NCBI GenBank assembly: GCA_913056335.1
Contig: CAJXLX010000024.1
Coordinates: 1 to 34,790, forward strand
Source: an uncultured Rhodothermaceae bacterium
GTDB lineage: Bacteria; Bacteroidota; Rhodothermia; Rhodothermales; Salinibacteraceae
Reading direction: 5' to 3'
DNA: 34,790 bases
The position numbers were made by a program, and so were the translations under genes. This document shows, piece by piece, positions 1 through 34,790 of this stretch. The notes under the pieces are model-generated. The model searched no databases. It saw nothing but the letters and a program-made list of their open reading frames with translations, and had not been told where the DNA came from. Position 1 is the first letter of the stretch. Every line of letters begins with the position of its first letter.

Positions 1-249
1 GCTTGATGTTTGGTACTGGTTGGGCAGGGTGTAGGTGTACGCACCAGCTGCTGCCATCACCAGAACGAACACCCCCAGGATAATCCATTTGTGGGCCCAG
101 AGCAGCCCGGCCATTTCGCGTAGCTGCGACACCCCGTTACCCTCGGGGTGGTACACATCGTCGTACAACTGGCCCTGGGCAGGCCATGGCGTGGGCGCCG
201 CGTCGTGGCGTCCGTTTTGTCCGTTTGGGGGCAGCGAAGGAGAGGCCAT
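1..249 (-). CDS. Wzz/Wzc-type polysaccharide chain-length determinant (N-terminus only)
   Basis: This is the first 83 codons of a gene that continues beyond the left edge. The ATG is the complement of 247-249 and no stop occurs before base 1. Residues 1-45 are polar and proline-rich. Then comes a short amphipathic stretch (QLREMAGLLWAHKW) and one membrane segment at about residues 54-73, followed by YTYTLPNQYQTSS. A cytoplasmic tail, an LLW..KW..ILG membrane helix and a P.QY..S turn into the periplasm is the characteristic start of Wzz-domain proteins, either chain-length regulators or Wzc-type tyrosine kinases. The C-terminus is not visible, so the two cannot be told apart. The gene upstream on the same strand encodes an SLBB export protein, the usual partner. 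Such proteins sit in the inner membrane and control export and length of capsule or exopolysaccharide. The family call is fairly sure, the subtype is not. Confidence 0.75.
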   Translation of the reverse strand, partial: MASPSLPPNGQNGRHDAAPTPWPAQGQLYDDVYHPEGNGVSQLREMAGLLWAHKWIILGVFVLVMAAAGAYTYTLPNQYQTSS

Positions 250-382
250 AAGAAACTGTCAGGCTTCTGCATGAGCGTCAAACCGGTACGCTTGCACGCT
301 CTGTAAGCGTAGAAAGCAAAAGAGACCAATAGCACGCACACCCGTGCTTGAGTACCGTTGCCTCTTCGCCTACATAAGTAAT

Positions 383-916
383 TTAATTTCTGTCAAATAT
401 GCGCAGCCCAAGCAGCGTAAGACTGGCCAAACTGCTCACAATACCCAGCACATCCCGGAACCGGAAGGGCGTGCGTGCACGCTCTAACTCCACAACCAGG
501 ATGTCGTCGTCTTGTAGTGCCGGATACTCCGGGTTTTGCACTAAGTGCTCTAATGGCTCCTCGTACACAATGGTGCGGTCCCCATCCTCGCCCGTGCGGT
601 ACAGCGTAATGCGAATATCGTCGGGGTCTTGGCCGCGCTGGCGTGTATCAATCGGTGCTCCACCCGCCATAGTCAGGAGCTTGTCGAGCTGCGTATCTGT
701 GGGCACTTCGTAGATCCCGGTGTTTCCAATCGTACCCCAGACTGATACCTGCACGGTAGCGTCGCCCGGACGTGCGTAAAAGTAGTACGCTACGCTGGCT
801 TCGGTATCTGCCAGTCGGTCTAAGCTCTGCGCAGTCGTGGGGCTGTTACCCAATACACAAAATGCACACCAGACAACAATCCAACAAACAGCCCCCCGAG
901 TAGAGCGCGTAGCCAT
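383..916 (-). CDS. SLBB-domain polysaccharide export protein (Wza-like, short)
   Basis: A 177-residue protein from the ATG at 914-916. An in-frame TTG at 938-940 would add eight residues, but the ATG places the signal peptide directly at the N-terminus. Residues 1-29 form a signal peptide (hydrophobic CWIVVWCAFCVLG, then TTA before Gln30). About residues 55-95 hold an SLBB fold, with VSVWGTIGNTGIYEVP followed by LDKLLTMAGGAP, the pattern that follows the export domain in Wza-type proteins. Near residues 150-172 a hydrophobic segment (VLGIVSSLASLTLLGL) ends the protein. No lipobox cysteine follows the signal peptide, and the protein is much shorter than Wza, so it is probably an accessory periplasmic or membrane-anchored SLBB protein rather than the outer-membrane channel itself. 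It lies upstream of the Wzz/Wzc-like gene on the same strand, 133 bases away, and the two are probably co-transcribed. Confidence 0.75.
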   Translation of the reverse strand: MATRSTRGAVCWIVVWCAFCVLGNSPTTAQSLDRLADTEASVAYYFYARPGDATVQVSVWGTIGNTGIYEVPTDTQLDKLLTMAGGAPIDTRQRGQDPDDIRITLYRTGEDGDRTIVYEEPLEHLVQNPEYPALQDDDILVVELERARTPFRFRDVLGIVSSLASLTLLGLRIFDRN

Positions 917-1129
917 TAAGCGATTGGAATCAGCAGACAATGCACCGAGAGGATAAGTACAGATACGTTGCGGACGCGTTCGTTACAGAGCGGGGTAGGT
1001 AACGTTCCACGCCTGGAGGGTGCTGTAGCGTGCAATTGAACACTGGTATGGAACGGATACAACGCTGTGATCCGTACGCATGCACCTCACTAACACGGCG
1101 CTTTCATCCGATCTTAGCCCCCCACTTGT

Positions 1130-2335
1130 ATGGACATGTTTCCTGCTGCGGCGTTTCCCTCTACTCAGTCTGAGTGTCGCTACGTTGCGGGCCTCATGAG
1201 TGGCACGTCATTCGACGGCGTGGATGCCGTTCTTGTCAAACTCACGGGAGCGCGAGACACGATCCAGCTCAACGTAAAAGCCGCCTACCACACTTCGTAC
1301 AGCGACGACCTGCACCGCAGGCTGCACGCCCTAAGCCGTAGCGGGCGCGCGCCAATCGACCATCTGGCGGCGCTGCATGGCCACTTGGCCGACTGCTACG
1401 CCGATGCCGTCACTGCACTGATGAACCAAGCTGCTCGCCCGCTTTCGAGCATAGACCTTGTAGGCGTGCATGGGCAGACGATCGCGCACGTCCCGGCCTC
1501 GCTTGCCGATGGGCCACCCGGACGCGGTACGCTGCAGTTGGGCGCCCCGGGCGCGCTGGCTTCCGCGTTGAATTGCCCCGTGGTGGGCGACTTTCGGCCC
1601 GCCGACATGGCGCTTCATGGCCAGGGCGCACCTATTATTCCGTACTTTGACTATGCCGTTCTGGGGGATGCGCAGGAAACACGCCTCATGCTGAACCTGG
1701 GTGGCATTGCCAACGTGACCGTTGTGCCCGCAGGTGCTTCTCGCGCCGATGTGCGCGCCTTCGATACCGGACCGGCCAACATGGTGCTCGACGCCCTCAC
1801 TGAACTGCTTTTCGATGAACCCTACGACGCCGACGGGGCCTACGCTAAGGCCGGTACGCCCTACGCCGATGTGGTGGCTACACTCATCCGCGAAGACTTC
1901 TTTCAGCAGCCTCCGCCGCGCTCTACTGGGCGGGGGCAGTTCGGAACCGACTATGCGCAACGCGTGTGGGCACAGGTCCGTAGACACGACGGCAGCCGCC
2001 ACGATGCACTGGCCACCGCGGTACTGCTTACGGCATCATCGGTGTATCAGGCGTATGCCCAATTCATCCGCCCCAATGCGCCCGCCGACCGCATGCTTGT
2101 AAGCGGGGGCGGTGTGCACAACAGTACGCTCATGCAGGCACTACGCAACGCGTTTGCGCCGATTTCTGTCGCCTCAACGGCTGACGTAGGCATCGACCCG
2201 GATATGAAAGAGGCCATTGGGATGGCGGTGCTTGCTCATGAGTGGACGCATGGCACGGCTACGGCGCTCCCTTCGGTAACGGGCGCAACCCGTGCGGCCC
2301 GCCTGGGGGCGCTGCATCTACCGCCTGCCTCATGA
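1130..2335 (+). CDS. anmK: anhydro-N-acetylmuramic acid kinase
   Basis: A 401-residue protein. AnmK uses ATP and water to cleave the 1,6-anhydro ring of anhydro-MurNAc and phosphorylate it to MurNAc-6-phosphate, a cytoplasmic step of peptidoglycan recycling. The nucleotide-binding signature GLMSGTSFDGVD is at residues 21-32. It is followed by GVHGQTIAH, then GDFRPADMALHGQGAPIIPYFDY with the Asp-containing active-site strand, then LNLGGIANVT and AFDTGPANMVLD, and near the C-terminus SGGGVHN, all in family order. The length is that of a typical AnmK plus a short N-terminal lead. The ATG at 1130 is preceded by a pyrimidine-rich stretch without a clear ribosome binding site; a second ATG two codons downstream is equally possible. 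It faces away from the SLBB gene across about 210 bases that must hold both promoters. A TesB thioesterase follows in the same direction after 74 bases. Confidence 0.95.
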   Translation: MDMFPAAAFPSTQSECRYVAGLMSGTSFDGVDAVLVKLTGARDTIQLNVKAAYHTSYSDDLHRRLHALSRSGRAPIDHLAALHGHLADCYADAVTALMNQAARPLSSIDLVGVHGQTIAHVPASLADGPPGRGTLQLGAPGALASALNCPVVGDFRPADMALHGQGAPIIPYFDYAVLGDAQETRLMLNLGGIANVTVVPAGASRADVRAFDTGPANMVLDALTELLFDEPYDADGAYAKAGTPYADVVATLIREDFFQQPPPRSTGRGQFGTDYAQRVWAQVRRHDGSRHDALATAVLLTASSVYQAYAQFIRPNAPADRMLVSGGGVHNSTLMQALRNAFAPISVASTADVGIDPDMKEAIGMAVLAHEWTHGTATALPSVTGATRAARLGALHLPPAS

Positions 2336-2409
2336 GTCCGAACCCTGATTCTGATATAGCACCAATGCGCTGGTTCCTCCTTTCTTCTTGGTTTTTCTTC
2401 GGATTGTAG

Positions 2410-3279
2410 ATGGCTTACACACTCAACAACCTGCGCACGCTGCTTGACCTGGAGCGCATTGAAGATACGATTTTTCGAGGTACCAATTACGACATTGGGT
2501 CCGGCAGCGTGTTTGGCGGACAGGCGCTGGCGCAGTCGCTTGTGGCGGCGCAGCGCACGCTCGACGATCCCAACCGGGTGGCGCACTCTATGCATGGCTA
2601 CTTTATCCTGCCAGGGGATGTGGAGGCGCCGATCGTGTACGAGGTTGACCGCCTGCGCGACGGGTCGTCGTTTACTACGCGGCGCATCATCGCAATTCAG
2701 CACGGGCGTGCCATTTTCAACATGGCGGCCTCGTTTCAAAAGCAGGAAACCGGCCTTTCGCATCAGACGGCGATGCCCGATGTGCCGCCGCCCGACACCT
2801 TGCAATCGGACATGGAGTTGCTACGCCAGATCGAAGGGCGCATCCCGCCGCGACTGCGTGCGCTCTACACCGAAGAGCGCCCGGTAGAAGTGCGGCGCGT
2901 GAATCCGGTCAATCCGTTTGCACCCGAACCGGCAGCCCCCACCAATCCGATGTGGCTCCGAGCGCGCGGCACGCTGCCCCACGAGCCCCTGCTGCATCAG
3001 GCCGTGTTCGCCTACATGTCCGACTACGGGCTGCTGGGCACCGCGCTGCGTCCGCACGGACGGTCGTTTCTGGATCCAGATGTGCAACTCGCCTCGCTCG
3101 ATCACGCTATGTGGTTTCATCGCCCGTTTTCGGTGAACGAGTGGCTGCTGTACACCGCCGAGAGCCCGGCTGCGCATGGGGCGCGCGGGTTCGTGCGCGG
3201 TCAACTATTCACGCAGGGCGGTACGCTCGTTGCGTCAGTCACACAGGAAGGGCTGATGCGCCTGCACGATGACGACTGA
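2410..3279 (+). CDS. tesB: acyl-CoA thioesterase II
   Basis: A 289-residue double hot-dog thioesterase, matching TesB in length. It hydrolyses acyl-CoA to free fatty acid and CoA in the cytoplasm. Family markers in order are an N-terminal FRG...G.VFGGQALAQSL (about residues 19-45), the HSMHGYFILPGD strand, RDGSSFTTRRI and IFNMAASFQ in the first domain. In the second domain come SLDHAMWFHRPF, with the expected catalytic Asp at 231, WLLYTAESP, with the expected Thr, and GTLVASVTQEGLMR, with the expected Gln at 279. The three positions match the Asp/Thr/Gln network described for Escherichia coli TesB. It follows anmK by 74 bases and may be read with it. It ends only 17 bases before the convergent phoU stop, with no hairpin between them, so transcripts from the two sides probably overlap. 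Physiological substrate is unknown. Confidence 0.93.
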   Translation: MAYTLNNLRTLLDLERIEDTIFRGTNYDIGSGSVFGGQALAQSLVAAQRTLDDPNRVAHSMHGYFILPGDVEAPIVYEVDRLRDGSSFTTRRIIAIQHGRAIFNMAASFQKQETGLSHQTAMPDVPPPDTLQSDMELLRQIEGRIPPRLRALYTEERPVEVRRVNPVNPFAPEPAAPTNPMWLRARGTLPHEPLLHQAVFAYMSDYGLLGTALRPHGRSFLDPDVQLASLDHAMWFHRPFSVNEWLLYTAESPAAHGARGFVRGQLFTQGGTLVASVTQEGLMRLHDDD

Positions 3280-3296
3280 CCGGCGGCCCTAACCGG

Positions 3297-3995
3297 CTAC
3301 GACGGACGATCAGCGTCGGAGAGGCGTTGGTGACGAATGTCGGTGCCTTCCACCAGAAAAACGATGCCCTGTGCAATGTTCTTGGCGTGATCAGAGATGC
3401 GCTCGATGGCTTTGCTGGCGGTAATGAGATACGACAGCGCTTCGGTCGCTTCGGGCTTCTGCTGCATCTGTGCAATGAGCGCAGACAGGTTTTCAGCATG
3501 CAGGCGGTTCACCTGCTGATCGCGGGCAATGACCGTGCGCGCCTTCACGCGGTCTCGGTTGATGAAGGCCTCCTCGGCCCCGCGCAGCATATCACGGGCA
3601 ATGTCGGCCATGCGGGGAACGGACGTGGCGGCCAGCATATCCGGAAAGTCGGCCAGCGGCGCCGTATAGCGGGCCAGGTTGCGACAGTGATCACCAATGC
3701 GCTCAAAGTCGGTGTTAATCTTCACCGCCATGATGAGCATGCGCAGATCCGCGGCTACCGGCGTGTGTAGCGCCAGGATACGCTCGCAGTGGCGGTCGAT
3801 GGTTAGCTCCAAGGCATCGACCTCGCTGTCGCGGGCAGCTACGGCCTCGCCTGCTTCGACATCGCCCTGAATGAGTGCGTTCATGGCGTGGGCCAGCTGC
3901 TCATCGACCAGGGTGGCCATGGAGACGAGATAGCGGCGCAGCGTGTGGAGCTCGCTATCGAGCTGCGACCGGGGTTCGTTTGCAGAAGAAGACAT
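3297..3995 (-). CDS. phoU: phosphate transport regulator PhoU
   Basis: A 232-residue, all-helical PhoU. It links the state of the Pst transporter to the Pho two-component system and restrains phosphate uptake. The N-terminal half has LHTLRRYLVSMATLVDEQL and the metal-binding type motif region MIMAVKINTDFERIGDHCRNLA. The C-terminal half repeats it as YLITASKAIERISDHAKNIAQGIVFLVEG. These paired E/DR..DH..N.A motifs define the two PhoU repeats, and the length is normal. The ATG is the complement of 3993-3995; the upstream bases show no Shine-Dalgarno sequence. It is the last gene of the pst cluster, 49 bases downstream of pstB, which is the standard pst order. No terminator is visible after it, and the convergent tesB stop is 17 bases away. 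Confidence 0.95.
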   Translation of the reverse strand: MSSSANEPRSQLDSELHTLRRYLVSMATLVDEQLAHAMNALIQGDVEAGEAVAARDSEVDALELTIDRHCERILALHTPVAADLRMLIMAVKINTDFERIGDHCRNLARYTAPLADFPDMLAATSVPRMADIARDMLRGAEEAFINRDRVKARTVIARDQQVNRLHAENLSALIAQMQQKPEATEALSYLITASKAIERISDHAKNIAQGIVFLVEGTDIRHQRLSDADRPS

Positions 3996-4044
3996 AGGAG
4001 CGTAAGCGCATCAGAAGGCTGCGAAGCCCGCCGCGCACGAGGCA

Positions 4045-4941
4045 TCATCCAAATCGGCCCGTAACGTAGGCCTCGGTGCGCTCTTGTTGCGGACGGGTAA
4101 AGACTTGCTCGGTGGCGCCCATTTCGATCAGGCGTCCCATATACAGGAAGACGGTTTCGTCGCTCACGCGCGAGGCTTGCTGCATGCTGTGCGTTACGAC
4201 GACAATGGTGTACTCAGAGCGCAACTCGCTAATGGTATCCTCGAACTTGCCTGTAGCCACGGGATCGAGCGCACTGGTAGGCTCATCCATCAGCAGGATG
4301 TCGGGCTCTACCGCCAGCGCACGGGCAATACACAGGCGTTGCTGCTGGCCGCCACTCAGGTTGTAGGCGCTGCCGTGCAGGTTGTCCTTCACCTCATCCC
4401 AGAGCGCGGCTTGGCGCAGGCACCGCTCTACAAGCGCGTCTTCGTTGCCGGTGTATCCATTAATACGCGCACCCCATATCACATTTTTGTAGATCGTCTT
4501 CGGGAAGGGGTTGGGCTTCTGAAACACCATGCCAATGTGCCGCCGCACCGCGACGGGGTCGGCCTGATAGATGTTCTGCCCATTGACATGAACGCTGCCT
4601 TCGAGCGTGGTGTTAGGGATCAGCTCGTTCATCCGGTTAAAGCAGCGGATGAGCGTGCTCTTGCCACATCCCGAGGGGCCAATGAGCGCGGTCACCCGGT
4701 TGGCCTTCACATTCATCGTAATGTCTTGCAGCGCGTGGGTGTCGTCGCCATACCAGAAATTGAGGTTCGACACCGCGATCTTTGTTTCCGCTTTGCTTTC
4801 TGATGCGGCGTTGCCATCATGGCCGGTGGCAGCCGTAGTTGTATCCTCCTGCCGCGCATCTTCTGCTGTAGAGTTGGTGGAGGGGGCGGTGTCGGTCTGC
4901 GTGGACGAGGGGCCGACGTTCGATGGGTCTACAGAAGCCAT
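4045..4941 (-). CDS. pstB: phosphate ABC transporter ATP-binding protein PstB
   Basis: A 298-residue ATPase that powers high-affinity phosphate import with PstA and PstC. Walker A is GPSGCGKST (residues 88-96), the ABC signature is [15 protein letters not shown], and Walker B is [13 protein letters not shown]. PstB hallmarks such as [23 protein letters not shown]-like [19 protein letters not shown] and [15 protein letters not shown] are present. The protein is about 45 residues longer than typical PstB because of a Ser/Thr/Asp/Glu-rich N-terminal extension (residues 1-52) of low complexity, fitting a halophile. An internal start before SNLNFWYG would need a non-ATG codon, so the ATG at 4939-4941 is kept. 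It lies 51 bases after pstA and 49 before phoU. TTGTAC occurs just upstream (complement of 4958-4963). Confidence 0.95.
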
Positions 4942-4992
4942 AAGGTTGAAAAACGCTGTACAAAAGGATGCAGAAGAGAACTGCCGCCTGTG

Positions 4993-5871
4993 CTATCCGG
5001 TCAGTTGATCTTCAAAGTAATTGCGGAGCAAGATGGCTGACAGGTTCATCAGTAGCAGGAAGGCCATTAGCACAATGATTGCTGCTGCAGCCAACTCTTG
5101 AAACGACGCTCCCGGCTCTTCGGTCCACTGGAAGACGAGCATAGGCAGCGCAGTGAAGTCGTCGAGCAGATGCGCAGGTGTAAAGTTGATCGCCAGCGAT
5201 GCACCAACGAGCACCAGCGGGGCAGTTTCGCCTACTGCACGGCTCAGCGACAGAATCACACCGGTCATAATGCCAGGCAGCGCCATCGGAATCAGGTGGT
5301 GCCAGATGACCTGCGACCGCGTGGCGCCCAGGGCAAACGCACTTTCGCGCACGCCTTGCGGAATGGAGCGCAGCGCTTCTTGGGCGCTAATCACCACGAT
5401 GGGCAGCACCAGAAGCGAGAGCGTGAGTCCGGCAGCCAGCAGGCTGCTCCCCATATCAAACAGGTACACAAAGACGCCGAGCCCCAGAATCCCGTAGACG
5501 ACCGAGGGCACGCCAGCCAGATTGGTAATGTTAAGCTGGATCATCCGCTTCAGCCCGCCCTCATCGGCATACTCTTCCAGATATAGCGCCGTGCCTACAC
5601 CCAGCGGCACCGTTGTAGCTGCGACAACGAGCATCAGATAGAGGGATCCAACAATAGCAGGCCAGATCCCCGACGTTTCGGGGCGTGCGGTCGGATAGCC
5701 CGTTAAAAACTGCTTGCTGAGCCAGCCCGAGCCGGTTGTCACCACGTCTACAATGAGCGTAGCAAGAACCAGGAGCCCCAGCATGGTGGCTGCAAACAGC
5801 AGTCCAGCAATGAGCGTGCCGTAGCGGCGGCGCTTATCAAGCTGTGGATGGAATGCGCTATGATCGTTCAT
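4993..5871 (-). CDS. pstA: phosphate ABC transporter permease PstA
   Basis: A 292-residue inner-membrane permease forming the phosphate channel with PstC. A first hydrophobic helix (about residues 18-45) is followed by a periplasmic stretch ending FLTGYPTARPETSGIWPAIVGSLYLM. The binding-protein-dependent transport domain comes next, with several membrane helices. The EAA-type loop that contacts PstB is seen as RESAFALGATRSQVIWHHLIPMALPGIMTGVILSLSRAVGETAPLV, typical of PstA. The length is normal. The start ATG overlaps the pstC stop by one base (TGATG, complement of 5869-5873), so the two permeases are translationally coupled. This gene carries the ETAPL sequence that separates PstA from PstC. 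Confidence 0.95.
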   Translation of the reverse strand: MNDHSAFHPQLDKRRRYGTLIAGLLFAATMLGLLVLATLIVDVVTTGSGWLSKQFLTGYPTARPETSGIWPAIVGSLYLMLVVAATTVPLGVGTALYLEEYADEGGLKRMIQLNITNLAGVPSVVYGILGLGVFVYLFDMGSSLLAAGLTLSLLVLPIVVISAQEALRSIPQGVRESAFALGATRSQVIWHHLIPMALPGIMTGVILSLSRAVGETAPLVLVGASLAINFTPAHLLDDFTALPMLVFQWTEEPGASFQELAAAAIIVLMAFLLLMNLSAILLRNYFEDQLTG

Positions 5872-6836
5872 CAGTAGTTTTCGCGATACCGTCGGATAAT
5901 CCAGTTTGCTGCCAGGTTCATCCCCAGCGTAATCAGATACAGCAGCAGTCCTACCGCAAAGAGGCTCTGGTAGCTTACCGTGCCCTGATCAATGTCGCCC
6001 TTGGCCACCTGTACAATGAAGCCCGTCATGGTTTGGATGGATTCGAGCGGGTTGGCCGTCAGCGTAGCCGTAGCGCCCGCAGCGATAGCCACGATCATGG
6101 TTTCGCCGATAGCGCGGCTCAGTGCCAGAATAAAACTGGCGATGATGCCACTAAGCGCGGCGGGCACAATGACGCGTAGCACCACTTCAAACTTAGTTGC
6201 GCCCAGCGCATAGGCCCCGGCCGCCAGCGACTTAGGCACGGCCTGAATGGCATCTTCGCTGACTGAGGCCACCATCGGAATAATCATGATGCCTACCACG
6301 AGCCCGGCGCTTAGTGCGTTCAAAGGTGGGAGCGTTGAGTCGAAGCCTTGAATGATAACCCCCGACACAAACGTAAGCGCAAAGAAGCCGTACACGACTG
6401 TGGGTACGCCTGCAAGCACCTCCAGCGCCGGTTTAAGCCAGCGCCGAGCGCCAGGCGAAGCGTACTCCGAGATGTAGATGGCACTGGCCAGGCCAATGGG
6501 CATAGCCACCGCTGCCGCAATACCCGTAATGAGCAGCGTCCCCGACACCAGCGGCAGCACACCGAACGACGGGTCGGCTCCGGCGAACTCCCAGTCGGTG
6601 CCCGTCAGGAAGTCAATCACCGATACCTGCGAAAAAAAGCCGATCGACTCGTAGAGCAGAATGCCTACAATGCCCAGCGTTGTCAGAATAGTGAGCACGG
6701 CGCAGAGCCCAAGCCCATACTTCACGAGCTGCTCGCGTGGGCTTCGGTATAGGTTCGCCGACAGATCCATTGAGGCGTCAGACGCATCAGAGGACGGCTG
6801 CGACATGGTGGCCGATGGGGGAGACGATGTAGGCAT
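5871..6836 (-). CDS. pstC: phosphate ABC transporter permease PstC
   Basis: A 321-residue inner-membrane permease, partner of PstA. After about 35 polar residues the first membrane helix is LGLCAVLTILTTLGIVGILL, followed by FFSQVSVIDFLTGTDWEF and FGVLPLVSGTLLITGIA, the usual PstC periplasmic segment. The EAA-type loop reads AGAYALGATKFEVVLRVIVPAALSGIIASFILALSRAIGETMIV, where IGETM marks PstC. The ATG is the complement of 6834-6836. A GC-rich hairpin lies between pstS and this gene (see 6876-6904), and the stop overlaps the pstA start by one base. The polar N-terminus is slightly longer than in many PstC proteins. Confidence 0.95.
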   Translation of the reverse strand: MPTSSPPSATMSQPSSDASDASMDLSANLYRSPREQLVKYGLGLCAVLTILTTLGIVGILLYESIGFFSQVSVIDFLTGTDWEFAGADPSFGVLPLVSGTLLITGIAAAVAMPIGLASAIYISEYASPGARRWLKPALEVLAGVPTVVYGFFALTFVSGVIIQGFDSTLPPLNALSAGLVVGIMIIPMVASVSEDAIQAVPKSLAAGAYALGATKFEVVLRVIVPAALSGIIASFILALSRAIGETMIVAIAAGATATLTANPLESIQTMTGFIVQVAKGDIDQGTVSYQSLFAVGLLLYLITLGMNLAANWIIRRYRENY

Positions 6837-6875
6837 GGGGCCGGGGTGAAGACGCTTCGTGCGTAGAACAGAATA

Positions 6876-6904
6876 GCGCGAGACCGCCCGCTGCAGCCTC
6901 GCGC
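6876..6904 (-). terminator. hairpin between pstS and pstC (attenuator or mRNA-stabilising stem)
   Basis: GCGCGAG at 6876-6882 pairs perfectly with CTCGCGC at 6898-6904 across a 15-base loop, inside the 95-base gap between pstS and pstC. A second small stem, GAGCA at 6916-6920 with TGCTC at 6925-6929, lies almost directly after the pstS stop. Neither is followed by a run of T on the minus strand. Intergenic stems after binding-protein genes often lower expression of the permease genes relative to the binding protein; applying that here is inference. Confidence 0.45.
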
Positions 6905-6931
6905 CTCAACGTGTAGAGCATAGCTGCTCGG

Positions 6932-8014
6932 CTACGAGCCTACGTTGGTGGTATCGGGGGCCGTCGTGGTCGAGTCAGAGGGCGCTGGGGCATCGTTTGT
7001 GTTCATGCGATCGAGCAGGTCGCCAATGCGCACGCCAATGGTGGGGCCGCTGCCTTCAAACATGCTACCCGTTGTGCGATTCTCAAAGCGTTGCATCACG
7101 GTATCGTAGACCGCTGCCTCAAACGGAATGTACTCGGCTTGTCGCACAAACCGCTGCGCGTTGGCAATGTAGTGGCGTACGAACGAGACAACTTCGGGGT
7201 TGTCCTGCATGCTGGCCACGTTCACGTAGATAAACTCGGGACGGGCGAGCGGCTGGTAGGTGCCGTTGGCTACCGTTTCTTGGGTAGGCTCTACGCATCC
7301 TTCCCCCTGCTCGTTGTCAACGGCAATGAGGCGCAGGTTATCGCTGTTGTTTTCGTAGTACGACAATCCGAAGAACGCCATGCCGCGTTGATCGCGCGAT
7401 ACGCCCTGCACGGTAGCGTTGTCGGTACCACTGGCGTTGTAGTTGTCGCGAATGTTGCCACGCTCGCCATTGATGGCCTCGGTAAAGTAGTCGTACGTGC
7501 CGCTGGCCGATGAGCGTCCGTACAGGCGAATCTCCTTATCCGGAAAGCCTTCGCGGATGTCGCTCCACTGCGCTACCGGGCTTTCGTCTCTCCAGATCGC
7601 GTTTAGCTCGCTCACCGTAAGGCACGACACAAAATCGTTGGTGGGATGCGTCGTGATGGAAATCCCATCGTATCCAATCGGCAGCTCAATGAACTCGATG
7701 CCGGCCTCCTCGGCGCGGCGGAGCTCGTCTTCACGAATCGGACGCGAAGCGCCGGTCACGTCGGTTTCGCCGCGAAAGAAGCGCTGAAAGCCTGCGGAGG
7801 TGCCGCTGTTGCCCGCCACCACACGCGCATCTGGATTCTCCTGCTGGTAATCCGTTACCGCAGCCCGCGAAATAGGAAATACCGTACTCGATCCGTCAAC
7901 GCGTACGGTTTGCACCGTGTCGCCGCCGCATCCAGTAAACAACACCAATCCAGCCAGGAGCGCCACACTACAGAGTGCCGCAGGCCAGCCTGTTAAACGA
8001 GGTAGACGATTCAT
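6932..8014 (-). CDS. pstS: phosphate-binding lipoprotein PstS
   Basis: A 360-residue periplasmic phosphate-binding protein that delivers phosphate to PstC/PstA. An open frame extends to 8107, but the ATG at 8012-8014 sits directly before a lipoprotein signal peptide whose lipobox ends FTGC with Cys29, followed by GGD, so this start is chosen. The phosphate-binding signatures are VRVDGSSTVFPIS, then GNSGTSAGFQRFFRGETDVTGASRPI, and LYGRSSASGTYDYF near the middle, all as in the PstS family. The C-terminus (about the last 20 residues) is a Thr/Asp/Ser/Pro-rich low-complexity tail. The gene follows the phoB-like regulator by 133 bases, which may contain its own promoter; a GTACAA lies at 8067-8072. 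I could not recognise a clear Pho box. Confidence 0.94.
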   Translation of the reverse strand: MNRLPRLTGWPAALCSVALLAGLVLFTGCGGDTVQTVRVDGSSTVFPISRAAVTDYQQENPDARVVAGNSGTSAGFQRFFRGETDVTGASRPIREDELRRAEEAGIEFIELPIGYDGISITTHPTNDFVSCLTVSELNAIWRDESPVAQWSDIREGFPDKEIRLYGRSSASGTYDYFTEAINGERGNIRDNYNASGTDNATVQGVSRDQRGMAFFGLSYYENNSDNLRLIAVDNEQGEGCVEPTQETVANGTYQPLARPEFIYVNVASMQDNPEVVSFVRHYIANAQRFVRQAEYIPFEAAVYDTVMQRFENRTTGSMFEGSGPTIGVRIGDLLDRMNTNDAPAPSDSTTTAPDTTNVGS

Positions 8015-8147
8015 GCAGTTGCAAAGCGTTAGTGAGCGAGTGCTGTCGAGAAGGCTACTTGTTGTCGTACAAAGCAGAGTGCGCCCCGTGCGCCGTGCAC
8101 ACCCCAAAGCGAAGCGATGCCCGAATGCGAGCTATTTTAGTTGGGGG

Positions 8148-8861
8148 CTATTCTTTAAAACGATAACCGACACCCTTGACGGTTTCAATGAGGGCACTGC
8201 CAATCTTTTCGCGAATCTTGCGAATATGTACGTCTACCGTGCGGTCCACCACGTATACATCCGGCCCCCACACGTTATCCAGAATCTTTTGGCGCGAGAA
8301 TACTTTGCCCGGATGCGATGCCAAAAAGTAGAGCAGTTCAAACTCTTTGCGCGGCATACGCATCTCTTTTTGCTCGCCCGACTCCTGGTCTTGATACACC
8401 AAGTAGCGGTCGCGGTCTATGGTAAGCGAGTGGACCACCAACTGGTTCGGTGGGGTGTCGTAGCGCTGTGCACTACGCAGAAGGGCCCGCGCCTGGCTGA
8501 TAATTACCGATACCGAGACGGGCTTGCTGATGTAGATATCGGCTCCCACATCGAGCCCGGCCACCTGGTCGTCCTCTTCGGAGCGTGCGGTTAGCATCAT
8601 GATGGGGGTGGTGCGCAGATGGGCATCTTTGCGCACGCGCTCGCACACCGCAATGCCGTCCAGGCGGGGCATCATCACATCCAGAATAATCAGATCGGGA
8701 TCGTGCTCGCGCGCCTGCTCCAGCGCCTGGACCCCATCGCGTGCAAGCACGGTCGCGAATCCCTCTTCCTGCAAGTTGTACTCCAGCAGGCTCAACAAAT
8801 CCTCCTCGTCGTCAACAACAAGCACGAGTGGACCCTCAGTAGCAGAGGCAGTCACAGGCAA
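8148..8861 (-). CDS. OmpR/PhoB-family response regulator
   Basis: A 237-residue two-domain regulator. The receiver domain has DDEED at residues 17-21, the phosphoacceptor Asp61 in LIILDVMMPRLDG, Thr91 in MLTARS and Lys113 in ISKPV. The C-terminal winged helix (about 140-237) ends with RTVDVHIRKIREKIG...TVKGVGYRF, the PhoB/OmpR pattern. No ATG is available: the frame is closed by a stop at 8907-8909, and the only starts are TTG at 8859-8861 or GTG at 8853-8855. Its place directly upstream of pstSCAB-phoU on the same strand suggests it is the PhoB of this organism, but this rests on position. No histidine kinase is adjacent; a PhoR-like kinase with its own regulator lies about 7.5 kb to the right. 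Confidence 0.9.
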   Translation of the reverse strand: MPVTASATEGPLVLVVDDEEDLLSLLEYNLQEEGFATVLARDGVQALEQAREHDPDLIILDVMMPRLDGIAVCERVRKDAHLRTTPIMMLTARSEEDDQVAGLDVGADIYISKPVSVSVIISQARALLRSAQRYDTPPNQLVVHSLTIDRDRYLVYQDQESGEQKEMRMPRKEFELLYFLASHPGKVFSRQKILDNVWGPDVYVVDRTVDVHIRKIREKIGSALIETVKGVGYRFKE

Positions 8862-9107
8862 CCGGTGAGTTTTATGGATGGATGCACGGCATGGATTACA
8901 TACCCCTAAGCGATAGCTCGGTTGTTATGCAACCTTTATCATCATGTGGGGCGGATGCAAAGACACCGGCGCTGTGTACCGTTGGTGGGCCTACTCACGT
9001 GGTGCGTGCTCAGTGCAAAGCGGCGGCTACCCCGCGTTGAACTTTCCGTACGCCCCTCCGTGTGGATGCGCGTTCGCCATGTTTTGCTCGCTGGCACTAC
9101 GCCCCCA

Positions 9108-10415
9108 ATGCGCCTCTGGACCGATGACGACCGTGCTATCTTCCATCTGGCCATTCCGGCTCTTGCGGGGCTGGCGACCGACCCGCTTGTATCGCTTGTC
9201 GATACAGCGTTCGTGGGCCAGCTTGGACGCGTGCCGCTGGCGGCGCTGGGCGTAAATGCCTCACTCTTTTCAATGGCTTTTGTCATCTTCAACTTTCTGG
9301 CCTATGGCACGACACCGCGCGTGGGACGCCACGTAGGGACCGGCGACCGCGACGCTGCCGGACGTGTGGTGGTACGCGCGGTCGTCCTGGCGCTCGTCAC
9401 GGGCTGTGCGGCTCTCGCTGTGCTTCAGGCTGCTGCGGTGCCGCTCCTGCGCCTGATGGGGGCAACAGGCGAGTTGCTCGAACCTGCGCTTGCCTATCTG
9501 CGCATACGTGCATTCGCGGGGCCGGCTGTGCTGCTTATTACGGCCGCACACGGTGCATTCCGTGGGTATCAGGATACGCGTACGCCCATGTACGTGACCA
9601 TTGGTCTCAATCTGGTCAATCTGGTGCTCGATCCTATCCTTATTTTTGGGCTGGGTTGGGGCCTGACTGGGGCAGCGGTGGCTACGGTGACGGCGCAGTG
9701 GATAGGAGCGCTTGCGTTTATGGTGTTGCTGTTTCGCACCTACCGCGCTGACTTCCACATCACCTGGTTCTGGCCTACGCCACGTGCGCTGCTTCCGCTA
9801 CTGCGTGTGGGGCGCGATCTCATCATGCGCACAGCGGCGCTTGTGGGCACCATGACGCTGGCTACGGCAGTGGCTGCTCGCGTGGGCGTAACCGCCGTAG
9901 CCGCCCACCAGGTGGCAGCGCAGCTCTGGCTCTTCATGGCGCTGGTGGTCGATGCCCTGGCGGTGGCGGCACAGGCCCTCGTGGCGAAGCACCTGGGGGC
10001 AGAGACCCCAGATCGGGCTCGCACCGTGTCGAACCGTCTGCTGGGCTGGGGCGTGCTCCTTGGGTGTGGGCTTGGCATCGGGTTCGGACTGCTACGCCCC
10101 GTCTTGCCGGGTTTCTTTACCGATGATGCTGCGACCATCCAGGCCATTCTCACCGTGTTTCCGGTGGTGGCGCTTCTGCAACCGCTCAACGGATTCGTGT
10201 TCGTGGGGGATGGCATCTACATGGGCGCTGAGCGCTTTCCGTATCTGGCTAAAGCAATGCTTCTTTCGGCAGGAGGTGCAGCGGCGGTCTTGCTTCTCGT
10301 GCAGCCCATGGGATGGGGCCTGAGTGGCGTGTGGGTGGGTATCACTGTGCTCATGGTGCTGCGCACTCTCACACTGGCTGTGCCCTACCTGCGCGGCCGC
10401 ATGCTGCAGGAGTAA
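9108..10415 (+). CDS. MATE-family multidrug/toxin exporter (DinF-like)
   Basis: A 435-residue inner-membrane protein with about 12 hydrophobic helices, the usual MATE size. These exporters use a Na+ or H+ gradient to expel cationic compounds. Characteristic pieces are FHLAIPALAGLATDPLVSLVDTAFVGQLG at the N-terminus, a matching second-half start, and AAHQVAAQLWLFMALVVDALAVAAQALVAKHLG, close to the MATE/DinF signature. An open frame reaches back to a TTG at 8922, but the extra residues are Arg-rich and unlike the family. Starts at 9066 (ATG) and 9108 (ATG) are both possible; 9108 gives the normal short N-terminus. Substrate cannot be read from the sequence. It diverges from the phoB-like gene across a 246-base gap that includes a small inverted repeat at 8920-8934, and converges on htpX with 38 bases between the stops. 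Confidence 0.9.
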   Translation: MRLWTDDDRAIFHLAIPALAGLATDPLVSLVDTAFVGQLGRVPLAALGVNASLFSMAFVIFNFLAYGTTPRVGRHVGTGDRDAAGRVVVRAVVLALVTGCAALAVLQAAAVPLLRLMGATGELLEPALAYLRIRAFAGPAVLLITAAHGAFRGYQDTRTPMYVTIGLNLVNLVLDPILIFGLGWGLTGAAVATVTAQWIGALAFMVLLFRTYRADFHITWFWPTPRALLPLLRVGRDLIMRTAALVGTMTLATAVAARVGVTAVAAHQVAAQLWLFMALVVDALAVAAQALVAKHLGAETPDRARTVSNRLLGWGVLLGCGLGIGFGLLRPVLPGFFTDDAATIQAILTVFPVVALLQPLNGFVFVGDGIYMGAERFPYLAKAMLLSAGGAAAVLLLVQPMGWGLSGVWVGITVLMVLRTLTLAVPYLRGRMLQE

Positions 10416-10453
10416 TGCGCAATTGGGTAGGGCACAGCCACATGCTCGGTCGC

Positions 10454-11293
10454 CTACACACCGGTGCGCGCCAGCTCATTCAAACGCGCTACGCGGTCTT
10501 CGGTGGAGGGGTGCGTAGAAAAGAGGCTTTTTAGCCCACGCATTCCGTCCGAAAATGGGTTCACGATGAACAGATGCGAGGTGCTCTCGCTGCCCCCGCG
10601 CATAGGCTGCTGTCGCGCTGTCGACTCCAGCCGCTGCAGCGCCCGCGCCAGTCCCATCGGGTTCTGTGCAATGTGGGCGCCGTCGCGGTCGGCTACGTAC
10701 TCGCGCGAGCGCGAGATGGCCATCTGGATGAGCATAGCCGCCACGGGCGCCAGAATCATCATAAGGAGCGCCCCAACGAAGCCGCCGCGCTCGCGTCCGC
10801 CGCCAAAGAAGAAGCCAAAGCGGGCCAGCAGCGTAATCGCAGCGGCCATAGTGGCTGCGATCGACGAGATGAGGATGTCTCGGTTTTTGATGTGCGCCAG
10901 TTCGTGCGCAATCACGCCCTCCAGTTCCTCGCGGTTCAGCGTGCGCATGATGCCTCGCGTTACAGCTACCACGCCGTTCTCTGGATTACGCCCGGTAGCG
11001 AACGCATTAGGCTGATCCTGCGGAATGATGCACACACGCGGCATCGGCAAATCAGCGCGGCGGCGCAGCCGGTCGACCATGTCGTACAACGCAGGTGCAT
11101 CGGCCCGACTGATCTCCTGTGCGCCATGCATCTTCAGGACGATCGCGTCGCTAAACCAATAGCTCAAGACGTTCATGCCGAGCGCAATAACCAGGGCAAC
11201 GGTCATACCGCCCGTGCCGCCCAGCGCGTGCCCCACCAGGGCAAACAGGACCATCATAAAGGCCATCAGGCCTGCAGTGCGAAGCGTGCTCAT
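10454..11293 (-). CDS. htpX: M48 membrane zinc metalloprotease HtpX
   Basis: A 279-residue membrane protease that degrades misfolded membrane proteins. From the ATG at 11291-11293 the protein begins with two hydrophobic helices (about residues 7-24 and 29-46). After this comes RVCIIPQDQPNAFATGRNPENGVVAVTRG, a signature of HtpX. The zinc site is HELAH at residues 130-134, with the downstream SREYVADRDGA supplying the third ligand. Two more hydrophobic segments follow the active site. An open frame runs upstream to 11359, but those residues are not family-like. The gene has an inverted repeat 22-39 bases upstream of its start (see 11315-11332), which may regulate it. It converges on the MATE gene. 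Confidence 0.95.
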   Translation of the reverse strand: MSTLRTAGLMAFMMVLFALVGHALGGTGGMTVALVIALGMNVLSYWFSDAIVLKMHGAQEISRADAPALYDMVDRLRRRADLPMPRVCIIPQDQPNAFATGRNPENGVVAVTRGIMRTLNREELEGVIAHELAHIKNRDILISSIAATMAAAITLLARFGFFFGGGRERGGFVGALLMMILAPVAAMLIQMAISRSREYVADRDGAHIAQNPMGLARALQRLESTARQQPMRGGSESTSHLFIVNPFSDGMRGLKSLFSTHPSTEDRVARLNELARTGV

Positions 11294-11314
11294 ACAACCT
11301 CTTTCGTTTACTTC

Positions 11315-11332
11315 GTACAACAAACGTTGTAC
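11315..11332. promoter_or_regulatory. inverted repeat upstream of htpX
   Basis: GTACAAC at 11315-11321 and GTTGTAC at 11326-11332 form a perfect 7-base inverted repeat around AAAC. It lies 22 to 39 bases upstream of the htpX start, where an operator or a leader hairpin would act. It does not resemble the CIRCE heat-shock operator. The regulator is unknown. Confidence 0.4.
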
Positions 11333-11437
11333 AGCACGAGTGTCAAACGCTGTGCCCAACTCTGCAGATATGTCGAAATGTCAGCGCATCATGTATGGCC
11401 ATGCGATTAGGAGTGAATGTTGCCACCACAATGCGTG

Positions 11438-11755
11438 TTATGATGACGACGCGGCCTCGTCTTGGGACGAGGATGCAGAGGATTTGGCCTCTGGAACAGG
11501 ACGACCGGCGTGTTCGGACGTCTCGGCCTCAGACGCGGGGGGCAGATCGAACACACCCGCCTGGCGCCGCCATTCGTAGCTGTACACAATGCCCGCGCCG
11601 GTGAGAGCGGCTATGACAGCGCTGACGAGCGCCGAAAGTGTGATGGTCCCTTGCAGCACGGCAGCTACGCTCTGGATCCCCCCGAATGCCAGGGCGAAAA
11701 ACAACCCAGCTTGCATCCAGGCGGGCCACTCGGACGAGGCGTTGGCATCAGACAT
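11438..11755 (-). CDS. small membrane protein of unknown function
   Basis: A 105-residue protein that I do not recognise. After a short polar start (MSDANASSEWPAW) come two hydrophobic helices, about residues 15-35 (AGLFFALAFGGIQSVAAVLQG) and 40-59 (ALVSAVIAALTGAGIVYSY). A basic WRR turn follows, and then a hydrophilic C-terminal tail of some 38 residues rich in Glu, Ala and Ser that ends in SSQDEAASSS. It is probably an inner-membrane hairpin with an acidic cytoplasmic tail, by the positive-inside rule. It lies between the LysM/RlpA-like gene and htpX on the same strand, with a 144-base gap to the htpX start. Coding is supported by a clean ATG, a typical third-position GC pattern and a sensible membrane topology. 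Confidence 0.7.
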   Translation of the reverse strand: MSDANASSEWPAWMQAGLFFALAFGGIQSVAAVLQGTITLSALVSAVIAALTGAGIVYSYEWRRQAGVFDLPPASEAETSEHAGRPVPEAKSSASSSQDEAASSS

Positions 11756-11856
11756 TAGGGCGAGGCGGGGTGTTGAGAAAGCAACAGGTACGTTGGCCTA
11801 TGCCAATCGCACGCATCTGTTCGCAGCGCATGTGAGGAGCACATTCGGATGCGAAG

Positions 11857-12921
11857 CTATTTGGGCGCATGCCACACCACGCGCAATGCGGCGCGGTCTG
11901 TGCTCTGCAGTTCGAGCGCCTCGGCTGCAGCAGTTGACACTTCGGGGCCGTTCACACTTCGATCAATGATACGCACGAACACGTGGCGGGCGTCCTGGAC
12001 AGGGGCATCAACCGGATATGATATTAGCACAACGGAATGGTAGGGCAAGGTTGGATGACTGCCCACCAGGGTTTCGGGATCATAGTTTGCGCCGCTGGCC
12101 GTAAGGCGCCCCGCAAAGGCCGAGGGAAACGCTGCTACCTGAGCCGTATCAGGCGGTGCCCAGGCAGTGGTCAACATAGGCTGCTGGTTGGGGATGCGGA
12201 GCGTCTGCCCAATGCGCAGGTTCGTCGCGTCAAGGTCGTTGGCGGCCTGCAGCGCACGCACGCTCACGCCGTACTGCCCTGCGAGGCTGTAGAGCGTCTC
12301 GCCTGCGGCCACCGTATGCTGCTCGGCCTGAACGGACCCCGTGGGTACGTATACCGGATCGGGCACCTGGGCCGGCCTGTCGTTGCGGCGCCAGAGCGAG
12401 TCGGCGGTGACGCCGGTCCGCAGCGCCAGGTCGATCCACGTTGCCCCTTCAGGACGTGCGACGGTCTGCCACGACACTTGATCGGCTGCGCGTGCCGATG
12501 CCGATTGCGATTCCGTCTGGTCATCGGCAGTAGATGGAGGGGCAGAGCGGGATGATGTGTCGGGGGCAGCTGTTGTATCAGTCGTATCAGTAGGGGGCTC
12601 CACCGGAGGCAAGCTGTCCGCCAGCGGGGCGGTGTTAGGCGGCGTATTGGGCGGTGGGGAGGTATCAGGCAATGAGGATCTACGTTGCGGCGGACGCACG
12701 CGCAGCGTGTCGCCAATAGCCAAGGCGGGACCGTCGAGATCGTTCCAGACTTGCAGAGCCCGAACGGAGGCGCCCACGCGCTGCGCAATGCTGTAGAGCG
12801 TGTCGCCCGACTTCACGACATAGGTGGTATCGGCTTGAGCGTAAGCGGTCGACGGCGTGCCCAGCAGCAGCCCGATGAGCAGAAGCCCCCACCCGCACAT
12901 CCGGTAGCATGTGTTCTTCAT
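11857..12921 (-). CDS. secreted LysM protein with an RlpA-like double-psi barrel
   Basis: A 354-residue exported cell-wall protein; the ATG at 12919-12921 is preferred to an in-frame TTG two codons earlier. Residues 1-28 are a signal peptide (LLLIGLLLG, then AYA). LysM1 is at about 34-76 (YVVKSGDTLYSIAQRVG) and binds peptidoglycan glycan strands. Residues 77-147 are a Pro/Thr/Asp/Ser-rich linker, and 150-193 look like a worn LysM. LysM2 is at about 202-243. Residues 265-354 resemble RlpA: FAGRLTASGANYDPETLVGSHPTLPYHSVV, then VRIIDR and AAAEALEL. Asp281 and His289 have the spacing of the catalytic Asp/His pair of Pseudomonas RlpA, a lytic transglycosylase acting on denuded glycans, so activity is plausible. 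Its role may be in cell separation or envelope remodelling. Neighbours on the same strand are a TPR protein and a small membrane protein. Confidence 0.85.
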   Translation of the reverse strand: MKNTCYRMCGWGLLLIGLLLGTPSTAYAQADTTYVVKSGDTLYSIAQRVGASVRALQVWNDLDGPALAIGDTLRVRPPQRRSSLPDTSPPPNTPPNTAPLADSLPPVEPPTDTTDTTAAPDTSSRSAPPSTADDQTESQSASARAADQVSWQTVARPEGATWIDLALRTGVTADSLWRRNDRPAQVPDPVYVPTGSVQAEQHTVAAGETLYSLAGQYGVSVRALQAANDLDATNLRIGQTLRIPNQQPMLTTAWAPPDTAQVAAFPSAFAGRLTASGANYDPETLVGSHPTLPYHSVVLISYPVDAPVQDARHVFVRIIDRSVNGPEVSTAAAEALELQSTDRAALRVVWHAPK

Positions 12922-12967
12922 AACCAATCCTGATCGTTCAACAGCAGAGGCCTGCGTATCCCCTTTG

Positions 12968-13288
12968 CTAAAACCCCACGCCTTTCGCCTGCATCAGTGC
13001 ATCCTGCAGCTCCGACAGGTTCTTGCGATCGCGCTGCGTACGCGCCACGTCGACGCCCTGCTCGTACGTTTCGATGGCCTGCTCTACCGCGCCGCGCCGC
13101 TCGTAGAGCTTGCCCAGATGGTAGTATGTGCCCACATAGTCGGGCTGTTCGGCCACCAGGGTCTCGAAGTATTCTTGGGCGATATCGAGTTCTCCTTGTT
13201 TCAGGTGCTCCTGAGCCAGCGCAAACTGGGTAAACGCATCATCAGGATCGTCATCCAGAAATGATTCGAGCTGGGCAATCCGGTCCAT
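12968..13288 (-). CDS. small tetratricopeptide-repeat protein
   Basis: A 106-residue protein with at least two TPR units: DAFTQFALAQEHLKQGELDIAQEYFETLVAEQPDY and VGTYYHLGKLYERRGAVEQAIETYEQGVDVA. The spacing of small residues (A/G8, A20, P32) follows the TPR consensus. It has no signal peptide and is probably a cytoplasmic scaffold; its partner is unknown. The ATG at 13286-13288 is chosen over a TTG three codons upstream. An acidic first helix (LESFLDDDPDD) precedes the repeats. It lies 46 bases upstream of the LysM/RlpA-like gene and follows the AAA-like gene on the same strand, so the three may be one transcript. Confidence 0.85.
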   Translation of the reverse strand: MDRIAQLESFLDDDPDDAFTQFALAQEHLKQGELDIAQEYFETLVAEQPDYVGTYYHLGKLYERRGAVEQAIETYEQGVDVARTQRDRKNLSELQDALMQAKGVGF

Positions 13289-13373
13289 AAGCGGCAACGG
13301 TATTTTTGGGCAAAAGCACTACACCAGTTCGTACGTTAGCTGGAAGCGGATGTGCCGCGTACCGTGCGGCGAC

Positions 13374-13397
13374 GGGCAGCGCAAGGGCGCGCTGCCC
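13374..13397. repeat. strong GC hairpin downstream of the AAA-like gene
   Basis: GGGCAGCGC at 13374-13382 pairs perfectly with GCGCTGCCC at 13389-13397 around AAGGGC. It falls 20 to 45 bases after the TGA of the AAA-like gene (minus strand). There is no T run, so a classical terminator is not shown. It lies inside the in-frame continuation that follows that TGA. Confidence 0.4.
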
Positions 13398-13417
13398 AGG
13401 AACGCTGCGGCCCGAAG

Positions 13418-13936
13418 TCACGCTGCGGCTCCGTCTGGACTTCCGTGCGTAACAACGAGGTGCGGATGGCACGAGCGCAATGCATCGACGTGTACGGCGT
13501 TGTCAACGCCAAGCACAACGGGATACAGATATGACTCGACTCGCTGAAAGAAATACTCAACTGTAGACGGCATTGCATCCTCATCAGCGGTTGTGGGCTC
13601 ATCAACATGGCTCCACGTAAGCAATTCGTCAAGCCCATCTACGAAGAGGAGCGCCCGCTCTTCAGATCCGCTATCGAACACCTTGCGCAGGCTGTTCTGC
13701 GTATGCTTGCGCCGCTCTCCTACCAACGATGCCGCGCGGAACTGCAGGGCGTTCTGGTCAGCCAGATCGATGATTGTGCCGAACGTCTGTTGGCGCTTGG
13801 CACGGGTCCCCCCGGCCAGGACGATGCAGGGCCCCTCGCTCTGCAGCGCCTCGTGGCAATGACGGCGCATGTTCGCGCTGGTGTGGGCAACCTGCAAAAT
13901 CGGAGCAACGTCAGACTTAGACGGAGAGGCAGCCAT
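13418..13936 (-). CDS. AAA-like protein with degenerate nucleotide-binding motifs
   Basis: A 172-residue protein of unknown function. It aligns by eye with the core of AAA ATPases of the FtsH/Cdc48 type. Residues 36-51 (PCIVLAGGTRAKRQQT) occupy the Walker A position but lack the G..G.GK[ST] pattern. Residues 71-88 (LVGERRKHTQNSLRKVFD) match the helix before Walker B. Residues 95-103 (ALLFVDGLD) match Walker B, with Asp100 kept and the catalytic Glu replaced by Gly101. Residues 139-146 (PVVLGVDN) match sensor 1, and DALRSCHPHL resembles the region around the arginine finger. ATP hydrolysis is therefore unlikely, and a structural or regulatory role is an inference. The reading frame stays open for 32 more codons after the TGA at 13418-13420, up to a TAG at 13319-13321. 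It diverges from alanine racemase across 222 bases. Confidence 0.65.
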   Translation of the reverse strand: MAASPSKSDVAPILQVAHTSANMRRHCHEALQSEGPCIVLAGGTRAKRQQTFGTIIDLADQNALQFRAASLVGERRKHTQNSLRKVFDSGSEERALLFVDGLDELLTWSHVDEPTTADEDAMPSTVEYFFQRVESYLYPVVLGVDNAVHVDALRSCHPHLVVTHGSPDGAAA

Positions 13937-14158
13937 GGGCAGTAGATGAAATAGTCTTTTTCGTTTAGAAACTGTGAATACAAGGTAGCGGTTTCAACTC
14001 CAGATGTTCCGCTGTGCACAGCCTGTATGCTGTTCCGCATCCCGTTGCAAGGCGCCCTTGTGTGCAGCACTTCGGAATGTGCTTTGTGCTGGGGAACCTG
14101 CTCCAAAGCAGTATGCTATGCATCCCCCACCTGTATCTGTTACCTTGCACGCCCCCTC

Positions 14159-15325
14159 ATGCCCAACGCTGCGGTGCACGCCACCATACGCACCGATTGC
14201 ATCCGCCACAATGTACGCGTGTTGCACGAGCGCGCCCGCCCAGCGGGGCTCATGGCCGTACTCAAGGCCGATGCTTATGGGCATGGCGTACGTACGGTGG
14301 CTCCGCTGCTTCAAGAGGCCGGGGTTCAGGCATTTGCGGTCGCTCGTCTTCATGAGGCCATTACGCTGCGGCAACTGGGCATTGACGGACTTATTCTGGT
14401 GTTGGCTCCTCCTACACCCGATGAACTCCCTGCATACACGGCGCATCGCCTACATGCCTCGGTAACAAGCGTGCCAGTGGCCCGCATGCTTACAACAGCC
14501 CCGCTCGATAGAACCCTGCCGGTTCATGTGAATGTAGATACCGGGATGCATCGCCTTGGACTGAACGATGCCGACGTACCTACGTGGTGGACGCGTTTGC
14601 GCCGGGCTTCGTCTGTGGAGGCAGCGGGCGTCTACACCCACCTGGCGACGGCCGACACCCCCGACCATCCGCTCAATACCACACAACTGAAGCGCTTTGC
14701 CGAGGTCGTTCGCACACTGCGCCCAGCTCCTACGACCGTGCACGTTGCCAATACCGATGCACTCGCGCATCTGCCCACCCGGCTACCTGCCGATGCCCAG
14801 TACGTGCGAGTAGGCCTTGGGATGTACGGGCTTACTTCGAGGCCCGCCCCAGATGCTGCCACCAATAACATACGCAACGCGCTCCGTCCTGTGCTGTCGC
14901 TGCGCGCCCGCGTCATCCACACGCACACGGTGCCCCAAGGCGAAACTGTGTCGTACGGTGCTCGGTGGACCGCTCCGCGTGCCACGCAGGTAGCCACGCT
15001 AAGCATTGGATACGGCGATGGCTACCCCCGTGCAGCATCGGGACACGCACATGTGCGCCTTCATGACACCTTGCGCCCAATGGTGGGCCGGGTGTGCATG
15101 GATCTGTGCATGGTCGACCTCGGTTCCCCCACCAGTACCCTTGCGCAGAATACCTCTGTGGGCGACCATGCGGTGCTTTTTGACGCAGCAGGCCCAACGC
15201 TGCACGACGTAGCCCGATGGAGCGACACGATCCCCTACGAAATCGCATGCCAGCTTGCCCCGCGCGTTCCACGCCATTACTGCGACGCTCCGGCGACATC
15301 TATGGCGGATAATGGAACAATATAG
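14159..15325 (+). CDS. alr: alanine racemase
   Basis: A 388-residue PLP enzyme that interconverts L- and D-alanine for peptidoglycan synthesis. The PLP lysine is Lys36 in VLKADAYGHG, the family's N-terminal signature. The barrel continues with VHVNVDTGMHRLGL and GVYTHLATAD. The second catalytic residue is Tyr266 in VSYGARWTA, followed by LSIGYGDGYPRA and VGRVCMDLCMVDL. An open frame extends upstream to 14027, but the extra residues are Cys-rich and unlike the family; the ATG at 14159 places the first barrel strand directly at the N-terminus. No clear ribosome binding site precedes it. The C-terminus ends soon after YEIACQLAPRVPRHY, normal for Alr. The gene stands alone between the divergent AAA-like gene and the two-component pair. 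Confidence 0.95.
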   Translation: MPNAAVHATIRTDCIRHNVRVLHERARPAGLMAVLKADAYGHGVRTVAPLLQEAGVQAFAVARLHEAITLRQLGIDGLILVLAPPTPDELPAYTAHRLHASVTSVPVARMLTTAPLDRTLPVHVNVDTGMHRLGLNDADVPTWWTRLRRASSVEAAGVYTHLATADTPDHPLNTTQLKRFAEVVRTLRPAPTTVHVANTDALAHLPTRLPADAQYVRVGLGMYGLTSRPAPDAATNNIRNALRPVLSLRARVIHTHTVPQGETVSYGARWTAPRATQVATLSIGYGDGYPRAASGHAHVRLHDTLRPMVGRVCMDLCMVDLGSPTSTLAQNTSVGDHAVLFDAAGPTLHDVARWSDTIPYEIACQLAPRVPRHYCDAPATSMADNGTI

Positions 15326-15416
15326 AGAGACTATCATCGTTAATTCCACTGCATTCATACCAATTAATCAGTCTGCAGCTGCACGCCCTTTGCACAAGTC
15401 CTGATTTTCCCGCTGT

Positions 15417-15433
15417 GTCGCGGATGCCGCGAC
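15417..15433 (+). terminator. weak stem-loop downstream of alr
   Basis: GTCGCGG (15417-15423) pairs with CCGCGAC (15427-15433) around a three-base loop ATG, about 90 bases after the alr stop. It is followed by GCTTCTCTGGG, which is only mildly T-rich, so its role as terminator is uncertain. Confidence 0.35.
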
Positions 15434-15493
15434 GCTTCTCTGGGCTTCTGCGCTTTGCAGGGCGCGCCTCCAGGCACGGAGCGCTGTGCTGAC

Positions 15494-15525
15494 AGCAAGA
15501 CCTGACATTGTACAACCGTCTTGCT
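15494..15525. promoter_or_regulatory. nested inverted repeat upstream of the two-component genes
   Basis: AGCAAGAC at 15494-15501 and GTCTTGCT at 15518-15525 are perfect inverted copies. Between them lies the 8-base palindrome TTGTACAA at 15508-15515. The element ends about 48 bases before the response-regulator start, a suitable place for an operator or an autoregulatory site. It could also fold as an RNA stem with an 8-base-pair helix. No T run follows, so it is less likely to be a terminator for alr. Confidence 0.45.
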
Positions 15526-15573
15526 TTGTAGCCTGTATTGCTATTGTTCTCCTTTTAATTTTTACGGATACCC

Positions 15574-16287
15574 ATGCCCATTACTGCAAACCCCAGCGAG
15601 ATCGATATTCTGGTTGTTGATGACGAGCGCAACGTTGTTGAACTCGTAAGCGACTTCCTGCGTGCCGAAGGATACAACGTGAGCCAAGCCTACGACGGGG
15701 AAGAAGCCCTGGAAAAGGTCAACTCCGATACCAACCTGGTCATTCTCGACGTGATGATGCCGGGCATGGATGGCTTTGAGGTGTGCGAAAAACTGCGCTC
15801 CCGCGTCGAAACGGAGATGATTCCAATCATCTTCCTGAGCGCCAAGTCGGAAGTAGAAGACCAGATTGAAGGTCTTACGATTGGTGCCGACGACTACCTT
15901 ACGAAGGAATCGGGCTGGAAGGAACTGCTCGTGGCCCATGTGAAGGCGGTGCTGCGCCGCTCGGGTGTCGAGGAAAGCAGCGTGGTGGAAGAAGGCGACC
16001 TTACCATCTACGAGGATGAGTACAAGGCGCATCTGCGTGGCGAAGACCTCGAGCTTACGCTGACCGAGTTCGAACTGCTGCGCTACCTGGTACGCCATCC
16101 GAAGAAGGCCTTTACCCGCCAGCAGCTGCTCGAAACCATCTGGAAAGACCACATGATGGTCACGGAGCGCACCGTAGATGCGCACATTAAGAACCTGCGC
16201 GAGAAGCTGGGCGACTTTGCCGAGCACATTCAGACCGTGCGCGGCGTCGGCTACCGTTTCATCAAAGAAGTGTCTGCTGAAGCGTAA
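15574..16287 (+). CDS. OmpR/PhoB-family response regulator paired with a histidine kinase
   Basis: A 237-residue regulator. The receiver domain has DDERN near residue 16, the phosphoacceptor Asp59 in LVILDVMMPGMDG, Ser89 in FLSAKS and Lys111 in YLTKES. The usual Pro after this Lys is replaced by Glu, and GWKEL follows, a departure from the common KP motif. The winged-helix domain (about 140-237) has LTEFELLRYLVRHPKKAFTRQQLLE and ends RTVDAHIKNLREKLG...TVRGVGYRF. It starts at an ATG after an AT-rich leader (CCTTTTAATTTTTACGG). The kinase gene starts 160 bases downstream, beyond a strong hairpin. The two are the obvious cognate pair, but the hairpin could reduce readthrough. The signal is unknown. 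Confidence 0.92.
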   Translation: MPITANPSEIDILVVDDERNVVELVSDFLRAEGYNVSQAYDGEEALEKVNSDTNLVILDVMMPGMDGFEVCEKLRSRVETEMIPIIFLSAKSEVEDQIEGLTIGADDYLTKESGWKELLVAHVKAVLRRSGVEESSVVEEGDLTIYEDEYKAHLRGEDLELTLTEFELLRYLVRHPKKAFTRQQLLETIWKDHMMVTERTVDAHIKNLREKLGDFAEHIQTVRGVGYRFIKEVSAEA

Positions 16288-16349
16288 TGCTGCGCCCGCC
16301 GGGCTACGTCATGCGTTCTGCAGCCTTAACGAAAACGGAAAAACGGAAG

Positions 16350-16390
16350 GGGCCTGGATGTACCTTGGGTACGCCAGGCCCTTCCCTTTT
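16350..16390 (+). terminator. strong terminator or attenuator between regulator and kinase genes
   Basis: GGGCCTGG (16350-16357) pairs with CCAGGCCC (16374-16381), and inside it GTACC (16360-16364) pairs with GGTAC (16368-16372) around TTG. The stem is followed by TTCCCTTTT ending at 16390. It looks like an intrinsic terminator on the plus strand lying between the response regulator and its kinase, which points to unequal expression of the two. Confidence 0.75.
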
Positions 16391-16447
16391 GTCGTCGGCG
16401 TCGAGATGGCTTCATCCGCCTCGCACGCCTCTCATTCTACTCATTAA

Positions 16448-17917
16448 TTGCATCGATTTGTGTCCAATTCTCTTTGGAGCCGCTTGGTCCCCGAGCGTAA
16501 GGAAACCCAATTCTGGATGGTATCCACGTTCACGCTCTTCGTGGGCGCGGCGGTCGTGTTGGTGGCCCTGTACGTCTTCTTTATCTTCAAGAGCGATGTC
16601 GAGAACGCGCTGGAGCGTACGCTGAACAATCAGGCCGAGCGGGTGGCCCTGCAGATGGATAAGCTGGCTACCGCCTCTGAACGCGGCGACGCACTGCGCC
16701 ATCTGCAGGGCATGACCGAGTGGTCGGTCACGGTGGCCACGCCCGATACCGTACTTGGTAGCATGCCGTTCGACCCGGCTCCTGCCTCCGCCGACAGTAC
16801 GCGCTTTTTTGATGTCGAGGCACTCAACACACTCTCTGCCTCGACCATCCGCTACCAAAACCGGCTCAACCTGAACGAGCCCCGGGTCTTCTATGCGACG
16901 CTGTACCGCCCGGAATCAAATATGGTGGTGCAGGTGGGCCAGCCCTCGTCGCCGCTGTACAGCCTGCTGGAGCGGAGTCAGATCGTCATCCTTGCTGGCA
17001 TGGCGCTGGCCTTGATCCTCACGGTGATTGGGAGCTGGATTGCGGCCTCCAAAATTACGACTCCGCTCAAGCGCATCCGCAACACGGCGCAGCGCGTGAG
17101 CCGGGGCCAGCTTACCGGACGTATCCGCATTGACAGCCGGGCGGCCGAGTTTCAGGATCTGGCCGAGAGCCTCAACCGGGCCTCCGGCAGCTTCCGCGAG
17201 AAAATTAACGAGTTGGAGCGGATGGCGCAGCTGCAGAGCGAGTTCATTGGGAATGTATCGCACGAAGTCCGCAATCCGATTTTCTCCATCAGCGGCTACT
17301 TGGAGGCGCTTGGCACCTCGCGGCTGTCGGAGGAGCAGCGCACCCGGTATGCCGAGAAGGGCCTCAACAACTTACAACGCCTTCAGAATCTCTTCAACGA
17401 CCTGATCGAGATTGCGCGTCTGGAATACCGCGAAGACCTAATCGACCGACGTGTCTTCAACCTGAAAGATCTGGTCGATGAGGTTGTCGAGATGCTGCGT
17501 CCGAAGGCTGACAAGAAGGGCCTCAACCTGGAAGTCGACATCCCCAGCTTTGAGGTGAATGCTGACCGCGCACGCATCCGCCAGGTACTTGTGAACCTGA
17601 TCGAGAATGCGATTGCGTACACCGATGAGGGCACCGTACGCTGCCGCGTGACGCGCCGCAAGGAGAAGGTGCGCATTGACGTGGTGGATACCGGCAAGGG
17701 CATCCCCGAAGAGCACCTGGAGCGCATCTTTGAACGCTTCTACCGCGTCGACCCGCATCGCTCACGCGAAAGTGGCGGCACAGGGCTGGGACTGAGCATC
17801 GTAAACCAGATCTTGCAGGCGCACGGCGAGTCCGTCAGCGTGGAGAGCACCGAAGGGCGCGGCACCCGCTTTCAGTTTGAACTCCCGCACGCCGCATCCG
17901 AGAATGGGCAGGCGTAG
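16448..17917 (+). CDS. HAMP-domain sensor histidine kinase (PhoR-like)
   Basis: A 489-residue membrane kinase. No ATG fits: an in-frame TAA at 16445-16447 precedes a TTG at 16448, with a GTG four codons later as alternative. Membrane helix 1 is at about residues 24-47, a periplasmic sensor region follows (50-175), and helix 2 is at about 178-198. HAMP follows, with TPLKRIRNTAQRVSRGQLTGRI. The dimerisation domain holds the phosphoacceptor His272 in FIGNVSHEVRNPI. The ATPase domain has the N box (QVLVNLIENAIAYT), G1 (VDTGKGIPEEHLERIFERFYRVD) and G2 (GGTGLGLSIV). The SHEVRNP box and layout are those of PhoR/ResE-type kinases. It presumably phosphorylates the upstream regulator; it could also serve the phoB-like regulator near pstS, which lacks its own kinase. 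Confidence 0.92.
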   Translation: MHRFVSNSLWSRLVPERKETQFWMVSTFTLFVGAAVVLVALYVFFIFKSDVENALERTLNNQAERVALQMDKLATASERGDALRHLQGMTEWSVTVATPDTVLGSMPFDPAPASADSTRFFDVEALNTLSASTIRYQNRLNLNEPRVFYATLYRPESNMVVQVGQPSSPLYSLLERSQIVILAGMALALILTVIGSWIAASKITTPLKRIRNTAQRVSRGQLTGRIRIDSRAAEFQDLAESLNRASGSFREKINELERMAQLQSEFIGNVSHEVRNPIFSISGYLEALGTSRLSEEQRTRYAEKGLNNLQRLQNLFNDLIEIARLEYREDLIDRRVFNLKDLVDEVVEMLRPKADKKGLNLEVDIPSFEVNADRARIRQVLVNLIENAIAYTDEGTVRCRVTRRKEKVRIDVVDTGKGIPEEHLERIFERFYRVDPHRSRESGGTGLGLSIVNQILQAHGESVSVESTEGRGTRFQFELPHAASENGQA

Positions 17918-18009
17918 ACGCGGCCGTGCGACATGCAACATTGCAATGTATCGGGACATACATGCTGTGTGTAGAACCTGCAAAGTGTAGCATAGATCGA
18001 TCCAGCCCC

Positions 18010-18468
18010 ATGCTGAAATCCATTCGTGTCCTCGTCACATTTGTACTGCTGATCACGGTTGGTGCCGGATGCGACTTTCTGGGGGGCAATTCATCCGACA
18101 AAGACGCCGTTGATGCGTATATCGGATTCATTGGTGAAGGCATCACGCCCACGGATCCACTCGTGGCTCCCGATACCGCACAGGCAGGACAAGCGTTCGA
18201 CGTAACAGTGACGACCTTTGGCTCCAGTTCCTGCGTGCAGGCAGTACGCGAGGAGGTCGAGCGTGCGCCGATGCGCACCACCATCACGCCGTACGATGGT
18301 GGAAATAGACACCAGACGGCGTGCAACTGGATCATTGCTGAGATGGAACGCACCATTGCGGTGACATTCGAGGAGCCCGGCGAGGCGACCATTGTTGTGA
18401 ACGGACGCGATCGGTGGGTTGATAACCCCGAACCTCTCACGCTCACCCATACGCTCACCGTGGAGTGA
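18010..18468 (+). CDS. small lipoprotein of unknown function
   Basis: A 152-residue protein that I do not recognise. The ATG at 18010 (an open frame extends upstream to 17926) starts a lipoprotein signal peptide: VLVTFVLLITVGAGC with Cys21 as the lipidated residue, followed by DFLGGNSSDKD. The mature part has no membrane segment. It contains two cysteines (SSSCVQAV and QTACNW) that could form a disulfide, and a run of alternating residues near the end (MERTIAVTFEEPGEATIVVNG...LTLTHTLTVE) that suggests an Ig-like beta-sandwich. It lies 92 bases downstream of the histidine kinase on the same strand, so it may be co-transcribed. Function is unknown. Confidence 0.75.
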   Translation: MLKSIRVLVTFVLLITVGAGCDFLGGNSSDKDAVDAYIGFIGEGITPTDPLVAPDTAQAGQAFDVTVTTFGSSSCVQAVREEVERAPMRTTITPYDGGNRHQTACNWIIAEMERTIAVTFEEPGEATIVVNGRDRWVDNPEPLTLTHTLTVE

Positions 18469-18474
18469 TCACCC

Positions 18475-18510
18475 AAAAAGGAGTAGGGACACGGCGCGCC
18501 GTGTCCCTAC
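18475..18510 (-). terminator. terminator after the SfnG-like gene: perfect 28-base palindrome
   Basis: Bases 18483-18510 are a perfect palindrome with 14-base arms (GTAGGGACACGGCG and its complement). Read on the minus strand it is followed within a few bases by five T (complement of 18475-18479), the form of an intrinsic terminator for the monooxygenase gene ending at 18546. From the plus strand no T run follows, but the stem could still slow polymerase leaving the lipoprotein gene. Confidence 0.75.
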
Positions 18511-18545
18511 ACGTCGGGTTGGTCCATCCCAATCATTGAGGCCAG

Positions 18546-19595
18546 TTACGCCGCGGCTACACCGTTCAGCCGTGGGATGACCTCTTGTCCGATGCGCTCC
18601 ACTTCCTCAAGCATCGGGCTGCACTGCACGAGCACCAGGTCGAGGCCCACATCGGCGTAGGCGTTCAGGCGCTCTACGATCTGGTCGGGCGTGCCTACCA
18701 GGTTCGGGCGCAACCCGCGGTTCGAGACCGAGTAGTCCTTCAGGTCGACCTCGGAATCGAGTTCCGAGTTCGCTACGAAGTCGTCGTAGCTGTCGAATCC
18801 TTCGGCCTCGTAGTCGACCGTGGTGATGCGCTCCAGCTCGGCCTGTGCCTCGGCTTCCGTATCGCGGCAGATCATGTATGCAGCCATGCCAAACTGCATA
18901 TCGTCTGGGTTGTGGCCCGCTTGGGCACGGCGCTCGCGCAGGTCCTCGATGTCGCCCGCAATCTTATCGACCGAGCCGCCGTGCATCAGGTAGTGGTCGC
19001 ACTGCTCGGCGATGAAGGTGCGCCCCGCCTCGGAGCCACCGCCCGCGTACAGCGGAATGCCGCCGTCTTGCACGGGCTTTGGCGCAAGGACCGTGTTCTC
19101 AACGGTGTAGAACTCGCCGTCGTGCGAGAAGCGATCTTCGGTCCACACCCCACGCATGATGTCCACAAACTCGCGTGAGCGTTCGTAGCGCGAATCATGC
19201 TCGATCCACTCGCCCGCGTACATCTTCATCTCCTCCTCCCACCAGCCCGACACGAGGTTGATCTCGAAGCGCCCGTTCGACATGTGGTCGATGTTCGCGG
19301 CCATCTTCGCCGCTACGGCAGGCGAACGAAACCCCGGACGCAGCGCTGCCATCAGCCGAATGTTTTCGGTGACGGGGGCCAGCCCCGCAGTGGTCGTCCA
19401 ACACTCCAGGCTCGGCGCGGCAATGCCTTTAATGTCGTTCAGGTTCAGCTCGGCAATCAGAATGGTCGAAAAGCCATGCTGGTCGGCGGCCTGCGCCACC
19501 TGCTTGTTGTAGTCGAACGTAGGCGGCATGCCCTCGTCCTCTACGTTGCGGAGCCATCCGCCAAAAATGGGCAGCCAAATGCCAAGATCAATCAT
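18546..19595 (-). CDS. LLM-class flavin-dependent monooxygenase (SfnG/SsuD-like)
   Basis: A 349-residue bacterial luciferase-like TIM-barrel enzyme. It fits the alkanesulfonate/dimethylsulfone monooxygenase branch: an N-terminal WLPIFGGW, then PGFRSPAVAAKMAANIDHMSNGRFEINLVSGWW, then WIEHDSRYERSREFVDIMRGVWTED, then YAGGGSEAGR, and a C-terminal NLVGTPDQIVERLNAYADVGLDLVLVQ. The SGWW, EHDERY-like and NLVGTP pieces are those I associate with SfnG. Such enzymes use reduced FMN and O2 to release sulfite or sulfinate from organic sulfur compounds. They need a separate flavin reductase, which is not visible in this window. The gene lies between the terminator of cysNC and its own terminator, so it has an independent promoter within about 50 bases or relies on leakage. 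Its position beside cysD/cysNC supports a sulfur role; the substrate is not shown. Confidence 0.8.
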   Translation of the reverse strand: MIDLGIWLPIFGGWLRNVEDEGMPPTFDYNKQVAQAADQHGFSTILIAELNLNDIKGIAAPSLECWTTTAGLAPVTENIRLMAALRPGFRSPAVAAKMAANIDHMSNGRFEINLVSGWWEEEMKMYAGEWIEHDSRYERSREFVDIMRGVWTEDRFSHDGEFYTVENTVLAPKPVQDGGIPLYAGGGSEAGRTFIAEQCDHYLMHGGSVDKIAGDIEDLRERRAQAGHNPDDMQFGMAAYMICRDTEAEAQAELERITTVDYEAEGFDSYDDFVANSELDSEVDLKDYSVSNRGLRPNLVGTPDQIVERLNAYADVGLDLVLVQCSPMLEEVERIGQEVIPRLNGVAAA

Positions 19596-19646
19596 GAGCA
19601 GTCAGGGGGATTCGGACAGTTCGTATCAGTAAAAAAGGAGCGTCTC

Positions 19647-19688
19647 AAAAAAAAGAGCGCACCAGCCGGGTAGGCCCATGCGCTCTTT
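19647..19688 (-). terminator. terminator of the ugd-uxs-cysD-cysNC transcript
   Basis: On the minus strand AAAGAGCGCA (complement of 19679-19688) pairs perfectly with TGCGCTCTTT (complement of 19652-19661) around a 17-base loop. Eight T (complement of 19647-19654) complete the 3' side and run on. It lies about 30 bases after the cysNC stop and is a textbook intrinsic terminator. Confidence 0.88.
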
Positions 19689-19718
19689 GCGTTACGCTGC
19701 TACGTGGAAACCGAGATC

Positions 19719-21605
19719 TTACTCAGCTTCGGGAATCAGGCCGCGTGCTTCAAGCGCATCAACGATCTGATCCACGCAGGTTTCTACATCGTGTTCGTCG
19801 GTGCGCACGACAATTTCAGGATCTTCCGGTTCTTCGTACGGCGCTGAGACGCCAGTGAAGTTCGAGATCTCGCCCTTCTCGGCCTTCTCGTACAGCCCCT
19901 TCGGATCGCGCTCTTTACAGACCTCCAGCGCGCAGTCAACGTGCACTTCGAGGAAGCGGCCTTCGGGCAGCAGTTCGCGAACGCCGGTGCGGTCTTCGCG
20001 ATACGGCGAGACGAACGTGCAGAGGGTGAACGTGCCCTGCTCGAAGAAGAGGCGCGAGACTTCGCCCACACGCCGCACGTTCTCCTCACGGTCGTTGGCC
20101 GAGAAGCCCAGATCGCCCGAAAGGCCGTGGCGCACGTTGTCGCCGTCGAGGTGCATCGTCTGGATGCCGCGGTCGAAGAGGCGTTCTTCCAGCGCCTTCG
20201 CCACAGTCGACTTGCCGGCGCCCGAGAGGCCCGTGAACCACATGACGGCAGCTTTGTGGCCGTTCTTGGCTTCGCGCTCTTCGCGGGGGATCGCTAAGCC
20301 TTCCCACACGACGTTCGGGCTCGTTTGCTGCTCCTTGCGCGTGGTGCTTTCTTCGCCTACGGCAGCGACATCTTGCCCCACGCCGCGAATCATGCCGCCC
20401 GCTACGGTCGCATTCGTGTCCGGATCGACCAGGATGAAGCGGCCCGTGTGGCGGTTTACGCGATAGCTATCAATGAAGAGCGGATCGGCGGTCTCCAGCT
20501 CCACGCGGCCAATTTCATTGAGCGTGAGCGTGTTGGCCTCTTCGCGGTGCAGCGTCTTCACGTTGATGCGATAGACCAGGTTCGAGACGTACGCCTGCGT
20601 CTCCCGCGTGGCATGCTGCACAATATACGGACGGTCGGTCCGCAGCTTCTCTTCGTCCATCCAGCAGAGGTCCGCATCAATCTGCCGGGTGACTTCGGGG
20701 CGGTTGCGGCTGCGCACGATCATGGAGCCGCGGCTTACGTCGATCTCGTCAGTCAGCGAAATCACGACCGACTCGCCCGGACTCGCTTGCTCTTGCTCGC
20801 CATCGAGCGTAACGATGCTTTCGACCTCGGTGGTCAGGTTCGAAGGCAGCACAACGACCTCCTCGCCCGGACGCACGCTGCCGGAGGCAACCTGCCCGGC
20901 GAATCCGCGAAAGTCCTGGTGCGGACGAATCACGTTCTGCACGGGGAAGCGAAAATCGACCTGGTTGCGATCGGTCTGCGTCTTCACCGTCTCCAGGCGA
21001 TGCAGCAGCGTAGCGCCCTGGTACCAGGGCGTCTTCTCGCTCTCCATCACGACGTTGTCGCCCTTGAGCGCCGAGATCGGGATGAAGGTGATGTCGTTCA
21101 CGTCGAGCTTGTCGGCGAACTCGCGAAACTCGTCCACGATCTCGCGGAAGCGGTCCTCGTCGTAGTCGACCAGGTCCATTTTGTTGACCGCCACGATCAT
21201 GTGTGGAATCTGCAGCAGCGACGCGATGAAGGCATGCCGATGCGACTGCTCCAGCACGCCCTTGCGCGCATCCAGCAGCACAATGGCAAGCTCGGCGGTC
21301 GAGGCGCCAGTGACCATGTTGCGTGTGTACTGCTCGTGGCCCGGCGTATCCGCAATGATGAACTTGCGTTTGGGAGTGGCAAAGTAGCGGTACGCCACAT
21401 CGATCGTGATGCCCTGTTCGCGCTCGGCGCGCAGACCATCAGTAAGAAGCGCCAGCTCCAGATCGTCGTCGTCGCGCTGCGTATTGCGCTGAATCTCGGA
21501 CATCTTCTCCTCGAAGATGGCCTGTGTGTCGTAGAAGAGCCGCCCAATGAGCGTGCTCTTGCCGTCATCGACGCTTCCGGCAGTGGTGAATCGAAGTAAG
21601 TCCAT
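19719..21605 (-). CDS. cysNC: bifunctional ATP sulfurylase GTPase subunit / APS kinase
   Basis: A 628-residue fusion. Residues 1-215 are the CysN GTPase: GSVDDGKST at 10-18, then DTPGHEQYTRNM and AVNKMD, plus switch residues AEREQGITIDVAYRYF. About 220-430 are the two EF-Tu-like beta-barrels (RFPVQNVIRPHQDFRGFAGQVASG). About 450-628 are the APS kinase CysC, with Walker A GLSGAGKST at 459-467, LDGDNVRHGLSGDLGFS and VCKERDPKGLYEKA. With CysD it makes APS from sulfate and ATP, and the kinase domain converts APS to PAPS. The same fusion is known as NodQ in rhizobia, where it feeds sulfation of a secreted glycolipid, and in many free-living bacteria as CysNC for assimilation. It is 64 bases downstream of cysD and is the last gene before a strong terminator. 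No PAPS reductase or sulfotransferase is in the window. Confidence 0.95.
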   Translation of the reverse strand: MDLLRFTTAGSVDDGKSTLIGRLFYDTQAIFEEKMSEIQRNTQRDDDDLELALLTDGLRAEREQGITIDVAYRYFATPKRKFIIADTPGHEQYTRNMVTGASTAELAIVLLDARKGVLEQSHRHAFIASLLQIPHMIVAVNKMDLVDYDEDRFREIVDEFREFADKLDVNDITFIPISALKGDNVVMESEKTPWYQGATLLHRLETVKTQTDRNQVDFRFPVQNVIRPHQDFRGFAGQVASGSVRPGEEVVVLPSNLTTEVESIVTLDGEQEQASPGESVVISLTDEIDVSRGSMIVRSRNRPEVTRQIDADLCWMDEEKLRTDRPYIVQHATRETQAYVSNLVYRINVKTLHREEANTLTLNEIGRVELETADPLFIDSYRVNRHTGRFILVDPDTNATVAGGMIRGVGQDVAAVGEESTTRKEQQTSPNVVWEGLAIPREEREAKNGHKAAVMWFTGLSGAGKSTVAKALEERLFDRGIQTMHLDGDNVRHGLSGDLGFSANDREENVRRVGEVSRLFFEQGTFTLCTFVSPYREDRTGVRELLPEGRFLEVHVDCALEVCKERDPKGLYEKAEKGEISNFTGVSAPYEEPEDPEIVVRTDEHDVETCVDQIVDALEARGLIPEAE

Positions 21606-21669
21606 AGAATGCTATAAATAATCGAGATAGAGAGGCAGGATGCTCGCAGAGAAGAGCAAGCACGCGGTA

Positions 21670-22581
21670 CTAAAAGTACCCTTTGCGCTTGCGATCTTCC
21701 ATGGCCGCCTCCGAGCGCTGGTCATCGGTACGTCCGCCGCGTTCGGAGTGGTTGGCGGTCGCAACTTCTTCGATGATTTCGGGAATTGTGGTTGCCGTCG
21801 ATTCGATGGCACCGGTGCACGTCATGTCGCCAATGGTGCGGAAGCGGACCATCTTCTCGGCGTAGTGCTCCCCCTCGCGCAGTGAGATGTAGTCGGATTT
21901 GGCGAGGAGCGAGCCGTCGCGTTCGACCACATCGCGCTTGTGCGCCAGGTAGAGGCTCGGAATCTCCAGCCCTTCGCGTTCGATGTACTGCCACACGTCG
22001 AGCTCCGTCCAGTTGCTCAGTGGAAAGACGCGGAAGTGCTCACCCGGGTTGCGGCGTCCGTTGTACTGATTCCACAGTTCGGGGCGCTGCTTCTTCGGGT
22101 CCCACTGCCCAAAGCGGTCGCGGTGCGAGAAGAAGCGCTCCTTGGCACGGGCCTTTTCCTCGTCGCGGCGCGCGCCTCCGAGAGCCGAATCGACATCGAG
22201 CTCGTCGAGCGCGTCGAGCAGCGTCACGATCTGCAGCTTGTTGCGGCTGGCGTTGGGCCCTTGCTCCTCTTTGACGCGCCCCTTGTCGATGGACTCCTGC
22301 ACGGTGCGCACGATCAGATTGGCTCCGATGCGCTCCATGAGGTCATCGCGAAAGCGCAGGGTTTCAGGGAAGTTATGCCCTGTATCCACATGCAGCAGCG
22401 GAAACGGAATGGGTTCCGGGTAGAAGGCCTTGCGCGCCAGGTGCGTCATGGTAAGCGAGTCCTTGCCTCCCGAGAACATAAGCACGGGGCGCTCAAACTG
22501 CGCAGCGGTTTCGCGAATGACGTGGATGCCCTCAGACTCCAGGGTATCCAAATGCCGGGCGGTTTCAGATGATACACTCAT
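21670..22581 (-). CDS. cysD: sulfate adenylyltransferase subunit 2
   Basis: A 303-residue ATP pyrophosphatase-type enzyme, the adenylylating subunit of ATP sulfurylase that works with CysN. The PP-loop SGGKDS is at residues 37-42, followed by PFPLLHVDTGHNFPETL. Further CysD markers are LDALDELDVDSALGGARRDEEKARAKERFFSHRDRFGQWDPKKQRPELWN, FRVFPLSNWTELDVWQYI, and the C-terminal EAAMEDRKRKGYF, which is nearly universal in CysD. Length is normal. The ATG is the complement of 22579-22581. It lies 74 bases after uxs and 64 before cysNC, all on one strand with no terminator between them, so it appears co-transcribed with nucleotide-sugar genes. Confidence 0.96.
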   Translation of the reverse strand: MSVSSETARHLDTLESEGIHVIRETAAQFERPVLMFSGGKDSLTMTHLARKAFYPEPIPFPLLHVDTGHNFPETLRFRDDLMERIGANLIVRTVQESIDKGRVKEEQGPNASRNKLQIVTLLDALDELDVDSALGGARRDEEKARAKERFFSHRDRFGQWDPKKQRPELWNQYNGRRNPGEHFRVFPLSNWTELDVWQYIEREGLEIPSLYLAHKRDVVERDGSLLAKSDYISLREGEHYAEKMVRFRTIGDMTCTGAIESTATTIPEIIEEVATANHSERGGRTDDQRSEAAMEDRKRKGYF

Positions 22582-22655
22582 ATGCAGTGGTGCGTTATAA
22601 AAAACGCGGTCGAGTTGTGTAGATGATGTCGGTCAGAACGGGGACGGCGTAGGAT

Positions 22656-23612
22656 TTACGCGGGGGCTGAGGCTTCAACGGCGTCCTGAAAGTAGTCGAG
22701 CGTCTTGCGCAGCCCGTCGCGCCGCTCCACCTGCGGGCTCCAATCAAGAATGTTCTGCGCTTTGGAAATGTCGGGCTCGCGCACCTGCGGGTCGTCTTGC
22801 GGGAGCGGCTCGTATGTGATGGTGCTCCCCGAGTCCGTGAGCTCGATGATCTCCTCGGCAAACGCCTTGATGGTAATCTCCTCCGTGTTGCCAATGTTCA
22901 CCGGCTCGTTTTCGTCGCTCAGCAGCAGGCGGTAGATGCCCTCTACGAGGTCATCTACATAGCAGAAGGAGCGGGTTTGGCTGCCATCACCGTACACCGT
23001 GAGCGGCTCGCCCCGCAGGGCCTGGCCCATAAACGTAGGCAGCGCGCGTCCGTCGTCGAGGCGCATGCGCGGACCGTACGTGTTGAAGATGCGCACGATG
23101 CGCGTTTCTACGCCGTGGTAGCGCTGGTACGCCATCGTGATGGCTTCGGCAAAGCGCTTGGCTTCGTCGTACACCCCGCGCGAGCCAATGGGATTCACGT
23201 TGCCCCAGTAGTCTTCGGGCTGCGGATGCACGAGCGGATCGCCGTACACTTCGCTGGTAGAGGCCAGGAGCAGTCGGGCGCCCTTCGCCTTGGCCAGCCC
23301 CAGCGCCTTGTGCGTGCCCAGCGCGCCCACCTTAAGGGTCTGGATGGGCAGGCGCAGGTAGTCGGCGGGCGAGGCCGGGCTGGCAAAGTGGAGCACATAG
23401 TCGAGTTCGCCGCCCACATGGATGTAGTCGGTCACATCGTGGTGGATGAACTTGAACTGCTCATCGGGGCGCTCGAACAGATGCGCAATGTTGTCGGTGT
23501 TGCCGGTAACGAGGTTGTCCATGCAGAGGACCTCGTGGCCCTCGGCAATGAACCGGTCGCACAGGTGCGACCCCAGGAATCCGGCACCGCCGGTAATGAG
23601 TGTGCGTGGCAT
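22656..23612 (-). CDS. uxs: UDP-glucuronate decarboxylase (UDP-xylose synthase)
   Basis: A 318-residue short-chain dehydrogenase-type enzyme that oxidises and decarboxylates UDP-glucuronate to UDP-xylose, using bound NAD+. The Rossmann motif GGAGFLG is at residues 8-14. Family markers follow: [80 protein letters not shown] with the catalytic Ser/Glu region, and [10 protein letters not shown] with the catalytic Tyr and Lys. [19 protein letters not shown] and [19 protein letters not shown] complete it. The [12 protein letters not shown] and RGVYDEAKR stretches are typical of UXS rather than other epimerases. An open frame runs to 23669; the ATG at 23610-23612 starts directly at the Rossmann strand. 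Its substrate is the product of ugd, 72 bases upstream on the same strand. Confidence 0.93.
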
Positions 23613-23639
23613 AAGGCTCGGGGCAATAGCGAAAAGGTA

Positions 23640-23661
23640 GGGCGGATGCGCAGGTCCGCCC
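23640..23661 (-). terminator. hairpin between ugd and uxs
   Basis: GGGCGGA at 23640-23646 pairs with TCCGCCC at 23655-23661 around TGCGCAGG in the 72-base ugd-uxs gap. On the minus strand it is followed by TACCTTTTCGC, a weak T run. It may attenuate rather than end transcription, because uxs has no other obvious promoter. Confidence 0.35.
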
Positions 23662-23684
23662 CATAACAATCAGGAGCCGGGCGG

Positions 23685-25076
23685 CTACGCAGGCTGCCCG
23701 TTTTCCGAGAGCGCCGTTTCAATGGCCGCTTCGTCGTTCTCAGGCGGTAGCGACGGGCGCCCAATGCTGGAGTAGATGAAGCCCATCTCGGCCATGCGCT
23801 TCGGGTCGAACACGTTGCGTCCGTCAAAGATAACGGGCTCGGCCAGACGGTCGCGCACATCGGCGAGGTCGGGGCGGCGGAAGGCGTTCCACTCGGTGCA
23901 GATGACGAGCGTGTGGGCATCGTCGAGGGCGCTGTACATGTCGTCGGCGTAGTCGATCGCATCGCCAAACACGCGGCGCGTGGTTTCGATAGCTTCGGGG
24001 TCGTAGCCTACGACCTCAGCCCCGGCGTCGAGCAGCGCGCGAATGATGACATGCGAAGGAGCCTCGCGGATGTCGTCGGTGTTCGGCTTAAACGAAAGCC
24101 CCCAGATGGCAACCGTCTTGCCGCTTACATCGCCATCGAAGTAGTCAATGACGCGCTCAGCGAGCAGCTCGCGCTGCTGGTCGTTCACCTTGAGCACCGA
24201 ATCCAGAATCTGGAAATCGTAGTCGTTCTGGCGTCCGGTGCGATGCAGCGCCTGTACATCTTTCGGGAAGCAGCTGCCGCCAAATCCGATGCCCGCATAC
24301 AAGAAGTGGCGTCCGATGCGGTGATCTTTGCTGATACCGAGGCGCACCTTGTCAACATTGGCCCCAACCTTCTCACACAGATTAGCGATTTCGTTCATGA
24401 ACGAGATGCGCGTGGCCAGAATGGAGTTGGCCGCGTACTTGATCATCTCGGCCGAGCGCTCGTCGACCACGACGATGGGGTTGCCCTGCCGCACAAACGG
24501 CTCGTAGAGGCGTGTCATCATATCGGCGGCCTTCTCGCTGGAAGTGCCAATGACCACGCGGTCAGGCTTCAGGAAGTCGTCTACGGCGACGCCTTCGCGC
24601 AAGAACTCGGGGTTCGACACGACATCGAACTGTTCCCCGGCCTGCAATCCCGCCTCCTCCATCACGTTCTGCACGCGGTCGGCGGTACCTACCGGCACCG
24701 TACTCTTGTTGATGATGAGGCGGTAGCGGTCGTCATCTTCATTCGCGATGAGATCCGCAATCTCGCCTGCGGCATTCAGCACGTACGAGAGGTCGGCGGA
24801 TCCGTCTTCGCCGGGAGGCGTGGGCAGGGCCAGAAAGATGAGTTCGGCGTGCGCCACCCCTTCGGCCAAGTCAGTCGTAAAAGTGAGGCGACCCTCCGAA
24901 GTGTTGCGGCTAAAGTAGTGCTCCAAGTCGGGCTCATAGATCGGAAGTTGCCCGTTCCGGAGCTGGTCGACCTTGTTCTCGTCAATGTCAACACATACGA
25001 CGCGATTGCCCATCTCGGCAAAACACGTTCCCGACACCAAGCCTACATAGCCGGTGCCAATCATGGCAATGTTCAT
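23685..25076 (-). CDS. ugd: UDP-glucose 6-dehydrogenase
   Basis: A 463-residue enzyme oxidising UDP-glucose to UDP-glucuronate in two NAD+-dependent steps. The NAD motif is GTGYVG (residues 7-12) in MIGTGYVGLVSGTCFAEMGN. Family landmarks are YEPDLEHYFSRN, INKSTVPVGTAD, SNPEFLREGVAVDDFLKPDRVVIG, the helix with EMIKYAANSILATRISFMNEIANLCEKVGANVD, and the catalytic Cys269 in GGSCFPKD. The UDP-binding C-terminal domain has GLSFKPNTDDIREAPS. The length is slightly above the usual 430-450 because of a C-terminal tail after EMGFIYSSIGRP. The ATG is the complement of 25074-25076, preceded by a palindrome TTGATATCAA at 25087-25096. It is the first gene of the ugd-uxs-cysD-cysNC run and feeds uxs with UDP-glucuronate. 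Confidence 0.96.
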   Translation of the reverse strand: MNIAMIGTGYVGLVSGTCFAEMGNRVVCVDIDENKVDQLRNGQLPIYEPDLEHYFSRNTSEGRLTFTTDLAEGVAHAELIFLALPTPPGEDGSADLSYVLNAAGEIADLIANEDDDRYRLIINKSTVPVGTADRVQNVMEEAGLQAGEQFDVVSNPEFLREGVAVDDFLKPDRVVIGTSSEKAADMMTRLYEPFVRQGNPIVVVDERSAEMIKYAANSILATRISFMNEIANLCEKVGANVDKVRLGISKDHRIGRHFLYAGIGFGGSCFPKDVQALHRTGRQNDYDFQILDSVLKVNDQQRELLAERVIDYFDGDVSGKTVAIWGLSFKPNTDDIREAPSHVIIRALLDAGAEVVGYDPEAIETTRRVFGDAIDYADDMYSALDDAHTLVICTEWNAFRRPDLADVRDRLAEPVIFDGRNVFDPKRMAEMGFIYSSIGRPSLPPENDEAAIETALSENGQPA

Positions 25077-25665
25077 GGTTCAACAGTTGATATCAATTCG
25101 GAAAAGGATGGCGCGCACAGCTGCACCGTCCAGGCGGTTGTACAGTACGCGATTCATGCAGTCTCTGTATGGACTGTTGGCACTATGCCCCCGGGTGCAT
25201 TGGTCCTATCTGCTATAGCGGTTTGGCGCATCGAGGTGGCAATACAGCCACGCTCTGATTCGAATGAAGACATACGGAACGAAGACATACGAGAGGGCAT
25301 CGAAGCCAACATGCAGCAGAGACGCGTGTAGATTCGAATCGTGTTGCAGGTTCTATATTGTATGGGAGCGCATGGCCCCTACCTTATCGATGGCCATTGC
25401 GAGTGGCATCCAGGCCCCAGTCTGCATGATACAGCAATCTGCACGATACAACGGGTAAATGCAACGATACGATAGTAGAACACGCGCAATAGCACACGAT
25501 AGATGAGGCACAGGCGCGTATTTGTGCAATTTTCGCTTCGTGTTTTGCATTAGGAATCGGAGCACATCAGCGCGGGCTTACGTCTCGGTAGCACTTGTGC
25601 ACCCCGGTCATGTATATTGGAAGCGGCCCATTGTTCATTCTCTCCCACCAATTTCGGCCTCTGGC
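25077..25665. other. long divergent non-coding region between two glycan operons
   Basis: This 589-base stretch separates the divergent ugd and aminotransferase genes and is the only long gap in the window. It is less GC-rich than the genes around it. I see no credible coding frame: the short frames here have no family match or coding bias. It holds a palindrome (25087-25096), a GTTGTAC (25137-25143), a small stem GTGGC/GCCAC (25236-25251), a direct repeat (25266-25291), two copies of GATTCGAAT (25257, 25331) and several CGATAC/CGATAG words around 25450-25510. It presumably carries both promoters and possibly a long leader. Confidence 0.6.
25266..25291. repeat. 11-base direct repeat in the ugd upstream region
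   Basis: GAAGACATACG occurs at 25266-25276 and again at 25281-25291, spaced by GAAC, giving a 15-base period. Short direct repeats of this kind can be binding sites for a dimeric regulator. A single pair is not proof. Confidence 0.5.
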
Positions 25666-26835
25666 ATGTCCGCGCCTGCCCCCATTCCGCTCTCGCAGCC
25701 CAGCATCACCGCACACGAGCGTGAGGCGGTGGCCACGGTCATGCAGTCCACCCGCTTATCGATGGGGCCTGCACTGGAGCGCTTCGAAGAAAAAATGGCA
25801 GCGCACTGCAGCGTAGATCACGCCGTGGGCGTAAGCAGTGGAACCGCCGCGTTGCATTGTATGGTGCGGGCACTCGATCTGCCCGAGGGCGGCACAGTCA
25901 TCACCACGCCGTACAGCTTCGTGGCTTCGGCGAACATACTGCTGTATGAGGGACTTACCCCGCAGTTTGTCGACATCGACCCCGCCACGTACAACATCGA
26001 TCCGGCACGCATAGAAGCGGCTATCACGCCCGACACCTGCGCCATTCTTGCGGTCGACGTGTTCGGACGCCCGGCGCCCTGGCCCCGCTTGCGCGAAATC
26101 GCTGATGCACACAACCTGGCGCTCATTGCCGACTCGTGCGAGGCGCTGGGCGCATCGATCGGAGACACGCCGATTGGGGCCTGGGGGGATGCGGCTGGCT
26201 TTGGCTTCTACCCGAATAAGCAGATTACCACGGGCGAGGGTGGCTGCATCACTACCAACGATGCGGCGCTGGCTGAAACGTGCCGCTCGCTCCGCAACCA
26301 GGGGCGCGCCACGCGTGGACAGATGCGCCATGTGCGCCTGGGCTACAACTACCGCCTCAGCGAACTGAATGCCGCTCTGGGCGCTGCCCAACTCGACCGC
26401 CTCGATACGATCCTAAGAGCACGCGCCCGCGCATCCACCCATTACCACGAAGCGCTCGCTCCTCTTTCCGAGATGCTCCGGCGCCCCTCCCAGACGCTGG
26501 CGAACGCCAAACGCAGCTGGTTCGTGTACGTCATCGAGCTGCGCCCGCCGTGGACGCGCACGCATCGCGATGCCCTCTGTGCGGCGCTTCAAGCCGATGG
26601 CATTGGCTGTGCGCCCTACTTTCCGGCCATCCACCTGCAACCGCTCTACCGCGAGCGCTTCGGGTATACGGACGGGGCGTTTCCGCACTGCGAATCGGTG
26701 GCGGCGCGGACGCTGGCGCTTCCGTTTTTTGCGGAGATCACCGAAACGCAGATCCGTCGTGTGGGGGATGCGCTGCATACACACCTGCCCGCATGCGCGC
26801 CTGAATCCAACAGAATGCCGCTTTCCACCTCATGA
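25666..26835 (+). CDS. DegT/DnrJ/EryC1/StrS-family sugar aminotransferase (PglE-like)
   Basis: A 389-residue PLP enzyme of the nucleotide-sugar aminotransferase family. Landmarks are MGPALERFEEKMA, AVGVSSGTAALH, ITTPYSFVASANILLYEG, FVDIDPATYNID, then IADSCEALGA, and the PLP lysine Lys185 in FGFYPNKQITTGEGG. GYNYRLSELNAALGAAQLDRLD follows. It transfers an amino group from glutamate to a 4-keto or 3-keto sugar nucleotide. An open frame extends upstream to 25522; the ATG at 25666 gives the family's normal N-terminus (PLSQPSITAHEREAV). It overlaps the next gene by four bases (ATGA at 26832-26835), showing translational coupling with the phosphoglycosyl transferase. With the PglF-, PglD- and PglC-type genes downstream it is probably the PglE counterpart acting on UDP-4-keto-6-deoxy-GlcNAc; the exact sugar is inferred. 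Confidence 0.9.
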   Translation: MSAPAPIPLSQPSITAHEREAVATVMQSTRLSMGPALERFEEKMAAHCSVDHAVGVSSGTAALHCMVRALDLPEGGTVITTPYSFVASANILLYEGLTPQFVDIDPATYNIDPARIEAAITPDTCAILAVDVFGRPAPWPRLREIADAHNLALIADSCEALGASIGDTPIGAWGDAAGFGFYPNKQITTGEGGCITTNDAALAETCRSLRNQGRATRGQMRHVRLGYNYRLSELNAALGAAQLDRLDTILRARARASTHYHEALAPLSEMLRRPSQTLANAKRSWFVYVIELRPPWTRTHRDALCAALQADGIGCAPYFPAIHLQPLYRERFGYTDGAFPHCESVAARTLALPFFAEITETQIRRVGDALHTHLPACAPESNRMPLSTS

Positions 26836-27437
26836 GTTACGCCACCTGTAAGTCGATTGCTGAACGCATCCTGGCCGCTGGGGGGCTGGTGATACTGAGT
26901 CCGCTACTGGTGCTCATTGCGGGGGCCATTGCCTTGTTTGACGGGGGCGCGGTGTTCTTCATGCAGCAGCGTGCGGGGCAGCACGGGCAGCCCTTCCGCA
27001 TCTACAAGTTTCGGACCCTCCGCCTCGGTCCTAAAGACCCAGCGCGTCCCCGTGCGCACTGCACTCGTACCGGTGCCTTCTTGCGGCGCTGGGCGCTGGA
27101 TGAGCTTCCGCAGCTGTGGAATATCGTGCGCGGCGATATGGGTTTTATTGGCCCGCGCCCCACGCTGCTCGATCAGGTTCGCCGCTACGGCGCGTTTGAG
27201 CGCAAACGTTTGCACGTTAAGCCGGGGCTAACGGGCTGGGCCCAGATCCACGGGCGCAACGCCCTCTCGTGGCCCGAGCGCATCCGGCTGGATGTGTGGT
27301 ATGTGGAGCATCAGTCGCTTTGGGTCGATGCAAAAATTCTGCTGCACACCCCACGGGTGCTGTGGCGCGGGACGGGGGTGTACGGCCCCACCGGTGCTAA
27401 CGACGCGTTCGCGCAATCGTCTCCTTCCTCCTCGTAA
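26832..27437 (+). CDS. small monotopic phosphoglycosyl transferase (PglC-like)
   Basis: A 201-residue bacterial sugar transferase. It moves a phosphosugar from a UDP-sugar to undecaprenyl phosphate, the first membrane step of glycan assembly. One hydrophobic re-entrant segment (about residues 13-36) is followed by VFFMQQRAGQHGQPFRIYKFRTL, the family signature. The catalytic pair is Asp90-Glu91 in LDELPQLWNIVRGDMGFIGPRP. KPGLTGWAQIHGRNALSW then closes the catalytic domain. The length is that of PglC and not of the larger WbaP/WcaJ proteins with extra membrane helices. It shares an ATGA overlap with the aminotransferase gene and is followed after 12 bases by the acetyltransferase. Confidence 0.93.
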   Translation: MSYATCKSIAERILAAGGLVILSPLLVLIAGAIALFDGGAVFFMQQRAGQHGQPFRIYKFRTLRLGPKDPARPRAHCTRTGAFLRRWALDELPQLWNIVRGDMGFIGPRPTLLDQVRRYGAFERKRLHVKPGLTGWAQIHGRNALSWPERIRLDVWYVEHQSLWVDAKILLHTPRVLWRGTGVYGPTGANDAFAQSSPSSS

Positions 27438-27449
27438 CGCTGCTCCGCC

Positions 27450-28088
27450 GTGAACCCGCTTGTTATTATTGGTGCAGGCGATTTGGGGTGCGAGACAGTC
27501 GCGCTGGTAGAGCGCATCAACGCGGCATCCAGCGATCCAATGTGGACCCTCCGCGGCCTGCTTGATGACGATCCGGCCCGCCACAACTCACATGTGCGCT
27601 CGATCCCTGTTCTGGGGGGATGCGACTGGCTCGACGCGCATCCGGAGGTGGCATGCGTCATTGCGGTTGGGCACAGCGATGTTCGGCAGCGCATTGCTGC
27701 ACGGATACCTGCTGATTCCAATCCAGCAGGCGTTCTTGTGGACCCGTCGGTGCATGTGCCGCGCACGGCCTCTGTTGCCGAAGGCACGATCGTGTACGCC
27801 GGAAGCGTGCTGATGGAGAACGTTACGCTGCACGCGCACACCATCGTTGATGCGCAATGCACGCTGGGGCACGATGCGGTGCTGGAATCGTTTGCAACGC
27901 TCCATCCAGGTGTGCGCCTCTCAGGTCATGTGCACATTGGGAGCAGCGCTCGGCTTGGCGCCGGAAGCGTGGTGCTCCCACAGTGCCGCGTAGGCGCTGG
28001 TGCTACTGTAGGAGCAGGCGCCGTGGTCACGAAAGACGTTCCGCCGGGCGCAACCGTCGTCGGCGTTCCGGCGCGTGTGGTTTCGTAG
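27450..28088 (+). CDS. NeuD/PglD-family sugar acetyltransferase
   Basis: A 212-residue two-domain enzyme starting at GTG. Residues 1-90 form a Rossmann-like substrate-binding domain (PLVIIGAGDLG, then LRGLLDDDPA). Residues from about 100 form a left-handed beta-helix of hexapeptide repeats ending with GAGAVVTKDVPPGATVVGVPARVV. The putative general base is His141 in CTLGHDAVLE, where PglD has its catalytic histidine; His152 (LHPGV) may also take part. These enzymes acetylate an amino group on a UDP-sugar with acetyl-CoA. Lying 12 bases after the PglC-like gene and behind the PglE-like aminotransferase, it is expected to acetylate the 4-amino group. The identity of the sugar is inferred from context. 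Confidence 0.9.
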   Translation: MNPLVIIGAGDLGCETVALVERINAASSDPMWTLRGLLDDDPARHNSHVRSIPVLGGCDWLDAHPEVACVIAVGHSDVRQRIAARIPADSNPAGVLVDPSVHVPRTASVAEGTIVYAGSVLMENVTLHAHTIVDAQCTLGHDAVLESFATLHPGVRLSGHVHIGSSARLGAGSVVLPQCRVGAGATVGAGAVVTKDVPPGATVVGVPARVVS

Positions 28089-28116
28089 GTCTTACTGGTT
28101 TCCTTTCGCCTCCTGT

Positions 28117-29304
28117 ATGCACATACTGGTGCTGTTGCAATACTACCACACGCCCGACTGTCCGACGGCGGGCCGTCCATACGCGTTGGTGCAGGCGCTG
28201 GCGGGGCACCACGATGTGACCGTGATTACGACGCAGATGGGGCAGGAACGCCGCACTGCGCATCAGTTTGAGTGGGTGCCGAGCGGCGTATCGCTGAAGA
28301 CGCTCCAGGTGCCATACCGCAACGCGATGACGACGCATGAGCGTCTGCAAGCCTATGCTCGATATGCCGCAATGGCCGGATGGCACGGGCTTCGGCTGTC
28401 GCGCCCCGATCTCATTGTGGCATCATCAACGCCTCTTTCGGTGCCGGTAGTGGCGGCGGTACTGGCCCGCTGGCACCGCGTGCCGTGGGTGTTCGAGGTG
28501 CGCGACCTGTGGCCGGACTTTCTCATTCAGATGGGCGCGGTGCCGTCATCCTGGGCGCAGCGTGCGCTCTATGCGCTGGAGCAACGCCTCTACCGCAGTG
28601 CCGCGCATGTCGTTGCGCTCTCGTCTGATATGGCCCGCCATGTGCGGCGCCGCGCCGGACACGATCGGGTGGATCTCAATCCATACGGCACCGACTTGGC
28701 GCTGCTGCGGGAGGCCCCGCTGCAGGAAGCCGAAGCGCGTTGCCCAATTGAAGACGGGCAGCGCCTCATTCTGTATGCGGGCTCGCTGGGCCGGGCTAAC
28801 GCGATTCCGGCGCTGCTCGATGCCGCGCACCGGTTGCGCTACCGCTCCGATATTGTGTGGGCATTTGTCGGCAATGGCTATCACCACAACACCGTTGCAA
28901 AAGCTGCGCAGCAGCTTCCTAACGTGCGATTGCTCCCCCCGCAGCCGTATCCGCAGACGCTGGCGCTCTTCAAGCACGCATCGCTCTCCATCACCTCATT
29001 CATCAACCGCCCCGTGCTGCGCACAAATGCGCCGTCAAAGCTCATGGACAGCCTGGCCGCTGGTACGCCTGTGATCGTTACCAATCCGGGCTGGACACAA
29101 CGGCTTGTTACGTCAGGGGGATGCGGATGGTACGTCCCTCCCGAAGATACAGATGCGCTGGTTGCATGCGTGGCCTCTGCACTGGATGCCGATCCGGAGC
29201 GCCGGGCATCGTGGCAGCGCAATGCCCGGCATCTTGCGTACACCCGCTTCGACCGGGCCGATCACATGACCCGATACCGGATGCTTCTTGAAAGTCTTGT
29301 TTGA
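28117..29304 (+). CDS. GT4-type glycosyltransferase (WbuB-like)
   Basis: A 395-residue GT-B fold glycosyltransferase. The N-terminal domain opens MHILVLLQYYHTPDCPTAGRPYALVQAL..HHDVTVIT and contains VPWVFEVRDLWPDFLIQMG, both characteristic of WbuB-like enzymes that use UDP-sugar donors. The C-terminal nucleotide-binding domain has RLILYAGSLGRANAIPALLDAAHRL, then WAFVGNGYHHNTVAKAAQQLPNVRLLPPQPY and PSKLMDSLAAGTPVIVTNPG. An open frame runs back to 28075 inside the acetyltransferase gene; the ATG at 28117 fits the family N-terminus. It probably adds a sugar to the lipid-linked diamino sugar; donor and linkage cannot be read. The gap to the next gene is 151 bases and may contain a promoter. Confidence 0.9.
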   Translation: MHILVLLQYYHTPDCPTAGRPYALVQALAGHHDVTVITTQMGQERRTAHQFEWVPSGVSLKTLQVPYRNAMTTHERLQAYARYAAMAGWHGLRLSRPDLIVASSTPLSVPVVAAVLARWHRVPWVFEVRDLWPDFLIQMGAVPSSWAQRALYALEQRLYRSAAHVVALSSDMARHVRRRAGHDRVDLNPYGTDLALLREAPLQEAEARCPIEDGQRLILYAGSLGRANAIPALLDAAHRLRYRSDIVWAFVGNGYHHNTVAKAAQQLPNVRLLPPQPYPQTLALFKHASLSITSFINRPVLRTNAPSKLMDSLAAGTPVIVTNPGWTQRLVTSGGCGWYVPPEDTDALVACVASALDADPERRASWQRNARHLAYTRFDRADHMTRYRMLLESLV

Positions 29305-29455
29305 TTGAAGCTTAACCTGATGTAATGGACAGGTCAAACATGGACAGAGGATGAAAAGCATTATGCTGTGTTGTATGTTGAGAGCCGAGTAACTACCGCA
29401 GTGCCCCCCGCTCGCCCACCCCGCCTTATTCATTGATTGGGTTGCCTCTCTGATC

Positions 29456-31000
29456 GTGCCTACAGATCGTTTTGATTTTGGCCTGCATCGCCTTTCAGAT
29501 GTACCTCGAAGGGTCGGTCTTGCGCTTTGGTTCGTGTGGGATGTTGTGCTCGTCACGTTCAGTCTGTGGGGGGCCGCAGTACTGATGAGCCGACCTGTAC
29601 CGGCGGATGCGCTGCTCCAGTTTCCGGCAGCCGTTACGCTTAGTGCGATGTTGCTCAGCCTGTGGGGGACGGGCGCCTACCAGGTTGTGGCGCGCGACAT
29701 TCACCTACACCGCTTCATACGCATGGGGGGAGGCATGGTAGGAGCCGGGTTGGTGGCCACAGCACTCGCGTATTTCTGGGATCCAGCGCATATGCTTCCG
29801 CGGGGCGTACTGGCGCTGCATGCACTCATGGCAACGGGAGGGGTCCTGGGAAGCCGGGCACTGGCACGTTTGGTCTGGGAATATCAGCACACGCCTGCCC
29901 CGCCCACTCCGAGTCCGGCCCCGATTACGTTGTACGATGTGGTCGACCGCGAGCCGCCCGTCATCAACACGAAAGAGCTGCGTACGGCCCTGGCGGATCG
30001 CACAGTGCTGGTAACTGGGGCGGGGGGATCTATCGGGAGCGAACTGATGACGCAGCTGGCGCAGTTGCATCCGTTCCGGCTCGTTGGTGTGGATATGAGC
30101 GAGTACAATCTGTACCGGCTACGCCATGCGCTGGATGCATCGGTTCTGCCTGAAAATGCGCTCGACCTCCGCCTGGCCGATGTGCGCACCCCCGAAACCA
30201 TGCATCGCATTTTCCGCCAGACCGCGCCCGATGTGGTCATTCACACCGCTGCGTACAAGCATGTGCCCATGATGGAGCGGCATCCGGCGGAGGCCTTTGG
30301 CAACAACACGCAGGCCACCATGCAGCTGCTCCGGCTCTGCGAAGAGCACCAGACCGGGCAGTTTCTGTTTGTATCCACCGATAAAGCGGTGCAGCCAACC
30401 AGCGTACTGGGCGCGACCAAGCGGCTGGCCGAGTGGTACGTGCGGGCGGCGCAGTCGCCGGTGTCGCGTAGCATTGTACGGTTCGGCAACGTCTTTGGCA
30501 GCCGGGGCAGTGTGGTGCCGCGCTTTGAGCGATGTCTGGCTGCAGGCACGCCGATTCCCGTTACGCATCCAGATATGGAGCGCTACTTCATGAGTGCCAC
30601 CGAGGCGTGCAGCCTGATTATGCACACGTTGCTGCTCGACTCGCATCCGGTATACCTGTTTCGCATGGGCGAGCCCATACGCATTCAGGACCTGGCCGAG
30701 CAGCTCGTACGGCGCTGGTACCCGCATCAGTCCCCCAATGCGATGATCGAGCACACGGGGCGGCGTCCGGGCGAGAAGATGACCGAGGCGCTGGCCATGC
30801 CGGGCGAGCAGACGTCGGACACGGCACATCCCTCGATCTTGGGGGTCGAGGGGGCCATGCCGTACAGCCGCGCCGAACTTGACATGCACATTCAGCACGT
30901 CGAGGAGCAGTGCCGCCACCCCGACGTGTCGGCCTCGCAGCTGCGCCGTCTCATCATGAACACGCCCAGCATGCCGCCATCGGTGCCCACCCACTCATAA
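29456..31000 (+). CDS. membrane-bound nucleotide-sugar 4,6-dehydratase (PglF/CapD-like)
   Basis: A 514-residue protein starting at GTG. It has about four N-terminal membrane helices (roughly residues 22-130) and a cytoplasmic extended-SDR domain. The NAD-binding motif TGAGGSIGSE is near residue 186. Next come HTAAYKHVPMMERHPAEAFGNNTQATMQLL and the catalytic region STDKAVQPTSVLGATKRLAEWYV with Asp309, Lys310 and Lys322. The position that is Tyr in most SDR enzymes, and Met in PglF, is Leu318 here. RFGNVFGSRGSVVPRF, ATEACSLIM and GRRPGEKMTEAL complete the family pattern. It makes UDP-4-keto-6-deoxy-GlcNAc or a related sugar. The membrane part is shorter than in WbpM-type relatives. A second glycosyltransferase starts 26 bases downstream. 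Confidence 0.92.
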   Translation: MPTDRFDFGLHRLSDVPRRVGLALWFVWDVVLVTFSLWGAAVLMSRPVPADALLQFPAAVTLSAMLLSLWGTGAYQVVARDIHLHRFIRMGGGMVGAGLVATALAYFWDPAHMLPRGVLALHALMATGGVLGSRALARLVWEYQHTPAPPTPSPAPITLYDVVDREPPVINTKELRTALADRTVLVTGAGGSIGSELMTQLAQLHPFRLVGVDMSEYNLYRLRHALDASVLPENALDLRLADVRTPETMHRIFRQTAPDVVIHTAAYKHVPMMERHPAEAFGNNTQATMQLLRLCEEHQTGQFLFVSTDKAVQPTSVLGATKRLAEWYVRAAQSPVSRSIVRFGNVFGSRGSVVPRFERCLAAGTPIPVTHPDMERYFMSATEACSLIMHTLLLDSHPVYLFRMGEPIRIQDLAEQLVRRWYPHQSPNAMIEHTGRRPGEKMTEALAMPGEQTSDTAHPSILGVEGAMPYSRAELDMHIQHVEEQCRHPDVSASQLRRLIMNTPSMPPSVPTHS

Positions 31001-31026
31001 CCTAATGCCCCCTGTGTTTCTGCACA

Positions 31027-32217
31027 ATGCATGCGCTCATCCTTCCGTCCTGGTTCCCCACTGCGCATGCTCCTCGTAACGGGGCGTACTTCTATCAGCA
31101 GCTCCGTGCCCTTCATGACGCGGGGCATCGTATCGGCGTCGTATACCCGGAATATCACAGCCTACGCGGTCTGTCGACAGAGGCGCTGGCTACCCATCGC
31201 TTTCAGACGCGGTGGTACCTTGAGCACGAAATGCCCGTACTGCGCCGCCACGGATGGAACGTGCTGTCGCGTGCGCCTGGCAGCTACACCAGGCTCATCC
31301 GCTCTGCCGTGCGCCTGGCCGAACGCTATGCTGCCGTGTATGGACGCCCCGACGTCATCCACGCGCTAAGCGCCCAATGGGCTGGCGGCGCTGCCGCACG
31401 TCTGGCTACGCAGTGGAACCGGCCGATGGCTCTCACGGAGCACTTTAGCGGATTCATGCGCGATGCGCTCACGTCCGAACAGCGGTACTGGGCCCGCACG
31501 GCATTCGACCGGGCCCATGCCGTAGCAGCGGTCAGCCCAGCGCTACGCACTGCAATACAAGCCTACACAACGCGAAGAACCCGTTCCATTGGCCTTGTGC
31601 CTAACCCCATTGACCTTTCCTTTTTCGTGCCGCCCTCGGCGCGCCCCGCGCCGCCGCCCGTCGTGTGGGCAAGCGTAGGCCGCCTCGTTTCCGGAAAAGC
31701 GACGGCGACCGTGCTTCGAGCGGTGGCTGGTGTTAGCGCATGTGGACTTGACGTGCGCCTGCATGTGGTGGGCGATGGCCCCGAGCGGGAGCGTCTGCAG
31801 ACGCTGGCGCGCACCCTGGGCGTAAGCCCGCAGGTGCGGTTTCATGGGAGATTGCCCCCTGAAGGAGTGCGCAACATACTGCAGCAAGCGCATGGCTACG
31901 TGCTCGCAAGCCATCACGAAACGTTTGGGATTCCCGTAGTCGAAGCTCTGGCCTGTGGATGTGCTGTGCTCGCAACCCGTTGTGGCGGTCCCGAGTACAT
32001 TCTGTCTGGGGAACGAGGGCGGATGGTCGCCCCGCACTCGACGGCGGCTCTGGAGCGTGCGTTGATCGGCATGACCCGTTCGCTCCTCCAGAATCCGTCT
32101 CGCGGCGCCACGCCTGCCGACCGAACGCGGTTGCACAATCGGTTCAGTTACGATACCTTTGTAACGCGTACCATCAATCTGTATCAAAATGCTAAGCGGC
32201 ACTGGGCTTCATCGTGA
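31027..32217 (+). CDS. GT4-family glycosyltransferase
   Basis: A 396-residue GT-B enzyme. The N-terminal domain begins MHALILPSWFPTAHAPRNGAYFYQQLRAL and contains DVIHALSAQWAGG. The C-terminal domain has VWASVGRLVSGKATATVLRAVAG, then LHVVGDGPERERLQTLARTLGVSPQVRFHGRLPPEGVRNILQQAHGYVLAS, and the E-x7-E motif in HETFGIPVVEALACGCAVLATRCGGPEYI. This is the GT4 donor-binding signature. It extends or branches a lipid-linked glycan on the cytoplasmic face; donor unknown. A second ATG four bases downstream is out of frame, so 31027 is the start. It follows the PglF-like gene by 26 bases, and the gingipain-family gene starts 77 bases after its stop. Confidence 0.9.
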   Translation: MHALILPSWFPTAHAPRNGAYFYQQLRALHDAGHRIGVVYPEYHSLRGLSTEALATHRFQTRWYLEHEMPVLRRHGWNVLSRAPGSYTRLIRSAVRLAERYAAVYGRPDVIHALSAQWAGGAAARLATQWNRPMALTEHFSGFMRDALTSEQRYWARTAFDRAHAVAAVSPALRTAIQAYTTRRTRSIGLVPNPIDLSFFVPPSARPAPPPVVWASVGRLVSGKATATVLRAVAGVSACGLDVRLHVVGDGPERERLQTLARTLGVSPQVRFHGRLPPEGVRNILQQAHGYVLASHHETFGIPVVEALACGCAVLATRCGGPEYILSGERGRMVAPHSTAALERALIGMTRSLLQNPSRGATPADRTRLHNRFSYDTFVTRTINLYQNAKRHWASS

Positions 32218-32294
32218 CATTGCACCTGGTTGAACGGCTCAATGGTAGTGGCCTGCTGCTGCACAGACTCTCCTCGCGTCATCTTTCGTGTCTC

Positions 32295-34790
32295 ATGCCT
32301 GTGTCTTTGCTTCGCATCCGTCCACTGTGCATTATCGGGCTGTGGGTGGCTTGCGTTCTGTGCTCTGCGAACGTCTATGCCCAAAACGGGCTCGACTACG
32401 ATGCCTCCTGGTACGTTGAGGGCGCGTCCTATGTGAAAATCGATGTGGTTGAGGACGGGGTCTATCGCATATCTGGAAGCCAGATCGCTGATGCCCTGCC
32501 CAATGGTACGTCGTTGTCGAGCATCAATCCGGCCACGCTACAGCTCTTTGAGCGCGGGCAGGAAGTCCCCATCGACGTATCTGCAACTGGTTCCCTGGCT
32601 GCCAGCGATGAAATTGTGTTTGTGGGCACCCGCAACCGCGGCACCGACGAAACCTGGGCGTTCAACGATGAGACGGTATGGCAGAGTAGCACCCATCGCA
32701 GCCTCTACACCGACACCACGACCTACTGGCTTACGTGGAACCAAACGGACAGCGGGCTTCGCTACACATCCACCAATACAAATAACGTGTCGCCAACCAC
32801 GGCCTTGCGCGACACCGCCTGGGCCGAACGCGACACGCGCTATTACTTTGGCCGCCCCAACGAAAATGGCAGCCCGCTCTACACCGAATCCGAAGGGTAC
32901 TACTGGCACCGCTTTACGCATAACAACACCGCAACACGCACATTTACACACACGCTTCCGGTTGATCGCCGGGACGGAAACGCCGCTACGCCCCTCGATT
33001 TGCGCATGCGCTTTGATGCCGAGACCAACTCCTGCCATCGCGTAGAGGTAGAGGCGCGCTTGGGCACTGGCGGTAGTGCTTCGTTCGAATCGCTGGGCAC
33101 GCAATCATGGCAAGGGCTGTCGCGCCGCACGTTGGAGGCGACCGTCAACCCGGCGCGTATTCCCGATGATGGACTCGACCTGCGCATCACCTCGTATAAC
33201 GACGGATTCGACAGCGGATGCCCGCCCCCAGCCAGCACGCCCAACTACGTACTGCTCGACTGGATTGCTGCCGACTATACCCGCACGCTCCGCGCTCGCT
33301 CGGGCGACTGGCAGCGTCTGGTGCTTCCCAACTCGGGGCCGTACACGCTTCCTTTAACCGGCCATACCGGCACACCGATTGCGTACAGTCCCGACACCAG
33401 CCAAAAGGCAACAGCTGATGCTGAGGGTGCCGTGTCGCTCAACAATGCGGAGGCGCAAGCCGCCTACTGGGTCGCGGGCGCATCGGGCTACAAAACACCT
33501 ACGCAGCTTCGACCGCACATCGGTACCGACTGGACCAATCCGAACGCGCACGCTGCCGATTATGTGCTCGTGGTGCCGCCCGCCCTCGAAGAAAGCGGCC
33601 AAGCCATGGCCGAGTACCGACGCACACAAGGGGGATACGAAGTGGCTGTGGTGCCCCTGCACGACATTTTTGATGCGTTCGACTACGGGCGCCCAAGCCC
33701 AGTCGCACTGCGCCGCTTTGCACACAGCACACGCGAATGGAGCACCGCCCCGCAGTTCTTGAGTCTCTGGGGGGATGCACAGCACCCCATCTACACCAAC
33801 AATATCGTGGATCGCACCCCGGACTGGAGCATCCCGTCGTTTGGCTATTCGCCGTCCGATGGCTGGTTTGTGATGCAGCAAGACAGTCCAACCGACTGGA
33901 GCGAGTTCATGGCGGTAGGCCGCATCCCGGTGCGCACCAATGCGCAGGGCGAACTCTTCCTCGACAAGCTTGAAACGTACGAAACCGCCCCGCTCGACCT
34001 GTGGCAACAGCGCATGATGCTCCTGGCGGGCGGCACCAACTCATCCGAGCAGCAGTCGCTACAGTTTTACTCCGATCGCTGGGGCGAGTGGGCCACCGGC
34101 ACCGAAGATTCGCTTTACGTGGCGGGGATGGATACCACCCGCTACTACAAGCGCGTTGACGATGCCCTCGACAGCTCGCTTCAAGACTCGCTCGCCACCA
34201 GTCTGCAGCGCGGGGCCGGGTGGCTCAACTACTTTGGCCACTCTGCCGCCCAGACCTGGGAGATCGTGACCGACCCACCCGAGCAGTTTAACAACGCCGG
34301 TCGGTTACCTGTGGTGGTATCGCTCGGATGCCGCACCGGGTCGTTCGCAGGCGGGCGCTTCGAGGTGGCCAGCGCGCCCTCGCTTGGCGAACAGCTGGTC
34401 GTGGGCTCGCTACAGGGCGACGGCACGCCAATTAGCGGCTCGGAGAATGGTGGCATTGCACATTGGGGCACCTCAGCACTGGGCAACCGCATCCCTTCGG
34501 CCCGGCTTAACGATGAACTTGTAGATCGCGTTTTTCGAGACACCGTGCGTGTGCTTGGCGAAGCGATTCAGGATGCCAAATCCGACATCGCAGGGCGCTT
34601 TGGAAGCAGCACGACGTACCGGCGCCACCTGCTGCAGTATGGACTGCTGGGCGACCCCGCTACCGAAATCGCGATTGCTGGAAAACCCGACTTCCATCTC
34701 ACCTCTGATGCCATTCGTATCAAACCTGCATCGCCAACCCCCGACGACGACTTATCCGTAGAGGTGCGCTTACGCAATCGTGGCCTTGTA
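32295..34790 (+). CDS. gingipain-family (C25) cysteine peptidase, PorU-like type IX sortase candidate (3' end missing)
   Basis: The first 832 codons of a gene that runs off the right edge; no stop occurs. The ATG at 32295 begins a signal peptide (hydrophobic LCIIGLWVACVLCSA, cleavage after Ala29). A PorU-type N-terminal domain follows: SWYVEGASYVKIDVVEDGVYRISGSQIADA, NPATLQLFERGQEVPI and DEIVFVGTRNRG. The peptidase domain starts near ADYVLVVPPAL; FMAVGRIPVRT precedes the active site. The probable catalytic His is 649 in LNYFGHSAAQTW and the Cys is 679 in SLGCRTGSF, a spacing close to that in gingipains. After the peptidase come QYGLLGDPATEI and the start of a beta domain. PorU removes the C-terminal sorting domain of type IX cargo and links cargo to a surface glycan. 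Whether this is PorU itself or a secreted C25 protease is not settled without the C-terminus. Confidence 0.8.
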   Translation, partial: MPVSLLRIRPLCIIGLWVACVLCSANVYAQNGLDYDASWYVEGASYVKIDVVEDGVYRISGSQIADALPNGTSLSSINPATLQLFERGQEVPIDVSATGSLAASDEIVFVGTRNRGTDETWAFNDETVWQSSTHRSLYTDTTTYWLTWNQTDSGLRYTSTNTNNVSPTTALRDTAWAERDTRYYFGRPNENGSPLYTESEGYYWHRFTHNNTATRTFTHTLPVDRRDGNAATPLDLRMRFDAETNSCHRVEVEARLGTGGSASFESLGTQSWQGLSRRTLEATVNPARIPDDGLDLRITSYNDGFDSGCPPPASTPNYVLLDWIAADYTRTLRARSGDWQRLVLPNSGPYTLPLTGHTGTPIAYSPDTSQKATADAEGAVSLNNAEAQAAYWVAGASGYKTPTQLRPHIGTDWTNPNAHAADYVLVVPPALEESGQAMAEYRRTQGGYEVAVVPLHDIFDAFDYGRPSPVALRRFAHSTREWSTAPQFLSLWGDAQHPIYTNNIVDRTPDWSIPSFGYSPSDGWFVMQQDSPTDWSEFMAVGRIPVRTNAQGELFLDKLETYETAPLDLWQQRMMLLAGGTNSSEQQSLQFYSDRWGEWATGTEDSLYVAGMDTTRYYKRVDDALDSSLQDSLATSLQRGAGWLNYFGHSAAQTWEIVTDPPEQFNNAGRLPVVVSLGCRTGSFAGGRFEVASAPSLGEQLVVGSLQGDGTPISGSENGGIAHWGTSALGNRIPSARLNDELVDRVFRDTVRVLGEAIQDAKSDIAGRFGSSTTYRRHLLQYGLLGDPATEIAIAGKPDFHLTSDAIRIKPASPTPDDDLSVEVRLRNRGLV

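Follow-up and report, generated by a model that had tools for sequence, protein, structure and literature searches.

In the analysed window, i.e., the whole stretch of 34,790 nucleotides that forms contig 24 of an 86% complete assembly, a 172-amino-acid open frame occupies positions 13418–13936 (stop codon included). According to the ORF list and its translation, the frame lies on the minus strand and is read from 13936 to 13418; the plus strand is interrupted by a stop in this interval. The length of the product agrees with a preliminary description of the locus that had been made from the sequence alone. Directly downstream and in the same orientation lies a gene for a short TPR protein (12968–13297, minus strand; Pfam TPR), followed by a gene for a protein with LysM and DPBB_1 domains (11857–12927, also minus strand; Pfam); by synteny, both recur in this neighbourhood. 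The 172-residue protein is 92% identical to a protein of Longimonas halophila (NCBI taxonomy: Rhodothermota, Rhodothermia, Rhodothermales, Salisaetaceae); further named relatives detected with the family profile include Salinibacter and Salinivenus.

Single-sequence searches of the window protein against Pfam, NCBIfam, the PDB (phmmer) and PHROGs returned nothing above threshold, and its match to PF00004 (E 0.059, 14.3 bits) stayed below the gathering cut-off of 21.2. In contrast, an AAA signal became visible with family profiles, and only with these. Of the 21 orthologues, 19 matched PF00004, with 5.7e-5 as the best E, and the PDB matches of the family profile included chains of AFG2 and p97, up to E 8e-8. 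An AlphaFold2 model calculated from the 21-sequence alignment (pLDDT 84.2, pTM 0.81) showed strands at residues 37–41, 63–67, 96–100, 140–144 and 160–163 and helices at residues 45–59, 76–92 and 125–135. This arrangement corresponds to the three-layer AAA core; the model stops after β5 at residue 163, and the alpha-helical lid subdomain is absent. With this model, Foldseek retrieved 626 PDB chains at E ≤ 1e-3, and the best 50 of these 626 were all AAA proteins, among them p97, Rpt, Vps4, FtsH and Rix7, with query-normalised TM-scores of 0.47–0.62; such moderate values are expected of a lidless core. The predicted model hence supports an AAA alpha/beta/alpha core, and it bears out the AAA order of elements that the preliminary description had read over residues 36–146.

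Motif loss was read column by column after alignment to AAA domains that possess a P-loop, with the 21 full-length orthologues representing the family. The positions of the motifs match those published for Pvc15 D2 (PMC11495950). At the Walker A position (residues 42–49, 13790–13813, minus strand) the protein reads GGTRAKRQ, i.e., G42-GTRAK-R48-Q49, and no GxxxxGK[S/T] pattern is present. The former Thr column is Gln in 21 of 21 orthologues (Q49 in the window protein), the former Lys column holds Arg in 16, Lys in three and His in two of them (R48 in the window protein), and in the clade of the window the P-loop has lost its second and its third glycine (+3 and +5). The Walker B strand (residues 96–103, 13628–13651, minus strand) reads LLFVDGLD, in which D100 is kept and G101 takes the place of the catalytic Glu (LLFVD100-G101-LD103), so that the hhhhDE pattern is unmet. 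Both of these losses had been described correctly before. The sensor-1 Asn that had also been claimed, however, did not hold up: in the β4 segment VVLGVDN (residues 140–146, 13499–13519, minus strand) N146 lies one residue past the sensor-1 column, where the aligned residue is D145, and the 21 family members have Q, D, S, H, E or A in this column.

Further losses had gone unnoticed, namely those of pore loop 1, both arginine fingers and the lid. In the segment that comprises the former pore loop 1 and helix α2 (residues 72–88, VGERRKHTQNSLRKVFD, 13673–13723, minus strand), alignment columns show the Tyr-Ile-Gly of P-loop relatives replaced by Arg-Arg-Lys, and the aromatic residue is gone. Both arginine-finger residues are replaced by Cys and His in the window protein. 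Apart from the start Met, the invariant residues in 21 of 21 orthologues are Q49, L71, T79, Q80, R84, F87, D88, E92, A95, Y128 and R132.

In most members of the Salinibacter family the Walker B Asp is retained, and a residual ligand may thus still be bound. The altered pocket, e.g., R48/Q49 and D100, could accommodate a nucleotide or another small ligand, and the protein would then act as a ligand sensor. The invariant Q49 and the mostly kept D100 are in agreement with such a role, as is the GxxxxGK that some relatives retain without Ser/Thr. Nevertheless, with the P-loop glycines at +3 and +5 missing from the window's own clade we regard a ligand sensor as unlikely.

The gene is present as a single copy in 23 of 27 family genomes, and a P-loop is missing from all 21 full-length orthologues. 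Orthologues with an intact P-loop were sought in the family, the order, the class and a phylum sample, and the family yielded none. The four family genomes without a match are G018 and the three of genus g9. In G018 the TPR gene lies 195 bases from a contig end, and the absence there may thus be an assembly gap. The three g9 genomes keep the LemA-TPM-TPR-LysM neighbourhood (e.g., at L112 and L114) and the pseudo-AAA gene was not detected, which resembles loss in one genus. From its absence in the three g9 genomes it follows that the gene is dispensable there.

Against Longimonas halophila, dN/dS was 0.076 (NG86) or 0.096 (YN00), similar to the values of neighbouring genes, and the differences fell 13/5/54 on the three codon positions, i.e., 54 of 72 on position 3. 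Over the seven computable pairs dN/dS ranged from 0.08 to 0.26, so that purifying selection, for which the preliminary description had proposed a test, is clear; the conserved orthologues that it had also proposed to look for are those counted above. It had considered a decaying gene as one option. Several catalytic motifs are indeed lost, and the gene seems to be missing from one genus. However, dN/dS values this low, retention in most of the family and an identical degenerate motif with its invariant Gln in all 21 members speak against decay, and for a very recent lesion of this copy alone the intact frame and the 92% identity to the Longimonas halophila protein leave little room. We therefore reject this option, to which we give a next to negligible probability. 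The family-wide retention of a motif-less form rather indicates that the gene is not dying and that its product has probably been repurposed as a binding module.

AAA fold, motif loss and purifying selection together make the protein a pseudo-AAA, i.e., an AAA pseudoenzyme, a term that denotes a kind of protein and not a family. Pseudo-AAA domains as such are already known. No described family covering the window protein was present in the model libraries searched, and no paper on this family was found in the literature searched. The description of the protein as a non-hydrolysing AAA relative is well supported. Neither of the two outcomes that had been named as contrary to it, a non-AAA fold or intact-P-loop orthologues in sister species, occurred when we examined both.

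Divergent relatives were found beyond the family. Within the order, profile searches detected members without a P-loop in two additional families (L060 and L066) and, in a further family of the class (f16, which we take to be Balneolaceae), short P-loop-less ORFs of ~180–250 amino acids in about 60 genomes. Profile–profile comparison linked the window family to this f16 group with a probability of 97.9 and E 6e-13. An f16 member that was modelled independently (pLDDT 79) also gave an AAA core in the fold search, with 892 PDB chains at E ≤ 1e-3, of which the best 50 were all AAA proteins; structure prediction followed by a fold search, the check proposed in the preliminary description, thus led to the same fold twice. 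In f16 members the Walker B Asp is mostly replaced by Lys or Arg and the Glu by Asn, all of them (17/17) have an Arg in the first finger column, and some retain GxxxxGK without Ser/Thr. Across 395 sampled genomes of the phylum, scores fell from 130 bits for the last short f16 ORF to 83 bits, and at 83 bits and below nearly all matches were ORFs of ~400 amino acids or more.

In the phylum sample we also read four short ORFs. Three of them, L178 (G270), L179 (G286) and L184 (G582), are lidless AAA cores that stand alone and keep an intact pore loop, DEAD box and RR finger together with a broken Walker A (GQQNADKI, GENRQGKM and GRKKSGKL, respectively); in the fourth, L180, Walker A is intact (GPSGTGKT). 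Short AAA proteins of the phylum hence seem to have lost the Walker A Ser/Thr repeatedly.

Cis15-like AAA domains gave the highest scores with the family profile, and the window family with its divergent relatives looks derived from AAA domains of the Pvc15/Cis15-like type. With these ATPases (L061, L062, L063 and L065; Pvc15 D2) the window family has the AAA core in common, and the framework SHxRYA...YLLQRxEAYxG...hhhhhN...RRhRhhhxF is still recognisable in the pseudo-AAA remnants EYFFDRVxAYxG and hLVVxF. In contrast to the single lidless core without catalytic motifs described here, they are ~650–750 amino acids long and possess a P-loop, a DEAD Walker B, the sensor-1 Asn, two arginine fingers, a Tyr pore loop, a lid and an N-domain. 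From their sequences, we infer that L061–L065 are ATPases of contractile injection systems. In a tree, the two pseudo groups each formed one clade (99/96 and 100/100), separate from eight P-loop domains (98/95). Its rooting was assumed, long internal branches meet, and the row of L066 is very long; that the two pseudo clades come together may thus be artefactual, and we make no claim of a single origin.

As the closest P-loop relatives are Cis15-like and some relatives weakly match models of the defence proteins IetA and BrxF (E 1e-4 to 4e-3), the gene could be carried as cargo, either left over from or accessory to a contractile injection system or a defence system. BrxF of BREX type 3 and IetA share AAA homology with the window family, and BrxF is small too. 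However, this shared homology explains the defence matches, and the window protein itself matched neither the BrxF nor the IetA models of PADLOC and NCBIfam. Among the loci examined, no tail or defence genes, no BREX or Iet neighbours and no contractile injection system cluster were recognised around the gene; the synteny is a stable one with housekeeping genes. An origin from phage or plasmid was likewise considered and dropped, with no matches in phage and plasmid records. Cargo of this sort is therefore, in our judgement, very improbable.

The usual setting of a pseudo-AAA domain is a larger ring or a tandem protein, of which it forms an inactive member. Chloroplast FtsHi proteins are catalytically inactive and occur as inactive subunits in AAA rings, and they were among our Foldseek matches (8xks and 8xqw). 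The window protein might similarly enter a mixed ring and there poison or scaffold an active AAA ATPase. The retained AAA core with its α2 motif is compatible with this, as are the one Arg of the finger pair kept in 17 of 17 distant relatives and the pore loop, Walker B and RR finger of L178, L179 and L184, in which Walker A is degenerate. FtsHi, however, is long, membrane-bound and part of a hetero-hexamer, whereas the window protein is short and lidless in the AlphaFold2 model and has lost the arginine fingers of the ring interface, like its clade, together with the pore loop. Furthermore, the window genome (assembly 86% complete) gave no second match to the family profile, i.e., the search revealed no partner with a P-loop from this subfamily. 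Participation in a mixed ring thus appears to have a low probability.

Gene neighbours may point to the function of the protein. Across the loci examined they comprise genes for TPR, LysM, HtpX, alr, PEP carboxylase, LemA, TPM and carbonic anhydrase, and the sets vary between clades. A PEP carboxylase gene (PF00311, E 4e-268) lies directly upstream on the same strand in 12 family loci (L025–L031, L036, L037, L072, L073 and L075), with gaps to the pseudo-AAA gene of 36–393 nucleotides where the PEP carboxylase frame was correctly picked; the gap at L027 is unreliable. In most of these 12 loci the pseudo-AAA gene is followed by genes for LemA, TPM, the short TPR protein and the LysM/DPBB protein. 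In three Salinibacter-like loci (L027, L030 and L071) a large opposite-strand ORF, which clusters with histidine kinases, stands between the pseudo-AAA gene and LemA. In the window and in Longimonas halophila the TPR and LysM genes are present and PEP carboxylase and LemA are absent at the locus; the neighbours of the window gene are alr, TPR and LysM, with neither PEP carboxylase nor carbonic anhydrase beside it. Two PEP carboxylase genes, L085 (G000:C71) and L086 (G000:C9), lie on other contigs of the window genome and score 887 and 733 bits. We dismissed the idea that PEP carboxylase had relocated together with its neighbours, as the better-scoring copy on C71 is without any of the queried neighbour genes.

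A gene for beta-carbonic anhydrase (PF00484, E about 1e-52 to 1e-54 in the three loci scanned) adjoins the pseudo-AAA gene at L083 (f2) and at four f16 loci (L097, L098, L099 and L151); at f16 loci, neighbours other than carbonic anhydrase are commoner. In genus g6 and at L082, an S41 peptidase gene is divergently placed. PEP carboxylase and carbonic anhydrase both handle bicarbonate. The neighbours thus weakly suggest a link between the pseudo-AAA gene and bicarbonate enzymes, in a post hoc reading of few independent events.

With ATP site, pore loop, arginine finger and lid all missing, the protein cannot do the work of an AAA motor by any known route. We assume with moderate confidence that it is a lidless pseudo-AAA of the Pvc15/Cis15 type that has lost its ATP functions and most likely serves as a static, ATP-independent protein-binding module. 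On the way from a Pvc15/Cis15-like domain of a hexameric AAA ATPase to the present protein, ATP binding would have been lost with Walker A, hydrolysis with the Walker B Glu and sensor 1, trans-activation with the arginine fingers and threading with pore loop 1, while the three-layer core and the surfaces of helices α2 and α3 would have been kept. The protein then presumably would no longer bind nucleotide, and the remaining small module might hold or regulate a partner protein. As partners, PEP carboxylase and beta-carbonic anhydrase, encoded beside the gene in relatives, are the best candidates; in the window genome this part could fall to the short TPR protein of the next gene downstream. 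An adaptor or regulator, the role proposed in the preliminary description, is thus plausible; the observations behind that proposal were partly confirmed, being right on the main points and wrong for the sensor-1 Asn, and its interpretation is supported.

AAA activases are known for Rubisco. We may thus speculate that lidless, nucleotide-free AAA domains partner PEP carboxylase or beta-carbonic anhydrase throughout the class as an ATP-independent counterpart of these activases, although this generalisation is rather a long shot. What sets the present case apart is a stand-alone, single-copy lidless AAA core without an ATP site that is kept family-wide and has divergent relatives across the class, i.e., a motor domain that has apparently been reused as a static module. 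Since relatives keep partial motifs, such as GxxxxGK without Ser/Thr or one finger Arg, the order of loss is open to study. If the link to the neighbouring genes is true, the family would provide a new handle on the control of CO2/bicarbonate metabolism in halophilic bacteria.
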